Assembly (NCBI RefSeq): GCF_003201205.1
Contig: NZ_QICN01000003.1
Location: 62,001-126,000 of the forward strand
From: Sinimarinibacterium flocculans
Lineage (GTDB): Bacteria; Pseudomonadota; Gammaproteobacteria; Nevskiales; Nevskiaceae
Length of the DNA: 64,000 nt
Direction of reading: 5' to 3'
Positions 1 through 64,000 of the stretch are shown here, piece by piece. The notes under the pieces are model-generated. The model saw only the letters and a program-made list of their open reading frames with translations. It did not search any database and was not told where the DNA came from. The translations under genes were made by a program, and so were the position numbers. The stretch's first letter is position 1, and the number at the start of each line of letters is the position of its first letter.

Positions 1-457
1 TGCGCGCGTCGGGGCCGACGAGGATCAGCGCATCGGTGCACGCCGCAACGGTCGCCCCGAGCGCTGCCTCGCAGCGCCTCTCCAGCGCGCGATAGTCGCG
101 GGCGGCTTCGCGCAGCTCCTTGTTGTCCTCCAGCGCGGCCGACAGCAGCCGTGCTTTCGTCTCCAGATCACGCTCGAGCGCCTCGAGCGCCTCGTGCAGG
201 GACCGGTCCTCGAGCTGGGCGCGCGCACGGGTGCGGAAGGCCTCGAACGGGCGGACGATGCCCGCCCAGATTGCGAAAAATGCGGCGACGCACAGCAGCG
301 CCACCAGCAACCACGCGTTGTGCCAGGCGGCACGGGCGAGCGGGGCCAGATCGACTTCGGTCAGCCCGTCGTAGTGGCGGATACGGGCCTGCACGAGCAT
401 CGTCGTCGCCAGCGACGTCGCGCCCACGGCAACGGCAACGAAGGCCGCATAGCCCAT
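1..457 (-). CDS. Membrane sensor protein, N-terminal part (runs off the window)
   Basis: The reading frame is open from an ATG at 457 to the window edge. It encodes two membrane segments (about residues 3-22 and 43-66) bracketing a short periplasmic loop, then a charged, Glu/Arg/Leu-rich coiled coil of about 70 residues. The last residues read TDALILVGPD, which resembles the start of a PAS domain. This layout (two TM helices, signalling coiled coil, PAS) is that of sensor kinases or diguanylate cyclases, but the output domain lies outside the window. The frame stays open upstream to a TTG at 526, so the true start could be there; a G7 tract sits just before it. Confidence 0.6.
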   Translation of the reverse strand, partial: MGYAAFVAVAVGATSLATTMLVQARIRHYDGLTEVDLAPLARAAWHNAWLLVALLCVAAFFAIWAGIVRPFEAFRTRARAQLEDRSLHEALEALERDLETKARLLSAALEDNKELREAARDYRALERRCEAALGATVAACTDALILVGPDAR

Positions 458-621
458 GGCGACGTTGACACGCGTCGCGCCGAAACGCGACCGCTGTGAT
501 CGAAGCCACTCCTGAACGATCCTCAAGTCCCCCCCGATCGCCGTCGCTCATTGCGCGGGGGCGCACCGGACAGGCCAGAAAACCAGCCCGGGATGGTCTC
601 CGATTGGAGCCGCTTGGTGTA

Positions 622-639
622 TCCCCCAGTCAGGGGGGA
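622..639. promoter_or_regulatory. GC-rich palindrome, possible operator
   Basis: The element reads TCCCCC, a 6-base centre, then GGGGGA: a perfect 6-bp inverted repeat with two-fold symmetry. It lies in the gene-poor stretch between the sensor gene (starting near 457, leftward) and the short secreted ORF at 716-826. The spacing and symmetry fit a dimeric regulator site, but no regulator can be assigned. Otherwise the 458-943 stretch holds only the 36-codon ORF. Confidence 0.3.
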
Positions 640-715
640 GGATCAACTGCCCGGCGTACTGCGCTGCGGCCGCCTGCCGTGTCCGGACGCCGCGCCCGGG
701 TCACCGCACCGTCGC

Positions 716-826
716 TCAGCCGGCAGCCCGGACTGTGGCGTCGGCAAGCCCGGTCCACGCCTGCGCATCGACGCCGCAGAGCAGCAGCGAAAGGCAGATC
801 AGCAGCTTGCAGGTCGTCGCTTTCAT
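716..826 (-). CDS. Short secreted peptide or gene remnant (36 aa)
   Basis: A 36-codon ORF begins with a textbook signal peptide: Lys at residue 2, a Leu/Cys-rich hydrophobic core (residues 8-17) and a likely signal peptidase cut after Ala-Gln-Ala near residue 23. Only about 13 residues would remain, ending in a TGA. No Shine-Dalgarno sequence is evident. It lies upstream of and co-directional with the membrane sensor gene. It is either a tiny secreted peptide or the leftover 5' end of a periplasmic-protein gene truncated by a nonsense or frameshift change. The frames beyond the stop show no convincing continuation. Confidence 0.35.
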   Translation of the reverse strand: MKATTCKLLICLSLLLCGVDAQAWTGLADATVRAAG

Positions 827-943
827 CGTCGTGTCCGGGATCGGGGGAGCGCCACTCTAGACGCCGCCACCTGCCCGTTTGCTGACGCGGTTCTCGTTTC
901 CCTGCTTGCACGATGCCGCGCTGCGACACGCGTCACAGCCAGC

Positions 944-971
944 AAAAAAGGCCGCCCCTTCCGGGGCGGCC
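944..971 (-). terminator. Rho-independent terminator of the PT-rich lipoprotein gene
   Basis: On the minus strand a 9-bp GC stem (GGCCGCCCC / GGGGCGGCC, 4-nt loop) is followed directly by six T. It lies 21 bp past the stop codon of the lipoprotein gene at 993-2405, in the right orientation to end that transcript. Confidence 0.9.
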
Positions 972-992
972 CTTCGGCCAAGCTCAGCCGTC

Positions 993-2405
993 TCAGTTGC
1001 CGGTGACGGGGGTGCCGTTGATGCTGGCGGCGGTGGTGACGACTTCCTCGCCGTCGTCATACACCGAGCGCAGTGGAATGCCGGAGCCCACGGCCAGCCA
1101 GTTGGTGATCGACCCGGATGTACCTTCGCTGCTGTAGTTTTCCTGGAAGCGGCAGGCATTGAAGGTGCCCAGCGGCACGGTCACCGACTCCTGCCCCGAG
1201 TACGTGATCTGGCTGGTCTCGGAGAACGTGGAGGTGAACGGCTGCCCGTTGAACGTCGACGTCGTCGTGATCGTGTTCGTCTGCGAGTAGCTCTGCCCCG
1301 GATTGAGTCCGTAGCGGTTCTCGAACGGCGGCTCGAACGTGGTCTCGCCGGTGACCGTCGTACCGTCGACTGTCTCCTCGAAGGTGACGCCGAAGAACAG
1401 CAGCGTCGTGCCATCGACACGCACGTACTGGTTGAACGACTCGAACGTGAACACCTCTCCGTTCGACTCCTCGGACAGCTCGCCGGCCACCTCGATGGCA
1501 TTGTTGCCATTGAAGGTGGTCTGCCGCATCGGCATCAGTTCCTGGTTGATCGTGTAGACCTCCCCGTCAAAACTGCCCTGCTGCGTCAGATTCAGGCGGT
1601 TGCCGACGGCGAACAGGTCGGTATTCAGACAGTCGGTTGCGCTGCCGGTGGTCGGATTCGGTGTCGGTGTCGGCGTCGGTGCTGCCGTCGGCGTGGGCGT
1701 CGGCGCCGCGGTGGGCGTCGGTGTCGGGGCCGCCGTCGGCGTGGGTGTCGGCGCCACGGTCGGTGTGGCCGTGGGCGTCGGCGTCGGCGTCGGCGTCGGC
1801 GCGCTGCCGACCACGATGCAGACGGTCTCGACTCCCGAGGTCAGTTGCTCGACGTCGCGTGCAGAAAACTCGAAGCAGAAGCGCCCGGCCGGGAAGTTCG
1901 CCGGCAGGTCGACCTCGAAGGCGATCGTGAACAGGCCCTTGCCACGGCGCAGACCGGTCGGCTTGAACAGGGACTTGAATCGCAGATCCTTCATCGCCTT
2001 GGCGCCACCGCCGAAGGCCGCATCGAAGTAGGACGAGGCGCCCGGAACCTTCGCGAACAGGTTGGCGAGATCGGTCGTCGTCGTCACGGAGACCGGAATC
2101 GTGACCTTCTGTCCCGGCGTACCATTGATCTCATCGGCATCGGGTTCGACGACCGGCGCGGACTCCTCGCTGCCCTGCGGGTTGTCGGCGGCGCTCGGCG
2201 GGGTGCCCGTCGGCTGCGTCACGGTCGCCCCGGGCACGTTGATCTTGTCGGTCAGGTTGCCCATGACCTGATCCGGGGTCTGTCCGTTGTCTCCGCCACC
2301 ACCGCCGCCGCAGGCGGCGATCAGCAGCGCCGCGGCGAGCGCCGTCCACGCGGGTCGGTACAACCGGCGCCCGGTGGCGTCGTGCGTCTTGTTCGAATGT
2401 TCCAT
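993..2405 (-). CDS. Lipoprotein with Pro-Thr repeat linker
   Basis: A 470-residue secreted lipoprotein. The hydrophobic signal ends in the lipobox LIAAC followed by six Gly, so it should be lipidated on Cys. Residues about 60-220 form a Ser/Thr/Val-rich N-terminal domain. It is joined through a linker of alternating Thr-Pro units (coded at about 1654-1803) to a beta-rich C-terminal domain of about 200 residues full of Thr, Gly and Asn. The ATG at 2405 is preceded by a GAGGGG ribosome site; a longer frame upstream lacks one. It ends in a clear terminator, so it is probably monocistronic. The Pro-Thr hinge suggests a surface-exposed or periplasm-spanning two-domain protein; function unknown. 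Confidence 0.75.
   Translation of the reverse strand: MEHSNKTHDATGRRLYRPAWTALAAALLIAACGGGGGGDNGQTPDQVMGNLTDKINVPGATVTQPTGTPPSAADNPQGSEESAPVVEPDADEINGTPGQKVTIPVSVTTTTDLANLFAKVPGASSYFDAAFGGGAKAMKDLRFKSLFKPTGLRRGKGLFTIAFEVDLPANFPAGRFCFEFSARDVEQLTSGVETVCIVVGSAPTPTPTPTPTATPTVAPTPTPTAAPTPTPTAAPTPTPTAAPTPTPTPNPTTGSATDCLNTDLFAVGNRLNLTQQGSFDGEVYTINQELMPMRQTTFNGNNAIEVAGELSEESNGEVFTFESFNQYVRVDGTTLLFFGVTFEETVDGTTVTGETTFEPPFENRYGLNPGQSYSQTNTITTTSTFNGQPFTSTFSETSQITYSGQESVTVPLGTFNACRFQENYSSEGTSGSITNWLAVGSGIPLRSVYDDGEEVVTTAASINGTPVTGN
1654..1803 (-). repeat. Coding tandem repeat (Ala-Ala-Pro-Thr-Pro-Thr-Pro-Thr units)
   Basis: The linker of the 993-2405 lipoprotein is made of near-identical 24-bp units coding 8-residue APT-type repeats, about three full copies flanked by irregular Pro-Thr dipeptides. 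Such tracts change length easily by slippage and act as extended rigid spacers. It is protein-coding, not a CRISPR or intergenic repeat. Confidence 0.7.
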
Positions 2406-2530
2406 GGTGTTCTGCCCCTCGAAATTTGGCTGCGTGCAGGTGGCACAAGCATACCGATCCTGCAGCATGCCTCCAGTACCCGCGCGCCGCAAACGTGATT
2501 CAGGTCACCTGCGCCTCGGACCAGGAGCGC

Positions 2531-3571
2531 TCAGGATGTGCTCGCGAGCACACGTTCGACCGCGCCGGAGCGATAGAAGCCCTGCAGGCTGCGTCGCACG
2601 AGCGGTTCCAGCAGCTTCTTGCGCTTGAGCGCCTTGAGCACATGCGGGGCGTAGTGCATCGCCTCGCCGAGCATGATCTCGCGGGTGACGCCGATCTCGT
2701 CGAGCAGCGCAGCAAGCGTCGTGTCGCCGTACATGTCGAAGAACACGTCGATGCCGGCATCGATCAGCGTCGCGTAGATCTCGGTCGTGCGCAGCTCGCG
2801 CCAGAACTCGTAGCCGATGACGAACAGGTCCTCGATGTCGTCCTCGGCGAGGTCCTCGCGCAGGCTGCCGAAACGCTCGAACTTGAGCCGGTCCCAGATC
2901 TCGCGCGTCATCCTGCGCAGCGTATCCTCGTTGAGATGCTGCAGCACGAACTCGGCACTGGTACGCGAGGTCGCCTCGACGCTTCTGGCCACGTATTTGC
3001 GCAGGTTGTCGTCGAGCGTGGTCTCAAGGCCGGGCGAGGCCCTGTTCAGCACGCTGCGGCCGAGCTTCATCATCGAGCCGGCGCCGGGCATGCCACGCGT
3101 GATCTCGCTGCCCCGGGCGATGTAGCCCTTGATGCCGTGGTAGAGCAGGTCCGATGCGAACGCGATGTAGATCGGGCTGGTCGCCGCGGCGCGCACGAGC
3201 TTCTCGCGCAGCGACTCGAGTTCCAGCAGCTTGTCGACGAACTCTTCGTAACGCGCGTGCACGACGACATCCTTGAGCGCGGTGCGGTCATGGATCTTGT
3301 GCGCATACAGCGCCCGTGCAATGGCCGAGACCAGCTCGGGCAGTCCGGCGCCCAGCTCGATCTCGGCGGCGTAGGTGCGCGCGGTGTCCTTGATCATGCG
3401 CGCGGTCACCACGTCCTTGAGCTTGAGCCGTGCGGCGTCCGCCAGCAGGGCATCGAGGTGATCGCCGATCAGGTCGCGCAGGCCGTCGCCGGTCAGCTCC
3501 TCGACGAGGTAGGCGACATGGGCATCGAGCAGGGCCTCGGCAGCGCCGACAGCTGACTTCTTCTTGGGCAT
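2531..3571 (-). CDS. Conserved-looking helical protein of unknown function (346 aa)
   Basis: I do not recognise this family. The protein starts MPKKKSA, has no signal peptide, and is predicted to be almost wholly alpha-helical with many charged residues. A short Gly/Met-rich patch near residue 155-165 (GMPGAGSMMK) could be a hinge or membrane-contact segment, and the C-terminus is Arg/Lys-rich. The codon bias matches its neighbours and the frame is long and uninterrupted, so it is a real gene. It lies between a lipoprotein gene and a divergent methyltransferase and looks monocistronic. Confidence 0.7.
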   Translation of the reverse strand: MPKKKSAVGAAEALLDAHVAYLVEELTGDGLRDLIGDHLDALLADAARLKLKDVVTARMIKDTARTYAAEIELGAGLPELVSAIARALYAHKIHDRTALKDVVVHARYEEFVDKLLELESLREKLVRAAATSPIYIAFASDLLYHGIKGYIARGSEITRGMPGAGSMMKLGRSVLNRASPGLETTLDDNLRKYVARSVEATSRTSAEFVLQHLNEDTLRRMTREIWDRLKFERFGSLREDLAEDDIEDLFVIGYEFWRELRTTEIYATLIDAGIDVFFDMYGDTTLAALLDEIGVTREIMLGEAMHYAPHVLKALKRKKLLEPLVRRSLQGFYRSGAVERVLASTS

Positions 3572-3774
3572 GACGGAACCGGTAGCAAGTGGCGGGAGCC
3601 AACGTTAGCGACCGCACCGGCAGCGCGCATTGACGGCGCTTCTCGGGTGCATGGCGCTGCGGCAAGCGCCCGATCCTAAGGCACCGTGCACAAGGCCGCG
3701 TGTGCGTGCTGCCACAGGCCGTTTCCCGTCTCCCGGATCGATCCGACCGGATCCGCTGGCTGCCGCGTCGCACG

Positions 3775-3795
3775 CGGTCACCGGTGCAGTGACCG
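3775..3795. promoter_or_regulatory. Inverted repeat upstream of the methyltransferase gene
   Basis: A perfect 7-bp inverted repeat (CGGTCAC, 7-nt spacer, GTGACCG) lies about 100 bp upstream of the methyltransferase ATG at 3893 and 200 bp upstream of the divergent 346-aa protein gene. It is the only clear structure in the 321-bp intergenic space 3572-3892. The symmetry fits a dimeric repressor or activator site; no cognate regulator is adjacent. Confidence 0.35.
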
Positions 3796-3892
3796 GAATG
3801 ACCCTCTTGTGGCCGGCATGACGCCAGCCCCCTGGACGAGACGGCCCTACAGTCGCCGGCGTCAATTCCCTTGCCATACCAGGAGCCTGTGC

Positions 3893-4978
3893 ATGGATGA
3901 CCTTGCCCCCACCGCCACCCCTCCGGATCCGGCGCAAATCGAGGCTTTCGCCGGCCGGCTCGGCCAGGCGCTCAACGATGCCGCGCTGGTGCAGATGTGC
4001 TCGATCGGGCACCGCACCGGCCTGTTCGACACACTCGCGCGGCTGCCGCCGTCGACCAGTGTGCGGATCGCGACCGCGGCCGCGCTCGACGAACGTTACG
4101 TGCGCGAATGGCTGGCCGCACTGGTGACCGCGCGCGTCGTGAGCTACGACCCGCACGAGCAGACCTACGCGTTGCCGGCGGCGCATGCGGCCTGCCTGAC
4201 GCGCGCCGCGACGCCCAACAACATCGCCGTCACCTGCCAGATGATGCCGCTGATGGGCGCGATGGAAGACCGCATCATCGACCGCTTCCGGCACGGCGGC
4301 GGCACCTGCTATCACGAGTACCCGCGCTTCCACGAGGTCATGGCCGAGGACAGCGGCCAGACCATCGTCGCCGGGCTATTCGATGGCGTGCTGCCGCTGG
4401 TCGACGGCCTGCAGCCGCGGCTGCAGGCCGGCATCGACGTGCTGGATGCCGGCTGCGGCCGCGGTCACGCACTGATGGCCATGGCGGCGCGCTATCCGCG
4501 CTCGCGGTTTGCCGGCTGCGACCTGTGCGAGGACGCGATCGAATGGGCAACCGACGAGTCGCGCCGCCGCGGCCTGCAGAACCTGCGCTTCGAAGTCCGC
4601 GACCTGAGCGACTTCACCTCGCCGTCGGCATTCGACTTCATCACCACCTTCGACGCCGTACACGACCAGAAGGACCCCGCCGGTCTGCTCGCCGGCATCG
4701 CCCGCAGCCTGCGACCCGGCGGCGTCTACCTGATGCAGGATATTGCCGGGTCGAGTCATCTGGAGCGCAACCTCGACCATCCCTTCGGCACTTTCATCTA
4801 CACCGTTTCCTGCATGCACTGCATGCCGGTCTCGCTCGGTCAGGGCGGCGCCGGGCTGGGCACGATGTGGGGGGAGGAGCTGGCCGTGCGGATGCTGCAC
4901 GATGCCGGGTTCCCGTCGGTCGAGCGGCGTCTGCGCGCCGAGGACCCACTGAACGTGTACTTCGTGGCGCGCATCTAG
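3893..4978 (+). CDS. Class I SAM-dependent methyltransferase with N-terminal winged helix
   Basis: A 361-residue protein. Residues 15-110 form a helical/winged-helix dimerisation domain like that of small-molecule O- or C-methyltransferases. The Rossmann SAM-binding core follows, with motif I DAGCGRG (about residue 184) and an acidic loop further on. The domain order resembles the Rv2258c-type bacterial methyltransferases; the substrate cannot be told. The start is fixed by AGGAG eight bases before ATG 3893; the frame extends further upstream without a ribosome site. It is convergent with the RES toxin gene. Confidence 0.85.
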   Translation: MDDLAPTATPPDPAQIEAFAGRLGQALNDAALVQMCSIGHRTGLFDTLARLPPSTSVRIATAAALDERYVREWLAALVTARVVSYDPHEQTYALPAAHAACLTRAATPNNIAVTCQMMPLMGAMEDRIIDRFRHGGGTCYHEYPRFHEVMAEDSGQTIVAGLFDGVLPLVDGLQPRLQAGIDVLDAGCGRGHALMAMAARYPRSRFAGCDLCEDAIEWATDESRRRGLQNLRFEVRDLSDFTSPSAFDFITTFDAVHDQKDPAGLLAGIARSLRPGGVYLMQDIAGSSHLERNLDHPFGTFIYTVSCMHCMPVSLGQGGAGLGTMWGEELAVRMLHDAGFPSVERRLRAEDPLNVYFVARI

Positions 4979-5000
4979 CGGCGGCGCAGCGCCGCCCGTC

Positions 5001-5720
5001 TCAGGCGAACGCGAAGCTCAGCGCCGACTGCTCGGCGACCGCATCGCCGCCGAACCGCGTCCAGCTCGCGCCCGCGGCGGTCACCGTCAGCCACCAGTTC
5101 TGCTCGTCGAGCAACCCGCCGTCGAAGGCCCGACAGGCCAGCACGGCCGCGCAGGCTCCGTGCTGCGGATCGCGCACCGAGGCGTAACGGATCAGGTCGA
5201 TGCCGGCATCGCGCGCCCGTTCGGCGAGGGCGTGGCAGGCCTCGTAGTCATCGGGCGCCATCCAGCGCTCGCGCGCCTGAATCCACGGCGCAACGAGCAG
5301 ATCGAGCGCCGGCCCGCGGACCTGGGCGCGGAACACCGTGTGCGCGACGGGCGGCAGCCGTTCGAGTCCGTCGCTGTCGGCGACGAAACGCCAGCGCCAC
5401 CAGCCGAGTTCGGCCAGGCTGGTGGCGCGCTGCTCGGCGCCGTACCAGACCCCCGCATCGAAGGCGCGGCGAAAGCGCGACGCCACCGGCGACGGATAGC
5501 GGAAGGGCGTGTGCAGCAGATAGTGCAGGTGCCGGCACTCGGCGGGGAGCGGCGGTTTGCTCGCTTCGAGGATGTCCTCGAGCAGCGCCTGTTCCCCGGC
5601 ATCGTCGACCAGGGCCATGGTCGCCACCAGGTGCTGCGCCTCGACGGCGCGCCACAGCCGCAGCTTGAGCGGCCGCGTCTCAGTTGCGACCGCGCGCCGC
5701 GTCCAGATAGGCAAGGACAT
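5001..5720 (-). CDS. RES-domain toxin of an Xre/RES toxin-antitoxin pair
   Basis: A 239-residue RES-fold protein. Characterised members of this toxin family degrade NAD+. The three residues that name the family are visible: Arg in the SRFRR segment (82-85), Glu104 in SLAE after a WYGA motif (92-95), and Ser181 in RYASVR. The start is the ATG at 5720, preceded by GGAGGG at a good distance; this overlaps the antitoxin's last 41 bases and implies translational coupling. The gene follows the antitoxin as in known Xre-RES modules. It is longer than many RES toxins because of a C-terminal extension. It is convergent with the methyltransferase gene. Confidence 0.82.
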   Translation of the reverse strand: MSLPIWTRRAVATETRPLKLRLWRAVEAQHLVATMALVDDAGEQALLEDILEASKPPLPAECRHLHYLLHTPFRYPSPVASRFRRAFDAGVWYGAEQRATSLAELGWWRWRFVADSDGLERLPPVAHTVFRAQVRGPALDLLVAPWIQARERWMAPDDYEACHALAERARDAGIDLIRYASVRDPQHGACAAVLACRAFDGGLLDEQNWWLTVTAAGASWTRFGGDAVAEQSALSFAFA

Positions 5721-6060
5721 GCACGAGACCCTCCACGGTCTGCAGGCGCTCGGCCGGCACGCCGCCGATCGCACGATTGTGGCCATGGAGCCAGGCGCGC
5801 ATCGCCGTGACGTCGCCGCCGGTCACGGCGGCCAGCGCGCGATAGATGCGTACCAGCATCGCGGCCAGCTCCCAGTGCTTGCTGCCGGCCTCAAGTGCGC
5901 GGCTGCCGCTGGCAATACGCGAGAAGGTCGCCGGACTGGCGCCGATGATGCCGGCGAGCGCGCGCTGGCTCAGGCCGAGCTGCCGGCCTGTCCGCAGCAG
6001 CGCCTTGACGAGTACCGCGGCCGGTTCGGGCGCGGCTGGCGAGTGCGCGATCCGTGTCAT
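5680..6060 (-). CDS. Xre/MbcA/ParS-type antitoxin
   Basis: A 126-residue protein. Residues 18-55 form a helix-turn-helix (QLGLSQRALAGIIG, then a recognition helix PATFSRI). The C-terminal 60 residues form the MbcA/ParS/Xre toxin-binding domain (LVRIYRAL...AWLHGHN...GGVPAERLQT). In this family the C-terminal domain blocks the toxin's active site and the HTH represses the operon. The ATG at 6060 sits next to a perfect inverted repeat at 6064-6095, which argues for autoregulation. The RES toxin gene directly follows and overlaps it. Confidence 0.85.
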   Translation of the reverse strand: MTRIAHSPAAPEPAAVLVKALLRTGRQLGLSQRALAGIIGASPATFSRIASGSRALEAGSKHWELAAMLVRIYRALAAVTGGDVTAMRAWLHGHNRAIGGVPAERLQTVEGLVHVLAYLDAARGRN

Positions 6061-6063
6061 GAC

Positions 6064-6095
6064 AAATGAAACGATACGCCGTTTTTGTTTCATTT
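6064..6095. promoter_or_regulatory. Operator of the Xre/RES module
   Basis: A perfect 9-bp inverted repeat (AAATGAAAC at 6064-6072, GTTTCATTT at 6087-6095, 14-nt spacer) starts 3 bp upstream of the antitoxin ATG. A TATCGT -10-like hexamer lies in the spacer. The repeat would therefore cover the promoter and start region. Binding by the Xre HTH dimer is inferred from family behaviour. Confidence 0.7.
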
Positions 6096-6203
6096 GGAAC
6101 ATCTGACGAAAAGCCCGCCGTCCGGGATTTCGCTCAGGCCGGGGCCGTCGGCCGATGCTACCGTCCGGCCTGCCCTGCCCCGTCCGCCGCCTTGGAGTGC
6201 CTG

Positions 6204-7979
6204 ATGAAGTTGCGCCACGTCGTCCCGCTGCTGGCTCTGGCCCTGTCTGCGTGCGCCACTTCCGCGCCGCGCGATCCCGCGCCATCGCCCGATGTCGCGC
6301 CGCTGTTCGCACAGTTCTGGGACGAGTACCTCACGCTGTATCCGCTGCAGGCGACCTTCGTCGGCGATGCCCGCTTCAACGACCGCCTGCCCAACGGGCT
6401 GACCGACGCGTACCGGGCCCGCGAACGCGACTTCAACACGCGCTGGCTGGCGCGTATCCGCAGCGTCGATACCGCCGGCCTGTCGGCGCAGGACCGGCTC
6501 AGCGTCGACATCTTCGTCCGCGCACGAGAGGAGGAACTGCAGCGTCTGGAATACCCCGAACATCTGATCCCGCTGAACCAGTTCTACAGCTTTGCGAACA
6601 TCTTCGCGCAGCTCGGGTCGGGCACCTCGGCACAGCCGTTCGCGACCGTGGCCGACTACGACGCCTGGCTCGTGCGCATGGCACGGCTTCCCGGGCTGTT
6701 CGATCAGGCGATCGTGAACATGCGTGAGGGCGCCGGAAGGGATCTGGTGCAGCCGCGGGCGCTGATCGACAAGGTGCTGCCGCAGCTCGACGCGCTGATT
6801 CACGACGACCCGCAGCAGACCCTGTTCTGGCAGCCCGTCGCCAACATGCCCGACACGATCCCGCCGACCGATCGCGAGCGGCTGCAGGCCGCCTACGCCG
6901 AGGCGATCGACACGCAGGTGATGCCGGCATACCGGCGCCTGCGCGACTTCGTGCGCGACGAGCATCTGCCGCAGACGCGCGAAACGCACGGCATGCGCGA
7001 TCTGCCAGGCGGCGAGGACTGGTACGCCTACTACGTGCGTCGCTACACCACCACGGACCTGACGCCGGAGCAGATCCATCGCATCGGCCTCGACGAGGTC
7101 GCGCGCATCCACGGCGAGATGCGGCGCGTCATCGCCGAGCTGGGCTTCGACGACGACCTGCAGGCCTTCTTCACGTTCCTGACGACCGATCCGCAGTTCC
7201 AGTTCGACAGCGAGGAGGACCTGCTGGCGCGCTACAACGCGCTGCGCGAACGCGTCGAGGCCGGCGCCGCGAAGCTGTTCTCGATGACACCCAAAGCACC
7301 GTTCGAGATCCGTCCGGTCGAGGCGTTCCGCGCACGCTCGGCGGCCGGCGGCTCGTACATGCGGCCGAGCGAGGACGGCAGCCGCCCCGGCGTCTTCTAC
7401 GTCAACACCTACGATCTGCCGTCGCGCAAGACCTGGGACATGGAAGACCTGTTCCTGCACGAGGCGATTCCCGGCCATCACTTCCAGCTCGCGCTGCAGC
7501 AGGAGCTCGACGGCATTCCGGCGTTCCGTCGCTTCGGCAGCTTCACCGCCTACATCGAAGGCTGGGGCCTGTACGCCGAGTCGCTCGGCAAGGAGCTGGG
7601 CGTCTACACCGACCCCTACATGTACTTCGGCTACCTGCAGAACGAGCTGTGGCGCGCGATCCGCCTGGTCGTCGACACCGGCCTGCATGCCAAGGGCTGG
7701 ACGCGCGAGCAGGTGATCGACTACATGCTCGCCAACTCCGCCGAGAGCGAAACCCAGGCCATCGCCGAAGCCGAGCGCTACATGGCGATTCCCGGCCAGG
7801 CGACCGCGTACAAGATCGGCGAGCTGCGCATCAAGGCCTTGCGCGCGAAGGCCGAGGACGCGCTCGGCGACGACTTCGACATCCGCGCCTTCCACGCCGA
7901 GGTGCTGAAGGACGGAGCGGTGCCGCTCGACGTGCTCGAAGCCAAGATCGAACGCTGGATAGCCGCGCAGGCCCGCTAG
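6204..7979 (+). CDS. DUF885 family lipoprotein (putative zinc metallopeptidase)
   Basis: A 591-residue DUF885 protein. The N-terminus is a lipoprotein signal (LALSAC lipobox near residue 17). The mature protein is a large helical domain carrying the family signature HEAIPGHH at residues 419-426, an HExxx-HH zinc-site motif, with further conserved EGW and ESE segments downstream. The family is regarded as gluzincin-like peptidases, with few members characterised. The start is ATG 6204 with GGAG upstream; the longer open frame runs back through the toxin-antitoxin operator and is not used. Its stop TAG overlaps the stop of the convergent SRPBCC gene within the palindrome CTAG. Confidence 0.85.
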   Translation: MKLRHVVPLLALALSACATSAPRDPAPSPDVAPLFAQFWDEYLTLYPLQATFVGDARFNDRLPNGLTDAYRARERDFNTRWLARIRSVDTAGLSAQDRLSVDIFVRAREEELQRLEYPEHLIPLNQFYSFANIFAQLGSGTSAQPFATVADYDAWLVRMARLPGLFDQAIVNMREGAGRDLVQPRALIDKVLPQLDALIHDDPQQTLFWQPVANMPDTIPPTDRERLQAAYAEAIDTQVMPAYRRLRDFVRDEHLPQTRETHGMRDLPGGEDWYAYYVRRYTTTDLTPEQIHRIGLDEVARIHGEMRRVIAELGFDDDLQAFFTFLTTDPQFQFDSEEDLLARYNALRERVEAGAAKLFSMTPKAPFEIRPVEAFRARSAAGGSYMRPSEDGSRPGVFYVNTYDLPSRKTWDMEDLFLHEAIPGHHFQLALQQELDGIPAFRRFGSFTAYIEGWGLYAESLGKELGVYTDPYMYFGYLQNELWRAIRLVVDTGLHAKGWTREQVIDYMLANSAESETQAIAEAERYMAIPGQATAYKIGELRIKALRAKAEDALGDDFDIRAFHAEVLKDGAVPLDVLEAKIERWIAAQAR

Positions 7980-8422
7980 GGGAAGCGTGCGACGAGATTG
8001 TCGAGTGCGCGATTGGATTCGCGGCGCACACGGCGCCACATCAGCACGTCGTTGAGCCAGCGCAGCAGGGGTAGTGCGAGCCGGTAGTCGAGCGTGCGCA
8101 CGAAGCGCGTGCCATCCCCGTCCGCCATCAGTTCATAGCGCAGGTGCACCGTGCTGCCGTCGTCCATCACCGCTTCGGCGCACCAGCGCTGCGGCGGCTC
8201 CGCCTCGCGCACGGTCCAGCGCAGATGCCGGGTGAAGCCGGACGAGCGGATGTCCTCCTCGAAGCGGGCGCCGGCGGCGAGCGATTCCATCGCCTGCGCG
8301 TCGGCGCGGATCGAACTCGGATGCCACTCGTGCCAGCGTGCCGGACGGGTGACGAGGTCGTAGACCGCCGCCGGCGCGGCGGCGATGCGGCGTTCGAGAC
8401 GGATCGTGGTCATCTGCCGCAT
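7976..8422 (-). CDS. SRPBCC family protein
   Basis: A 148-residue START/Bet v1-like (SRPBCC) protein: a first strand with an RRIAAAP motif, an aromatic HEWHPS segment typical of the helix-grip fold, and a long C-terminal helix. The fold binds hydrophobic ligands; nothing in the sequence fixes the ligand. The start may be the ATG at 8422 or the one at 8413, neither with a good ribosome site. It is divergent from the FemAB-like gene at 8434 and convergent with the DUF885 gene, sharing overlapping stop codons. Confidence 0.75.
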   Translation of the reverse strand: MRQMTTIRLERRIAAAPAAVYDLVTRPARWHEWHPSSIRADAQAMESLAAGARFEEDIRSSGFTRHLRWTVREAEPPQRWCAEAVMDDGSTVHLRYELMADGDGTRFVRTLDYRLALPLLRWLNDVLMWRRVRRESNRALDNLVARFP

Positions 8423-8433
8423 GCTATCAGCGA

Positions 8434-9483
8434 ATGTCCGTCGATCTGTTCACCTCCCCGGCCTACCTCGATGCGCTCGAACGCCACGGCAGCGTCGGCC
8501 ACGGCAGCGGCTGGACGCCCGTTGTCGTCGCGCCGGAACGGGACCGGTGCGCACCGGCGTATCTGAAGACGCACTCCTGGGGCGAGTTCGTCTTCGACTT
8601 CCAGATCGCGCAGGCCTACGCCCAGCATCGGCTCGCCTACTATCCGAAGCTGGTCTGCTGCGTGCCGTACACGCCGGTCCCGGGGCCAAGGTTGCTCGCG
8701 ACCGACGATACCGGCCGCACGGCCCTGGCCCACGCCCTGATCGAGACGGCGCAGGTGCACAAGGCCTCGGGCGCGCACGTGCTCTATCCGCATGCGCCGG
8801 ATGCGGCGATCCTCGATGCGCTCGGCTGGCTGCGCCGCGAACAGCTCCGCTATGTCTGGCACAACCGCGGCTACGCCGACTTCGACGCCTTCGTCGGCGC
8901 GCTGTCGTCCAGGCGCCGGAAGAACATCCGCCGCGAGCGGCGCCTGGTCGGCGAACAGGGTGTCGATATCGGCTGGCAGCGTGGCGACGAACTCGGCGAC
9001 GACGCGTGGGATCGGGTCTACGCCCTGTATGCGCGCACCTACCACCAGCGCGGCCAAGCACCCTATCTCGCCAGCGGCTGTCTGCGCGACTGGGCCGTGG
9101 CGTTCGGACCGAAGATGCCGTTCTGCATCGCCCGACGCGGCGGCGAGATCGTGGCGATGGCCTTCTTCTTCGTCGACGGTGACCGACTCTGCGGCCGGCA
9201 CTGGGGCGCGTCGGTGGACGACGAGTTGCTGCACTTCGAGCTGTGCTACTACCAGGGCATCGACTACGCGATCCGCCACGGTCTGACGGTGTTCGATGCC
9301 GGCGTGCAGGGCGAGCACAAGCTGCTGCGCGGCTTCGACCCGGTCACCGTGCCGTCATTCCACTGGTATGCGCACGCGGGCTTTGCGTGCGCGATCGCCG
9401 ATTTCTACGCCGAGGAGCGCACGCACGTCGCCGCACAGTGCCGTGCGCTGGCCGCGCACAGCGCCTATCGAGTGGCCGACTAA
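8434..9483 (+). CDS. FemAB/GNAT-like acyltransferase (DUF482, peptidogalycan family)
   Basis: A 349-residue protein of the DUF482 'peptidogalycan biosynthesis' family, built on a GNAT-type acyltransferase fold. Visible marks are a basic RRRKNIRRERR segment near residue 165 that matches the family's conserved RKxxRxER block, followed by a C-terminal GNAT-like core with FDAGVQGEHKLLRGF. The reaction is unproven in most members. The start lies 11 bp from the divergent SRPBCC start. The stop overlaps that of the small membrane protein gene on the other strand. Confidence 0.8.
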   Translation: MSVDLFTSPAYLDALERHGSVGHGSGWTPVVVAPERDRCAPAYLKTHSWGEFVFDFQIAQAYAQHRLAYYPKLVCCVPYTPVPGPRLLATDDTGRTALAHALIETAQVHKASGAHVLYPHAPDAAILDALGWLRREQLRYVWHNRGYADFDAFVGALSSRRRKNIRRERRLVGEQGVDIGWQRGDELGDDAWDRVYALYARTYHQRGQAPYLASGCLRDWAVAFGPKMPFCIARRGGEIVAMAFFFVDGDRLCGRHWGASVDDELLHFELCYYQGIDYAIRHGLTVFDAGVQGEHKLLRGFDPVTVPSFHWYAHAGFACAIADFYAEERTHVAAQCRALAAHSAYRVAD

Positions 9484-9746
9484 GGCGACTTCGGCCAGCT
9501 GAGCACCGCGAAGGCGACGAGCAGCGCCGCCATCAGCGCCAGCCAGGTCGCGAAGCCGAACTCGCCGGCGGCACCCGCGAGCGCCGCAAGCACCGCGAAC
9601 ACGACGGCGAGGCCCGCCTCGATCTGCTGGCCGAGCGGCCATTCGCCGAAGCGGAAATGAATCTGCCGGGCGCGGATGCGCGTGACGATCAGCGCAAGCG
9701 TGCCGAGCACGACGATGGCGGTGAGGAGCTGGGCCATGTCGCGCAT
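9480..9746 (-). CDS. Small inner-membrane protein (88 aa)
   Basis: The protein has one hydrophobic helix at residues 4-22, an Arg-rich cytoplasmic stretch (RIRARQIHFRFGEW) and two closely spaced helices at about 43-83, so three membrane segments. I do not recognise a family. An AGGA lies 9 bases before the ATG at 9746; a second ATG at 9737 is possible. It starts 24 bp after fabH in the same direction and is probably co-transcribed. Confidence 0.6.
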   Translation of the reverse strand: MRDMAQLLTAIVVLGTLALIVTRIRARQIHFRFGEWPLGQQIEAGLAVVFAVLAALAGAAGEFGFATWLALMAALLVAFAVLSWPKSP

Positions 9747-9770
9747 GGTGCACGATCCTGGCCGCTGCCG

Positions 9771-10730
9771 TCAGAAGCGCAGCAGGACCGAACCCCAGGT
9801 CATGCCGCCGCCGACGCCCTCGAGCAGCACCAGATGACCCGGCTGGATGCGTCCGTCCCTCACCGCCTTGTCCAGCGCCAGCGGCACCGAGGCCGCCGAG
9901 GTGTTGCCGTGGCGCGCGACCGTCGTCACGACGCGCTCGCGCGGCACGCCCATCTTGTCGGCAGTGGCATTGATGATGCGCAGGTTCGCCTGGTGCGGCA
10001 CGAACCAGTCCAGATCCGTGCCCTTGAAGCCGTTGTGTTCCAGCGCCTCGCGCGAGCACTCGTCGAGTACGCGCACGGCGAGCTTGAACACGGCCTGCCC
10101 ATCCATCTCCAGGTAGGGGTTGCCGCGAATCTGCCCCTCGGCGATACCGCTGGCCACACGCAGGATGTGGCTGTAACTGCCGTCCGAGTGCAGATGGCTC
10201 GAATAGATGCCGGGTTCGTCGGACGGCCTGAGCACGACGGCGCCGGCGCCGTCGCCGAACAGCACGCAGGTGCGGCGGTCATTCCAGTCGAGCAGACGCG
10301 AGAACACCTCGGCACCGACGACGAGCGCACACTTGTGCGCGCCGCTGGCGACGAACTTGTCCGCCGTCGCCAACGCATAGATGAAGCCGGTGCACACGGC
10401 CTGCACGTCGAAGGCCGCGCCGCGCTTGATGCCGAGCTTGGCCTGCAGCAGGCAGGCCGTCGACGGAAAGACCATGTCCGGCGTCGTCGTCGCGACGACA
10501 ATCAGGTCGATGTCGTCGGCCGCCACGCCGGCAGCGGCCATCGCGTTCTTCGCCGCGTTGAGCGCGAGATCGCTGGTCAGCTCGCCCTCCGCTGCAACGT
10601 GTCGCGCCTCGATTCCGGTGCGCGAGACGATCCACTCGTCGCTGGTGGAAATCCGCGACTCGAGTTCCTGGTTGGTGACGACGCGTTCCGGCAGATAGCT
10701 GCCGGTGCCGGCGATGCGGGAGTAGATCAT
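9771..10730 (-). CDS. fabH: Beta-ketoacyl-ACP synthase III
   Basis: KAS III condenses acetyl-CoA (or another acyl-CoA) with malonyl-ACP to start fatty acid synthesis in the cytosol. The protein is 319 residues, the usual length, with the full Cys-His-Asn triad: Cys113 in QAVCTGF, His246 in PHQAN and Asn276 in [17 protein letters not shown] near the C-terminus is also conserved. It is not beside plsX/fabD/fabG, so it may be a second KAS III-type enzyme with a dedicated role. A small membrane protein gene follows it; a TonB receptor gene lies upstream on the same strand. Confidence 0.92.
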
Positions 10731-10801
10731 AGGCGGCGCAGCTTACCCGATCCCCGGCAGCGCGCGGAGCGCACCGCCGGAGACAGGGAGCCGGCGCCCG
10801 A

Positions 10802-13800
10802 TCAGAAGCGGAAGCCGGCCCTCAGATAGCCGAAGCGGCCCGGTGCGTCGTAGTGGTTCGGGTCGTAGTTGTACCAGTACAGCGACGCGAGGCTGCGCGA
10901 GACGCGCGGATCCTGGTCGAAGACGTTGTTGACGCCGATTGCGATCTCCGCGTCGTAGTCGGCGAAGTCGTAGCTCAGCTGCACATGGTGATAGAACAGC
11001 GTGTGCAGGCGGTTCTCCGGCGCCGGGTTGCCGTCGGCATCGACGACGTCCGGATTGCTGCACAGGCCCAGGTCCTTGAGCGAAGGCGTCGGGAAGAGAT
11101 CGCCACAGGGCTCGGTCATGTGATAGGCCATGCGCGTCGTCCAGCTTGCCGTGAAGCGCTCCACTTCCCAGCTCAGATAGCCGGCTGCCTTCCAGCGGGG
11201 ATAACCGAAGAACTGGCCATCGACGGTGCCGACCTCGCTGGTCACCTCGTCTTCCTGTCCGGGCCGCGGCGCGGTCGACTCGAACTTCTCGAGGTAGGAC
11301 GCTTCCAGACGCAGCTTGAGGCGGCCGTAGTCCGCCATCGGCAACGCGTAGTCGATCCCGAAGTCGACGCCCGCCGTCTCGACCTTCGCGAGGTTGAAGT
11401 ACGGCGTGTCGATGTAGGTCAGCGTGCCGGTGGCATCGCGGTGGATGTAGTCGCAGTAGTTGCGCTGCTCGGTCTTGTAGCAGGAGTCGAGGAAGAACTG
11501 TCCCTGGCCGATGACGACGAAGTCGTCGATGACGATGTTGTAGAAGTCGACGCTGAAGTTCAGGTCGGTCACCCAGCGCGGGGAGAAGATCAGGCCGTAG
11601 GTCAGGTTGCGCGAACGCTCGGGCTCCAGGTCCGGATTGCCCTGCCACAGATCGTAGGGCGTCGCGACATTGCTGCCCGATCCGCCGCCCGGCGTGCCGT
11701 CCTGCAAACAGTTGGCGTCGGCCGTCGGGTCCGCGCCCGGATCGGCGCACGGATCGCTAAGCGGGTCGTAGCTCTGCGATTCGCCCAGATACAGTTCACC
11801 GATGCTCGGTGCGCGGAAGCCGGTGGAGTACGTCGCGCGCAGCATCAGATCGCTGACCGGCTGCCAGCGCAGGCCGGCCTTGCCCGTCGTCACCGCGCCG
11901 ATGCGCGGATAGTGCGAGTAGCGCCCGGCGAGTTCGAGATCCAGGGCCTGTGCGAGCGGTGCGTCCTTGAGCAGCGGCACGCCGAACTCCATGTACGCCT
12001 CGCGCGCATACGTCCGACCGCCCAGCGGCTTGATCAGGTTCATGCGCACCAGGCCACGCTGGAGCGAGTCGTCGACCTCGCTCTCGAACTCCTCGCGGCG
12101 GAACTCGCCACCCACCGCGACCGCCAGCGGGCCGGCGAGCACGCCGTCCAGCACCGGCAGCTCCGTGGAGAAGTTCAGGTAGGCGATCTCCTGCTGCGTA
12201 CGGTTGCGCTGCCAGTTGTCGGTGAGGATGAAGTCGATTGCGGCCTGGGTGAGGCCGGCCGATCCCTGGAAGACGTTGAGCGGCGCGCAGTCGCCGTCGC
12301 AGGTGCCGAAGTTGCCCAGCGCGATGCCGGCCAGCTCGTAGTTCACCGACGGCAGGTTCTCCTCGATGCGGCTGCGCGAATAGATGTAGCCCGCGTCCCA
12401 GAACACCAGCTGCGAGAACAGGTCGAAGTCGCCGCTGAAGCCGCCGCCGGCGCGGATCGTCTCCACCGAGGCATAGAAGCTCTGGTTGTTGAGCCCCGGG
12501 CCGCGACGGATCGCCCACGCGCCGCTGCCGTCGCCGATGCCGGTGCAGGTCGGGCTGTTCGGATCCCCCCCCGCGTCGGCCGGCCCGCCGCAGGTCGAAT
12601 CCCAGCCGATGTCCTGCGCGAACGGGTTGTTCGGATTGCTCGCCGAGATGTGGGCGAGATAGCCGAGCGCGCCGCCGTCGAGGTTGCCGCCGCCGAGGTA
12701 GGCGTTCTGGCCGACGCTCGTCGACTCGCGCCGGTTGTACAGACCCTCGAAGTTGAAGTGCATGCGCTCGAACACCTGCTGGTTCAGCTGGGTGAAGAAT
12801 GCGATGCGCTCGTTGGGCTGCTTGAGCGTGCCGTCGGCGAAGCGGTTGTAGACGTCGTCCGGATTGCTGCGGTCGATCTGGTGGTAGTCCAGCGGATTGC
12901 CGGCGCCGCCCTCGGCACCCGGGTTGAGGGTCAGGTCGCAGAGCACCAGACCTGCCGGAATCATGCTGGTCATCTGCACCGGGCCGCCGAGCGGCGAGCC
13001 GCCCAGCGCGCCGGCGGCGATGCCGGCTTGCAGGTTGGGACAGCCGTAGAGCAAGGCGTTGCGCGAATCCAGCTCGACGAAGCGCAGCAGCGCATTGGGC
13101 GTGACGATGCTGTCGCGCGTCGGGCCGGCGCTGGGCCGCGCGGTGAACGAGCGGTTCTCGTTGGGCGCCTCCGCCTGGTCGGTGTAGCTGAAGTTCATGA
13201 ACAGGTTGGTCAGCGGCCGGTTCATGCCCCAGGACAGCGACAGCTGCTGGGCCGTGCCGTCGCCCTGCTCGAAGAACTGCCCGACGTGGTACGACAGGTC
13301 GCCGCCATCGAAATCCTTGCGGGTGATCACGTTGACCACGCCGCCGATGGCATCGGAGCCATAGATCGCCGAAGCGCCGTCCTTGAGAATCTCGACGCGC
13401 TCGATGATCGCGGTGGGGATCGTGTTGTAGTCCGACACCGAGGTCTGCGTCGGGATCAGGCCGGTCACCCAGCGGCGCCCGTTGACCAGCAGCAGCGTGT
13501 GGTTGGCGCCGAGGTTGCGCAGGTCGAGATTGGTCTCGCCCTGGGTCAGTGCGAAGCGCCCCTGCGCACCCGTGAGGCTGTTGTTGCCCGCCGCGGTGAT
13601 GTTGCGCAGGATCTCGGAGATGTCGGTCAGGCCGCTGCGCTCGATGTCCTCGCGCGAGAGTACGAACACCGGCTGCGCCGTCTCGTAGTCCGCGCGGCGG
13701 ATGCGCGAACCGGTGACCTCGATGGTGTCGAGCCGCGCCAGGCCATCGTCGATCGCCGGCTCGGGCGCCGGCGAAGCCTCGCGCAAGGGCTCGACGGCGA

Positions 13801-13924
13801 TCACCTCGGCGTCGGTTCCGGCTTCCAGTGTCGCCTCGGCGGCTTCGTCCTGAGCCCCGACCGTTGCAGAGCCCACCAACAGACAGGCCGCCGCGTACCG
13901 CGCCGCGCGCGCTCGAATCCCCAT
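10802..13924 (-). CDS. TonB-dependent outer-membrane receptor
   Basis: A 1040-residue receptor. The signal peptide (residues 1-24, cut after VGA) is followed by a short linker, a TonB-box-like IEVTGSRI stretch, the plug domain (LRNLGANHTLLLVNGRR and ILKDGASAIYGSDAIGGVVNVITR) and a long 22-strand barrel ending in aromatic RAGFRF. The plug wording is that of the large TonB receptors abundant in Xanthomonadales and related groups, which import unknown siderophores, sugars or peptides. ATG 13924 has GGGAGAGAGG before it; an ATG at 13966 has none. The two near-palindromes upstream (13991-14017) suggest specific regulation. Confidence 0.93.
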   Translation of the reverse strand: MGIRARAARYAAACLLVGSATVGAQDEAAEATLEAGTDAEVIAVEPLREASPAPEPAIDDGLARLDTIEVTGSRIRRADYETAQPVFVLSREDIERSGLTDISEILRNITAAGNNSLTGAQGRFALTQGETNLDLRNLGANHTLLLVNGRRWVTGLIPTQTSVSDYNTIPTAIIERVEILKDGASAIYGSDAIGGVVNVITRKDFDGGDLSYHVGQFFEQGDGTAQQLSLSWGMNRPLTNLFMNFSYTDQAEAPNENRSFTARPSAGPTRDSIVTPNALLRFVELDSRNALLYGCPNLQAGIAAGALGGSPLGGPVQMTSMIPAGLVLCDLTLNPGAEGGAGNPLDYHQIDRSNPDDVYNRFADGTLKQPNERIAFFTQLNQQVFERMHFNFEGLYNRRESTSVGQNAYLGGGNLDGGALGYLAHISASNPNNPFAQDIGWDSTCGGPADAGGDPNSPTCTGIGDGSGAWAIRRGPGLNNQSFYASVETIRAGGGFSGDFDLFSQLVFWDAGYIYSRSRIEENLPSVNYELAGIALGNFGTCDGDCAPLNVFQGSAGLTQAAIDFILTDNWQRNRTQQEIAYLNFSTELPVLDGVLAGPLAVAVGGEFRREEFESEVDDSLQRGLVRMNLIKPLGGRTYAREAYMEFGVPLLKDAPLAQALDLELAGRYSHYPRIGAVTTGKAGLRWQPVSDLMLRATYSTGFRAPSIGELYLGESQSYDPLSDPCADPGADPTADANCLQDGTPGGGSGSNVATPYDLWQGNPDLEPERSRNLTYGLIFSPRWVTDLNFSVDFYNIVIDDFVVIGQGQFFLDSCYKTEQRNYCDYIHRDATGTLTYIDTPYFNLAKVETAGVDFGIDYALPMADYGRLKLRLEASYLEKFESTAPRPGQEDEVTSEVGTVDGQFFGYPRWKAAGYLSWEVERFTASWTTRMAYHMTEPCGDLFPTPSLKDLGLCSNPDVVDADGNPAPENRLHTLFYHHVQLSYDFADYDAEIAIGVNNVFDQDPRVSRSLASLYWYNYDPNHYDAPGRFGYLRAGFRF

Positions 13925-13990
13925 GCCTCTCTCCCAATCCCCGAAGTCTTTGTCCCCGCGCGACAACCCCTTGCCGCGAGTAGGCCATTG

Positions 13991-14017
13991 CCTACATTAA
14001 CGTAGGATAATCTTACG
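13991..14017. promoter_or_regulatory. Overlapping near-palindromes upstream of the TonB receptor
   Basis: Two interlocking near-palindromes lie in an AT-rich patch 67-93 bp upstream of the receptor start: 13991-14006 (CCTAC ... GTAGG, two mismatched positions) and 14001-14017 (CGTA-GAT-ATC-TACG). They share the CGTAGG core. This is what a regulated promoter with a dimeric repressor looks like; the regulator is not in the window. The divergent thioesterase gene starts 110 bp away on the other side. Confidence 0.45.
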
Positions 14018-14126
14018 TTCGCCGGGGTTTTCCCTCAGTCCGTCCCGAATCGGATCGCGGAACGCCGCCGGCAGAAACCGGTGTTGCGACTATCATGCCG
14101 CCACCCCCCGCTTCGACCGCGTCCGC

Positions 14127-14918
14127 ATGATCTACTCCGACTTACTCGCCGGCCTGCAGCGCACGGATGCCGGCTGGTCCATCGCGCTGGGCGACGACTG
14201 GCTGCAGGGACGCACGGCCTTCGGCGGCCTGCAGTCGTCGATGTGCGTCCGCGCCCTGCGCGACCTGGTTCCCCCGGACCTGCCGCTGCGCACGCTGCAG
14301 ACCACCTTCATCGCACCCGTGCCCGCCGGCACGGTCCACCTGCGCGCGCAGGTCCTGCGGACCGGCGGTTCCACCGTCCATGCCGAGGCCCGCATCGTCG
14401 ATGGCGACCAGACCCTGTGCCTGGTCGTCGCCGTGTTCGGACGCAATCGCAGCTCCGCCGTGAGCGTTGCGGCCACCCCGGTCGATCCCGGCGAAGCCGC
14501 CGATCCGAAACGCGAGTTCCCCTACATCGAAGGGGTCACCCCGGCCTTCACACGACACTTCGTCATGCGCTGGACGCGCGGCGGCTTCCCGTTCCAGGGC
14601 AGCGCCGAGCCCTACACCCGGATTCACGTGCGCCACCGCGAACCGCAGCCAATGGACGAGACTCACCTGATCGCCCTGGCCGATACGGTGCCTTCGCCCG
14701 GCCTGTCGATCCTGCGCAAGCCGGTGATGGCCAGCTCGATGACCTGGACGCTGGAGCTGTTCGACCAGCGCACCGACTTTGCCGCCGAGGCGTTCTGGCG
14801 CATGGATACCGAGGTCACGGCCGGCGCCGATGGCTACCTCGGCCAGAGCGCGCAGATGTGGACGCCGGACGGTCGCTTGGCGGCGCTGAGCCGGCAATCG
14901 GTCGTCGTCTTCGGCTGA
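14127..14918 (+). CDS. Acyl-CoA thioesterase family protein (double hotdog)
   Basis: A 263-residue thioesterase of the TesB-like double-hotdog type. The N-terminal hotdog has LQGRTAFGGLQSSM, matching the family's GG-x-Q/M region of helix 1. The C-terminal hotdog has MTWTLELFDQ and QSAQMWTPDGRLAALSRQ, the usual closing strand of this family. Such enzymes hydrolyse acyl-CoA to free fatty acid and CoA in the cytosol; chain length is not readable. No ribosome site precedes the ATG. A dienelactone-hydrolase-like gene follows 64 bp downstream with its own ribosome site. Confidence 0.85.
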   Translation: MIYSDLLAGLQRTDAGWSIALGDDWLQGRTAFGGLQSSMCVRALRDLVPPDLPLRTLQTTFIAPVPAGTVHLRAQVLRTGGSTVHAEARIVDGDQTLCLVVAVFGRNRSSAVSVAATPVDPGEAADPKREFPYIEGVTPAFTRHFVMRWTRGGFPFQGSAEPYTRIHVRHREPQPMDETHLIALADTVPSPGLSILRKPVMASSMTWTLELFDQRTDFAAEAFWRMDTEVTAGADGYLGQSAQMWTPDGRLAALSRQSVVVFG

Positions 14919-14982
14919 CGTTCCGCCAGTCCCGCCGGCGCATGCGCTGCTCCCGTCGATCCCCCTGTCCCAGGAGAAACCG

Positions 14983-15789
14983 ATGCCCCTCAAGATTCTT
15001 GCACGCCTGCTGCTGGCCGCCGGCACGATGAGCGCGATGCCCGTGTCCGCAGCCGTGGTCGAGAAGGCCGTCGACTACGACATCGACGGCCACCCCCACC
15101 GCGGCTTCTTCTACTACGACGATGCCGTGAAGACGGCGCGCCCGCTCGTGGTGCTGGTGCCGAACTGGCTGGGCACCACGGAAGCCAACCGCCGACAGGC
15201 CGCCGAAGTCGCCGGCGAGCGCTACGTCGTCTTCGTGGCCGACATGTACGGCGCCGAGCGCCAGCCGGCCGACGGCGAGGCCGCCGGCAAGGCCGTCGCT
15301 GCGCTGTACGGCAATCGCGCCCTGCTGCGCGAACGCGCCGGCGCCGCCCACGCCACCGCCGTGCGGCAGGTCGCGGCGCTGCGTCTTCCTGCGGACGTCT
15401 CCAAGGTCGCCGCAATCGGTTTCTGCTTCGGCGGGGCGACGGCGCTGGAACTGGCGCGCACCGGTCTGGACATTGACGCCGCGGTATCGCTGCACGGCAA
15501 CCTGTCATTGCCCGGCACGATCGGGAGCGAGCCGATCCGCGCGCGCATCCTGGCCCTGCATGGCGATGCGGACCCCTACGTCCCGCAGGAACAGGTGGAC
15601 GCCTTCCTCGAGGAGATGCGCGCGCTCGACGCCGACTGGCAACTCGTCCGCTACGGCGGTGCCGTGCATTCGTTCACCGATCCGGACGCCAACACGCCGG
15701 GCAAGTCGATGTACGACGCCCGCGTCGCGCGGCGCGCCTTCGCGACGATGCACGACTTTCTCGCCGAAGCCTTCGCCGACGAGCGTTAG
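14983..15789 (+). CDS. Secreted dienelactone hydrolase family protein
   Basis: A 268-residue alpha/beta hydrolase with a signal peptide (cut near residue 24, VSAA). The dienelactone-hydrolase triad is present: nucleophile Cys148 in GFCFGG, Asp195 or Asp197 in HGDADPYVP, and His229 in AVHSF. The conserved VPNWLG and ADMYG segments match the family. A periplasmic location is inferred from the signal peptide. CAGGAG precedes the ATG at good spacing. The stop codon lies in the first arm of a 164-bp inverted repeat. Confidence 0.88.
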   Translation: MPLKILARLLLAAGTMSAMPVSAAVVEKAVDYDIDGHPHRGFFYYDDAVKTARPLVVLVPNWLGTTEANRRQAAEVAGERYVVFVADMYGAERQPADGEAAGKAVAALYGNRALLRERAGAAHATAVRQVAALRLPADVSKVAAIGFCFGGATALELARTGLDIDAAVSLHGNLSLPGTIGSEPIRARILALHGDADPYVPQEQVDAFLEEMRALDADWQLVRYGGAVHSFTDPDANTPGKSMYDARVARRAFATMHDFLAEAFADER

Positions 15790-15951
15790 GCGCCTGGGCG
15801 GCAGGAACGCGCGCGGCTGCAACTTCGCCATTTCAGCCATCTTCCGCCCTGCTTCTCGGCCAATAGTCCCTGCTATCGGCCTCGAATCAACGCGAAACCT
15901 GTCTCGAAATGGCTTTGCTTCGCCTGCGCGGTGCCTACCGCCCAGGCTCCT
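15788..15951. repeat. Long imperfect inverted repeat, MITE-like or a large hairpin
   Basis: The left arm (15788-15834) and the reverse complement of the right arm (15906-15951) align over about 46 bases with only scattered mismatches; both contain GCCTGGGCGG, a CGCGC-type block and GCCATTTC. The interior holds a smaller hairpin: GGCCAATAG pairs with CTATCGGCC at 8 of 9 positions. The element fills the space between two convergent hydrolase genes and supplies the upstream gene's stop codon. It could be a miniature inverted-repeat element or a strong bidirectional terminator-like structure. Confidence 0.6.
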
Positions 15952-15968
15952 GGCGTCGACGGGTCCGG

Positions 15969-16880
15969 CTACTCCAGCAGCGAATCGATGACGGCCTGTT
16001 GCAGCGTCATCCACGTGGCGCTGCCGGGCGCGGCCGGTTCGTAGTGCCCTGCGGCGCTGGTGATGCCCACCGTCACCGCGTCGCCCCGGCGACGGGCGCG
16101 CTCGACGTAGGCCATGATCTCGGCTTCCGGCACGCGCGTGTCGAGGGCGCCATGCACGAACCACTGCGGCACGCCGAGCGGCAGCAGGCTGGCCGGCGAC
16201 ACGCGCTTGAGCGCGTCATCGGGCGCGCCGGCGAGCAGCGCATCGACGGCATCGCCACAACCGGCGTCGCCGGCATCGCGCTGCGCATCGAGATCCGTGA
16301 TCGCCGCAAGGCCGATCACGCCGCGCACCGCGAGCGGGTCGCGGATGAACAGCGCATCGCCCTGCTTGAGCCGTCGTCGCGTCGCCAGCCACAGCGCAAG
16401 CTGACCACCGCTCGCGTGACCGGCGACGACGACACGCCCGAGATCGAGCGGATAGGTCTGCGCCAGAACCCGCAGATGGTCGGTGGCGCGCGCGACATCG
16501 AGGAAAGTCCCCGGCCAGCCGCCGCCGTTCTCCGGAGAGCGGTAGTCGACGGTCCAGGTGGCGACGCCCAGCGTGGCGAGCGCGTCGGCCAGCGGCCGCA
16601 GGTAGTCGCGGTCGACCGCGGCCTCCCAGCACAGTCCGCGCACCAGCACGAGCACCGGGAAGGGTCCGGGAACACCCGGCGGCAACCGGAGCTCGCCCGT
16701 CTGATGCGGCTCGGTGCCGTAGGACAGTGGCGGAACCGGGGCCGGCTGCGGCAGGCGACGCAGATCGCGCCACTCGAGCACTCCGGCATCCACCGGCCCG
16801 CCAGGCGGACCGGAATCGGTCACGGCGCAACCCGCGAGCGCCGCGCTCGCGAACACGGCGGCAAGGGCTGGTAGCTTCAT
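15969..16880 (-). CDS. Alpha/beta hydrolase lipoprotein (esterase/lipase-like)
   Basis: A 303-residue esterase. The lipoprotein signal ends in ALAGC (Cys18). The nucleophile is Ser157 in GHASGG. The HGALD segment supplies a plausible acid and AAGHYEP the His. A VDYRSPENGG segment matches carboxylesterase/BD-FAE-type folds. It is probably anchored in a membrane facing the periplasm. It is convergent with the dienelactone hydrolase gene and upstream of no obvious partner; the substrate is unknown. Confidence 0.8.
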   Translation of the reverse strand: MKLPALAAVFASAALAGCAVTDSGPPGGPVDAGVLEWRDLRRLPQPAPVPPLSYGTEPHQTGELRLPPGVPGPFPVLVLVRGLCWEAAVDRDYLRPLADALATLGVATWTVDYRSPENGGGWPGTFLDVARATDHLRVLAQTYPLDLGRVVVAGHASGGQLALWLATRRRLKQGDALFIRDPLAVRGVIGLAAITDLDAQRDAGDAGCGDAVDALLAGAPDDALKRVSPASLLPLGVPQWFVHGALDTRVPEAEIMAYVERARRRGDAVTVGITSAAGHYEPAAPGSATWMTLQQAVIDSLLE

Positions 16881-16931
16881 CCTGGGTGCGATCCGGCAGT
16901 CGGTCGGGGCAAGTATGCCCGCGCCCCGCGG

Positions 16932-17411
16932 CTAGCGCACCAGATCCTGCAGTCCGTCCGCGAACGCCGCGTGGCTGCGTCCGAGTTCGTCCGCAGTCAT
17001 GAATTCGTGGTCGGCGTAGTCGAACCCGGGCACGACCACCTCGCTGACCAAGGCATGCGTGGCATCGCCCGTCAGCCGCGATCCCTTCCAGCAACCGCCG
17101 TCGACCGCCAGGAACAGGTCCTGCCCGTCGCCGTATCCGAGCACGATGCGCCGGCACACGCCGGGCGCCGGCAACAGCACGTATTCGACCGGACCGCCGT
17201 GCTGCAGGTAGTGCAGGATCGTCGACCGGTTGCGGTGCAGCCGGCCGACCGGCGCATCGCGCGTCAACAGGTAGTGGATCGACGTCGCCCAGGGCCTGGC
17301 ATCGTCGCCGCGCCCCTGCGAGCGGTGATCGGTGTAGATGCGCCGGAAGTAGCCCCCTTCGGCATGCGCGGCGAGGTCGAGTCGGCTCGCCCAGTCAATC
17401 GTCCGTTCCAT
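16932..17411 (-). CDS. DUF985 cupin family protein
   Basis: A 159-residue single-domain cupin of the DUF985 family. The family opening EGGYFRRIYTD is at residues 18-28, followed by SIHYLLT, a HRNRSTILHYLQHGGP segment with the metal-binding His residues, and a closing VVPGFDYADHEF. The fold binds a metal or small acid; no reaction is established for the family. It sits 51 bp upstream of the esterase gene in the same direction. Confidence 0.85.
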   Translation of the reverse strand: MERTIDWASRLDLAAHAEGGYFRRIYTDHRSQGRGDDARPWATSIHYLLTRDAPVGRLHRNRSTILHYLQHGGPVEYVLLPAPGVCRRIVLGYGDGQDLFLAVDGGCWKGSRLTGDATHALVSEVVVPGFDYADHEFMTADELGRSHAAFADGLQDLVR

Positions 17412-17454
17412 GGCACCCGTGGTCGCTGGCGGTCGGCATCCAGCCTACCGCAGG

Positions 17455-17480
17455 CGGGGAGCCGGTCGCCCGGCTCCCCG
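17455..17480. terminator. Strong GC hairpin without U-tract
   Basis: An 11-bp perfect stem (CGGGGAGCCGG / CCGGCTCCCCG, 4-nt loop) lies 6 bp after the stop of the small secreted protein gene at 17487-17867 and upstream of the DUF985 gene. There is no T-run on either strand, so it may stabilise 3' ends or stall transcription rather than act as a classical terminator. Confidence 0.5.
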
Positions 17481-17486
17481 TCCACG

Positions 17487-17867
17487 CTACTCGACTTCGG
17501 CGATCGCCTCTCCGTCGTCGATCCGCAGCGTCACCGCGGAGATCTCCGTCAGCTTGAGCCGGTACCACTGGATGTTGCTGCCCTCGCCGTCGACCACCAT
17601 CAGGTCCCAGTAGTCGGCGTCCTCGTCGCGGTCGAAGCTGATGTCGACCGCATCGCCGTCCTCGAGCACGTCGACGCCGAGCACGTCCTCCTCCCACTGG
17701 TCGGTCGACGCCGGCGACACGTAGAGCTGGTAGATGTCGACGCCGGTTTCGTTGTACAGGGTGAAGTCCTGCTGACCGGCCGCTACCGGCGCTGCTGCGA
17801 GAACGCCACCGTACAGTGCCGACGCCAGCAGCGCCGCACGAAAGTTCAAAACGCCTGCCCATTGCAT
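17487..17867 (-). CDS. Small secreted beta-rich protein of unknown function (126 aa)
   Basis: A signal peptide (residues 1-30, AAPVAAG) precedes about 95 residues rich in Asp and Glu. The mature domain opens LYNETGVDIYQLYVSP and ends in alternating beta strands, giving a very acidic exported domain. I recall similar small acidic periplasmic proteins in gammaproteobacteria but no function for them. The chosen ATG at 17867 gives a clean signal peptide; the frame continues upstream without hallmarks. Divergent from the DUF4404 gene. Confidence 0.7.
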   Translation of the reverse strand: MQWAGVLNFRAALLASALYGGVLAAAPVAAGQQDFTLYNETGVDIYQLYVSPASTDQWEEDVLGVDVLEDGDAVDISFDRDEDADYWDLMVVDGEGSNIQWYRLKLTEISAVTLRIDDGEAIAEVE

Positions 17868-18019
17868 GACACACGCTCCGACATGAATGCGCCCGAAGCG
17901 GGCGCGCCGGATTCTAGGCAGGTTCCGGGCGCAGCCCCAATCCCCGCTTCGAGGGGAACGATGGACAGTCCCGATCCTGTCCCCAAGAATGCGGTCGCAC
18001 ATCCGATGGAGCGGAACAC

Positions 18020-18283
18020 ATGGACAGACAGCAGTTGCAGCGGCACGTGGACGAACTCAGGCAGGAACTCGACCGCCTGCCGGCCGACGCCCCCGGTCGC
18101 GAGCGCCTGCAGCAGCTGGTCGCGAGAATCGACGCGCAGCTCGACGAGCATCACCCTAGCGAACCGCAGGAGTCGTTCCAGCAGGGCATGCAGGAAGCAG
18201 TGACCGAGTTCGAGGCGGATCATCCGCGTGCCGCGGCGCTCCTGCGTCGCTTCGTCGACACGCTCAGCTCGATGGGAATCTGA
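18020..18283 (+). CDS. DUF4404 family protein
   Basis: An 87-residue soluble, fully helical protein of the DUF4404 family: a heptad-patterned first half (LQRHVDELRQELDRL) and a second half with FEADHPRAAALLRRFVDTLSSMGI, the family's characteristic end. No function is known. GGAG lies upstream of the ATG at 18020. It is followed 82 bp later by the histone-like gene in the same direction. Confidence 0.82.
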   Translation: MDRQQLQRHVDELRQELDRLPADAPGRERLQQLVARIDAQLDEHHPSEPQESFQQGMQEAVTEFEADHPRAAALLRRFVDTLSSMGI

Positions 18284-18365
18284 GGTCCGTCGCGCCTGCC
18301 CGATGCTGGCGGGCGGCACACAAACTGCATATGCTCAAAACTCCACTGCAAAGGGAGTCCGTCGC

Positions 18366-18716
18366 ATGGCCAAGCAAGCGTTCGAATCGCAACTCAAGGC
18401 GTTTCGCAAGAAACTCGATTCCGCCGCCGCATCGCGCAAGAAGCAGATCGGCGCACTGCGCAGCAAGGCAGCCGAGGCGGCGCTGAACTGGGTGATGTCG
18501 CACGAGGATCGCGTCAATCAGTTCAAGAGCGCGGTGAAGGGCACGCCGGTGGCCTCGGCCGTCGACAAGCTCCTCGACCTGCTCAAGTCCGAAGTTACGC
18601 CCGCCAAGGCGCCGGCGAAGAAGGCTGCGAAGAAGACGACGAAGAAGGCCGCAAAGAAAGCGCCTGCCAAGAAGGCGGCAAAGAAGGCCACGAAGAAATC
18701 CGCGAAGAAGTCCTGA
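18366..18716 (+). CDS. Histone H1-like lysine/alanine-rich DNA-binding protein
   Basis: A 116-residue protein. Residues 1-75 form a helical domain. The last 40 residues are an almost pure Lys/Ala/Pro tail of PAKKAAKK-type repeats, as in bacterial H1-like proteins such as AlgP and Hc2, which bind DNA through the basic tail. GGGAG is 8 bases before the ATG. A strong terminator follows 21 bp after the stop, so it is the last gene of its unit. Confidence 0.8.
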   Translation: MAKQAFESQLKAFRKKLDSAAASRKKQIGALRSKAAEAALNWVMSHEDRVNQFKSAVKGTPVASAVDKLLDLLKSEVTPAKAPAKKAAKKTTKKAAKKAPAKKAAKKATKKSAKKS

Positions 18717-18737
18717 CCGGGCTGCGGCGGTCTACGC

Positions 18738-18765
18738 AAGCCGTCGCTCGCCGACGGCTTTTTTG
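18738..18765 (+). terminator. Rho-independent terminator after the histone-like gene
   Basis: A 9-bp stem (AAGCCGTCG / CGACGGCTT, 5-nt loop) runs straight into TTTTTT. It lies 21 bp downstream of the histone H1-like stop codon and just before the convergent MFS gene's end. Confidence 0.93.
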
Positions 18766-18771
18766 TTTCGT

Positions 18772-19947
18772 TCAGCCGCGCGAGCGCAGACTAAACACGC
18801 CCGCGACCGCGATGGCGCCGGCGGCGACGGACAGCCACAAGGCGGCGTCGCCCCAGCGATCGAGCAGCACGCCGAACACCATCGGCGCAGTGGCCTGAGC
18901 GACGCGCGCGGGCGCCTCAAGCACGCCGGCACGCCGGCCGAAGCCGGCCGGGCCGAACAGCGCGAGTGGCAGTGTGCCCTTGACGATGGTCATGATCCCG
19001 ACGCCGGCCCCGTGCAGCGCGGCAAACACGAAGGCCAGCGGTGCGCCGAACAGGCCGAGCAGCGTCGCCCCCAGCGGGTGCAGCACGCTGGACAGGCGCG
19101 CCGTCCACAGCGGGTGCAGCCGCGACAGCCAGCCGGCTTCGGCGACCCGCCCGATCACCTGCGCGACACCGACTAGAGACGCGGCCGCCACGGCGACCGC
19201 CGGCGTGCAGCCGCTGAGTTCAAGCACGCGCGGCAGGTGCGTGGCCATGGACGCGAACACGAACCCGCTCGCGGTGAACACCACCGCCAGGGTCCACAGC
19301 GTGCGCGCCGGCGGCGCGCCCGCAGCCTCGGCGGGCGCGGAGGCGCTGCCGCCCGCATGCGCGGTGGCGGCTGCCGCCGACGGCAGCAGCCAGGCGTGGA
19401 TCCCCGCGCCCACCGTCACATGCAGCATCGCCCAGCTCAGGCATGCGGCGCGCCAGCCGGCGTGCGCCTCGATCGCCGCGGTCAGCGGCCAGCCGACAGT
19501 GCTCGCAAACCCGGCGATCAGCGTGATGCCGACGATGGCGCGACGCGCCTTCGCCCCGTAGAACCCGACCATGGTCGAGAACGCGGCGTCGTACAGGCCC
19601 ATCGGCATCGCCGCCCCCATCAACAGCCAGCCCGCCAGCAGCGTCCACCGATCCTGCGCGAGCGCGAGCACCAGCAAGGCCAGCGCGAACAGGCCGTTCG
19701 ACGCCAGCAGTACGCGACGGCCGCCATGACGATCGATCCGTGCGCCCACCCAGGGCCCGAGCGCCGCGGCCACCAGCAGCGCCGCGGAGAAGCTCGCGTA
19801 CACCCATAGCGGCGGCAGTTGCAGCGATGCGGCCATCGGCCGCGCGAGGATCGCGAGCAGGTAGTAGCTGCTGCCCCAGGCCAACAGCTGCGCGACACCG
19901 GTGGCGGCGACGATGCGCCACGCCGGCTGCATGGTCATGCCATTCAA
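18772..19947 (-). CDS. MFS transporter
   Basis: A 391-residue major facilitator with 12 predicted membrane helices. The N-terminus (GVAQLLAWGSSYYL) and the loop 2-3 motif (GPWVGARIDRHGGRRVLL, a variant of the MFS motif A) are clear; a cytoplasmic loop splits the halves near residue 200. The substrate is not readable; the opening resembles the oxalate/formate and monocarboxylate-type subgroup. The start overlaps the stop of the alpha/beta hydrolase gene by 4 bp, so the two are translationally coupled. Confidence 0.88.
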   Translation of the reverse strand: MNGMTMQPAWRIVAATGVAQLLAWGSSYYLLAILARPMAASLQLPPLWVYASFSAALLVAAALGPWVGARIDRHGGRRVLLASNGLFALALLVLALAQDRWTLLAGWLLMGAAMPMGLYDAAFSTMVGFYGAKARRAIVGITLIAGFASTVGWPLTAAIEAHAGWRAACLSWAMLHVTVGAGIHAWLLPSAAAATAHAGGSASAPAEAAGAPPARTLWTLAVVFTASGFVFASMATHLPRVLELSGCTPAVAVAAASLVGVAQVIGRVAEAGWLSRLHPLWTARLSSVLHPLGATLLGLFGAPLAFVFAALHGAGVGIMTIVKGTLPLALFGPAGFGRRAGVLEAPARVAQATAPMVFGVLLDRWGDAALWLSVAAGAIAVAGVFSLRSRG

Positions 19948-20858
19948 GCGGAGCGGCGCGACTGCGATTCGCCTGCGCTGATGCCGACGTGCTCGAGAAT
20001 CATCTGCTCGATGCGCGGCAGCAGTGCACGCGGCATGTCGTGCCCCATGCCTTCGATCACTTCCAATCGCGCCTGCGGCAGACGCTTCTTCAGGTCGTAG
20101 GCTGCCGCCACCGGCACCAGCGGATCGGCCTTGCCGTGGATGATCAGCGTCGGCGCGCGCACCTGGGACAGCAGCGGTGCACGGCTGCCCGACGCCATGA
20201 TCGCGCTGATCTGGCGAACGAAACCCTGCGGGTGCACGTTGCGGTCGATCTGCCGAGCGACCTTGTCGCGCAGATCGGCCTCCGTTTCGGGATAGCCCGG
20301 GCTGCCGATCATCCGCCAGGTCTGCATGCCATGTGCGATCAGACCCTCACGGTCGAGGCGCGCCGGGCGCTTCATCAGGCGCAGCTGCACGTCGAAGCGC
20401 GGCCCCGGCAAAGCGCGATGTCCGCTGCTCGACATGATCGACGTCAGGCTGGCGACGCGGCCGACGTGCCGGGCCGCGAGCAGCTGCGCGATCATGCCCC
20501 CCATCGACACGCCGACGACGTGTGCCCGTTCGATGTCGAGCGCATCGAGAACGCCGACGCTGTCCAGTGCCATGTCGTCGAGTCGGTATGGTGCGCGCAC
20601 CGGCAGTCGCAGCGTGTGCGCGATGCCGTTGCGCAGCAGCGGCGGCCTGCCGAGCCCGTCGAGCTTGGTCGACAGGCCGATGTCGCGATTGTCGAAGCGC
20701 ACGACGCGATAGCCGGCGCCGGCGAGCCGCTCGCAGAAGTCGTCGGGCCACAACACCATCTGCCCGCCCAGCCCCATGATCAGCAGGATCGCGGGATCCC
20801 GGGCCTGGCCGAAGGACTCGACTTCGATCTCGATACCGTTGGTCTTGACGCGGGGCAT
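19944..20858 (-). CDS. Alpha/beta hydrolase
   Basis: A 304-residue cytosolic alpha/beta hydrolase. The oxyanion region is IMGLGGQ (residues 27-33), the nucleophile is Ser118 in GVSMGG, and HGKADPLVP and EGMGHDMP carry the likely acid and base. The family includes haloperoxidase-like and ester hydrolases. ATG 20858 gives a standard N-terminus; ATG 20888 is an alternative. It is coupled to the MFS gene and lies 116 bp after the sirtuin gene, all on one strand. Confidence 0.85.
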   Translation of the reverse strand: MPRVKTNGIEIEVESFGQARDPAILLIMGLGGQMVLWPDDFCERLAGAGYRVVRFDNRDIGLSTKLDGLGRPPLLRNGIAHTLRLPVRAPYRLDDMALDSVGVLDALDIERAHVVGVSMGGMIAQLLAARHVGRVASLTSIMSSSGHRALPGPRFDVQLRLMKRPARLDREGLIAHGMQTWRMIGSPGYPETEADLRDKVARQIDRNVHPQGFVRQISAIMASGSRAPLLSQVRAPTLIIHGKADPLVPVAAAYDLKKRLPQARLEVIEGMGHDMPRALLPRIEQMILEHVGISAGESQSRRSA

Positions 20859-20974
20859 GCGCAGCGCTCGGGAAAGGCCGGCGCGCATTCTGGCACGCGC
20901 CCCCACCCGCGCCGCATTGGCTGGCGTGTCACCGGCTTCAGGCGCTGGGTCCGATGGCGTGCCTGCGCGATCGG

Positions 20975-21670
20975 TCAAGGGACCAGCAGTTCCGGCAGCG
21001 CCGAGGCCGATGCCCGCAGCACCCGGTCGAAGCGCGCCGAGCCGTCGGTCGGCTCCGGATTGATCTCGACCAGATGCGGGCGTTGGCGAACGTCGAAGGG
21101 AATCAGGCCGGCCGCCGGCCAGACGACGGCCGATGTGCCGATGCAGACGAACAAGCTGCACATCTCGATCAGCGCACGCGCCTGCGCGAACACCGCCTCG
21201 TCGATCATGTCGCCGAACCAGGTGATGTCGGGCCGCAGCGGCCTGCCGCACTGGGTGCAGTCGCGTCGGACGAAGCGTCCGGCGGCGGCGTCCTCGACGA
21301 CGCCGTGCTGCGCACAGCGCAGGCGCCAGAGGCTGCCATGCAGTTCCGCCGCGACGGCGCCACCGGCACGCTGGTGCATGCCGTCGATGTTCTGGGTGAC
21401 GATCGACAGCGACGGATGCGTGCGCTGCAGCGACGCCAGATGGGCGTGACCGGCGTGCGGCTCGCAGCCGAGCACCTGTTCGCGACGCAGTTCGTGAAAA
21501 TCGAGAACCCGCTGCGGATGGCGGCGGAACGCCGATTCGCAGGCGTAGTCCTCGTAGTCGTACTGCTGCCAGATGCCGCCGCGCCCGCGGTAGGTCGGCA
21601 CGCCGCTCTCGGCCGACATGCCTGCCCCGGTGAAGACGACGACCCGCGCGTAGTCCGACAGCGCGATCAT
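20975..21670 (-). CDS. NAD-dependent protein deacylase (sirtuin)
   Basis: A 231-residue sirtuin. NAD+ binding is marked by GAGMSAESGVPTYRG (residues 15-29), the active-site region by TQNIDGMHQRAG and the catalytic His by LHGS. The zinc ribbon is unusual: one side is CTQC, the other CAQH, so a His may replace one Cys ligand. Family members remove acetyl or other acyl groups from lysines using NAD+. It lies 15 bp after a PspB-like gene and upstream of hydrolase and transporter genes. Confidence 0.9.
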   Translation of the reverse strand: MIALSDYARVVVFTGAGMSAESGVPTYRGRGGIWQQYDYEDYACESAFRRHPQRVLDFHELRREQVLGCEPHAGHAHLASLQRTHPSLSIVTQNIDGMHQRAGGAVAAELHGSLWRLRCAQHGVVEDAAAGRFVRRDCTQCGRPLRPDITWFGDMIDEAVFAQARALIEMCSLFVCIGTSAVVWPAAGLIPFDVRQRPHLVEINPEPTDGSARFDRVLRASASALPELLVP

Positions 21671-21685
21671 GCGGTCCCTCTGCCC

Positions 21686-21904
21686 TCAGCCGCGCTCCAG
21701 CTCGCGCAGTTCGCGCTTGAGGTCGAAGCCGTGGTCGGTGACCACCGTCTCCAGCGCCCGGACCCGCTCCTCCAGCTTCGCGATCCGCGCGTCCTGCGCG
21801 CTCGATCCGCGCTCCGACTGCCCTCGCGTCTTGATGTACTTCTGTGCGGCCGTGCCGACCGACACGATCAGCACGATGAGCACCACCATCGTGAACACAT
21901 CCAT
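21686..21904 (-). CDS. PspB-like small membrane-anchored coiled-coil protein
   Basis: A 72-residue protein with one N-terminal membrane helix (residues 3-19), a basic linker, and a heptad-patterned tail (RIAKLEERVRALETVV) ending in an acidic/basic helix. Size and layout match PspB, the inner-membrane partner of PspC in phage-shock signalling, but sequence identity is too low to be sure and no pspC is adjacent. GAGGGG precedes the ATG. It is the first gene of a leftward run with sirtuin, hydrolase and MFS genes. Confidence 0.6.
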   Translation of the reverse strand: MDVFTMVVLIVLIVSVGTAAQKYIKTRGQSERGSSAQDARIAKLEERVRALETVVTDHGFDLKRELRELERG

Positions 21905-22131
21905 GACGACCCCTCGCCCCGGTTCCGGCCCCTAGTGTAGCCAGCGATGGCCGGGGGCACCGTGTCGGGTTCTGCCCGACGACGCGCAAGGCGCGTCCGT
22001 CGGCGGTTCCCCGGGTGTGGCCGACAGGCCGCCTTTCGCCGGCGACCAGCGGCCTTGACGTCGACGCAATCGACCACTGATGCGCCCGTCGATGCCGTTC
22101 GCAGGCGATGGCAATCGTCCTACGCCCTGTC

Positions 22132-22184
22132 CCTCGTAGAGTCGATTCACCGACGCAGCACCCTACAACGCATCACCTACGAGG
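22132..22184 (+). promoter_or_regulatory. Leader stem that could hide the ribosome site of the Gly-rich lipoprotein
   Basis: CCTCGTAG (22132-22139) is a perfect complement of CTACGAGG (22177-22184), and the second arm overlaps the GAGGAG ribosome site (22181-22186) of the lipoprotein ATG at 22193. Folding would block initiation. The remaining 21905-22131 stretch between the divergent genes shows no gene and no strong promoter. Confidence 0.35.
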
Positions 22185-22192
22185 AGTTCACC

Positions 22193-23416
22193 ATGTCCCA
22201 GAAGTTTGCGACCGCCGCAATCGCCGGCGCCGGCCTGTTGCTCGGTGCCTGTGGCGGAGGCGGCGGGGGCGGAGGCGACAACACCCCGCCACCCCCCGAA
22301 GGCACCGGCACCGACTACATCGTCGTCTCCCGTGTCGCCGGCCCGCTCGACCCGGTCCAGGATCAGGTCAGCTCGGGCGTGTTCGGCCCGCTGGCCGACG
22401 CCGCTGCCGGCACGCCGCTCGAAGGCGTGATCCAGTGCGCCGACGAGACCGTCACCTACAACGTGCTCGACCTCGGCGACACCGTGCTCGCACAGTTGCA
22501 GGCCACCCTGCTCAGCGGCGGCGGCACGCCGCTCAACCCCGACCCGGCCGCACTCACTGCCGCGCTCGGCTCGCTGGCCGCCAACCTGACCCAGCTGCTC
22601 GAATCGCTGGCCGGTCTCGGTGAGGGCTGCACGGCCGACATCCTCGCCCTCGATCGCATCGACTCCGGGGTCAATCCGCTCGAGGGCACACCGCTGGCGC
22701 CGCTCGGAGCCGCACTGGGCCCCGTGCTCGACCAGATCGCGTCGGTGGTGAACGGCAGCGGCAATGCCGGTCAGGACCTGCAGCTGACGACGGTGGCCGC
22801 TGCCATCTCGCAGCTCAACCTGGCCTTGCAGAGCGGCCTCGCCCAGGTCCCCGCCGAGGCCTATGAGGCACCGGTGGCCGGCGCCGCGCTGACGACGTTG
22901 TCGACGGCACTCGACGACACCGCCGCCCTGCTCGAAGCCGCGCTGGCCTACGACGGCGTCGCCACCGGCAACGGTTTGCAGGTGCTGTTGGAGAACACCC
23001 TGGTCAATCTGCTGACCAACGTCGTGCCGGTACGCGACTTCGAGGCACAGGCCGGACAGCCGGGTCTGATCAGCAGCCAGATCGAAGGCGGAGCCGCGCA
23101 GCTCGCCGCGCTGCTCGGGCAGACCGTCGGCACGGTCAGCACGCCGGTGCTCGCGAACACGCTGGGGGGTGCCCTCGACCCGCTGCTCGACCCGATCGAG
23201 AACGAGTTGCTGCCGGCCCTGCTCGGGCCCCTGACCGATGCCCTCGCCGGCGTCGGCAGCGGTGACCCCGGCAATCCGCTGGCCCCGGTGCTCGACATCG
23301 TCGAGACCGTGATCGGTTCGCTCGCCGGCGGCATCGGCGGCGGCGGTCTGGGCGGAAGCGAGTGCCCCTTCGCCGGCTTGCCGCTGCTGTCGGTGCTCTG
23401 CGGCAACGGCGGCTGA
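22193..23416 (+). CDS. Glycine-rich lipoprotein of unknown function (407 aa)
   Basis: The lipoprotein signal ends in LLLGAC, followed by eight Gly, DN and a Pro run. The mature protein is rich in Leu, Gly, Ala and Pro with low-complexity helices such as GPLTDALAGVGSGDPGNPLAPVLD. Two Cys (QCADE and GEGC) lie in the middle and two more close the chain (SECPFAG and VLCGNGG), suggesting disulfides. No domain is recognised. GAGGAG is 6 bases before the ATG and a terminator follows, so it is monocistronic. Confidence 0.75.
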   Translation: MSQKFATAAIAGAGLLLGACGGGGGGGGDNTPPPPEGTGTDYIVVSRVAGPLDPVQDQVSSGVFGPLADAAAGTPLEGVIQCADETVTYNVLDLGDTVLAQLQATLLSGGGTPLNPDPAALTAALGSLAANLTQLLESLAGLGEGCTADILALDRIDSGVNPLEGTPLAPLGAALGPVLDQIASVVNGSGNAGQDLQLTTVAAAISQLNLALQSGLAQVPAEAYEAPVAGAALTTLSTALDDTAALLEAALAYDGVATGNGLQVLLENTLVNLLTNVVPVRDFEAQAGQPGLISSQIEGGAAQLAALLGQTVGTVSTPVLANTLGGALDPLLDPIENELLPALLGPLTDALAGVGSGDPGNPLAPVLDIVETVIGSLAGGIGGGGLGGSECPFAGLPLLSVLCGNGG

Positions 23417-23438
23417 TCGCCTCCAGGCGGTTCTCCCC

Positions 23439-23476
23439 GGGCCACCCCGCTCAACGGCGGGGTGGCCCGTTCGTTT
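23439..23476 (+). terminator. Terminator hairpin after the Gly-rich lipoprotein
   Basis: An 11-bp stem (GGGCCACCCCG / CGGGGTGGCCC, 8-nt loop) is followed by GTTCGTTT, a weak T-tract. It lies 22 bp beyond the lipoprotein stop and before the next gene's start at 23522. Confidence 0.75.
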
Positions 23477-23521
23477 GGCACGGCTCACAATCCGCGGCGG
23501 GCACACTCATCGGGCACCCCC

Positions 23522-25666
23522 ATGAAACCGGCCAGACTGCTGGTCCTCGCCGCGGTCGCCGCACTGGTCGCGGCCTGGTTCGCGTTCGATCTCGGCCGGT
23601 ACCTGTCGCTCGATGCGCTCAAGGCGCAGCGGGAGGTCATCCTGGCGTGGCGCGACGCGCAGCCGTTGACCGCGAGCCTCGCGTTCGTGGCGATCTATGT
23701 CGCCGTCACCGCCTTGTCGCTGCCGGGCGCGGCAATCCTGACGCTGGCCGCCGGCGCGATCTTCGGACTGGGCTGGGGACTGGTGCTGGCGTCCTTCGCA
23801 TCGAGCATCGGTGCGACACTGGCCATGCTGGTTGCACGCTTCGTCGCCGGTGAGGCGGTCCAGCGGCGCTATGCGGAGCGTCTGCGCGCCATCAACGCCG
23901 GCATCGAACGCGACGGCGCCTTCTACCTGTTCACGCTGCGGCTGGTGCCGTTGTTCCCGTTCTTCGTCATCAATCTGCTGATGGGGCTGACGCGCATCCG
24001 CGTGTGGACGTTCTACTGGATCTCGCAGATCGGCATGCTCGCCGGCACCGCGGTCTACGTGAATGCCGGCACCCAGCTCGCGCAACTCGAGTCGGTCGGC
24101 GGCATCCTCTCGCCGGGACTGCTCGGCGCCTTCGTACTGCTGGGCCTGTTCCCGCTGATCGCGCGCAGGCTCGTCGATCTCGTCCGTGCGCGCCGCGTCT
24201 ATGCCCCTTACCGTCGGCCCCGACACTTCGACCGCAACCTCATCGTCATCGGCGCCGGCTCGGCCGGGCTCGTCAGCGCGCTGATCGCGGCAACGGTCAG
24301 AGCACGGGTCACGCTGATCGAACGGCATCGCATGGGCGGTGACTGCCTGAACACGGGTTGCGTGCCGTCCAAGGCATTGATCCGCTCGGCGAAGCTGGCG
24401 GCCCAGATGCGCCGCGCCGAGGAGTTCGGCCTCGCGCCGGTGGACGCGCGCCCGGTATTCGCGCAGGTGATGGAGCGCGTGCAGGAGGTCGTCCGCGCGA
24501 TCGAACCCCACGACTCCATCGAGCGCTACACCGGGCTCGGCGTCGAGTGCATAAAAGGTCGCGCGCGCCTCGTGGACCCGTGGACGGTCGACGTCGACGG
24601 CCGGCGCCTGACCGCGCGCGACATCGTCATCGCCACCGGCGCCGAACCGCTCGTGCCGCCGATACCGGGACTCCGGGAAGCCGGGTACCGCACGTCCGAA
24701 GACCTCTGGGACCTGCGCGAGCTGCCGGCACGACTGGTCGTGCTCGGTGGCGGGCCGATCGGCTGTGAACTGGCGCAGGCCTTCGCGCGTCTTGGCAGCA
24801 AGGTCACACAGGTGGAGATGCTGCCGCGGCTGATGATGCGCGAGGACCCGGAGATTTCCGCCACTGTCCAGGCCCGCTTCGCCGCCGAGGGCATCGACGT
24901 ACGCGTCGGCACCAGGGCCACGTCGGTGGTGATCGAGAACGGTCAGAAGTGGCTGGTCTGCGAAGCGGACGACGGGCCGCTGCGCGTCGGCTTCGACGAG
25001 ATTCTGGTCGCCGTGGGGCGCGTCTCCCGCCTCGGCGGCTACGGCCTGGAGGAACTCGGCGTCAGGACCGGCCGCACGCTCGAGGTCAACGAGTACCTGC
25101 AGACCAGTTTTCCCAACATCTGGGCCTGCGGCGACGTCGCGGGCCCCTACCAGTTCACGCACACGGCCTCGCACATGGCCTGGTACGCCGCGGTCAACAG
25201 CCTCTTCGGACCGCTGCTGGCCTTGCGCGGAGGCCGCTTCCGCGTCGATTACCGCGTGATTCCCTGGGCGACCTTCACCGAGCCCGAGGTGGCCCGCGTG
25301 GGCCTCAACGAAACCGAGGCGCGCGAAAAGGGCATTGCCCACGAAGTCACGACCTACGGCCTCGACGATCTCGATCGTGCGATCGCCGATGGCGAGGCAC
25401 ATGGCATGGTCAAGGTGCTGACGGTCCCGGAGAAGGACCGCATCCTCGGCGTCACTATCGTCGGTGAGCACGCCGGCGAGCTGATCGCCGAATACGTGCT
25501 GGCGATGCGCCACGGCATCGGCCTGAACAAGATTCTCGGCACGATCCACATCTATCCGACGCTGGCGGAGGCCAACAAGTACGCTGCCGGCCGCTGGAAG
25601 CAGGCCCATAAACCGGAACGGCTGCTGCGCTGGGTCGAGCGCTGGCACCGCTGGCGGCGCGGCTGA
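23522..25666 (+). CDS. TVP38/VTT membrane domain fused to FAD-dependent disulfide oxidoreductase
   Basis: A 714-residue fusion. Residues 1-215 form a TVP38/TMEM64-type (VTT, DedA-related) membrane domain with about six helices and the family's FGLGWG and FPFFVINLLMG segments. Residues 238-714 are a class I pyridine nucleotide-disulfide oxidoreductase: FAD site GAGSAG (244-249), redox-active Cys275 and Cys280 in GGDCLNTGCVPSK, NAD(P) site GGGPIGCELA, and a C-terminal dimerisation domain. This resembles a mercuric-reductase or dihydrolipoamide-dehydrogenase core tethered to the inner membrane. The combination recurs in proteobacteria; electron acceptor unknown. Convergent with the kinase gene. 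Confidence 0.92.
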   Translation: MKPARLLVLAAVAALVAAWFAFDLGRYLSLDALKAQREVILAWRDAQPLTASLAFVAIYVAVTALSLPGAAILTLAAGAIFGLGWGLVLASFASSIGATLAMLVARFVAGEAVQRRYAERLRAINAGIERDGAFYLFTLRLVPLFPFFVINLLMGLTRIRVWTFYWISQIGMLAGTAVYVNAGTQLAQLESVGGILSPGLLGAFVLLGLFPLIARRLVDLVRARRVYAPYRRPRHFDRNLIVIGAGSAGLVSALIAATVRARVTLIERHRMGGDCLNTGCVPSKALIRSAKLAAQMRRAEEFGLAPVDARPVFAQVMERVQEVVRAIEPHDSIERYTGLGVECIKGRARLVDPWTVDVDGRRLTARDIVIATGAEPLVPPIPGLREAGYRTSEDLWDLRELPARLVVLGGGPIGCELAQAFARLGSKVTQVEMLPRLMMREDPEISATVQARFAAEGIDVRVGTRATSVVIENGQKWLVCEADDGPLRVGFDEILVAVGRVSRLGGYGLEELGVRTGRTLEVNEYLQTSFPNIWACGDVAGPYQFTHTASHMAWYAAVNSLFGPLLALRGGRFRVDYRVIPWATFTEPEVARVGLNETEAREKGIAHEVTTYGLDDLDRAIADGEAHGMVKVLTVPEKDRILGVTIVGEHAGELIAEYVLAMRHGIGLNKILGTIHIYPTLAEANKYAAGRWKQAHKPERLLRWVERWHRWRRG

Positions 25667-25672
25667 TCGCGC

Positions 25673-28024
25673 TCAGCGCGTCTGCAGCGCGGCCAGTGCG
25701 GTGATCGCCTTTTGCGTGCGCGGGTGCTCGTCGCCCAGATCGCGACGCAGTACCGGAATCGAATGCTCGTAGGCGGCGCGCGCCGCCGCCGTGCGACCCA
25801 GGTGCACCAGCCCGTCGGCATAGTTCATCTGGAACAGCGCGTAGTGCAGATGGTCGGTACCGACCAGCGGCTCGGCATGCCGGAGTAGCGTCTCGAACAC
25901 CGCGACCGACTCGTCGTAGCGGGAGAGATGCTTCAGGGCATTGCCGAGATTGTTGTAGTCCGGCAGATCGGTGACCGTGGGACCGTCGGGATTCGCCTCG
26001 GCCTGGGCGATCAGGCCACGGTAGATGTCGGCCGCCTCCGTCCATTCGCCGGTCTCGCTGACGGTGTAGGCCCGCAGCGAGGCGACGTTGCGCGTCAGCT
26101 CTGCGTCCTCGCCCAGCTGACGCCGCAGACTTTCATGGGCCACGCGTGCCACCGACGCCGCCTCGCCGGCGCGGCCGTCGAGCGCGAGGATCGCGGCGAG
26201 ACTCACCTCCGCGGCGCGCGTCTGCGGATGATCCTCGCCGAGCACGCGCTGGCGGGTGGCGACCGTCTCGCGATAGATCGCCTCGGCCTCGGCATAGCGC
26301 GCCTGCTCGCGGTAGTTCAGGGCGATGACGTCCCGCGCGAGCTGCACGCGCGGATGGCCCGCGCCGTAGCGCGACCGCAGCCGCTCGATCACCTGCTGCG
26401 CCTGTTCGGCGGACTCGTCGTAGCGGGTCAGGTGATGCAGGGTCAGTGCGAGGTTGTAGCCTGCCTGCAGCGTGACGTCATCGTGCGTGCCGAGGGCGGA
26501 CTCGGCCTCGGGCAGGGTCTGCCGCAACTGCGCCTCGGCCTGATCCGGATAGCCCTGCAGCGCAAGGATCTCCGTGAGTTCGGTTTCCGCAGCCAGGCGC
26601 AATCGCCGTGCCGGCGCACCGGCGGCGGTCAGTTGCGGCAGCCATTCCTCGAGCTGCGCACGCGCCTCCGCTTCGCGGCCCGCTGCCTTCAGCGCCTGCG
26701 CCTGCTCCAGCCGCAGGCGGTCGCGGGTCTCCGGATCGCGCGTGGCGCCGGCGGCAGCCTCCAGCAGTTCGAGCCCGCGCGCTGCCAGCCCGAGGCTGAC
26801 GTAGGTATTGCCCAGCGTGCGCTGCAACTGTGCCTGCACCGCTGCCGGCAGCGACGGATCGGCCTCAATCTCGCCGCTGGCGACATCGAGCACGTCGCGT
26901 ACCGTCAGACGTTCGCCGAGTGCGCGTTCCGGGTCGGCCGCCGCAAACATGTCGCGCAGGAAGTCGTTGACGGCGGCAAGCTCCGCCGAGCGCTCCTCGG
27001 CCTCGGCGCGTGCGCGCGCCTCCGACCACGCGAACCGCAGCGAAACCGCCGTGGCCGCAAGCAGCGCCACCGCCATCATGCCGGCGGCGGCGGTCAGCGC
27101 GCGATGCCGGCGCACGAACAGGCCCAGCAGATAGCGCGCCGTCGGCGGTCTCGCAGTGATCGGCTGATGCGCGAGATGGCGCTCGATGTCGGCGGCCATT
27201 TCGGCCGCGGACCCGTAGCGCCGGGCCGGTTCGCGCGCCAGGGCCTTCATGACGATGGTTTCGACATCCCCGGCGGCCGACGGTACCGCGCGCGACAGAC
27301 GTGGCGGGTCGCTGTTGCGCACGATCTCGATCGCGCCGAGCAGCGTGGTCTGCGACAGGCCCGGATAGGGCGGCGCGCCCGAGAGCAGTTCGTATCCGAC
27401 GGCACCCAGCGCGTAGACATCGCTGCGTGCGTCGAGGCGTGCATCGCCGATCAACTGCTCCCAGCTCATGTACGGCAGGGTGCCGAGAATCTCACCCGCT
27501 GCGGTCATCCGCGTGAACTGCTCGTGGCCGATAACGCGCGCGACGCCGAAGTCGAGGATCTTCGGCTGATCCTGATCGTCGACGAGGATGTTCGCCGGCT
27601 TGAGATCGCGGTGGATCACGCCTTGGGTGTGGGCGTGGTGCACCGCCCGGCACACCGCAGCCAGCAGGTGCAAGCGCTCCGGCAGTGGCAGCGCATGCTC
27701 GCGCGCGTGAGTGATCAGATCGCGGCCGCGGACGTATTCCATGGCGAGATACGGCAGCGGCCCGGCCGGCGTCTGCGCGGTACCGCTGGCGTAGATCCGC
27801 GCGATGCCCGGGTGCTCCAGACCGGCAAGCAACTCCGCCTCCCGTTCGAAGCGCGGCTGCGCGTCGGGCCCGGCCGTGGCACGCAGGACCTTGAGGGCCA
27901 GCTCCCGTCGCGGGTGGTCCTGCTCGGCCAGATAGACGCGGCCCATGCCGCCCTCGCCGAGCAGCTGCAGGATGCGAAACGGGCCGATCTGGGGCGGGAG
28001 CGCGGCGTGGGAGTCGTCGGACAT
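25673..28024 (-). CDS. Hanks-type Ser/Thr protein kinase with TM helix and TPR repeats
   Basis: A 783-residue receptor-like kinase. The catalytic domain (residues 15-285) has the Gly loop GEGGMGRVY, Lys45 in LALKVL, the catalytic loop HRDLKPAN (Asp140) and DFG (158-160). The APE/SPE position reads YMSWEQ, with Trp188 where Pro is usual. A membrane helix (about 309-330) follows. The remaining 450 residues are TPR-type repeats of about 42 residues that would lie in the periplasm and could bind peptides. There is no adjacent PP2C phosphatase or FHA gene. Confidence 0.93.
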   Translation of the reverse strand: MSDDSHAALPPQIGPFRILQLLGEGGMGRVYLAEQDHPRRELALKVLRATAGPDAQPRFEREAELLAGLEHPGIARIYASGTAQTPAGPLPYLAMEYVRGRDLITHAREHALPLPERLHLLAAVCRAVHHAHTQGVIHRDLKPANILVDDQDQPKILDFGVARVIGHEQFTRMTAAGEILGTLPYMSWEQLIGDARLDARSDVYALGAVGYELLSGAPPYPGLSQTTLLGAIEIVRNSDPPRLSRAVPSAAGDVETIVMKALAREPARRYGSAAEMAADIERHLAHQPITARPPTARYLLGLFVRRHRALTAAAGMMAVALLAATAVSLRFAWSEARARAEAEERSAELAAVNDFLRDMFAAADPERALGERLTVRDVLDVASGEIEADPSLPAAVQAQLQRTLGNTYVSLGLAARGLELLEAAAGATRDPETRDRLRLEQAQALKAAGREAEARAQLEEWLPQLTAAGAPARRLRLAAETELTEILALQGYPDQAEAQLRQTLPEAESALGTHDDVTLQAGYNLALTLHHLTRYDESAEQAQQVIERLRSRYGAGHPRVQLARDVIALNYREQARYAEAEAIYRETVATRQRVLGEDHPQTRAAEVSLAAILALDGRAGEAASVARVAHESLRRQLGEDAELTRNVASLRAYTVSETGEWTEAADIYRGLIAQAEANPDGPTVTDLPDYNNLGNALKHLSRYDESVAVFETLLRHAEPLVGTDHLHYALFQMNYADGLVHLGRTAAARAAYEHSIPVLRRDLGDEHPRTQKAITALAALQTR

Positions 28025-28072
28025 GGCCGGGCGATGCTACTGCAGTGGCGCAGGCGCCGCTGCCCGTGAAAA

Positions 28073-28100
28073 CGGACAACGTTCAGAACAGCGATACAAT
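28073..28100 (+). promoter_or_regulatory. Promoter of the tetR gene
   Basis: CGGACA (-35, 28073-28078), a 16-bp spacer and TACAAT (-10, 28095-28100) place the start site at about 28107, on top of the tetR ATG at 28106, suggesting a leaderless or nearly leaderless mRNA. GTTCAGAAC, a small palindrome, lies between the two hexamers and could be an autoregulatory site. Confidence 0.5.
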
Positions 28101-28105
28101 GTGCC

Positions 28106-28708
28106 ATGGGCCGACGCAACCAGCATTCCCGCGAACAGCAGCGCGACATGGCGATCGCCGCCGCGGAGCTGATCCTCGTGCGCGAAGGCTTCGGCGGCCT
28201 GTCGATGCGCAAGGTGGCGGATGCCATCGGCTACACGGTCGGCCAGCTGTACCTGATCTTCCAGAACCAGGACGACCTGCTCGCCACCATCAACGAACGC
28301 ACCACCGACGCCATCTACGGTCACCTGCGCGACCGCAGCGAGGCGATCGACGAGCCGCTCGCCCGCCTGCGCGCGCTGGCCGCAGCCTACATCGAGTTCG
28401 CGCAACGCCACCCGCACCGTTTCCGGATGCTGTTCGAGCACCAGCTGCCGCCGGCCATGGAGCCGCGCGTCAGTGGCGAGCTGCGCATCAAGCGCATGTT
28501 CGAACTCGTCGAGTCCAATCTCGCACCACTGCTGCCAGGCGCGCCGCCCGCGCGCCTGCGCCAGACCGCAGCGACGCTGTGGGGCGGCGTCCACGGCATC
28601 GCCGCGCTTGCGGTCAGCGGCAAGTTCAAGTGGGCCGGCAACCGCGACTTCGAGCGCTACAGCGACGAACTCGTGTCGACCTTCGCCGCGGGACTCGCCG
28701 CCGGCTGA
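28106..28708 (+). CDS. TetR family transcriptional regulator
   Basis: A 200-residue TetR repressor. The N-terminal HTH spans about residues 15-60, with the typical GFGGLSMRKVADAIGYTVGQLYLIFQ pattern given here in part (SMRKVADAIG, then QLYLIF). The C-terminal ligand domain contains WGGVHGIAAL, a WHG-type signature. The gene converges on the yiaAB/pspA operon 25 bp away, making that operon a candidate target. No ribosome site precedes the ATG, which agrees with the promoter position. Confidence 0.88.
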   Translation: MGRRNQHSREQQRDMAIAAAELILVREGFGGLSMRKVADAIGYTVGQLYLIFQNQDDLLATINERTTDAIYGHLRDRSEAIDEPLARLRALAAAYIEFAQRHPHRFRMLFEHQLPPAMEPRVSGELRIKRMFELVESNLAPLLPGAPPARLRQTAATLWGGVHGIAALAVSGKFKWAGNRDFERYSDELVSTFAAGLAAG

Positions 28709-28732
28709 GGCGCTCCCAATCCGCCGGGCGCC

Positions 28733-29020
28733 TCACCGCTCCACGCCGTACTCCTTCAGCAGCTTCTCGGTGCGTGCCTGCGCGAGCTGGTTGATCAGCT
28801 TTCCCGCCTCGAACTGGTCCCGGAGCGTCTTCGCCAGCGTGAAGGTGGCGCCGGTCAGGAACAAGGTGCCGAGCACCAGATAGCCGCGCATCCAGATCGG
28901 GACGTCACCCATCATCACGACGCCGAACAGCATGCCGCCCAGCGCGCAAGCGAAGGACACCTTGACGAAGAACACCCAGGCCGGGGAATCGAATCGGGTG
29001 CTGTCGTACTGCATCTCCAT
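28733..29020 (-). CDS. YiaA/YiaB family two-helix membrane protein
   Basis: A 95-residue protein with two membrane helices (about residues 15-38 and 44-63) separated by a short WMRGY turn, then the conserved FTLAKTLRDQFEA segment that marks the YiaAB two-helix domain, and a helical tail. Function unknown; YiaAB genes recur near PspA-type genes. CAGGAG lies 7 bases before the ATG. It is the third gene after pspA and the 55-residue peptide. Confidence 0.8.
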   Translation of the reverse strand: MEMQYDSTRFDSPAWVFFVKVSFACALGGMLFGVVMMGDVPIWMRGYLVLGTLFLTGATFTLAKTLRDQFEAGKLINQLAQARTEKLLKEYGVER

Positions 29021-29033
29021 GATCGGGCTCCTG

Positions 29034-29201
29034 TCAGAAATGTGCGATCAACGCGCCGAACCAGCGGCCCGGCGCCTGCGCATCGGCACACAGCACGCAC
29101 AGACCCGCGAGGATCAGCGTACCGATCAGCAGGCGCAGCGTACCGTGCAGGGCGCGTGCGCCGTGTCGGGCGCTTTCCACCATGTTGTGAACAATATTCA
29201 T
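29034..29201 (-). CDS. 55-residue single-pass membrane peptide in the pspA operon
   Basis: The ATG at 29201 has GTGAG 6 bases upstream, overlapping the pspA stop; the ORF ends 13 bp before yiaAB. The product has a basic N-terminal helix (VESARHGARALHG), one membrane helix (about residues 21-39, LRLLIGTLILAGLCVLCAD) and a short C-terminal tail APGRWFGALIAHF. The tight spacing (7 bp after pspA) and own ribosome site make it a real gene. It may be a small partner of PspA, analogous to PspB or PspD but not alignable by eye. Confidence 0.7.
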   Translation of the reverse strand: MNIVHNMVESARHGARALHGTLRLLIGTLILAGLCVLCADAQAPGRWFGALIAHF

Positions 29202-29208
29202 TTCAAGC

Positions 29209-29895
29209 TCACGAAGAGGGCGATGCCGCGTTCACGCGAGCCCTGAGCGCCGCCATCGCGGCCTCGACCTCCGCGGCGGAGGTCACCCGGTCGGCGTCCC
29301 GCTCAAGGCTCTGGGCCTCCTCGACCAGTTCGGCCGCCGCGGCGGCCTCCGCTTCGAGGCCGCCGGCCCGGCGGGCCAGACGATCCATCTTCTGCGCACG
29401 TTCCATCGCGCGGCTGTAGTGGTCACGAAACTGCAGCGCTGCTCCCGCGGCGTCGGCGGCGTGCTGGCTGGCGCGAATCTGCGTGGCGCGGGCCTGCGCC
29501 TCGACAAGTTCCCGCTTGAGTTGCTCGACCTGCAGCCGTACGCGCTGCACCGACTGGTCGGCGGACGTCAGCGGACGTTCCAGGGATTGCGCCTGCGCGC
29601 GGGACGCCACGGCGCGTTGCAGCGCCTGGCGAGCGACCGTTTCGTCGCCGGCGCGCAGCAGGGCTTCGGCCCTGGCTTCCCAGGCGTCGGCGTCCTCCAT
29701 GAGTTGCGCACGTTCCTGCTCGAGGCGCTTTTTCGCCCCCATCGCCACCACCCGTGCGCGCTGTGCCGACTGCAGATCGTCAGTCAGATCGCGCAGGACC
29801 TGCTGGGCCATGACGTCCGGGTCCTCGATCTCGTCGAGGCCGTGGTGGGCCTGCGCGCTGAGCATCTCGCGGATTCTTGCCATCAGACTTGCCAT
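29209..29895 (-). CDS. pspA: PspA/IM30 family membrane-stress protein
   Basis: A 228-residue PspA/IM30 protein: an amphipathic start (SLMARIREMLSAQAH), the ESCRT-III-like family phrase LDEIEDPDVMAQQVLRDL, and then long coiled coil to the C-terminus. The family coats and seals stressed inner membranes. GAGGA is 6 bases before ATG 29895 (an ATG 3 bases further upstream is possible). It heads a three-gene operon with a 55-residue membrane peptide and YiaAB. There is no pspF and no sigma-54 site; palindromes in the promoter suggest a repressor instead. Confidence 0.9.
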   Translation of the reverse strand: MASLMARIREMLSAQAHHGLDEIEDPDVMAQQVLRDLTDDLQSAQRARVVAMGAKKRLEQERAQLMEDADAWEARAEALLRAGDETVARQALQRAVASRAQAQSLERPLTSADQSVQRVRLQVEQLKRELVEAQARATQIRASQHAADAAGAALQFRDHYSRAMERAQKMDRLARRAGGLEAEAAAAAELVEEAQSLERDADRVTSAAEVEAAMAALRARVNAASPSS

Positions 29896-29918
29896 CATGA
29901 TTCCTCGTAGCACGGTAA

Positions 29919-29964
29919 TGAACGCCGCTCACTACAGCTTTATATGAACGGCGTTCAGTGTCAA
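29919..29964 (-). promoter_or_regulatory. pspA promoter with two palindromic operators
   Basis: On the minus strand TTGACA (29959-29964) and TATAAA (29939-29944) are 14 bp apart. A perfect 13-bp palindrome, TGAACG-CCGTTCA type (29945-29957), lies exactly in the spacer, and a second copy with one mismatch (29919-29931) covers the expected start site. Two copies 26 bp centre to centre on one face of the DNA are typical of TetR-family repression. The short spacer implies a weak or activator-helped promoter. Confidence 0.6.
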
Positions 29965-30071
29965 GCGGTGGCGCATCGGATTCCGCACGTGTCACACAAT
30001 CTTCATGCAACCGTCATCGACCGCACACCCGCGCTCGGGATCATGAGATCAGTGAAATCAGGAACATGCGG

Positions 30072-30923
30072 ATGAGCGCAACAGGCAAGCGACGCCCCAC
30101 GAACCGCCGCAAGGAACAGGGCAAGACGCACTACCGGGCGATCTGGATCTCGGACGTGCACCTCGGAACCCCCGGCTGCAAGGCCGAGCACCTGGTCGAT
30201 TTTCTCAAGCACCACACCTGCGACCGTCTCTACCTCGTCGGCGACATCATCGATGGCTGGAAACTGCGCTCCGGCTGGTACTGGCCCCAGGAGCACACCA
30301 ACGTGGTCCGCAAGGTCCTGACCAAGGCCAAGCGGCAGACCAAGGTGTTCTACGTCACCGGCAACCACGACGAGTTCCTGCGCAAGTTCGTCGACTACAA
30401 GCTCGAGATCGGCAACATCCGGCTGGTCAACGAGGCGGTGCACGAGACCGCCGACGGACGCCGCCTGCTCGTCATCCACGGTGACCTGTTCGACGTGATC
30501 ACGCGGTATCACCGCTGGATCGCCATGGCCGGCGATGCCTTGTACGAAGGGACGATGCGCTTCAACTTCTGGTTCAACCGTGCGCGTGCGATGCTGGGCA
30601 TGCGCTACTGGTCGCTGTCGGCCTTCGCCAAGCAGCACGTGAAGACGGCCGTGAACATCGTCTCGACCTTCGAGGACTCCCTGGCTCGCGAGTGTCGCCG
30701 CCGCGGCTTCGATGGCGTGGTCTGCGGTCACATCCATCACGCCGACGCCCGCGACATCGGCGGCGTGACCTACTACAACTGCGGCGACTGGGTCGAATCC
30801 TGCACGGCGCTGACCGAGGACATGAACGGCCGCATCCAGGTCGTGCGCTGGGTCCAGCTCGATCATCTGAACCAGGCCTCTCAGAAGGTCACGCCACTGA
30901 GCGGCGCACGCAAGGCCGCCTGA
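30072..30923 (+). CDS. UDP-2,3-diacylglucosamine diphosphatase-like metallophosphoesterase
   Basis: A 283-residue calcineurin-like phosphoesterase of the LpxH-related family. Metal-binding motifs run in order: SDVHLG, GDIIDGW, GNHDEFLR, VIHGDLFD and CGHIHHAD. These match the two-metal site of LpxH, which cleaves UDP-diacylglucosamine in lipid A synthesis, but the basic N-terminus and greater length place it in the longer LpxH2-like branch whose substrate is uncertain. ATG 30072 has AGGA at 8 bases; ATG 30066 is too close to it. It lies divergent from pspA and 65 bp before coaE. Confidence 0.85.
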   Translation: MSATGKRRPTNRRKEQGKTHYRAIWISDVHLGTPGCKAEHLVDFLKHHTCDRLYLVGDIIDGWKLRSGWYWPQEHTNVVRKVLTKAKRQTKVFYVTGNHDEFLRKFVDYKLEIGNIRLVNEAVHETADGRRLLVIHGDLFDVITRYHRWIAMAGDALYEGTMRFNFWFNRARAMLGMRYWSLSAFAKQHVKTAVNIVSTFEDSLARECRRRGFDGVVCGHIHHADARDIGGVTYYNCGDWVESCTALTEDMNGRIQVVRWVQLDHLNQASQKVTPLSGARKAA

Positions 30924-30988
30924 CGCCGCGCTTGCGCACGGGACACAGGTCGGCAGACTAGTCGCCTGGACCCCACAGCAGGCGCCCC

Positions 30989-31639
30989 ATGCGCACCTCC
31001 CTGACCATCGGCCTGACCGGTGGCATTGCCAGCGGCAAATCCACTGTCCAGAACGCATTCCTAGAGCTGGGCGTTCCCGTACTCGACGCCGATCAGGTGG
31101 CGCGCGAGGTCGTCGAGCCGGGATCACCTGCCCTTGCCGAGATCACCCGCGAATTCGGCGCGCAGATGCTGCTGCCCGACGGCACGCTCGACCGCCGCCG
31201 CATGCGCGAGCACGTCTTTTCCGACGCGCAACAACTGCGCCGGCTCGAGACGATCACTCACCCGCGGATCCGCGAGCGGATGAACACGTGGCGGTCTGCC
31301 CAGACGGCGCCGTACTGCGTGCTCAGCGTCGCCATTCTCGTCGAGGCCGGCATGATCGATCTGGTGGATCGCGTCCTGGTCGTTGACGTCGCCGAGCAGA
31401 CCCAGAAGGCGCGGCTCTGCAGCCGCGACGGCATCGACGTCGTGCTCGCCGAGCGCATGCTCGCTGCGCAACTGCAGCGCAGCAGCCGGCTGGCGGCGGC
31501 CCACGATGTGCTCCTGAACGAAGGCGCGCTGACACTGGTCCGCGCCCAGGTGGAGCGCCTGCACCGCTTCTATCTGCAGCTTGCCGCACGGGGGACGCCC
31601 ACAGCGCCGGGCTTGCGTTTGCCCGACCCCGTGATCTAG
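30989..31639 (+). CDS. coaE: Dephospho-CoA kinase
   Basis: CoaE phosphorylates the 3'-OH of dephospho-CoA, the last step of CoA synthesis. The 216-residue protein has the P-loop GGIASGKST (residues 10-18), the substrate segment DADQVAREVV and the lid region HPRIRERM. Length is normal. It begins the coaE-zapD-yacG order that is common in gammaproteobacteria, where pilD often precedes it; here an LpxH-like gene takes that place. zapD begins 6 bp after its stop. Confidence 0.95.
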   Translation: MRTSLTIGLTGGIASGKSTVQNAFLELGVPVLDADQVAREVVEPGSPALAEITREFGAQMLLPDGTLDRRRMREHVFSDAQQLRRLETITHPRIRERMNTWRSAQTAPYCVLSVAILVEAGMIDLVDRVLVVDVAEQTQKARLCSRDGIDVVLAERMLAAQLQRSSRLAAAHDVLLNEGALTLVRAQVERLHRFYLQLAARGTPTAPGLRLPDPVI

Positions 31640-31645
31640 TTCACA

Positions 31646-32452
31646 ATGAATTTTTGTGGCGAATCGGGCCTCTGCGTGTCTCAGGCGGGAGAATCTATTG
31701 CCTTCGAGCAGCCGCTGACCGAGCGGGTGCGGACGTTCCTGCGGCTGGAATTTCTGTTCGGCCAGCATGAGCACCACCGCCGGGACCACAGCGAATTCGG
31801 CGTGCGCGCGACACTGCACACGATGCTCGATACGCTGGTGGTGCTGTCCCGCTCCGATCTGAAGAACGACATCCTCAAGGAACTGACCGATCAGCATACG
31901 CACCTGACGCGGCTCGCCGCCCGCCCGAACATCGACCGCGACCGGCTCGGCGACATCCTCGGCGAGATCACCCGGGCGCAGAACGGTCTGCAGCAACTCG
32001 CCACCCAGTTCGCCGGCTCGTTGCTGCGCGAAAGCGACTTTCTGAACGGCATTCTCAACCGCTCCGGCATCCCCGGCGGCACCTGCGGTTTCGACCTGCC
32101 GCACTATCACTTCTGGCTGTCGCAGCCTTACGAGCGCGTGCGCCGCGACCTCGACGCGTGGCGCGCCGACATCAAGCCATTCACCGATGCGATCGGGCTG
32201 TACCTGCGCCTGCTGCGCGCCAGCGTCGAGCCGCAGCCGGCCGAAGGGCGCGGTGGCATGTATATCGTCACCCCGCCCGGTCCGTGCCAGCTCATCCGCG
32301 TCCTCGTCGCACAGCAGTCCGGGGTGTATCCGGAGATCAGCGCCGGCAAGCATCGCTGCACCGTGCGCTTCATGAACGCGCGCGACGCGGCGGCGCGTGC
32401 CCAGCAGGCGACTACGGACGTCGGCTTCCAGATCCAGTTCTGCGCGTTGTGA
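31646..32452 (+). CDS. zapD: Cell division protein ZapD
   Basis: ZapD cross-links FtsZ filaments at the septum. The protein carries the family phrases FEQPLTERVRTFLRLEFLF, LSRSDLKNDILKEL (given here in short pieces), GIPGGTCGFDLPHYHFWL and a C-terminal VRFM strand. From ATG 31646 it has 268 residues, but homologues begin about ten residues before FEQPL, so the GTG at 31676 (258 aa) is more likely. GGGAG with ideal spacing points to an in-frame ATT at 31697. The start is unsettled. yacG overlaps its stop by 4 bp. Confidence 0.93.
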   Translation: MNFCGESGLCVSQAGESIAFEQPLTERVRTFLRLEFLFGQHEHHRRDHSEFGVRATLHTMLDTLVVLSRSDLKNDILKELTDQHTHLTRLAARPNIDRDRLGDILGEITRAQNGLQQLATQFAGSLLRESDFLNGILNRSGIPGGTCGFDLPHYHFWLSQPYERVRRDLDAWRADIKPFTDAIGLYLRLLRASVEPQPAEGRGGMYIVTPPGPCQLIRVLVAQQSGVYPEISAGKHRCTVRFMNARDAAARAQQATTDVGFQIQFCAL

Positions 32453-32655
32453 ACCCCTCACGAGGCAAGGGCAACACGGCGCGCATCGCCGCTTGCCCGC
32501 AGTGCGGCAAGTCCGCGCGGCTCGACGCGAACAATGCCTGGCGCCCGTTCTGCAGCGAACGCTGCAAGCTGGTCGATCTGGGGGCCTGGTTCAGCGGCGA
32601 GCGAGCGATCCCGGCGGACGAGGAGCCCCTGGCCGACCCCTCCCGCTCAGGTTGA
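32449..32655 (+). CDS. yacG: DNA gyrase inhibitor YacG
   Basis: A 68-residue zinc protein that in E. coli binds the GyrB C-terminal region and inhibits gyrase. The four Cys ligands are present: C16-PQ-C19 and C35-SER-C39, flanked by the family WRPFCSERCKLVDLGAW. It starts with GTG overlapping the zapD stop (GTGA), so translation is coupled. Length is normal. Confidence 0.93.
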   Translation: MNPSRGKGNTARIAACPQCGKSARLDANNAWRPFCSERCKLVDLGAWFSGERAIPADEEPLADPSRSG

Positions 32656-32731
32656 GAACGGCGCCACGCGCAGGTGCCCCCCGCATGTGAGGTGAGTCTG
32701 CCTCCGCCGGACCAGCGATCTGCCTGAACCA

Positions 32732-32767
32732 TGAAGAAAGCCGGCGCCCGCAAACGGGCGCCGGCTT
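32732..32767 (-). terminator. Terminator of the Big2-repeat lipoprotein gene
   Basis: On the minus strand a 13-bp stem (AAGCCGGCGCCCG / CGGGCGCCGGCTT, 4-nt loop) is followed by TTCTTC. It begins 11 bp past the stop of the large lipoprotein gene. For rightward yacG transcripts there is no T-tract on this strand. Confidence 0.85.
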
Positions 32768-32778
32768 CGAGCGAACAC

Positions 32779-35700
32779 TCAGGGGCCGTTGTCGCGCTGG
32801 ATCGTGAGCGCGTTGCTGGTCACCCCGCCCGCGCTGGCCGTGATGTCGGCCTCCGTCGGCGGCATCGGATCGTCTTCATCGACCGCCACCACGGTAGCCC
32901 TGCCGCGCGCCCCATCAGTATTGCTGATCGTCGCGACCGCGACGTCGGACGACGTCCAGGTGGCACTCTCGGTGATGTTGACCCCGTCGCTACCGTCGGA
33001 GAAGTCGGCCAAGGCAGTGAAGTTGACGACGGTCCCTTCGCCCAATTCACCGCCCAACTCCGAGTCCGCCTGGATCACGATTGACTCGATATCGCCGTCG
33101 ATCACGGAGATCGTATACGTGCCCGCTGCGGTGATGCCGTCATCGGAATAGCTGGCCCGGATCACACCCTGCTCACCCTCATCGCCAACCGCTGCCGCGC
33201 GACCCTTGATCGCACCGGTATTGCCCATCGTGACGACGTTGGTCGCCTGCGACGTCCACTGTGCGTTGGCAGTGACATTGACGACCGTGCCGTTGAAGTA
33301 CCTCGCGCAGGCGAAGAACCGACGAGCAAACCCGCTCGGCACACGCTCCAGGGGCGCGGTGTCCCCCGCGCAGCCCTCCGGGCTCTGCGGCACGATGACT
33401 ACGTCGGCCAGTGCATAGCCCGACACCCTGAGCTGGGCACTGCCGGAAATACTGCCGCGCGTCGCGGTGATCTGCACCGGGCCGCCCTGCGCTCGACCGG
33501 TCGCCACACCGGTTGCCGCGTCAACGACCGCTACATTGGCGTCCGACGAGGACCAGGCAACGCCATTGAAGCGACTCAGATCCAGCGTCGAGTTGTCGCT
33601 GAAGCGTCCGTTGGCGGCGTAGCCGAGGGTTTCGCCCTGACGGATCGACGTGTTGCCCGGTAAAACGCTGATCTGCTGGAGCACGGCATCGGTGACCGTG
33701 AGCTGCACGCTATCCTCGACCGTCGAGCCAGGCCTCTTCGCGGTGATGGTCACCGTCCCCTTTGCGCCGCCTTTGACCACGCCCTCCTGCCCGGCGACAT
33801 TGCTCACCGTTGCCACGTTGGAGTCACCGGTCACCCAGGTCACCTCCGTCGTAACGTCTGCGGTCGAGCCATCACCGAAGGTACCCATGGCCGTGAGCGG
33901 GGTGCGGAAGCCGCCCGCCAGCTTCTGCGTCGACGCGCTGACGTCGAGCGAGACCAAGGCTGCATTGCTTACGGTGAGATCCAGCGATCCTCTGCGCGTC
34001 ACGCCGCCAATAGTGATCGTTGCCGAAATCTCGACAGCCGTCGCGCTCGGTGACTGGGTCACCAGGCGCCCCTTCGACGATGAAGCGTTGCTGACCGTCG
34101 CCACTTCGTCGTTTTCGGAAGCCCAGGTCACCGATTGCGTGATGTCTCGACGCGAAGTCGTTCCGCCACCGAACAGCCCGCCCGAACCGGTCGAGAACAC
34201 ACCCACTGCGCGCAGATTGACCGTCCTTCCTAGACTCAGGAACAGCTCCGTCTCCGGCTCGTCATCGTCATTGGCGTGCAGTTCGACCGACTGCAGGGTC
34301 GCTTCGGTAACCGTGAGTGTCGCCGGTGCGCTGGTGACGTCTCCGACCGTCGCAGTGATCTGGCTCGTCCCGGCGGTGTCGCCGGACGTCGCGACGCCAC
34401 GTTGACCTTCGCTGTTGCTGATCGTGGCGATGTCCTCGTCCGCCGAGGACTCCCAGATCGCCTGGGACGTCAAATCGACGGTCTCACCATCGCTGAACGT
34501 TCCCGTCGCGGTGAACTGCGCCTGGAACCCGAAGCGAGGGAGCGAAACGCTTGCGGGCTGGACATCGATCTGCTGCAGCACACCCGAGGTGACCGTGACC
34601 TGCGTGGTGCCAGTCACATCCCCAACCATCGCCGAGACCGTGATCGGATCGGGATCCGCCGACACGGCCGTCAGCAGGCCCTTGTCATCCGCCTCATCGC
34701 CGATCGTGGCGACGGTCGGGTCGGAGGAACCCCACTCCGCCGTGTCGGTAACGTCCTGCGTGCTGCCGTCGGTAAAGATCGCAGTTGCATTGAACTGCTC
34801 GGTCAGACCACTCGGAACCTCGACGTTTGCCGGGGAAATCTGGATCTCGTCGAGCAGTGCCTCGGTGACGGTGACATCCGCCGAATCCGAGAACGTGCCG
34901 AATGTTGCGGTGATCGTGATCGGCGTGGAGGTCAGTGCGAGGGCCGTGACCTCTCCCTTGCCCGCATCGCTGTCTCCGACCGCCACGACGGCCGGCGCCG
35001 CGGAACTCCACTCCGCCTCGTCGGTGATGTCCTGGGTGCTGTTGTCCGTGTAGACAGCCGTCGCCGCCAACTGCCCGGAGGTGCCGTTCGGTAACGACAA
35101 GGTCGTGGGCGCCACCTCGATGCGAACGACCAGCGGCGGGCCAACGGTCACTGATGCGCTCCCCGTCAGTCCTTCCAGTGCAGCCGAAATCGTGACTGGT
35201 GCGTCGCGCTGCTCGACTCCGGTGACCAGCCCCTTGCCTCCGGCGCTGTTGCCAACGGCCGCGAACTGCGGGGCATTCGACGTCCAGGTCGCCATGGTGG
35301 TGACGTTCTGGGTGGAGTCGTCCGTGTAGGTCGCAACTGCCTGCAGTTGCGTCGCAGTACCCTTGGCAACCGTCGACTCCGCTGGCGACACCTCGACACT
35401 GACCGGCTCGGCCGGTCCCACAGTGATGCTTGCGGCGCCCTGCACCTGATCGAAGTTCGCGCGGATCGAAACCGCGGTCGCGCTCTGCTGCACACCGGTG
35501 ACGAGCCCCTTGCCGGTGCCGGCGTCGCTGACCGTGGCGACACCCGGATTGGTCGAGGACCACGTCGCCTGCGTGGTGACGTTGCGCGTCGTGTCGTCAG
35601 AGTAGGTGGCCACCGCCTGCAGTTGCAGCGTCGCACCCTTGGCAACACTGGCGGAAGCAGGTGTGACGTCGATGCGCACGACATGCACGACATTGATCGT

Positions 35701-36030
35701 CGCAGTTCCGAGCACGCCGTCGAAGGTCGCGCTGATCGTGACAGGCGCGGCGGTCTGCTGCACGCCGATGACGGTCCCCTTGTTCACCGCAACGGCGCTG
35801 GGGTTGGAGGTCGTCCACTGCGCCTGGGCGGTGACGTCGGTCTCCGTCCCGTCGGAGTAGACCGCCTTGGCCTGCAACTGGGTCGATTCGCCCGGTGCGA
35901 CCGACGCGGTGGCCGGCGTGACCTGGACACTCACGACGAACAGAGAAGTGCTGTCGCTGCCGCAGGCCGACAGGCCAAGCGCAACGAAGCCGAACAACCA
36001 CAGCGAAACGGCCTTGAGTAACCCGCGCAT
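32779..36030 (-). CDS. Large surface lipoprotein with 11 bacterial Ig-like (Big2) repeats
   Basis: A 1083-residue lipoprotein. The signal ends in LGLSAC. The rest is about 11 tandem Ig-like domains of 85-105 residues, each opening with a V-x-V-x-P-A strand, passing through QLQAVATYSD- and W-SSNP-VATV-like segments, and closing with ITA...G-ASVTV. Repeats 1-6 are close copies; 7-11 are more diverged, with insertions (GGLFGGG in repeat 7, two Cys in repeat 10). Such rods act as adhesins or spacers; no binding domain is visible at the tip. ATG 36030 with GGGGG before it is preferred over a TTG 12 bases upstream. Confidence 0.88.
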   Translation of the reverse strand: MRGLLKAVSLWLFGFVALGLSACGSDSTSLFVVSVQVTPATASVAPGESTQLQAKAVYSDGTETDVTAQAQWTTSNPSAVAVNKGTVIGVQQTAAPVTISATFDGVLGTATINVVHVVRIDVTPASASVAKGATLQLQAVATYSDDTTRNVTTQATWSSTNPGVATVSDAGTGKGLVTGVQQSATAVSIRANFDQVQGAASITVGPAEPVSVEVSPAESTVAKGTATQLQAVATYTDDSTQNVTTMATWTSNAPQFAAVGNSAGGKGLVTGVEQRDAPVTISAALEGLTGSASVTVGPPLVVRIEVAPTTLSLPNGTSGQLAATAVYTDNSTQDITDEAEWSSAAPAVVAVGDSDAGKGEVTALALTSTPITITATFGTFSDSADVTVTEALLDEIQISPANVEVPSGLTEQFNATAIFTDGSTQDVTDTAEWGSSDPTVATIGDEADDKGLLTAVSADPDPITVSAMVGDVTGTTQVTVTSGVLQQIDVQPASVSLPRFGFQAQFTATGTFSDGETVDLTSQAIWESSADEDIATISNSEGQRGVATSGDTAGTSQITATVGDVTSAPATLTVTEATLQSVELHANDDDEPETELFLSLGRTVNLRAVGVFSTGSGGLFGGGTTSRRDITQSVTWASENDEVATVSNASSSKGRLVTQSPSATAVEISATITIGGVTRRGSLDLTVSNAALVSLDVSASTQKLAGGFRTPLTAMGTFGDGSTADVTTEVTWVTGDSNVATVSNVAGQEGVVKGGAKGTVTITAKRPGSTVEDSVQLTVTDAVLQQISVLPGNTSIRQGETLGYAANGRFSDNSTLDLSRFNGVAWSSSDANVAVVDAATGVATGRAQGGPVQITATRGSISGSAQLRVSGYALADVVIVPQSPEGCAGDTAPLERVPSGFARRFFACARYFNGTVVNVTANAQWTSQATNVVTMGNTGAIKGRAAAVGDEGEQGVIRASYSDDGITAAGTYTISVIDGDIESIVIQADSELGGELGEGTVVNFTALADFSDGSDGVNITESATWTSSDVAVATISNTDGARGRATVVAVDEDDPMPPTEADITASAGGVTSNALTIQRDNGP

Positions 36031-36124
36031 GCTTTCCCCCAACCTTGGTAACGCCGGATGCCTTAGCGTCCGATTCTAACTGTGATTCCTGCAGGATACA
36101 CGCCAACCCGTACGACGGGACGAC

Positions 36125-37105
36125 TCAGCGCCGGGGCCAGTACGCCGAGATCGCCGCGACGCCCTGCCCCCATGCCCGGAATGCATCGGCCAGCGCACCC
36201 GGCCCGACCCCACCGATGGCGAAAACCGGGAGTGCGGCGTGCGCGCGAACGGCGAAGAACCCGCCCCACCCCAGCGTCGCCGCACCCGGATGGGTGGCGG
36301 TCGGCAGAACCGCTCCGAGCACGGCCGCGTCGAATCCGAGATCCTGGGCGCAGCGCAGGTCCTGCGCGTCGTGGACCGATGCCAGCCGCAACCCCGGCGC
36401 CGCCGGCAGCGCGTACATCCGGCGCAGGACCGCGGCGGTCGCATGCCAACCCGCAGCCCCCAATGAGGCCGCCTCGGACGCGCTCCGGTCCAGGACCAAG
36501 CGCAACCCCGCGGCAGCCACGTGGGGCGCGACCGTTTCGGCGATGCGGTGATAGTGAAGATCGTCCAGGTCCGGCAGTCGCAAGCGCAGCAGGCTCCCGG
36601 CCGGCAGTCGCGACAGGCCGTTGACGATGTCGTCCGCGCCGGCGCCCGGCGGCGTGAACACGTACTCGACCGGCAGGGTCAGCGCCCGAACGATCGGCAG
36701 TACCGTCGGCAGGGCCTGGGGCCACGCCGTCAGTGCCTCCGGGACCACCCAGCGCAGGGCCTGTGCCTCGCGGGACTGCGGCTCGCCGTCGTAGGCGGTC
36801 ACCAGCCAGGTCTCCAGCAGCACCGTGCGGTTGCTGTAGTCGTGGCGGAAGCGGATCAACGGGTGCGCCTCGCGCACCCGCACGCCGAGCTCTTCTTCCA
36901 GTTCGCGGGTCAGCGCATCGAAACCGGCCTCGCCACTCTCGATCTTGCCGCCCGGAAATTCCCACCAGCCTGCCGCGATCTTGCCCTCGGGCCGCTGCGT
37001 GAACAGGACCTCGCCGGTCGGGCGCTTGAGCACACCGGCGGCGACACGGATGACGGGACGCGACGACGATGCTCCGGGCGGGACCTCAGGTGCGGTACTC
37101 GGCAT
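36125..37105 (-). CDS. mutT: Nudix hydrolase (MutT) fused to a thiamine-phosphate-synthase-like (TenI) domain
   Basis: Residues 1-150 are MutT-like: VAAGVL, then the Nudix box (GGKIESGEAG followed by RELEEELGV). MutT removes 8-oxo-dGTP from the nucleotide pool. Residues 165-326 are a TenI/ThiE-like barrel (LRLP, HATAAVL, ASVHDAQDL, FAIGGVGPG). This long form is common in gammaproteobacteria and is annotated as MutT with an extra domain. The proposed ATG at 37105 overlaps the end of argJ by 20 bp; upstream ATGs exist. No separate ribosome site is visible, suggesting coupling with argJ. Confidence 0.88.
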   Translation of the reverse strand: MPSTAPEVPPGASSSRPVIRVAAGVLKRPTGEVLFTQRPEGKIAAGWWEFPGGKIESGEAGFDALTRELEEELGVRVREAHPLIRFRHDYSNRTVLLETWLVTAYDGEPQSREAQALRWVVPEALTAWPQALPTVLPIVRALTLPVEYVFTPPGAGADDIVNGLSRLPAGSLLRLRLPDLDDLHYHRIAETVAPHVAAAGLRLVLDRSASEAASLGAAGWHATAAVLRRMYALPAAPGLRLASVHDAQDLRCAQDLGFDAAVLGAVLPTATHPGAATLGWGGFFAVRAHAALPVFAIGGVGPGALADAFRAWGQGVAAISAYWPRR

Positions 37106-38306
37106 TGATGCGCACATAGTCGTAGCTGAAGTCGCAGGTCCAGATGCGTGCGCGCGCCTCGCCGCGACCAAGGTCGACGCCGATCGTGAACTCCGGCTTC
37201 GCGACCACGGCGGCGCCGCGCGCCTCCTCGTAGTGCGGGTGCGGCTCGCCGTTCTCGAGCAGGATCACGTCGTCGAGACGCACACCGACGCGCGCCGGAT
37301 CGAGTCCGTCCACGCCGGCCTTGCCGATCGCCATGATGATGCGACCCCAGTTGGCATCGCCGGCAAACATGGCGGTCTTCACCAGCGGCGAATTGGCGAT
37401 CGCATAGGCGACGCGGCGCGCTTCGGCGACGCTGGCGGCACCGTCGACGCGGACCGTGATGAAGCGCGTGGCGCCCTCTCCGTCACGCACGATCGCCTGG
37501 GCCAGTTCGATGCACAGCGCCCGCACGGCCTCCAGCACGAGACCATAGTCGGCATCGCCCACGTCGATGTCGCTGCTGCCCGATTGCGCCGTGGCGCACA
37601 GAACGCAGGCGTCGTTGGTCGAGGTATCGCTGTCGACGGTCACGCAGTTGAACGAGTCGTCGACGGCGGCGCGCAGCATCGCGTCGGCCGCAGCCGCGGT
37701 CAGGCGTGCATCGGTCGCGATGAAAGCCAGCATCGTCGCCATGTGCGGCTCGATCATGCCGACACCCTTGGCGATGCCGGTGACGGTGATCTCGCCCTGC
37801 GATGTCGCGACGCGGCGGCTCGCCCCCTTGGGCACCGTGTCTGTCGTCATGATCGCCCGCGCAGCGGCATTCCACGCATCCGCCGTCAATGCAGCCGTCG
37901 CCTTCGGCACGGCCTCCAGCATGCGCTGCACCGGAAGCCGCTGGCCGATGACGCCGGTCGAGAACGGCAGAACCTGCTCAGGTCCGCAGCCGATGGCGCT
38001 GGCGACCGCAGCGGTCGTCTTGCGCGCGTCCTCGAGCCCGCCGTCGCCGGTGGCCGCGTTGGCGTTTCCGGCATTGATCAGCAGGGCACGTTGCGCCGAC
38101 GTCATTGCCAGACGCTCCCGGCAGAGACGCACCGGAGCGGCGGCGAAGGCGTTCTGCGTGAACACGCCGGCCACGCGGCTACCCGGCGCCAGCTCGATCA
38201 CCAGCAGATCCTGTCGCCCGGGCTTCTTGATCGCGGCTTCGGCCGTGCCGAGCCGCACGCCAGGCACGGGCAGCAGCGCAGGGGGGTCAGCGAGGTTGAC
38301 GGCCAT
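37086..38306 (-). CDS. argJ: Bifunctional glutamate N-acetyltransferase / ornithine acetyltransferase
   Basis: ArgJ recycles the acetyl group between N-acetylornithine and glutamate in arginine synthesis, and in bifunctional forms also uses acetyl-CoA. The 406-residue precursor carries the self-cleavage site KGVGMIEPHMATML, with the Thr of MATML becoming the new N-terminal nucleophile, plus LINAGNANAATGDGG and a C-terminal NAEYRT. Presence of ArgJ implies the cyclic acetyl-ornithine route. MutT overlaps its end. An inverted repeat lies between it and secA. Confidence 0.95.
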   Translation of the reverse strand: MAVNLADPPALLPVPGVRLGTAEAAIKKPGRQDLLVIELAPGSRVAGVFTQNAFAAAPVRLCRERLAMTSAQRALLINAGNANAATGDGGLEDARKTTAAVASAIGCGPEQVLPFSTGVIGQRLPVQRMLEAVPKATAALTADAWNAAARAIMTTDTVPKGASRRVATSQGEITVTGIAKGVGMIEPHMATMLAFIATDARLTAAAADAMLRAAVDDSFNCVTVDSDTSTNDACVLCATAQSGSSDIDVGDADYGLVLEAVRALCIELAQAIVRDGEGATRFITVRVDGAASVAEARRVAYAIANSPLVKTAMFAGDANWGRIIMAIGKAGVDGLDPARVGVRLDDVILLENGEPHPHYEEARGAAVVAKPEFTIGVDLGRGEARARIWTCDFSYDYVRINAEYRT

Positions 38307-38312
38307 GTGGGC

Positions 38313-38382
38313 AGTTTCCGGTTTCCGGTATCCGGTTTCCAGTCGAAGAACCCGCCGCTGCGTTTTCCGGAAACTGGAAACT
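38313..38382. repeat. Inverted TTTCC/GGAAA repeat between secA and argJ
   Basis: AGTTTCCGGTTTCCGG (38313-38328) and CCGGAAACTGGAAACT (38367-38382) are inverted copies differing at one base; the space between them holds a further TCCGGTTTCCAG copy. Near-identical text (CCGGAGACTGGAAAC) lies at 54203-54217 in the mraY-murD gap. This looks like a dispersed intergenic repeat rather than a normal terminator, as no T-tract follows. Confidence 0.5.
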
Positions 38383-38400
38383 ACACGCTGGAAGCTACGC

Positions 38401-41178
<2,778 letters not shown>

Positions 41179-41290
41179 AGTTTTGGCTTTGAGCCGCGTG
41201 CAGCGGCGTGGAACGACCGGAGCCCCCTATTATGCCCTCGACTTGGGGGCGGGGTCCGGACGATTCAAGGCCGGCGGACCAGGGTCCGCT

Positions 41291-42235
41291 TCAGCGCGCC
41301 GCGCGGATGTACTGCTCCGGGTTCACCATGACGCCGTTGAAGAGCACCTCGAAGTGCACATGCGGCCCGGTGGCGCGACCCGACGAGCCGACGCGCGCGA
41401 TCGACTGCCCCTTGGCGACGCGATCACCCGGCTTCACGAGGATCGCGCTGTTGTGCCCGTAACGCGTGGTGTAGCCGTTGCCGTGGTTGATCTCGACCAG
41501 GTTGCCGTAGCCGTCGCGCGACCCGGCCTCGGTCACGATGCCGGCGGCGACCGCGAGAACGTTCGACCCTTCGCGCCCGGCGAAGTCGATGCCCATGTGC
41601 CGCGTCCGCCGTCCCGTGAACGGATCGGTGCGCACACCGAACAGCGAGCTGATCCAGCCCCCCTCGATCGGCCAGCCCGAGGGGCGGACTTCCTTCTGCA
41701 GGCGGCTTGCCAGCAGCAGGTCCTCGAGCACGCGGAACTGGCGCTCGCGATCGGACAGCTGGCGCTCGAAGCTGCCCAGGGATGCCAGCAGCGAATCGAG
41801 TCCGGTTTCGGGCAGCGCGGCAGACTCCGGGCCACCGATCGGCGGCTGGTCGCCGAAGCTGAACTCGCCGCTGTCGAGGCCGGCGATCTCAGTCAGACGC
41901 TGGCCGGCCGCATCCAGCCGGATGACGTGCGCCTGGAGCTGGGCGATGCGACGTGCCAAGGCCGCCGAATTGCGCTCGGCTTCGGTGCGCGCCTGCTCCA
42001 GGGCGGTGCGCTGCGTACGCACTTCGCTCGACCACGTGGCCAGCAGGCTCGACGGCAGGCTGGAGGGGCGTTCGGGATCCGGGGAGCGTCCGCCGATCAG
42101 CATGCCCGCGCCGAAGCCCAGAGACAGTACGATGGTGGTCACGGCGACCAGCGGCAGCCAGCAGATGATGCGGCGTGGGTCCAGCGCAATGCGCCAGGTA
42201 CGGCCACGCGTGTGGCTGACGACAATGATGTCCAT
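41291..42235 (-). CDS. M23 family peptidase (LytM/NlpD type), membrane anchored
   Basis: A 314-residue protein: a cytoplasmic N-terminus, one membrane helix (about 23-46), a coiled coil with an EARTEAERNS-like pattern, then the LytM domain with the full zinc set (HMGID and HVHFE) and the HGNGYTTRYGH segment. Because HxxxD and HxH are intact it should be an active peptidoglycan endopeptidase. GGAG is 5 bases before ATG 42235. This gene sits between lpxC and secA in other gammaproteobacteria too. Its start codon is only 9 bp from the divergent dciA start. Confidence 0.9.
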   Translation of the reverse strand: MDIIVVSHTRGRTWRIALDPRRIICWLPLVAVTTIVLSLGFGAGMLIGGRSPDPERPSSLPSSLLATWSSEVRTQRTALEQARTEAERNSAALARRIAQLQAHVIRLDAAGQRLTEIAGLDSGEFSFGDQPPIGGPESAALPETGLDSLLASLGSFERQLSDRERQFRVLEDLLLASRLQKEVRPSGWPIEGGWISSLFGVRTDPFTGRRTRHMGIDFAGREGSNVLAVAAGIVTEAGSRDGYGNLVEINHGNGYTTRYGHNSAILVKPGDRVAKGQSIARVGSSGRATGPHVHFEVLFNGVMVNPEQYIRAAR

Positions 42236-42244
42236 TACTGCTCC

Positions 42245-42616
42245 ATGTGCCCCGAACGAACCGATCCCCTTCCCCTCAGGCAATTCCTGAACCAACACAC
42301 GCCGCCTGCGGGCGCTCTACTGGCGCGCGCTCAGCGGCTGGCTCAAATCAATCGCGCCTTGCGCGACTGGTGCGACGAACCATGGGTACGCCACGTCCGC
42401 ATCGCCAACATGCGCGGCGACACCGTCGTGGCTTACGTCGCTTCCGCCCCTGCACTGATCCCGCTGCGCGGCCACGGCCCGTCCCTCTTGGCCTGGCTGC
42501 AAAAGCACCATCAGTGCGCCTGTACCCGCATCGAAATGAAGGTACGCCCGATCCCCGCGGACGCGACTGCCCGAGTGTATCGGCCAGTCGCTGTCCAGCG
42601 CAAGCCAAGTGGCTGA
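42245..42616 (+). CDS. dciA: DciA family protein (DUF721, replicative helicase loader)
   Basis: A 123-residue DciA/DUF721 protein. The core (ARAQRLAQINRALRDWC, then VANMRGDTVVAYVAS-like text and SLLAWLQKHH) matches the KH-like domain of DciA, the ancestral loader of DnaB at the origin. E. coli uses DnaC instead, so its presence suggests DciA-dependent replication here. ATG 42245 has no ribosome site; a GTG at 42212 in frame is an alternative that would overlap the M23 gene. It is convergent with lpxC. Confidence 0.85.
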   Translation: MCPERTDPLPLRQFLNQHTPPAGALLARAQRLAQINRALRDWCDEPWVRHVRIANMRGDTVVAYVASAPALIPLRGHGPSLLAWLQKHHQCACTRIEMKVRPIPADATARVYRPVAVQRKPSG

Positions 42617-42654
42617 AACTGCGGGTTTTCCCTGAATGACCGCGATGGCGGTGT

Positions 42655-43575
42655 TCAGGCGGCGGCGGCGGCTCCGCGGACGAAGCTGATCGGCGCCGGC
42701 CGGGCGGCATCCTCGAAGGTCACGATCTCGTAGGCAGCCGGGTCTTCCAGCACCGCCCGGACCAGCTTGTTGTTGAGGGCGTGACCGGACTTGTAGGCCG
42801 TGAACGCGCCGATGACCGGATGTCCCAGAAGGTACAGGTCGCCGACCGCATCGAGGATCTTGTGGCGCACGAACTCGTTGTCGTAGCGCAGCCCGTCATG
42901 GTTGACGACGCGGTAATCATCGAGGGCGACGACATTGTCGAGGCTGGCACCGAGGCCCAGATTGGCCGCGCGCAGGGTGTCCAGTTCGCGCATGAAGCCG
43001 AAGGTGCGCGCGCGGCTGACCTCGCCGATGTAGCTCACCGTGGAGAAGTCGACCGTCGCGCTCTGCGCGCTTGCACGAAAGGCCGGATGACGGAAATCGA
43101 TGGAAAACGACAGACGGAACCCGTCGAAGGGCTCGAAGCGTGCCCACTTGTCGCCGTCGGCGACCTGCACCGGCTGGCGGATGCGCAGGAAGCGCTTCGG
43201 CGCATCCTGCTCGTGGATGCCGGTCGACTGGATCAGGAACACGAAGGGCCCCGAACTGCCGTCCATGATCGGAACCTCCGGCGACGACAGCTCGACGATG
43301 CAGTTGTCGATGCCGAGGCCGGCGAACGCCGACATCAGGTGCTCGATGGTCATGACCTTGGCGCCGTCGTCCGCGACCAGCGTGCTGCACATCACCGCCT
43401 CGCGCAGCAGGTGCGCGTCCGCGGGGACCTCGGCCACGGGCTGCAGGTCGGTGCGGCGGAAAACGATGCCGGTATCCGGCCCGGCCGGCAGCAGCGACAT
43501 GTAGACCTTGCGCCCGGAGTGCAGGCCGATGCCGCTGGCGCGAACCGCCTGCTTGAGTGTTCGTTGTCTGACCAT
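42655..43575 (-). CDS. lpxC: UDP-3-O-acyl-N-acetylglucosamine deacetylase
   Basis: LpxC makes the committed step of lipid A synthesis. The 306-residue protein keeps the zinc ligands at the same numbers as E. coli: His79 (IEHLMSAF), His238 and Asp242 (RHKILD), with catalytic His265 (KSGHALNNK) and Glu78. The N-terminus [11 protein letters not shown] is typical. It follows ftsZ as in other dcw clusters. A terminator-like hairpin ends 22 bp before the ATG, and no ribosome site is obvious, so expression control in the leader is likely. Confidence 0.98.
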
Positions 43576-43596
43576 TCGACAGATGGTACCCGGTCA

Positions 43597-43628
43597 AAAA
43601 AAGCGCAGTGCGGTGGTGCACTGCGCTC
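43597..43628 (-). terminator. Terminator-like hairpin in the ftsZ-lpxC leader
   Basis: On the minus strand AGCGCAGTGC and GCACTGCGCT form a perfect 10-bp stem with a 6-nt loop, followed by seven T including the base next to the stem. It would end the dcw/ftsZ transcript, but it lies only 22 bp before the lpxC ATG, so any lpxC mRNA starting upstream must cross it. No good promoter fits in the remaining 22 bp. Confidence 0.88.
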
Positions 43629-43781
43629 CTGTGACCGATAACTTTAACACGGGTTCGCACACCCGCCGTTCATGGCGCCGGCAGCGGGCGGACTGCCGGT
43701 TGGCCATGAACCGCGTCTGAACCCGTTGCCGGGGTCAGTCCGTCGGGCCCTCGGTGCGTCGGGCCCTGTTCGCTCGGGCCT

Positions 43782-45002
43782 TCAATCGGCCTGGTTCCGC
43801 AGGAAGGCGGGGATGTTGATGATGTCCTCGTCCAGGCCGAGCGGGAACGCGCTGCCGCCGCCGGCGGCGTACTTGCGCTGCTGGCGATGGACGGCGGGGA
43901 TGTCGAGCTTGGGCGAACCCAGCGGCGGCATCGCCGGTCCGGCCGGCACGTTCAGCTCGGGCCGCACGAACTGCGCGACCTTCGGGTTCTGCTGCGGCGC
44001 GACGGCAGCCGCCGGCATGTGCTTGTTGCCCGGCAGGCCGGTGGCGACGACCGTCACACGCAACACGCCGTCGAGGTTCGGGTTCATCGACATGCCGCAC
44101 TTGGCGTCGGCCTCGTCGGAGGCGATCTCCGAGACGCGGGAGTTGATGTACTCCAGCTCCTCCATCGTCAGGGACTCGTCGCAAGTCACGTTGACCAGCA
44201 GGCCACGGGCGCCGTGCAGTTCGATGTCGTCGAGCAGCGGGCTCGACAGCGCCATCTCCACCGCCTTCTCTGCACGCCCCTCGCCGCTGGCCTCGCCGAT
44301 ACCCATCATCGACATGCCGCGGTTGGTCATCACGGTGCGCACGTCGGCGAAGTCGACGTTGACCAGGCCCGGTCGCGTGATCAGGTCGGAGATGCCCTGA
44401 ACGGCGTTCTGCAGCACGTCGTTGGCCGCCTTGAAGCAGTTCAGGACCGTGATCTTGGTCCCCAGCACCAGGCCGAGCTTCTCGTTCGGGATCATGATCA
44501 GCGAATCGGTGTACTGGCGCAGATCGTCGACGCCCTTCATCGCCACGGCCATGCGCTTCTTGCCCTCGTGCGTGAACGGCTTGGTGACCACCGCCACGGT
44601 GAGGATGCCGAGTTCCTTGGCGATCTCCGCGATCACCGGCGCGGCGCCGGTACCGGTACCGCCACCCATGCCGGCGGTCACGAACAGCAGGTCGGTACCC
44701 TCGATCATCTCTCGGATGCGATCGCGGTCTTCCTCGGCCGCCTGCCGGCCGATCTCCGGATTCGAGCCAGCGCCCAGCCCGCGGGTGATCTCGACGCCCA
44801 GCTGCAGCTGGTTGGTCGGTACGCAACGTTCCAGGTGATCGCGGTCCGTGTTCGCGCAGACGAAGTCGACGCCCTCGATCCCCGCCTGCGCCATCTGGTT
44901 GACCGTATTGCAACCGCCGCCACCGACGCCGATGACGCGGATGACCGCGCGCTTGCGCTGGCCGTCTTCCAGTTCGAATACCTCTCGTGCTTGTCCGCCC
45001 AT
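43782..45002 (-). CDS. ftsZ: Cell division GTPase FtsZ
   Basis: The tubulin homologue that forms the Z ring. The protein has 406 residues, with N-terminal VIGVGGGGCN, the tubulin signature GGGTGTGAAP, the T7 loop region NVDFADV, a Pro/Ala-rich linker (about 325-385) and the C-terminal peptide NIPAFLRNQAD that binds FtsA and ZipA-type partners. ATG 45002 has CAGGAG 7 bases upstream; an upstream ATG at 45044 is less well placed. It has its own promoter (45117-45145) and a terminator downstream. Confidence 0.98.
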   Translation of the reverse strand: MGGQAREVFELEDGQRKRAVIRVIGVGGGGCNTVNQMAQAGIEGVDFVCANTDRDHLERCVPTNQLQLGVEITRGLGAGSNPEIGRQAAEEDRDRIREMIEGTDLLFVTAGMGGGTGTGAAPVIAEIAKELGILTVAVVTKPFTHEGKKRMAVAMKGVDDLRQYTDSLIMIPNEKLGLVLGTKITVLNCFKAANDVLQNAVQGISDLITRPGLVNVDFADVRTVMTNRGMSMMGIGEASGEGRAEKAVEMALSSPLLDDIELHGARGLLVNVTCDESLTMEELEYINSRVSEIASDEADAKCGMSMNPNLDGVLRVTVVATGLPGNKHMPAAAVAPQQNPKVAQFVRPELNVPAGPAMPPLGSPKLDIPAVHRQQRKYAAGGGSAFPLGLDEDIINIPAFLRNQAD

Positions 45003-45116
45003 TTCACTGCTCCTGCGCCGCCCGGCGCGTTGTGTTGCATTCACCCACCGGGATCTCCGATGAGGGAGTCCGCGGCCCGGCCCGATGTTTTTTTCTATCT
45101 ATTACGCCGTGAATCT

Positions 45117-45145
45117 ATACTAAAATCCAACTGTGCTAATGTCAA
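45117..45145 (-). promoter_or_regulatory. ftsZ promoter in an AT-rich island
   Basis: On the minus strand a perfect TTGACA (45140-45145), a 17-bp spacer and TAGTAT (45117-45122) predict a start near 45110, about 107 bases before the ftsZ ATG. It sits in an unusually AT-rich stretch (about 45085-45175) that stands out in this GC-rich window. It would raise FtsZ levels above those of the upstream dcw genes. Confidence 0.75.
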
Positions 45146-45169
45146 TAAAAATTCATTAATTATTTCTAA

Positions 45170-46399
45170 TTAAAAACTGCCCTTGAACCAGTCGCCCGCA
45201 CGCTGCAACCAGTAGCCGACGCCCTGCATCGGCGTCGGTGCCGGCTGCGGCCGGCTCTGGCGTCCGTAGAGCAGCAGTCCGACCGCCGTCGCGTAGGCGG
45301 GATCGCGCGTGATGTCCTTGAGTCCGTCGACGTTGTGCGGCGCGCCGAGGCGCACCGGCAGGTCGAACACCTCTTCGGCGAGTTCGACGACGCCCGGCAT
45401 CTGCGCCGATCCGCCGGTGAGGACGATGCCGCCGGCGATCACGTCGAACCAGTCGGCCCGCTGCAGTTCCTTGCGGATGAAGTGGAACAGCTCCTCGTAT
45501 CGCGGCTTGATGACCTCGGCCAGCGTCAGCCGCGACAGCCGCCGCGGTGGCTGGTCGCCGACACCCTTGACCTCGATTTCCTCGTGCCCGGCGGCGTACT
45601 GCGGAAGCGCCACGCCGTATTTGACCTTGAGTTCCTCCGCGTGAGGCCCCGGGGTACGGAACGCGACGCTGATGTCGTTGGTGACCTGGTTGCCGGCAAT
45701 CGGCAGCACCGCGGTATGGCGGATCGTGCCGCCCTTGAACACCGCGATGTCGGACGTGCCGCCGCCGATGTCGACCATGCAGACGCCGAGGTCGCGCTCA
45801 TCCGGCAGCAAGGTCGAATAGCTCGATGCCAGGTGCTGCAGGATCAGCTTGTCGATCTTCAGCCCGCAGGACTCGACGCACTTGTAGATGTTCTGGGCCG
45901 CCGAGATCGAGCCGGTGACGATGTGAACCTTCGCCTCGAGGCGCACCCCGTGCATGCCGACCGGATCCTGGATGCCCTCGCGGCCGTCGACGACGAACTC
46001 CTGGGGAATCACGTGCAGGATCTTCTGGTCCGCCGGAATCGCGATCGCGCGCGCCGCATCCATCACGCTGTCGACGTCGCGCTCGGAGACGCTGCCCGCG
46101 CGCACCGGCGCCACGCCGGTCGAGTTGAGGCTGCGGATATGCGTGCCGGAGATGCCGACGTAGACCGACTTGGCGCTGCAGTTGGCCATCAGCTCCGCCT
46201 GCTCGACGGCGCGCTTGATCGCCTGCGTGGTCTGCTCGATGTTGACGACATCGCCGCGGTTCATGCCGCGCGAGGCATGCACCCCGCTGCCGACCACCTC
46301 GACGCGCCCGTCGGGCGTGACCTGCCCGACCACCGCCACGCACTTCGACGTGCCGACATCCAGTCCGACCAGCAGGCTGCGTTCTTCTCGTCGTGCCAT
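45170..46399 (-). CDS. ftsA: Cell division protein FtsA
   Basis: An actin-like ATPase that tethers FtsZ to the membrane. 409 residues: phosphate-1 GLDVGTSK near the N-terminus, CMVDIGGGTSD, and GGIVLTGGSAQMPG. The C-terminal amphipathic helix GYWLQRAGDWFKGSF is the membrane anchor. ATG 46399 has GAGGA upstream and lies 5 bp after the ftsQ stop. The gene ends at the AT-rich island that holds the ftsZ promoter. Confidence 0.98.
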   Translation of the reverse strand: MARREERSLLVGLDVGTSKCVAVVGQVTPDGRVEVVGSGVHASRGMNRGDVVNIEQTTQAIKRAVEQAELMANCSAKSVYVGISGTHIRSLNSTGVAPVRAGSVSERDVDSVMDAARAIAIPADQKILHVIPQEFVVDGREGIQDPVGMHGVRLEAKVHIVTGSISAAQNIYKCVESCGLKIDKLILQHLASSYSTLLPDERDLGVCMVDIGGGTSDIAVFKGGTIRHTAVLPIAGNQVTNDISVAFRTPGPHAEELKVKYGVALPQYAAGHEEIEVKGVGDQPPRRLSRLTLAEVIKPRYEELFHFIRKELQRADWFDVIAGGIVLTGGSAQMPGVVELAEEVFDLPVRLGAPHNVDGLKDITRDPAYATAVGLLLYGRQSRPQPAPTPMQGVGYWLQRAGDWFKGSF

Positions 46400-46404
46400 G
46401 GTGT

Positions 46405-47172
46405 TCAGTTCCTCTTCGTAGCGGCAGCCGGCTCCCGCCAACCCACCGAGAATCCGTTCGTGTAGCGCAGGTCGATGTGCCGGACGTCGGCGAGCTGCGG
46501 CCCCAGCGCCCGTGTTGCCGGCCCGAGCAGCACGTCCACGCCCAGCAGCGGGTCGGTGCGCCCGAAGCGCAGTTCGATGCCGTCGGCCGTGGTCGCCGTC
46601 CAGTCGCCGCGGGCGTCCTGCTGCAGGCCGGCAAGTGCGAAGGGCGTGCCGTCCAGGCGCGCCGACAGCTGCGTGTACATCGTCAGCACGCGGCGCTCGC
46701 TGCCTTCGGGACCCGCGAGACGCGGCAGCGCATCACCGACCTCGCGACCTGCGGGGTCGAAACGCGCGGCGTTCTCGTCGAGGAGCACGTCGCCGCTCCA
46801 GCGCGCCGCCGGTACGCGTTCCCAGATGCGCACGCGCACGGTCGCCGGCCATTCGCGCTCGGCGCGGGCCCGCGCGACCCAGGGCAAGGCGCCGGCGGCC
46901 CGCTGCACCGCCTGCAGATCGACTTCGACGAAGCTGGTCTGCAGCAGCGGCCGCAGCGCAGCGTCGAGCTCTGCGGTGTCGACACGCTCGAAGCGCGCCT
47001 GAATCTGCAATCGCGCCACCGGCTCCAGTCCGGTGAAATGAAAGAACGCCCACACGGAAGCGATGGCCGCGAACAGCGCCGCCGTGCCCAGCGCGAACCG
47101 CGAGAGCCGCGACGACATCGGTACGTCGTCATCGCGGTCATAGGCGTCTGCAGTCATGACCATGGCCGTCAC
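46405..47172 (-). CDS. ftsQ: Cell division protein FtsQ
   Basis: A bitopic divisome protein linking FtsL/FtsB to the other components. 255 residues from a GTG at 47172: a short cytoplasmic part, one membrane helix (LGTAALFAAIASVWAFFHF), a POTRA domain (FERVDTAELDAAL, then SFVEVDLQAVQ and WVARARAEREWP) and the FtsQ beta domain with GIELRFGR and VDLRYTNGF-like end. The GTG overlaps the ddl stop by 4 bp (GTGA); internal ATGs at 47163 and 47157 are possible. Confidence 0.95.
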   Translation of the reverse strand: MTAMVMTADAYDRDDDVPMSSRLSRFALGTAALFAAIASVWAFFHFTGLEPVARLQIQARFERVDTAELDAALRPLLQTSFVEVDLQAVQRAAGALPWVARARAEREWPATVRVRIWERVPAARWSGDVLLDENAARFDPAGREVGDALPRLAGPEGSERRVLTMYTQLSARLDGTPFALAGLQQDARGDWTATTADGIELRFGRTDPLLGVDVLLGPATRALGPQLADVRHIDLRYTNGFSVGWREPAAATKRN

Positions 47173-48161
47173 TGCCCGACTCCCGCCACCGGCGGCAGCG
47201 TCGTCTCGAGCACGGCCCAGCACAGATCGGCGTAGTCCATGCCCTGCACGCGAGCGGCCATCGGCACGAGACTGTGTGCCGTCATGCCGGGCACGAGGTT
47301 GACCTCGATCAGCCACGGCTGGCCGTCGCCGTCGAGCATGAAGTCCACGCGTCCCCAGCCGCGGGCACCGATGAGCTCGAAGGCCTGCAGGCAGATCGAG
47401 CGGATGCGCGTCTCGAAGGCCGCGTCGAGGCCGCTCGGGCAGTGGTAGCGCGTCGCGTCGGAAACGTACTTGGCGTGGTAGTCGTAGAACTCACCGTCCG
47501 GCTCGATGCGGATCGTCGGCAGCGCCTCGCCGGCGAGAATCGCGCAGGTGAACTCGTGGCCGAGTGCACAGCCGCTGACGAAGCGCTCGGCCATCGCCGC
47601 GCGCCCGTGCTCGCCCAGGGCCGCCTGCCAGGCCTCATCGAGCTGTGCTGCCGACTTCACCTTGGTGACCCCGACGCTGGAGCCCTCCTCCGACGGCTTG
47701 ACGATGAACGGGTAGCCGAAGCGGCGTGCGGCGGCGTCCAGGTCGGCGCGTTCGCGCAGCCACGCGTAGTCCGGCGTCGGCAGCCCTTCGGCCTTCCACA
47801 GTCGCTTGGTCCGCAGCTTGTCCATGGCCAGCGCGGAGGCGAGCACGCCGCTGCCCGTGTAGGCGATACCCAGCAGGTCGAGCACTGCCTGAACCGTCCC
47901 GTCCTCGCCGCCGGTGCCGTGCAGCACGTTGAACACGCGGTCGATGCGCTGCTCGCGCAGGCGCAGGATGTTGTCGCGCGTCGCATCGATGGCCGTCACG
48001 TCCACACCCCGGGAGCGCAGTGCTTCCACGACGCCCTCGCCCGACCACAGCGAGACCTGCCGTTCGGAGGACCAGCCGCCCATCAGCACGCCGACGCGAC
48101 CGAACTCCGCGGGGTCAATCACGCGCCTGCGCTGGCCGGTGAGGACGGAGGCGCCCGTCAT
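47169..48161 (-). CDS. ddl: D-alanine--D-alanine ligase
   Basis: This ATP-grasp enzyme joins two D-Ala for MurF. 330 residues: GVLMGGWSSERQVSL, HGTGGEDGTVQ, GSGVLASALAMDK, PSEEGSSVGV and EVNLVPGMTAHSLVP. The usual E. coli HGRGGEDG reads HGTGGEDG here, and YDYEAKY reads YDYHAKY; both are tolerated variants in relatives. An N-terminal extension of about 20 residues precedes the core. ATG 48161 overlaps the murB stop (ATGA). Confidence 0.97.
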   Translation of the reverse strand: MTGASVLTGQRRRVIDPAEFGRVGVLMGGWSSERQVSLWSGEGVVEALRSRGVDVTAIDATRDNILRLREQRIDRVFNVLHGTGGEDGTVQAVLDLLGIAYTGSGVLASALAMDKLRTKRLWKAEGLPTPDYAWLRERADLDAAARRFGYPFIVKPSEEGSSVGVTKVKSAAQLDEAWQAALGEHGRAAMAERFVSGCALGHEFTCAILAGEALPTIRIEPDGEFYDYHAKYVSDATRYHCPSGLDAAFETRIRSICLQAFELIGARGWGRVDFMLDGDGQPWLIEVNLVPGMTAHSLVPMAARVQGMDYADLCWAVLETTLPPVAGVGQ

Positions 48162-49084
48162 GGCGCGTCCTCTCCGCTGCGTGCGTCGCCGACGATCCGG
48201 ACTTCGGTCACCAGCTCGATGCCGGTCTGCGCCCTGACGGTCAACGCGATGTGCGCGATCAGCGCTTCGACGTCCGCCGCACGGGCCGTCGCGTCTGTGA
48301 TGATGAAGTTGGCATGCTGCGTCGAGACTTCGGCGCCGCCGATCCGATGCCCCTTGAGGCCGCAGGCCTCGATCAGACGCGCGGCGTGGTCGCCCGGGGG
48401 ATTGCGGAACGTGCTGCCAGCACTCGGCTTGCCCACCGGCTGCGTGGCCTTGCGCTGGGCCAGCGAGGCGCGGGTGTAGCGAGCGTGCTCGCCGTCGGCA
48501 TCGGTTTCCACCTCGAAACGGGCGGCCAGAAAGCCGAGCGCGTCGGACGGCAGCTCGACGTAGCGATAGCGGTAGCGCACGGCGTCGCGGGCGATCCAGT
48601 CGGTGCGCCCACCGCGGAACAGCAGCTCCGCTTCGGCGACCCGCGGCCAGGTCTCGCCCCCCCAGGCCCCGGCGTTCATCGCCAGTGCGCCGCCGACGGT
48701 GCCGGGGATGCCGGCCATGAAGCCGAGACCGGCAAGCTGCTCGCGCTCCGCGAACTTGGCCAGACGCGCACAGTGCACGCCGGCCTGCGCATGAAGCCTG
48801 CGGCCTTCGCTGCCTTCTTCGACCCGCAGTTCGTCGAGCGCGTTGTGCAGGCAGATCACCGTCCCGCGAAAGCCGCCGTCGCGGACGAGCAGGTTGCTGC
48901 CCAGTCCGAGCCAGAGGACCGCCTCGTCGGCCGGCAGCGCCCGCACGAAAGCGATGAGATCGTCCCGGTCGGCCGGCTCGAAGTAGCGGTCCGCCGCACC
49001 GCCCACGCGCCACGACGTGTGCCGCGCCAGCGGCTCGTCGCGCAGCAAGCGCCCGCGCACCGGTGCCGTCGCGAGGGCGTTCAC
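48158..49084 (-). CDS. murB: UDP-N-acetylenolpyruvoylglucosamine reductase
   Basis: A FAD/NADPH enzyme that reduces enolpyruvyl-UDP-GlcNAc to UDP-MurNAc. 308 residues, the short type II form: [39 protein letters not shown] and the catalytic Ser in GSTFRNP. Its place between murC and ddl differs from E. coli, where murB lies far from dcw. GTG 49084 overlaps the murC stop (GTGA). Confidence 0.96.
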
Positions 49085-50529
49085 GCCGCACCTCCGAAGC
49101 GCTGGACCAGCTGCGGCGGGAGCGACCCGACATCGCCGGCGCCGAGGGTCAGAATGACATCGCCATCTGCGATCACGCGCTCGAGCACGTCCGGCACTTC
49201 GACGAGACCGCCGGGGAGCAGCAGCGGTTCGACCTTGCCGCGGGCGCGGATGCAGCGCGCCAGCGCGCGTGCATCGGCGTTGTCGATCGGCGTCTCGCCG
49301 GCGGCATAGACCTCGGCGAGCAGCAGCACGTCGGCCTGCGACAGCACCGCACAGAAGTCGTCGAACAGGTCGCGGGTGCGCGAGTAGCGATGCGGCTGGA
49401 ACACGACCACCAGGCGGCGCTCGGGATGCGCGGCGCGCATGGCCTGGAACGTGGCCGCGATCTCGCGCGGGTGATGGCCATAGTCGTCCACCAGCACCGC
49501 GTGACGGGTGCCGAAGTGCAGCGCCCCGTGCTGTTCGCAGCGCCGGCCGATGCCCTCGAAACCGGAGAGCGCGCGTTGCATCGCGTCGATTCCGACGCCC
49601 AGTTCGCGGCCGATCGCCACGGCGACCAGCGCGTTCTGCACGTTGTGGCGTCCGGGCAGGTTGAGGTGGAACTCCGCACGAAAGCCGTCGCTGCCCACCG
49701 CGGTGAAGTGCGCGCCGTTGCCCTCGGGACGGACGTCGACGCCGCGCAGATCGGCATCCTCGGCAAACCCGTAGGTCAGCAGCGGTCGCCCGATCTCCGG
49801 CAGCGTCTGCCTCACGACAGCGTCGTCGACGCAGGCGACGGCGAGCCCGTAGAACGGCAGGCGATGCAGGAACTCGACGAAGGTCGCCCGCAGCTTCTGG
49901 AAGTCGTTCCCGTAGGTCTCGAGATGATCGGCATCGATGTTGGTGACGGCGGCGATCATCGGCGACAGGTGCAGGAAGGAGGCGTCGCTCTCGTCGGCCT
50001 CGGCGACGAGATAGGCCCCCGAACCGAGGCGCGCGTTGGTGTCGGCGGACTTGAGCTTGCCGCCGATGACGTAGGTCGGGTCGAGATCCCCTTCGGCGAG
50101 CACGCTGGCGACCAGACTCGTGGTCGTCGTCTTGCCGTGCGTGCCGGCAATCGCGATGCCGTAGCGGAAGCGCATCAGCTCGGCGAGCATCTCGGCCCGC
50201 CGGACGATCGGAATGCGGTGCTCGCGCGCGTACCGATACTCCGGGTTGTCGGCCTTGACCGCGGTCGAGACGACGACGGCATCGGCACCCGCGGTGTAGG
50301 CGGCGTCGTGACCGAAACGGATCTGCGCTCCGAGCGACGTCAGCCTGCGTGTCGCCGCGCTCTCGCGCAGATCGCTGCCGCTGACCGCATAGCCGAGATT
50401 GAGCAGCACCTCGGCGATGCCGGCCATGCCGGAACCGCCGATACCCAGCATGTGGATGCGGCGCACGCGGCGCATCGGTCGCGTGGTCAGCGCATGCTGG
50501 TCGGCGGGTCTGCCGGTCGTGCTGCTCAC
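49081..50529 (-). CDS. murC: UDP-N-acetylmuramate--L-alanine ligase
   Basis: The Mur ligase that adds L-Ala to UDP-MurNAc. 482 residues: [17 protein letters not shown] at the N-terminus, P-loop [24 protein letters not shown] and [16 protein letters not shown] 50529 overlaps the murG stop by 4 bp; a longer open frame upstream lies inside murG and is discounted. Length fits the family. Confidence 0.97.
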
Positions 50530-51593
50530 GAGTCGCTCTCCCCCGCCGCCTCGAGACAGGCCCCGGCGATCCGCCGGGTCGCGTCGGTCCACGCCACGGC
50601 GCGCGCCGCCTCTCCCATGCGCCGCAGGCACTGACGGTCGCCCAGCAGTTCGCGCAGCAGCGCGGCGAGCTGTGCCGGCGTGGCATCCATCTCGGGCAGC
50701 AGCGCGGCGGCGCCGGCGCGAAGCAGGTACTCGGCGTTGCGTGTCTGGTGGTCGTCCACGGCATGCGGAAACGGCACCAGCACCGAGGCCACGCCCGCCG
50801 CGGCCAGCTCGGCGATGGTCGACGCGCCGGCACGGCAGATCACCAGATCGGCCCATCCGAGCGCTGCCGGCATGTCGTCGATGAAACCCTCCACCGAGGC
50901 CTCGACGCCGCTGTCGGCGTAGGCGCGCTGCGCGATCTCCAGCGTGCGGCCGGCCTGGTGGCGCACTTCGGGCCGCTCGACCGGCGACAGCAGCGCGAGC
51001 GCCTGCGGCACCCGCTCGTTGAGCGCCCGGGCCCCCTGGCTGCCGCCGACGACCAGCAGCCGCGGCGCGCCATCGTGATCCAGCCGCCGCGACGGCGCCG
51101 GCAGGTCGACGAAGCCGCGGCGCACCGGATTGCCCACGGCGAGCGCGCCGTCGAAGGTCTGCGGGAAGGCCTCCATGACCACACGGGCGAGGCGCGCGAG
51201 CCAGCGATTGGTCATTCCGGGCGCGGCATTCTGTTCGTGGATCAGCAACGGCCGGCGCGTCATCCACGCCGCGAGACCGCCGGGGCCGGCGGCAAAGCCG
51301 CCCATGCCGAGGACCGCATCCGGCCGCTCGCGCCGCAGTGCGCCCAGCGCCTGAAGCAGCGCCCGCAGCAACTGCAGCGGCGCCTGCAGCAGGCGCAGCA
51401 GCCCCTTGCCGCGCAGGCCCGAGACGCTGACGAAGCACATTGGAATCCCGCGTGCCGGCACGACGCGCGACTCGAAGCTGTCCGGCGCTCCCATCCACAC
51501 GACCTGGTGCCCGCGTTCGCGCAGGTAGTCCGCCACGGCGAGCGCCGGGTAGACGTGACCGCCGGTGCCGCCGGCCATGATCATCAGCTTCAT
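50526..51593 (-). CDS. murG: UDP-GlcNAc:undecaprenyl-PP-MurNAc-pentapeptide transferase
   Basis: The GT-B glycosyltransferase that makes lipid II from lipid I on the inner face of the membrane. 355 residues: [14 protein letters not shown] near the N-terminus, [12 protein letters not shown], the [15 protein letters not shown] loop and [17 protein letters not shown]-like text for UDP-GlcNAc binding. ATG 51593 overlaps the ftsW stop (ATGA). Confidence 0.97.
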
Positions 51594-52822
51594 GACCGCG
51601 CCTCCGCCGCCCGATAGCGGCGCCGCGGCCTTGCGGCGCTGTCCTGATCCTGCGCGGACGCCGCACCGAAGCTTTCGCTGCGGTTCTCGTAGTCGACGCG
51701 CAGCAGCAGGCCGACCATGGCGCAGACCGTGAGCAGCGAGGAGCCGCCATAGCTCAGCAGCGGCAGCGTCAGGCCCTTGGTCGGCAGCAGCCCCAGGTTC
51801 ACGGCCATGTTGATCAGCGCCTGCAGACCGATCCAGCCGGTCAGACCGTAGGCGAGGAAGGCGGGGAACTGCCGTCCGGCGAGCTCCGCCGCGCGACCGA
51901 TCGCCAAGCCGCGCGCGACGACGACGCCGAACAGCAGCAGCAGCGCCAGGATTCCCAGCAGGCCGAGCTCCTCGGCGAGGATCGCGAAGATGAAGTCGGT
52001 GTGCATCTCAGGCAGGTACAGCAGCTTCTGCACGCTGTTGCCCAGCCCCACGCCGGTCCATTCGCCGCGGCCCACGGCAATCAGCGACTGCGCCAGCTGC
52101 CAGCCGCCGTTCTCCACGTCCGCCCAGGGGTTGGTGAAATTGAGCAGGCGCTTGAGACGGTACGGCGCCGCCACCGCGATGTAGGCCAGGCCGGCAACCG
52201 CAACCGCCAGCATCCCGGCGTAGTAGCCCACGCGGGCACCGCCCAGGAACAGCATCACGAACACCACGCCCATCAGGATCGCGGTCGCGCCGAAGTCCGG
52301 CTCGAGCAGCAGCAGCAGGCACGGCAGCAGCATCGCGCCGAGCGGCAGCAGCAGGCCCTTGAGCGTGTGCTGCAGCGGCGCCTGGCGGCGCGCGATGTAG
52401 TTGGCGATGAAGACGATCAGGGCAAGGCGCGCCGGTTCGGAGGCCTGGAGCCGGAACACGCCGACATCGATCCAGCGCCGTGCCGAGTTCACCTCGACAC
52501 CGATGCCCGGCAGCAGCACCGCGGCGAGCAGCAGCACCGCCAGCAGATACAGCAGCAGGTGCAGCCGCGCCCAGGCGGCAAGCGGCACGCAGTACATCGC
52601 CGCACCGATGCCGATGCCGAGCACCGCGAACATCACCTGCCGGTAGAAGAAGTAGAACGCGTCGCCGGTCATCTTCTCGGCCTGCGCGACGGACGCCGAG
52701 GCCACCATGATCAGCCCCCACAGCAGCAGCACGGCGATCGCGCCGCACAACCAGGCGTCGAGGCCGTAGCGCGCACGCGGCAGCGGCAGGCGGCTCTGCA
52801 GACCTTCCAGCGCCGCGTTCAC
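51590..52822 (-). CDS. ftsW: Septal peptidoglycan polymerase FtsW
   Basis: A SEDS-family glycosyltransferase working with FtsI. 410 residues with ten predicted membrane helices, the conserved periplasmic-loop Asp region [29 protein letters not shown] (given in part) and [14 protein letters not shown], and closing [16 protein letters not shown] 52822 overlaps the murD stop by 4 bp. The C-terminal Arg-rich tail is cytoplasmic. Confidence 0.97.
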
Positions 52823-54174
52823 GAGGCATGCTCCGGAAGGGCGAGGACCGCCTCGCGAAAGCGGTCGCCGCGCTCCAGATAGTTGCGGAACTGATCGAAG
52901 CTGGCGCAGGCCGGCGACAGCAGCACCTGATCGCCGGCGACCGCCAGCCGGTGCGCGCGCGCCAATGCACCGGACAGATCATCGCTGCGATAGACCGGCA
53001 CCGCCCCGGTAACCGCCGACTCGATACGCGCCGCGTCCTCGCCGAACAGCACGGCGGCCCGGCCCTTGCGCGCCAGCGGCTCGCGCAGATCGGCGAAGGA
53101 CTGCCCCTTGCCCTGTCCGCCGCCGAGCCAGATGATCGGCGCCGGCAGACCGTTGAGAGCGGCCAGCGTCGATCCGACGTTGGTGCCCTTGGAGTCATTG
53201 AAGTAACGGACGCCGCCGAGTTCGCGCACGAACTCGCAGCGGTGCGGCAGCCCGGCGAAGGCGCGAAGCGCCGCGCACTGCGCGTCGCGACCGATGCCGA
53301 CCGCGTCGGCCAGCGCAACCGCGGCCAACGCATTGGCCCAGTTGTGCGAGCCGAAGATCTTCAATGCCGAAACCGGTAGCAGCGGCGCATCGGCCGACAG
53401 CCAGATCTCGCCGTCGCGCTCGACCAGGCCGTAATCGTCGCCGGAACCGGGCGCGTCCAGGCCGAAGCTCGCGCAGCGCACGGTGCCGGACGGTGGCTGC
53501 GGATCGTCACGGTTGATGACCGCGACCCCGCATCCGTCGTAGATCCGGCGCTTGACGGCCGCGTAATGCGCCATCGTGCCGTGGCGATCGAGATGGTCCT
53601 GCGACAGGTTCAGCACGGTCGCGGCCGCGCAACGCAGGCTGCTCGTCGTCTCCAGCTGGAAGCTCGAAAGCTCGAGCACGTAGAGCGCCACGTCGTCGGC
53701 GAGCAGGTCCAGCGCCGGCGTCCCCAGGTTGCCGCCCACCGCCACGCGGATGCCGGCCACCCGCGCCATCTCGCCGACCAGCGTCGTCACCGTGGACTTG
53801 CCGTTGGAGCCGGTGATGCCGACCACACGCGGCGTGGGGCCCGAGCCGGCTGCCCGCAGCGCGCGGGCGAACAGTTCGATGTCGCCGACGATCTCGACGC
53901 CTGCGGCAGCCAGCATGCGCACGAAGGGTTCGTCGAGCGAGATGCCCGGCGAGACGACGGCCATCGCGAACTGCGCCTGCGGCTCCGGCGCGCTGAAGGC
54001 CCCGAGCCGGAACTCGACCTGCGGGTACTCGGCGCGCAGCGCATCGATGCCCGCGGGAGCGGCGCGCGAGTCGGTCACGACCACCGAGGCGCCTTCGCGC
54101 ACGAGATGGCGCAGCGCCGACGCCCCGGACAGGCCGAGACCGACGACGAGAATGCGCTGTTCCGAATCGCTCAC
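52819..54174 (-). CDS. murD: UDP-N-acetylmuramoyl-L-alanine--D-glutamate ligase
   Basis: Adds D-Glu to UDP-MurNAc-L-Ala. 451 residues: VVGLGLSGASALRHL, P-loop ITGSNGKSTVTTL, LNLSQDHLDRHGTM and YFNDSKGTNVGST, all family signatures. It starts 64 bp after mraY, one of the wider gaps in the cluster; that gap holds a copy of the TTTCC-type repeat found beside secA. Confidence 0.97.
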   Translation of the reverse strand: MSDSEQRILVVGLGLSGASALRHLVREGASVVVTDSRAAPAGIDALRAEYPQVEFRLGAFSAPEPQAQFAMAVVSPGISLDEPFVRMLAAAGVEIVGDIELFARALRAAGSGPTPRVVGITGSNGKSTVTTLVGEMARVAGIRVAVGGNLGTPALDLLADDVALYVLELSSFQLETTSSLRCAAATVLNLSQDHLDRHGTMAHYAAVKRRIYDGCGVAVINRDDPQPPSGTVRCASFGLDAPGSGDDYGLVERDGEIWLSADAPLLPVSALKIFGSHNWANALAAVALADAVGIGRDAQCAALRAFAGLPHRCEFVRELGGVRYFNDSKGTNVGSTLAALNGLPAPIIWLGGGQGKGQSFADLREPLARKGRAAVLFGEDAARIESAVTGAVPVYRSDDLSGALARAHRLAVAGDQVLLSPACASFDQFRNYLERGDRFREAVLALPEHAS

Positions 54175-54238
54175 GACGGCGTCCCCATCCGGCGACCGCA
54201 GGCCGGAGACTGGAAACAGGCGAAGGCAGCGGGCGTCA

Positions 54239-55324
54239 TCACCGCACCTTCAGCGAGGCCAGGCCGACCAGCACCAGGATCAGCGTGACGATCCAGAAGC
54301 GCACGATGATCTTCGGTTCGGGCCAGCCCTTGAGCTCGAAGTGGTGGTGCAGCGGTGCCATGCGGAAGATGCGCTTGCCGCCGCTGTACTTGTAGTAGAG
54401 CACCTGGATCGCGACCGACAGGGTCTCGGCCACGAACACGCCGCCCATGATCGCCAGCACGATCTCCTGACGCACCAGCACCGCGACGACGCCGAGCGCC
54501 GCGCCCAGCGCCAGCGCGCCGACATCGCCCATGAACACCTGCGCGGGGTAGGCGTTGAACCACAGGAAGCCGAGCCCGGCGCCGGCAATCGCCGTGCAGA
54601 AGATCGCCAGCTCGCCGACGCCGGCGATGTACGGAATGCCGAGGTAGCGGGAGATCACCGCATTGCCGCTGGCGTAGGCGAACACCGCCAGCGCCGACGC
54701 CACCAGCACGGTCGGCATGATCGCCAGCCCGTCGAGGCCATCGGTGAGATTGACCGCGTTGCTGGCCCCGACGATGACGAGGTAGGCCCAGGGGATGAAG
54801 AAGATGCCGAGCGTGATCGACACGTCCTTGAGGAACGGGAAGATCAGCGTGGTCTCGATCGGCGCGCGCGCGGTGGCGAAGATCAGCGTGGAAACGCCGA
54901 ACCCGGCCAGCGACAGCCAGAAATACTTCTTGCGCGCCGGCAGCCCCTTCGGGTTCTTGTGCTTGATCTTGATGTAGTCGTCGGCGAAGCCGACCGCGCC
55001 GAATGCGATCGTCACCATCAGTGCAAACCAGACGAAGCGGTTGCCGAGGTCCGACCACAGCAGCGTCGCCACCGAGATCGCGCACAGGATCAGCACGCCG
55101 CCCATCGTCGGCGTGCCGGTCTTCTTCAGATGCGTGGCAGGCCCGTCGTCGCGCACCGGCTGGCCGAACTTGAAACGGTAAAGGCGCTCGATCATCCACG
55201 GCCCGAACGCGAACGAGAAGGCGAGCGCGGTCAGCACGCCCAGCACGCTGCGGAACGTCAGGTACGAAAAGACGTTGAAGCCGCTGACGTACCGCTGAAG
55301 AAATTCCGCGAGTTCGTACAGCAT
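54239..55324 (-). CDS. mraY: Phospho-MurNAc-pentapeptide transferase MraY
   Basis: The integral membrane enzyme that makes lipid I. 361 residues, ten membrane helices, with [26 protein letters not shown] carrying the catalytic Asp pair, [10 protein letters not shown] and the C-terminal [11 protein letters not shown] segment. ATG overlaps the murF stop by one base (TGATG). Confidence 0.98.
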
Positions 55325-56685
55325 CAGTGTGTGCCCCCTTGCGCCCCGCCGGTCAGCTGCTCGACCACGCGTTCCATTCGCGCCGAGCGCGACCCCTTGA
55401 CCAGCACCACCGTGTCGGCGTCGAGCCGGGCGCGCAGCGCACCCGTCAGCGCCGCCACGTCGTCGAAGACCTCGGCGCCGGGTCCGAACCCGTGCGCCGC
55501 TTCGGCGGCGAGCCGCCCCAGCGCGTAGAGCCGCTCGACACCGAGCGACCGCGCTTGCCGCCCCGCCTCGAAATGCAGTTGCGGCGCCTCGGCACCGAGC
55601 TCGGCCATGTCGCCGAGCACGAGGCAGCGATGGGCGCGCAGCTGCGACAGCAGCTCGATGGCGGCGCGCAGCGAACCCGGGTTGGCGTTGTAGCTGTCGT
55701 CGAGCACGCGCGCGCCCTCGGGCGTGCGCTTCCAGATCAGGCGTCCGCCCGCAGGTTCGACCGCCGCCAGCCCGCGGGCGATGTCCTCGGCGCCCAGACC
55801 GAGGGCCACGCCGCAGGCGGCTGCCGCCAGCGCATTCATCACGTTGTGCCGGCCCGGCAGCATCAGACGCACCGTCGCGCGTCCGGACGGCGTCAGTAGG
55901 ACGAAGCGACTGCCGGCACCGTCGCCCGACGGCTCAATCTGCTGCGCGCGCACGTCGGCTTCGGCGTCGATACCGAACTCGATCCGCGACACCCGCGAGG
56001 CCAGCCCCCGCCACAGCGATGCATAGCGGTCGTCGGCGTTGATCACTGCAACACCGGCATCGCCGAGTGCCGCGAACAGTTCGCCCTTGGCATGCGCGAC
56101 ACCCTCGCGCGAACCGAAACCCTCGAGGTGGGCGTCGCCGGCCTGGGTGACGACGCCGACGTCGGGACGCGCAAGCGCCGCCAGAGTCGCGATCTCGCCG
56201 GCATGGTTCGCGCCCATCTCGATCACGGCGGTCCGGTGCTCGGCGCGCAAACCGAGCAGCGTCAGCGGTACGCCGATGTGGTTGTTCAGATTGCCGCGGG
56301 TCGCATGGACCGGGCCGCGCGCGGTGAAGACCGCCGCCAGCATCTGCTTGGTCGTGGTCTTGCCGTTGCTGCCGGTCACCGCAACCACCGGCGATGTGAA
56401 GCGCGTCCGCCAGTGCGCCGACAGGCGTTGTAGTCCATCCAGCGTGTCGTCGACCCGCAGTTGCGGCAGTGCCACGTCGCACCACCGCGACACCATCGCC
56501 GCGGCCGCGCCCGCCGACCGGACCTGCGCGAGGAAATCGTGGGCATCGTGACGCTCGCCGCGCAGGGCGACGAACAGTTCGCCACCGGCGATCGTGCGGC
56601 TGTCGATCGTCACGCCGTCGAAGGCCGCGTCGCCATTGCGCAGCTCTCCGCCGAGCAGGCCCGCGAGTTCGCCGAGCGCCATCAT
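55324..56685 (-). CDS. murF: UDP-MurNAc-tripeptide--D-alanyl-D-alanine ligase
   Basis: Adds D-Ala-D-Ala to the tripeptide precursor. 453 residues from ATG 56685: [20 protein letters not shown]-loop [23 protein letters not shown] and [17 protein letters not shown] overlaps the murE stop. The open frame extends upstream inside murE but the family begins here. Confidence 0.97.
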
Positions 56686-58250
56686 GCGGCGCCCCCCGGC
56701 ACGGCCACGCCGGTCAGCCGCGCGGCAAGTGCGCGGTCGCTGAACGCCCGGACCTCGCTGCCATAGGTCTGCGTCTGCTCGTGGCCCTTGCCGGCGACGA
56801 CGACGACGTCGGCCGCACCGGCCTCCTCGACGGCGCAACGGACCGCCTCGGCGCGGTCGTGGATCACGCGCACCGCGTCGCGCATCGCGTCCGGAATCCC
56901 GGCCAGGATCTCCTCGACGATGGCCTGCGGCGACTCGCTGCGCGGATTGTCGTCGGTGACGATCAGGTGGTCAGCCAGCGACGCAGCGGCGGCCCCCATC
57001 AATGGGCGCTTGCCGCGATCGCGATCGCCGCCGCAGCCGAAGACGCAGTACAGGCGTCCGCGCGCATGCGCGCGGACCGCGGAAAGGATCTGGCGCAGGG
57101 CCTCGGGCGTGTGCGCGTAGTCGACCACGATCAGCGGTGCCGCGGCCGGGCCGCGAAAGGCCTCGATGCGACCCGGCACCGTCTGCACCTGCGCCAGGGC
57201 ATCGACGGCCGTCTTCAGCGCCGCGCCGCGCGCCAGCAGCACGCCAAGTGTCGCCATCAGGTTGTAGGCGTTGAAGCGCCCGAGCAGTCGGCTGCGCAGC
57301 GTGGCGCTGCCCCAGCTCGTGTCGAGCGCCATTTCGATGCCGTCCGCCCCGAGGCGCAGTTCGCGCCCGATCACGTGGGCGTCGCCCGCCGGCACCGGGC
57401 CGTCCAGCCCGTAGGCGATCCGTTGCGCGCGCGTCTCGAGCGCCGTCGTCCAGGCCGCGCCGTGCGCGTCGTCGCGGTTGAGCACCACCGCCGTCAGGTC
57501 CGGCAGCTCGAAGAGGCGACGCTTGGCTGCCGCGTAGGCCTCGACGGTGCCGTGGTAGTCGAGATGATCGCGCGTGATGTTGGTGAGGACGGCGACGTCG
57601 AAGTGCATGCCGGCGATGCGCGACTGGTCGAGCGCATGGGACGACACCTCCATCGCCAGCGCCTGCGCCCCCTCGTCGCGCAGCGTGGCGACTCGCCGCT
57701 GCAGGCTGACCGCGTCGGGCGTCGTGTGCGTCGATGCCTCCAATGCGCCGACGCGGCCGCTGCCGATGGTGCCGATGTACGCACAGGGCAGGCCCAATCC
57801 GTCGAGCGCCTGCGCGACCAGATACGCCGTCGAGGTCTTGCCGTCGGTGCCGGTGACGCCGGTGCAGAACATGCGCTGCGACGGCCGGTTGAAGAACCGC
57901 GCCGCGATCTCGCCGGCGCGCGCCGACAAGCGCGGCACCGCGATCTCCGGCACGTCCACCTGCGGCTGCGACCAGCCGGCCGCCGGTTCCCAGGCCACCG
58001 CCGCCGCTCCGCGCTCGATCGCCTGATCGAGATGCGCGAGCCCGTGCGTGCCGCGACCGCTGCAGGCCAGGAACAGGTCGCCGGGCGATACGCGACGCGA
58101 GTCCGTCTCGACGCCGGCAACCTCCACGTCCGGCGCGGGCACGCCGAAGTCGGCGAGCAGCGCCTGCAGCGAGCGCTGCGCATTGCCGGGCGCCCCGGCC
58201 ATCCCCCGGCCGGCCTGACCGGCCGTCTGCGTCGTGGCGGACCGGCTCAC
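56682..58250 (-). CDS. murE: UDP-MurNAc-L-Ala-D-Glu--2,6-diaminopimelate ligase
   Basis: Adds the third peptide residue. The DNPR motif (TDDNPRSE) is the meso-diaminopimelate specificity signature, so the peptidoglycan is DAP type. P-loop TGTDGKTSTA, HTTPDAVSLQ and NITRDHLDYHG are present. The GTG at 58250 overlaps the ftsI stop by 4 bp, giving 522 residues; ATG 58202 (506 residues) is closer to the usual length and also plausible. Confidence 0.97.
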   Translation of the reverse strand: MSRSATTQTAGQAGRGMAGAPGNAQRSLQALLADFGVPAPDVEVAGVETDSRRVSPGDLFLACSGRGTHGLAHLDQAIERGAAAVAWEPAAGWSQPQVDVPEIAVPRLSARAGEIAARFFNRPSQRMFCTGVTGTDGKTSTAYLVAQALDGLGLPCAYIGTIGSGRVGALEASTHTTPDAVSLQRRVATLRDEGAQALAMEVSSHALDQSRIAGMHFDVAVLTNITRDHLDYHGTVEAYAAAKRRLFELPDLTAVVLNRDDAHGAAWTTALETRAQRIAYGLDGPVPAGDAHVIGRELRLGADGIEMALDTSWGSATLRSRLLGRFNAYNLMATLGVLLARGAALKTAVDALAQVQTVPGRIEAFRGPAAAPLIVVDYAHTPEALRQILSAVRAHARGRLYCVFGCGGDRDRGKRPLMGAAAASLADHLIVTDDNPRSESPQAIVEEILAGIPDAMRDAVRVIHDRAEAVRCAVEEAGAADVVVVAGKGHEQTQTYGSEVRAFSDRALAARLTGVAVPGGAA

Positions 58251-60007
58251 GAGCGCGGCCCCGCGACGTTGGCACCGAGCGGAAGGGCCACCGTGCGCGG
58301 CACCGCCGGCGCCAGCTCCGGCGCATCCGTGCCTTCCGGGGAGATCTGCAGCAGCCGCGCCGCATCCTGCATGACCCGCGAGAACACCGGTGCCGCGACG
58401 AGCCCGCCGTAGTAGCCCTCGGCGCCCGGCTCGTCGATCATCACCAGCCCTACCAGTCGCGGACGCTCGGCGGGCACCATGCCGACGAACAGCGACTGGT
58501 GGCGGTTGCCGTCGTAGCCACCGGTATCCGCGACCTTGCGCACGGTGCCGGTCTTGCCGGCGACGCGATAGCCGCTGATCGCGGCGCGACGCGCAGTGCC
58601 CTGCGGCGTGACCACCTGCTCGAGCATGCGCCGCACTTCCCTGGCGGTGGTCGCCGACACCGCCCGCTGCGGCGGCATCGGCAGCCCGCCGCGCACCAGC
58701 TTGATCTGCGGCATCAGCCCGTCGTTGGCCAGCGCCGCGTAAGCGCGCAGCAGGTGCATCGCCGACAGCGAGAAACCGTAACCGTAGGACGCCGTCGCGG
58801 TCGCGATCTGGCCCCAGTCGGTGAAATGCCGCAGGACCGGGTTCACCTCGCCGGGAAAGCCCGTGTACATCGCCTCGCCGAGGCCGAAGCGCTGGTAGCC
58901 GGACCACACCGCCTCGGGCCCCAGCGTCATGCCGATCTTCGCCGCACCGACGTTGCTCGACTTGCTGAGCAGCTTGGTCATGTCGACGATGCCCTGGGGA
59001 TGCACGTCGCGCACGGTGAGCGCGCCGACCTTGTAGGTGCCCGGGCGGGTGTCGATGATGCTCGACGGCTGGAAGATGCCGAGCTCCAGCGCCTGCGCGA
59101 CCAGCAGCGGCTTGACCGTGGAGCCCGGCTCGAACGAGTCGATGATCGCGCGATTGCGCGCGCCCTTGGACATGCGCTCGCCGGAATTGTTGGGGTTGAA
59201 CCCGGGCTGCGCGGCGATGGCAAGCACGTCGCCGGTGGCGCTGTCGGCGACGACGATGACGCCGCCGCGTGCCTTGTGCTCGGCCACCGCGTTCTTCAGT
59301 TCGCGGTAGGCGAGATACTGGATGCGCAGGTCGATCGTCAGCCGCACGTCCTCGCCGGACTGCGCCGCCCGGAACTCCAGGTTGTCCTCGACGACGCGCC
59401 CGGTGCGGTCGCGGATCACGCGCCGCTCGCCGTCGTGGCCGGCGAGCACCGTCTCCTGCGCCTTCTCGATACCTTCGAGCCCGGTGCCCTCGCGTCCGGT
59501 GAAGCCGACGAGCTGACCGGCGATCTCGCCTGCCGGGTAATAGCGCGCGTATGACGGCTCGGAGAACACGCCGGGCGCCCCGAGCGACAGGATGCGCTTG
59601 GCGTCGGCCGGCGACAGCGGATCGCTGACGTAGACGAACTTGCGATCGGCGCGCGCCTTGAGGAACCGTTCGAGTTCCGACGGCCGGCGGTCGAGCATCT
59701 TCGCCAGCGCCGTCAGATGCGGCGGTGAGTCGAGCAACGCCGAAGGCACGACCCAGATCGTCTCCACCGGCGCCGACAGCGCCAGCGGCTCGCCGCGGCG
59801 GTCGAGGATCGCGCCGCGATGCGCCGGAATCGTCATCGTGCGGATGTGGCGCTTGTTGCCCTCGCGCGTCAGAAAATCGCGCTCCAGAACCTGCAACTGG
59901 AACGCGCGCCCGAAGACGATGAAGGCGCCGATCGCCATCGCCCCGATGACGAAGCTGCGGCGCCAGCTGCCGACCGGCTCGGCGACGGGATGACGGACGG
60001 CGGTCAC
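58247..60007 (-). CDS. ftsI: Septal peptidoglycan transpeptidase FtsI (PBP3)
   Basis: The class B penicillin-binding protein of the divisome. 586 residues: a cytoplasmic start, one membrane helix (about 20-38), the pedestal (PAHRGAILDRRGEPLALS) and the transpeptidase with SxxK (PGSTVKPL), SxN (SKSSNVG) and KTG (AGKTGTVRK). It starts with GTG, preceded by GGGAG 6 bases upstream, 40 bp after the ftsL stop. Confidence 0.98.
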   Translation of the reverse strand: MTAVRHPVAEPVGSWRRSFVIGAMAIGAFIVFGRAFQLQVLERDFLTREGNKRHIRTMTIPAHRGAILDRRGEPLALSAPVETIWVVPSALLDSPPHLTALAKMLDRRPSELERFLKARADRKFVYVSDPLSPADAKRILSLGAPGVFSEPSYARYYPAGEIAGQLVGFTGREGTGLEGIEKAQETVLAGHDGERRVIRDRTGRVVEDNLEFRAAQSGEDVRLTIDLRIQYLAYRELKNAVAEHKARGGVIVVADSATGDVLAIAAQPGFNPNNSGERMSKGARNRAIIDSFEPGSTVKPLLVAQALELGIFQPSSIIDTRPGTYKVGALTVRDVHPQGIVDMTKLLSKSSNVGAAKIGMTLGPEAVWSGYQRFGLGEAMYTGFPGEVNPVLRHFTDWGQIATATASYGYGFSLSAMHLLRAYAALANDGLMPQIKLVRGGLPMPPQRAVSATTAREVRRMLEQVVTPQGTARRAAISGYRVAGKTGTVRKVADTGGYDGNRHQSLFVGMVPAERPRLVGLVMIDEPGAEGYYGGLVAAPVFSRVMQDAARLLQISPEGTDAPELAPAVPRTVALPLGANVAGPRS

Positions 60008-60047
60008 CGGATCGCTCCCGGCCGGAGGCGGGGGACGTGCAGCGCGC

Positions 60048-60320
60048 TCACGGCCCGCTCCCGACGATGACGTAGTCGCGCGGCTCGGTCATGCCGAGTT
60101 GCTCGCGCGCGATCTTGTCGACGCGGTTGTTGTGCGCGAGTGTCGCCTCCTCGAGCTGGAGCTGCGCCCATTCCATCTCAAGGCGCTCGTGCTCCTGGCG
60201 CAGGTTTTCGATCTCGGCCACCAGTGCGCGGTTCTCGTGCTTGGTCCGCACGACGGCGAGCGCGGAGACGAAGACGGCGACGATCAGCGCCAGCGGCAGC
60301 AGCAGGACGCCGGACTTCAT
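60048..60320 (-). CDS. ftsL: Cell division protein FtsL
   Basis: A small bitopic divisome protein that forms a coiled coil with FtsB. 90 residues: membrane helix at residues 3-24, then a leucine-zipper-like periplasmic stretch (ENRALVAEIENLRQEHERLE in part) and an RVDKIAREQLGMTEP end. The short cytoplasmic part is only two residues. ATG overlaps the rsmH stop (ATGA). Confidence 0.95.
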   Translation of the reverse strand: MKSGVLLLPLALIVAVFVSALAVVRTKHENRALVAEIENLRQEHERLEMEWAQLQLEEATLAHNNRVDKIAREQLGMTEPRDYVIVGSGP

Positions 60321-61276
60321 GGCTGCTCCCCGAGCCGCTGCGCGATGCGCAGGACCGCGCTGCGCGCGCGCGGGTTGGTCGCACGCTCGTCATCGCCCGG
60401 GAACTGCTTGCCGAGCAGGCGCACCCGCGGCGTCTCGCTGCGGGCATCGTCGCGCAGGCGGTGCTTGACGATGCGGTCCTCGAGCGAATGGAAGCTGATC
60501 ACCACCAGCCGTCCGCCGGGCGCCAGGACGTCGATCGCCGCATCGAGCGCTGCGGTCAGCACCTCGAGCTCGCGGTTGATATGGATGCGGATCGCCTGGA
60601 AGCTGCGCGTGGCCGGGTGGATCTTGCGGCTGCGCGGGCCCGGCACCGATGCAATCAGTGCCGCGAGCTGCGCGGTCGTCTCGATCGGCGCCGTCTTGCG
60701 CGTCTCGACGATGCGGCGCGCGATGCGCCGGCTGTTGCGCTCCTCGCCGAAGCGCCAGAGGACGTCGGCGATCTCGGCCTCCTGCGCCCGCGCCAGCCAT
60801 TGCGCGGCCGACTCGCCGGCCTGCGGATTCATGCGCATGTCCAGCGGGCCGTCCTTGGAGAAGCTGAAACCGCGCGCGGCATCGTCGAGCTGCGGCGACG
60901 ACACGCCCAGGTCCATCAGCACACCGTCGACGCGACCGGCGATGCCGATCTCCTGGGCAAACGCCGCGATGCCGGCGAAGTTGCGGTGATGGATCGCGAA
61001 GTTGCCGACGTCCGCGAACGCCTCGCGGGCGTGGGCGACGGCCTGCGGATCCTGGTCGAGCGCATGCAGCATCCCGTTGCCGCCGATGCCATCGAGGATC
61101 GCGCGACTGTGGCCGCCGCGACCGAAAGTGGCGTCCACGAAGACCGGATTCGTCAGGGGGGCACCAGAACGCAGGCCCAGTCCGGCCAGCGCTTCGTCGA
61201 GCATCACCGGCCGGTGCAGATCCACGGTCCGATCAGCCCAGTCGCGATGCAGTGCGGGCGCGATATCGAATGGCAT
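60317..61276 (-). CDS. rsmH: 16S rRNA (cytosine1402-N4)-methyltransferase RsmH
   Basis: Methylates N4 of C1402 in the ribosomal P site. 319 residues: HRPVMLDEALAGLGL, FVDATFGRGGHSRAIL for SAM binding, VDGVLMDLGVSSPQLD and VISFHSLEDRIVKH near the end. GAGG precedes the ATG at 61276. It lies 9 bp after mraZ. Confidence 0.97.
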   Translation of the reverse strand: MPFDIAPALHRDWADRTVDLHRPVMLDEALAGLGLRSGAPLTNPVFVDATFGRGGHSRAILDGIGGNGMLHALDQDPQAVAHAREAFADVGNFAIHHRNFAGIAAFAQEIGIAGRVDGVLMDLGVSSPQLDDAARGFSFSKDGPLDMRMNPQAGESAAQWLARAQEAEIADVLWRFGEERNSRRIARRIVETRKTAPIETTAQLAALIASVPGPRSRKIHPATRSFQAIRIHINRELEVLTAALDAAIDVLAPGGRLVVISFHSLEDRIVKHRLRDDARSETPRVRLLGKQFPGDDERATNPRARSAVLRIAQRLGEQP

Positions 61277-61285
61277 CGCCGCGCC

Positions 61286-61726
61286 TCACCGCCGGATGGT
61301 CCGGAATGCCGACTGCAACGCCGGCATGCGATCGACGGCTTCGCCGAAACGCTGCTCCCATTCCGTGGCCGCCCACAGGTCGAAGCGGCTGTCCTGGCCC
61401 ATCAGCACCGCCGCGCCATCGAGCTGGACGCGCTTGCGCAGCATCGGCGGCAGCAGCACGCGACCCTGCTTGTCGATCTCGGTGTCGGCCGCGAAGCCGA
61501 CGAACCATTGCTTGAGCGTCTCGGCCTGTTCGCGATCTTCCATCGCCTGGATGTCGCGGACGATGCGCTCGAACTCGGGCAGCGGGTAGATCTCCAGGCA
61601 GGGGTTCGGGCCGACCGTGATCACCAGCTGCGAATCGCACTGTTCGGCGAGCGCCAGGCGATAACGCGCCGGGATCGCCAGGCGACCCTTGTCGTCCACC
61701 GCCAGGTGATGCACGCCCTTGAACAT
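61286..61726 (-). CDS. mraZ: Transcriptional regulator MraZ
   Basis: The AbrB/SpoVT-type regulator at the head of dcw, known in E. coli and others to bind its own promoter repeats. 146 residues with two copies of the DxxGR fold: DDKGRLAIPARYR (residues 11-23) and DKQGRVLLPPML in the second half. A three-repeat MraZ box lies 19-43 bp upstream of the ATG, matching autoregulation. Confidence 0.96.
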   Translation of the reverse strand: MFKGVHHLAVDDKGRLAIPARYRLALAEQCDSQLVITVGPNPCLEIYPLPEFERIVRDIQAMEDREQAETLKQWFVGFAADTEIDKQGRVLLPPMLRKRVQLDGAAVLMGQDSRFDLWAATEWEQRFGEAVDRMPALQSAFRTIRR

Positions 61727-61744
61727 GACTGACGCAGGGTCTTA

Positions 61745-61769
61745 CCCCACTTTCTCCCACTTTCCACCA
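61745..61769 (-). promoter_or_regulatory. MraZ box: three direct repeats
   Basis: On the minus strand TGGTG, TGGGA and TGGGG are separated by exactly 5 bases each (GAAAG both times), giving 10-bp periodicity. This is the TGGGN-N5 arrangement bound by MraZ in E. coli. It lies just after the predicted start site, so binding would block early elongation or initiation. Confidence 0.9.
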
Positions 61770-61779
61770 CTTCGTGGGA

Positions 61780-61808
61780 ACTATACGCCACCACCTGTCC
61801 ACCCGCAA
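61780..61808 (-). promoter_or_regulatory. Pmra promoter of the dcw cluster
   Basis: On the minus strand TTGCGG (61803-61808), a 17-bp spacer and TATAGT (61780-61785) predict transcription from about 61773, some 47 bases before the mraZ ATG. The MraZ repeats begin 4 bases after that start. This is the main promoter for mraZ through the downstream division genes. Confidence 0.85.
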
Positions 61809-61809
61809 G

Positions 61810-62036
61810 ACAGCGAGCCGACAAAAATCCCGCCAAAACAGAGGCTTATGACCAACCGCTGAACGATCGGACGAAATACATAAAAAACAAGGGATTAAAA
61901 GGTGTTGTTGATGTATTACCTGCGGTCGTGGCCGGGTATCGGCCCCGATCGACCCGCGAGGTGTGCTCTTCAAGAAGACAAAATAACTAAAGCATATACA
62001 TCATCACAAATGCGACGACCGGCGGACGCGACGAGA
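61810..62036. other. AT-rich non-coding spacer between rnpB and Pmra
   Basis: No gene is seen. Two blocks (about 61855-61920 and 61975-62025) are strikingly AT-rich compared with the flanking sequence and are split by a GC-rich patch with GGTCGATCGGGGCCGATACC-type near-symmetry. They may hold the rnpB 3' processing and termination region and upstream elements for Pmra; no clear T-tract terminator was found. Confidence 0.5.
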
Positions 62037-62037
62037 A

Positions 62038-62435
62038 AGGTGGGAGCCGGCCTGTAAGCCGGGTTCTGTGCCGGACGCTTGCGCGCCCACGGCAGCCATT
62101 CCTCTAGGCGCGGCGTCACCGCCGCGCTCCAGCAACCTACCCGGAAGGCACGCGGGCCACGCGTCGTACGGACGAGCCGTACACCTTCCCTATTTGGTCT
62201 TGCTCCAGGTGGGGTTTGCCGTGCCGGTCCGTTGCCGGACTCGCGGTGCGCTCTTACCGCACCGTTTCACCCTTGCCTGTGCCCTGACACGTCGTGTCGG
62301 GGCCATCGGCGGTCTGCTCTCTGTTGCACTTTCCGTCGGCTCGCGCCGCCCAGGCGTTACCTGGCACCCTGCCCTGCGGAGCCCGGACTTTCCTCCCCCG
62401 CATTGCTGCGGCGGCGGCTGCCCGGCCGACTCCCG
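62038..62435 (-). ncRNA. rnpB: RNase P RNA (bacterial type A)
   Basis: Universally conserved pieces are present on the minus strand in order: GAGGAAAGTCCGGGCTCC (complement of 62378-62395), AGGGTGCCAGGTAACGCCTGG, GCAACAGAGAGCA, AAACGGTGCGGTAAGAGCGCACCG (in part), GACCAAATAGG and the 3' end ACAGAACCCGGCTTA (62056-62070). Length is about 398 nt. A GATAAT -10 box (62441-62446) places the 5' end near 62435. RNase P RNA trims tRNA 5' ends with RnpA. rnpB next to mraZ is also seen in Pseudomonas. Confidence 0.97.
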
Positions 62436-62440
62436 GCGGC

Positions 62441-62446
62441 ATTATC
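62441..62446 (-). promoter_or_regulatory. -10 box of rnpB
   Basis: GATAAT on the minus strand, 6-7 bases before the predicted RNase P RNA 5' end. The -35 region (about 62464-62469) is poor. The divergent SRPBCC gene begins 57 bp away. Confidence 0.6.
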
Positions 62447-62502
62447 GCCGATCGCGATTGGGTAGAGTGCGCGACTCGTTCAGGTTTCTTGAGGGGGTTT
62501 CG

Positions 62503-62937
62503 ATGTCGCAGCAGCAGATTCGTCAGCACGTGCGCGTGCGTGCGCCGGTCGACCGCGTCTTCGCGTTCTTCGCCGACCACGAGCGTTTCATCAGGTTGAT
62601 GGGCGGGCGCTGCCGACGGATCGTCGACGGACAGGAAGAGCCCAACGGGCTGGGGTCGGTCCGTCGCATCGGGCCGGGTCTGCTGTCCTTCGACGAGACC
62701 ATCGTGACTTTCGACAAGAATGCCCGCATCGAGTACGCGATCACCCGTGGCAGCCCGATCCGCGCCCATCGCGGCACGATCGACTTTCGCGACGACCGTG
62801 GCGCGACCGTCGTCGACTACGTGATCCGCTTCGAGCCGAAGATCCCGCTGACCGGCGGCCTCATCGCCCGCGGCCTGAAGCTGGCCTGGAATCTCAACGC
62901 ACCGAAGGTCCTCGCGCGGCTCGAACAGGCGGCATGA
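62503..62937 (+). CDS. SRPBCC family (polyketide cyclase/dehydrase-like) protein
   Basis: A 144-residue helix-grip protein: APVDRVFAFFADHERFIRLMGG near the start (given in part as VFAFFADHERF), RRIGPGLLSFDE in the sheet and a C-terminal helix LARGLKLAWNLN-like. The fold binds hydrophobic ligands; no reaction can be assigned. GAGGGGG precedes ATG 62503. A longer open frame upstream is antisense to rnpB and is discounted. The next gene overlaps its stop (ATGA). Confidence 0.82.
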   Translation: MSQQQIRQHVRVRAPVDRVFAFFADHERFIRLMGGRCRRIVDGQEEPNGLGSVRRIGPGLLSFDETIVTFDKNARIEYAITRGSPIRAHRGTIDFRDDRGATVVDYVIRFEPKIPLTGGLIARGLKLAWNLNAPKVLARLEQAA

Positions 62938-63710
62938 GCCTGCGCGTCGTCTCGCACACCTGCTCGAACACCGAGATCGTCTGCGCGCTCGGCTGCGCGG
63001 ACCTGCTGGTCGCGGTCGACAGCGACTCGGACTTCCCGCCCGAGGTCGTCGGCGCGCTGCCGCAGCTCGGTCGCGATCTCGCGCTGGACACCGAAGCCGT
63101 GCGCGCACTGTCGCCGGACCTCGTGCTGACCTCGCTGACCGTCCCCGGCCACGAACGCGTCGTCGACGGCTTGCGCGACGCGGGGCTGCGCTGCCTGGTC
63201 ATCGAACCGTACTCGCTGCACGACGTCTATCGCAGCATCCACGACGTCGCCGCGGCACTCGGCGTGCCGGCGCGCGGCGCGGCGCTGGTCGAAGGGATGG
63301 AAGCAGCGATGCCGGCCCGGCCGGCGCGACCGGATGCGCCGCGCGTGCTCGTCGAATGGTGGCCGAAGCCGGTGATCGGCGCCGCACGCCGCTCCTGGGT
63401 ACACGACCTGATCGAACGCGCCGGTGCGCGCAACGCACTCGACGCGCACAACGCCCCGACGGCGACGCCACCAACGCCGCCGGCTGCCGATGCGATCGTC
63501 ATGTCCTGGTGCGGCGTGAAGGTCGAGAACTACCGCGCCGACGTCGTCCTGCGACGCGAGGGCTGGCAGGAAGTTGCCGCCATCCGTGAGGCCCGCGTGC
63601 AGGCCGTATCGGAGGCCTTTCTCGGCCGTCCGGGACCGCGCCTGGTCGACGGCTACCGCGCGCTGCGCGATCTGGTCGAGCGTTTCCATGCGCGCACACC
63701 GGCACACTGA
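62934..63710 (+). CDS. Periplasmic-binding-protein-like metal/cobalamin receptor without signal peptide
   Basis: A 258-residue protein of the helical-backbone metal receptor (BtuF/FhuD-like) fold: VVSHTCSNTEIVCALGCADLLVAVD at the start (in part, SNTEIVCALGCAD), then LSPDLVLTS and VHDLIERAGARNAL, both standard for this fold. There is no signal peptide or lipobox, so it should stay in the cytosol, unlike transport receptors. It is coupled to the SRPBCC gene by a 4-bp overlap. Ligand unknown; no ABC transporter genes are adjacent within the window. Confidence 0.8.
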   Translation: MSLRVVSHTCSNTEIVCALGCADLLVAVDSDSDFPPEVVGALPQLGRDLALDTEAVRALSPDLVLTSLTVPGHERVVDGLRDAGLRCLVIEPYSLHDVYRSIHDVAAALGVPARGAALVEGMEAAMPARPARPDAPRVLVEWWPKPVIGAARRSWVHDLIERAGARNALDAHNAPTATPPTPPAADAIVMSWCGVKVENYRADVVLRREGWQEVAAIREARVQAVSEAFLGRPGPRLVDGYRALRDLVERFHARTPAH

Positions 63711-63720
63711 GGGCTCTGCC

Positions 63721-64000
63721 ATGCCACGCCCGTCCCTGCGTATTCTCGGCGCCAGCCTGCTGCTCGCCGCCTGCGGCACCTCGACGCCGCCGGATACCAC
63801 GCCCGCGGGACCGACGACTCCGGCCCAGCGCGACGCACCGACACTCGCGTCGCGCTTTCCCGGCATTCGCACCGTGCCCGATGTGCTGTGCCCGGAAGAC
63901 TACCTCGGCACCACCGGCCTGCTGACGCCGGCGCTGCTCGACGCGGGACGCTACAGCCCGCTCGACGGCGGCCCCGAGGCGCCGGCCGAGATCGTCGCGC
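63721..64000 (+). CDS. Lipoprotein, N-terminal part (runs off the window)
   Basis: The ATG at 63721 starts a lipoprotein signal with lipobox LLLAAC, then a Thr/Pro-rich spacer and a domain beginning RFPGIRTVPDVLCPEDYLG. No family is recognised from the 93 residues present. It follows the metal-receptor-like gene by 10 bp and may be the third gene of that operon. Confidence 0.65.
   Translation, partial: MPRPSLRILGASLLLAACGTSTPPDTTPAGPTTPAQRDAPTLASRFPGIRTVPDVLCPEDYLGTTGLLTPALLDAGRYSPLDGGPEAPAEIVA

Follow-up and report, generated by a model that had tools for sequence, protein, structure and literature searches.

A candidate PspF-independent Psp module pairing PspA with YiaAB under a putative TetR repressor in Sinimarinibacterium flocculans

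How might a pspA operon be controlled where neither PspF nor a sigma-54 site accompanies it? The question is raised by a locus at positions 28106-29964 of a 64,000-nucleotide stretch of the Sinimarinibacterium flocculans genome (contig NZ_QICN01000003.1, positions 62,001 to 126,000), referred to here as the window. To our knowledge, little has been learned about the control of PspA apart from the models based on PspF, Lia, and ClgR. The answer that sequence comparisons make probable is a PspF-independent Psp module, in which a TetR repressor would respond to a lipid-type signal and PspA together with YiaAB would carry out membrane repair.

The operon lies on the minus strand and comprises pspA (29209-29898; 229 aa), a 55-aa peptide ORF with one hydrophobic segment, TLRLLIGTLILAGLCVLCA (29034-29201), and yiaAB (28733-29020; 95 aa), separated by gaps of 7 and 13 nt, respectively. 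The tetR gene (28106-28708, plus strand; 200 aa) is convergent with the operon and ends 24 nt from yiaAB. The tight operon and the converging TetR gene of the initial annotation are thus borne out by ORFs, coordinates, and domains. The window PspA is a divergent member of the PspA/IM30 family that matches PF04012 over residues 5-221 of 229 (92.2 bits versus a cutoff of 33.9) and fails TIGR02977, the equivalog model of classical PspA (63.1 versus 242.95 bits). It shares 41-51% identity with 11 same-family orthologs, 26% with that of locus L065, and 23% with the classical PspA of its own genome. YiaAB, a single-domain, two-helix inner-membrane protein, matches PF05360 (52.3 bits versus a gathering cutoff of 26.6) and is 66-89% identical to 10 relatives; its structural model, with helices at residues 13-36 and 42-90, is too weak for fold comparison (pLDDT 72.8, pTM 0.45). 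The TetR protein matches the TetR_N helix-turn-helix family PF00440 (31.2 versus 24 bits) and PF13305 (61 versus 26.8 bits) and none of the named TetR equivalogs in NCBIfam (FasR, AcrR, MtrR, and others), the best of which is FasR with 35.4 versus 330 bits. Its AlphaFold model (pLDDT 89.3, 12-row alignment) has TetR structures as best fold matches, and the best solved structure in a sequence search, 3cjd, is annotated merely as a TetR-family regulator.

The pspA promoter (29937-29964, minus strand), as read from the sequence, is of the sigma-70 type, with a -35 hexamer TTGACA (29964-29959), a 16-nt spacer, and a weak -10 hexamer TAAAGC (29942-29937), whose poor quality explains why a promoter scan missed it. 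Operator 1, TGAACGCCGTTCA (29945-29957, minus strand), is a perfect palindrome between -35 and -10, and operator 2, TGAGCGGCGTTCA (29919-29931, minus strand), covers the expected transcription start. The initial annotation had described two copies of one palindrome here; the positions hold, but the copies are not identical, as operator 2 carries one mismatch. The same promoter and operator layout was seen by eye in orthologs. Two further sites had gone unnoticed: an internal operator with one mismatch, TGAATATTGTTCA (29188-29200, minus strand), over the peptide start codon, and a weak operator with two mismatches, CGGACAACGTTCA (28073-28085), which overlaps a -35-like hexamer in the tetR promoter, the -10 of the latter being TACAAT (28095-28100).

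The pattern TGAACNNNGTTCA with at most one mismatch occurs four times in the window, a number reached in none of 100 shuffles; three of these sites belong to the pspA locus, and the fourth, at 44398, falls inside the ftsZ coding sequence. A looser search, TGAACGNCGTTCA with two mismatches, yields five window sites, and because 7 of 100 shuffles also reached five, weak sites are not significant alone. Across the 4.4-Mb genome, exact TGAACNNNGTTCA occurs once, as operator 1 (three times for the reversed control pattern), while two of the four sites of the relaxed TGARCNNNGYTCA lie at the pspA promoter. The unique exact site and this concentration of relaxed sites fit a dedicated local regulator. 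A regulon beyond the pspA locus was also considered, the other two relaxed sites lying at C3:293311 and C13:66713; the total of four stays below the five counted for the reversed control.

A sigma-54-like site (at most two mismatches) was not found within 450 bp upstream of the window pspA, in a test that is weak because two-mismatch matches also occur upstream of the module loci L057, L061, L063, L065, and L066. No PspF-like protein is present among the six proteins scanned at 25673-30923, and neither feature was thus found at the operon, in agreement with the initial annotation. Its suggestion that the operon substitutes for classical Psp is wrong for S. flocculans, the genome of which also harbors a second, more typical pspA with a PspF-type gene, PspC, and a sigma-54-like site. 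That site has two mismatches and was identified by its GG/GC core and the PspF alongside, the two-mismatch test alone being weak. The sole PspC match of the genome lies there, at G000:C1, with none in the window operon. Of the 15 genomes with the module, 10 yielded no PspC, and replacement of the classical system may fit these.

The module is defined here by (i) a same-family TetR, (ii) a pspA-yiaAB operon, and (iii) TGAACnnnGTTCA at the pspA promoter, all of which the window contains. Across 14 Nevskiales loci, 38 sites (at most one mismatch) fall within three regulatory zones totaling 5,813 positions, compared with none in 120,815 positions elsewhere, a contrast to be read knowing that the zones were defined after the sites were seen and that the loci are mutually related. 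This confinement to regulatory zones argues for the proposed module. L065, a near-copy of L066, was omitted from the count and from a first TetR tree, in which 13 Nevskiales module TetRs form one clade (support 100/97; L089, L093, and L096, unextracted, are not in the tree). The recurrence in relatives lends support to a sigma-70-type promoter with operators and to TetR as its likely regulator, both of which had been proposed from the window. Upstream of tetR, a site with at most two mismatches lies within 120 bp in 12 of the 14 tetR-holding loci. The two-mismatch tetR site of the window is weak and L065/L066 have none at this position, and both observations were counted against the module reading.

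The system is wider in distribution than had been supposed, extending to other classes of Pseudomonadota. In these classes, 18 of 23 loci with pspA have a divergent same-family TetR, and where pspA-yiaAB pairs have a divergent TetR, exact matches to TGARCnnnGYTCA lie close to the start of pspA. Once three plasmid loci are included, this motif is found in 23 of 26 loci (not in L141, L144, and L154), with 59 matches in the zone versus 2 elsewhere. Both outlying matches lie just beyond the zone edge. Gammaproteobacterial TetRs of the same wider family that have no module genes nearby were examined at 29 loci, of which 20 have the palindrome (at most one mismatch) in the 300 bp upstream and 9 lack it there; these 29 loci contain 49 matches in 8,729 upstream positions versus 1 in 92,010 elsewhere. 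That the operator follows the TetR family into other classes, and also where no module genes lie nearby, argues for the module.

TetR recognition-helix and operator variants covary, which likewise argues for the module. Symmetric TGAGCnnnGCTCA is confined to eight loci with the helix CANGAVY (the helix of L145), IANGAVY, or VANGAVY; the ninth member of this Asn-type group, L154, has GAGCnnnGCTC instead. Five of the nine also retain one TGAACnnnGTTCA site, and the 11-mer GAGCnnnGCTC is also found in 4 of 41 Val loci. In the helix comparison, no helix was found for L153, and that of L087 was misread by the script. The covariation amounts to about two evolutionary events; a second TetR tree, built without L097, L094, and L095, has long branches, drew a program warning of false joins, and supports only one change per group. 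LexA boxes are GAAC-spacer-GTTC-like with a 4-nt gap, and the palindromes, which resemble them, might be bound by such another factor while the neighboring tetR controls something else. The gap in the palindrome is, however, 3 nt, and the site not only covaries with the TetR helix but also tracks the TetR family across lineages with differing neighbors, is present at the promoter of tetR itself in most relatives, and in its exact form occurs nowhere else in the genome, all of which speaks against a reading that we regard as very improbable. We strongly infer that TetR binds the palindromes and represses both transcripts.

Single-domain YiaAB adjoins pspA in 55 of 56 resolvable loci (L104, at a contig end, is excluded), versus 0 of 10 double-domain genes examined (the G819 gene, with no locus, is excluded), a difference that also argues for the module. 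PspA and YiaAB are the conserved core; many lineages add TetR together with its operator, and others a Cro/C1-type regulator. YiaAB was found in just 13 of 58 family genomes, which suggests a module that is dispensable or moves; a search of the window YiaAB against plasmids gave no match. PspA and YiaAB could also be mere stress passengers of an ordinary TetR-controlled locus for detergent or solvent tolerance. According to the accessible part of one source, the majority of studied TetR regulators govern efflux pumps (PMC3511530), and the accessible part of a Rhizobium tropici study has its authors proposing efflux for acid-responsive TetRs (PMC5936775), both in favor of such a locus. It is nevertheless quite improbable, considering that no transporter family was detected in the six scanned window proteins or in five scanned genes between yiaAB and tetR of relatives and that regulator, operator, pspA, and yiaAB are kept together in distant lineages.

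The arrangement pspA-peptide-yiaAB-tetR recurs in part: the module is found in relatives, with the peptide in only some of them. Of 15 Nevskiales loci, 9 have an ORF with one hydrophobic segment at this position and 6 do not. Among 26 pspA-yiaAB loci of other classes, 25 have no comparable hydrophobic ORF separating the two genes (L147 could not be judged). These absences rule out the peptide as a core component, contrary to the emphasis that the initial annotation placed on it. The window ORF has no match in Pfam or NCBIfam. The stretch could encode no protein at all and serve instead as a regulatory spacer that holds an operator and perhaps a promoter of its own, a reading that draws on the fast divergence of the peptide (16-38% identity), a pN/pS of 0.71 that does not stand out from shuffled controls (values this low in 108 of 1000), and the lack, by eye, of a clear ribosome-binding site ahead of the ATG. 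The presence of the ORF is also tied to the internal operator, a similar site being found in all nine peptide loci (eight with one mismatch, L058 with two) and in none of the six peptide-less loci, the junctions of which are, however, short or overlapping. Coding is favored by the pooled GC content at the three codon positions (0.70/0.455/0.836 over 444 codons), which is coding-like, and by the single hydrophobic segment in nine of nine ORFs, and the spacer reading seems rather unlikely. Any role for the peptide or the internal operator is speculative.

In the mechanism proposed for the module, the dedicated TetR would bind the TGAACnnnGTTCA palindromes over the sigma-70-type pspA promoter as well as its own promoter and, in the Nevskiales lineage of the window, the 5′ end of the peptide gene. 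Inner-membrane damage would generate a signal, in all likelihood lipid-derived (such as a fatty acid, acyl-CoA, or lysophospholipid), that would release TetR, after which PspA/IM30 would coat and repair the inner membrane. YiaAB would act as a membrane-embedded partner of PspA, the role of PspB/PspC elsewhere, and some Nevskiales would additionally make a small one-helix peptide. While the gene set, operator distribution, and conservation are shown by sequence, the membrane-stress function and the PspA-YiaAB partnership are predictions from them, and a lipid-derived ligand is speculative. The ligand idea stems from neighboring lipid genes and distant structural matches; the top 50 matches of the TetR model include FasR, FadR, and KstR but also RamR and others. 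Genes matching acyl-ACP--phospholipid O-acyltransferase (NF005291) stand beside TetR relatives in L074, L082, and L084, with scores below the cutoff and the genes cut by locus ends, and 5 of 24 other-class loci have a gene of this type.

The same module might instead be switched by protein contacts, with PspA or YiaAB sequestering TetR at the membrane or stress displacing it, and no small-molecule ligand. PspA restrains PspF through direct contact, which provides a precedent, and the TetR looks strictly local, as a protein loop would allow. Same-family TetRs with the same operator nevertheless stand beside lipid genes with no module-pspA match nearby, so the family can act without PspA, and the TetR C-terminal domain belongs to an ordinary TetR ligand-domain family; switching by protein alone is considered unlikely. 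Returning to the lipid-responsive module, a broader proposal is put forward tentatively, at somewhat under even odds: Alpha- and Gammaproteobacteria would possess a second, PspF-independent Psp with YiaAB as the PspB/PspC equivalent, and its TetR would read phospholipid damage, linking PspA repair to lysophospholipid re-acylation of the LplT-Aas type. It would replace classical Psp in Solimonas-like bacteria with no PspC found, and some Nevskiales would have gained a separately repressed one-helix peptide.

In the accessible part of PMC5936775, R. tropici CIAT 899 up-regulates PspA (RS28825) and the hypothetical RS28820 in acid, at a differential-expression criterion of p below 0.15, and the TetR RS28830 is named among the transcription factors identified in acid. 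The up-regulation was counted as fitting induction of the module, with gene order read in Rhizobium lusitanum, as the R. tropici plasmid was not among the matches. The literature searched yielded nothing further on PspA with TetR, nothing on YiaA together with PspA, nothing on a TetR that senses lipids and controls Aas or sortase targets, and the YiaAB family name just as a table entry in Variovorax. The main texts of two Psp surveys (PMC11237479, PMC9239133; supplements and web data outside the scope) mention neither YiaA nor TetR, and the accessible parts of PMC11406972 and PMC5575495 contain no adjacent TetR-PspA pair. The module appears to be a widely distributed form of Psp that has received little description, although a literature search is no proof that the pairing is unpublished. 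The conserved set of TetR, operator, and YiaAB offers a testable regulator, a predicted membrane partner of PspA where PspB/PspC are missing, and a candidate function for YiaAB.

With the classical PspF-PspABC system of Gammaproteobacteria, the window operon shares a PspA/IM30 effector, small membrane proteins in the operon, and a dedicated local regulator, but it has a TetR and a sigma-70-type promoter in place of PspF and sigma-54, YiaAB in place of PspB/PspC, and a divergent PspA. PspA systems form the bacterial branch of ESCRT-III-type membrane remodeling, according to the accessible part of PMC8281802, and that of PMC11237479 describes PspA homologs under non-PspF regulators in mycobacterial clgR-pspA-M-N and Bacillus liaIH-GFSR, from which the window operon differs in regulators and membrane partners. 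Marinobacter, Pseudomonas neustonica, and relatives also hold YiaAB and PspA adjacent as an operon, in the order yiaAB-pspA and with a Cro/C1-type regulator; in the listed loci the genes are a few nucleotides apart, which leaves no room for the peptide. Gammaproteobacterial TetRs beside Aas-type or marine sortase-target genes share the TetR family and the operator but have no module pspA/yiaAB match in the fetched flanks, their neighbors being acyl-ACP--phospholipid acyltransferase and TIGR03788-type genes. The alphaproteobacterial loci (such as those of Thioclava plasmid NZ_CP135445 and R. lusitanum) share the wider-family TetR, pspA followed by yiaAB, and TGAACnnnGTTCA; they differ in a divergent rather than convergent TetR, often three promoter sites, the lack of a comparable peptide ORF, and, in some, an LplT-Aas-type gene after yiaAB.

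The window operon lies in a 4.4-Mb genome (39 contigs) and comprises, on the minus strand, pspA (29209-29898), a 55-codon peptide ORF (29034-29201), and yiaAB (28733-29020), upon which tetR (28106-28708) converges. PspA is a true member of PF04012, yet it scores far under the classical equivalog cut-off and shares just 23% identity with the second PspA of this genome (G000). The closest named relatives by YiaAB are a Nevskiales MAG, Sinimarinibacterium, and Solimonas, and from these names the group is called Nevskiales and its class taken as Gammaproteobacteria; the peptide matched no family in Pfam or NCBIfam. Divergent from tetR is a serine/threonine kinase gene with TPR repeats (25673-28024, minus strand); the short region common to both genes contains a weak tetR operator, and tblastn with the kinase gave no match in the relatives' loci searched.

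Single-domain YiaAB is a consistent neighbor of PspA, with pspA adjoining in 55 of 56 loci: family f1 (13/13), family f4 (2/2), the Marinobacter/Pseudomonas neustonica loci with a Cro/C1-type regulator (14/14), the class sample (3/3 resolvable loci, L104 stopping at a contig edge), and the phylum sample (23/24). This adjacency was not selected for, since all counted loci except the two of f4, which came from a PspA search, were retrieved by YiaAB searches. No pspA lies in the fetched flanks of ten double-domain yiaAB genes (11 loci, one of the genes being represented twice). Cro/C1-type regulators of one family accompany YiaAB-PspA operons in L038-L051, L106, and L108, and a relative precedes the double-domain yiaAB of L103. 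Among the module loci, a Peptidase_C92 (YiiX-type) gene separates yiaAB from tetR in L053 and L060 (Pfam) and, by eye, a similar one in L054 and L061; yiaAB is followed by an alpha/beta hydrolase gene in L057 and a fatty-acid hydroxylase gene in L058. The pspA of L063 (4968-5597) looks broken or misassembled: beyond roughly residue 174 its frame diverges from those of its relatives and overlaps a yiaAB read in a different frame.

The YiaAB profile is found in 31 of 398 sampled Pseudomonadota genomes, 24 of them from other classes. pspA adjoins yiaAB on the same strand in 23 of the 24 other-class loci, a same-family TetR is encoded in the fetched flank of 18 of these 23 (divergently in all 18), and an LplT-Aas-type gene is present in 5 of the 24. 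The exception, L149, holds YiaAB, an LplT-Aas-type gene, a family TetR, and two exact palindromes without pspA. Exact TGARCnnnGYTCA occurs near the pspA 5′ end in 20/23 other-class loci and in all three plasmid loci (Thioclava and two Rhizobium), with 59 matches in the zone vs 2 elsewhere. The genes of the Thioclava plasmid are annotated as TetR/AcrR, PspA/IM30, and YiaA/YiaB.

The gene set that the initial annotation proposed to search for in other genomes recurs in part: pspA-yiaAB does so and, in many cases, same-family tetR as well; the peptide ORF, whose recurrence in relatives was likewise borne out, is present in only 9 of the 15 Nevskiales loci. Its codon-position composition is coding-like, each copy has one hydrophobic stretch, and the product is, as judged from sequence, probably a small membrane protein. 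The peptide drifts fast (relatives are 16-38% identical to the window copy), and its pN/pS of 0.71 comes from four Solimonas-type sequences only, with 108 of 1000 shuffles as low. Among 26 other-class loci, 24 have no ORF of at least 30 codons in the pspA-yiaAB gap; the gap ORF of L138 has no hydrophobic stretch, and in L147 the overlap of the frames prevented a judgement. By eye, the peptide start (29201 and its equivalents in relatives) has no clear ribosome-binding site and lies within or adjoins an operator.

The pspA promoter reads, on the minus strand, TTGACA, operator 1 (29945-29957), TAAAGC, and operator 2 (29919-29931), in agreement with the earlier placement of a palindrome between -35 and -10. 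The exact palindrome TGAACNNNGTTCA occurs once in the whole genome, and the relaxed form TGARCNNNGYTCA has four sites, two of them operators 1 and 2, against a control count of 5. Across 14 Nevskiales loci (near-duplicate L065 dropped), three zones, namely pspA upstream, the pspA-yiaAB junction, and tetR upstream, hold 38 sites with at most one mismatch in 5,813 positions vs 0 in 120,815 positions elsewhere, a contrast that describes and does not test, given that the choice of zones followed inspection of the sites and that the loci are relatives of one another. A site lies upstream of pspA in all 15 loci, and one with at most two mismatches lies within 120 bp upstream of tetR in 12 of the 14 tetR-holding loci, L065 and L066 having none within these limits.

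The junction site stands at or just ahead of the start codon in 9/9 peptide loci vs 0/6 loci without the peptide, whose junctions measure only 22-71 nt or, in L063, are overlapping. It spans the first peptide codons in four loci (MNIVHN, MNKDQF, MNIDQY, and MNTDHP), precedes the peptide ATG in the four Solimonas-type loci, and is out of frame with the peptide, with two mismatches, in L058. This pattern suggests that the DNA itself is under constraint, beyond any on the peptide.

The 13 TetRs of the Nevskiales modules group together in a single clade (support 100/97), and the wider family is found in 42 of 369 sampled Gammaproteobacteria genomes (E up to 1e-20, own genome counted). Twenty-nine non-module loci (L069-L097) were examined, with 12 further genomes giving no locus. 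Their flanks of up to 1.5 kb gave no tblastn match to module pspA or yiaAB; in 20 of the 29, the 300 bp ahead of tetR contain a palindrome with no more than one mismatch, and matches number 49 in 8,729 upstream positions vs 1 in 92,010 elsewhere. Many of these tetRs adjoin, by eye, Aas-type or VIT-domain genes; NCBIfam agrees on the Aas type in three loci (NF005291: L074, L082, and L084) and on the VIT-domain type in one (TIGR03788: L070), in each case with a score short of the curated cut-off and a gene truncated at the locus end. Symmetric TGAGCnnnGCTCA occurs only with ANG recognition helices (n = 8 loci, 5 of which retain one TGAACnnnGTTCA site), and its full form is absent in loci with V, L, I, or P preceding the helix glycine. 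The sole other Asn-type helix (VSNG, L154) goes with GAGCnnnGCTC. This apparent covariation of recognition helix and operator is suggestive, not strong, because it represents only about two evolutionary events.

In the most likely mechanism, TetR would occupy the two pspA-promoter sites and block RNA polymerase; its own promoter and, in the window, the operon interior would offer it further, weaker sites. Membrane damage would produce a signal that releases TetR, allowing PspA, YiaAB, and the peptide to be made. The ligand could be lipid-like, as is weakly indicated by the phospholipid acyltransferase neighbors of the family and by the fatty-acid and steroid regulators FasR, FadR, and KstR among the structural matches of TetR, which also include RamR. 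In the acid-stress tables of PMC5936775 (differential-expression criterion p < 0.15), Rhizobium tropici PspA RS28825 is up-regulated (4.87 and 4.42), as is the hypothetical protein of the adjacent tag, RS28820 (4.46, one condition), and TetR RS28830 is mentioned in the discussion as one of the transcription factors identified under acid stress. tetR, pspA, and yiaAB are adjacent in R. lusitanum, the R. tropici genes being known by locus tag. These data lend external support to the mechanism.

The second PspA of G000 has classical surroundings (C1, about 697.4-700.1k; L001 and L067). The opposite strand carries the gene for a PspF-type enhancer-binding protein, PspC comes after pspA, and 376 bp upstream of pspA lies a sigma-54-like site that has two mismatches and a GG/GC core. 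A match of that quality is not significant by itself: of the 14 other module loci, 5 have one somewhere upstream. The pspF-pspA interval of ~510 bp contains this site and, by eye, apparently also a small gene; past pspC, again by eye, there seems to be a gene for a different TetR-like protein. Because of this classical setting, the window operon is additional in G000, and the initial proposal that it stands in place of classical Psp does not hold for this organism. PspC is matched in 5 of the 15 module genomes (G000, G004, G005, G064, and G070) and gave no match in the other 10, some of whose assemblies are incomplete; three of the 10 (G015, G026, and G028) encode a second PspA. Judged on PspC, the module may replace the classical system in these 10 genomes. 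The words YiaA and TetR are absent from the main text of the surveys PMC11237479 and PMC9239133. The latter reports in its text that pspA genes of several phyla tend toward co-location with helix-turn-helix regulators, so a TetR beside pspA matches a recognized general trend.
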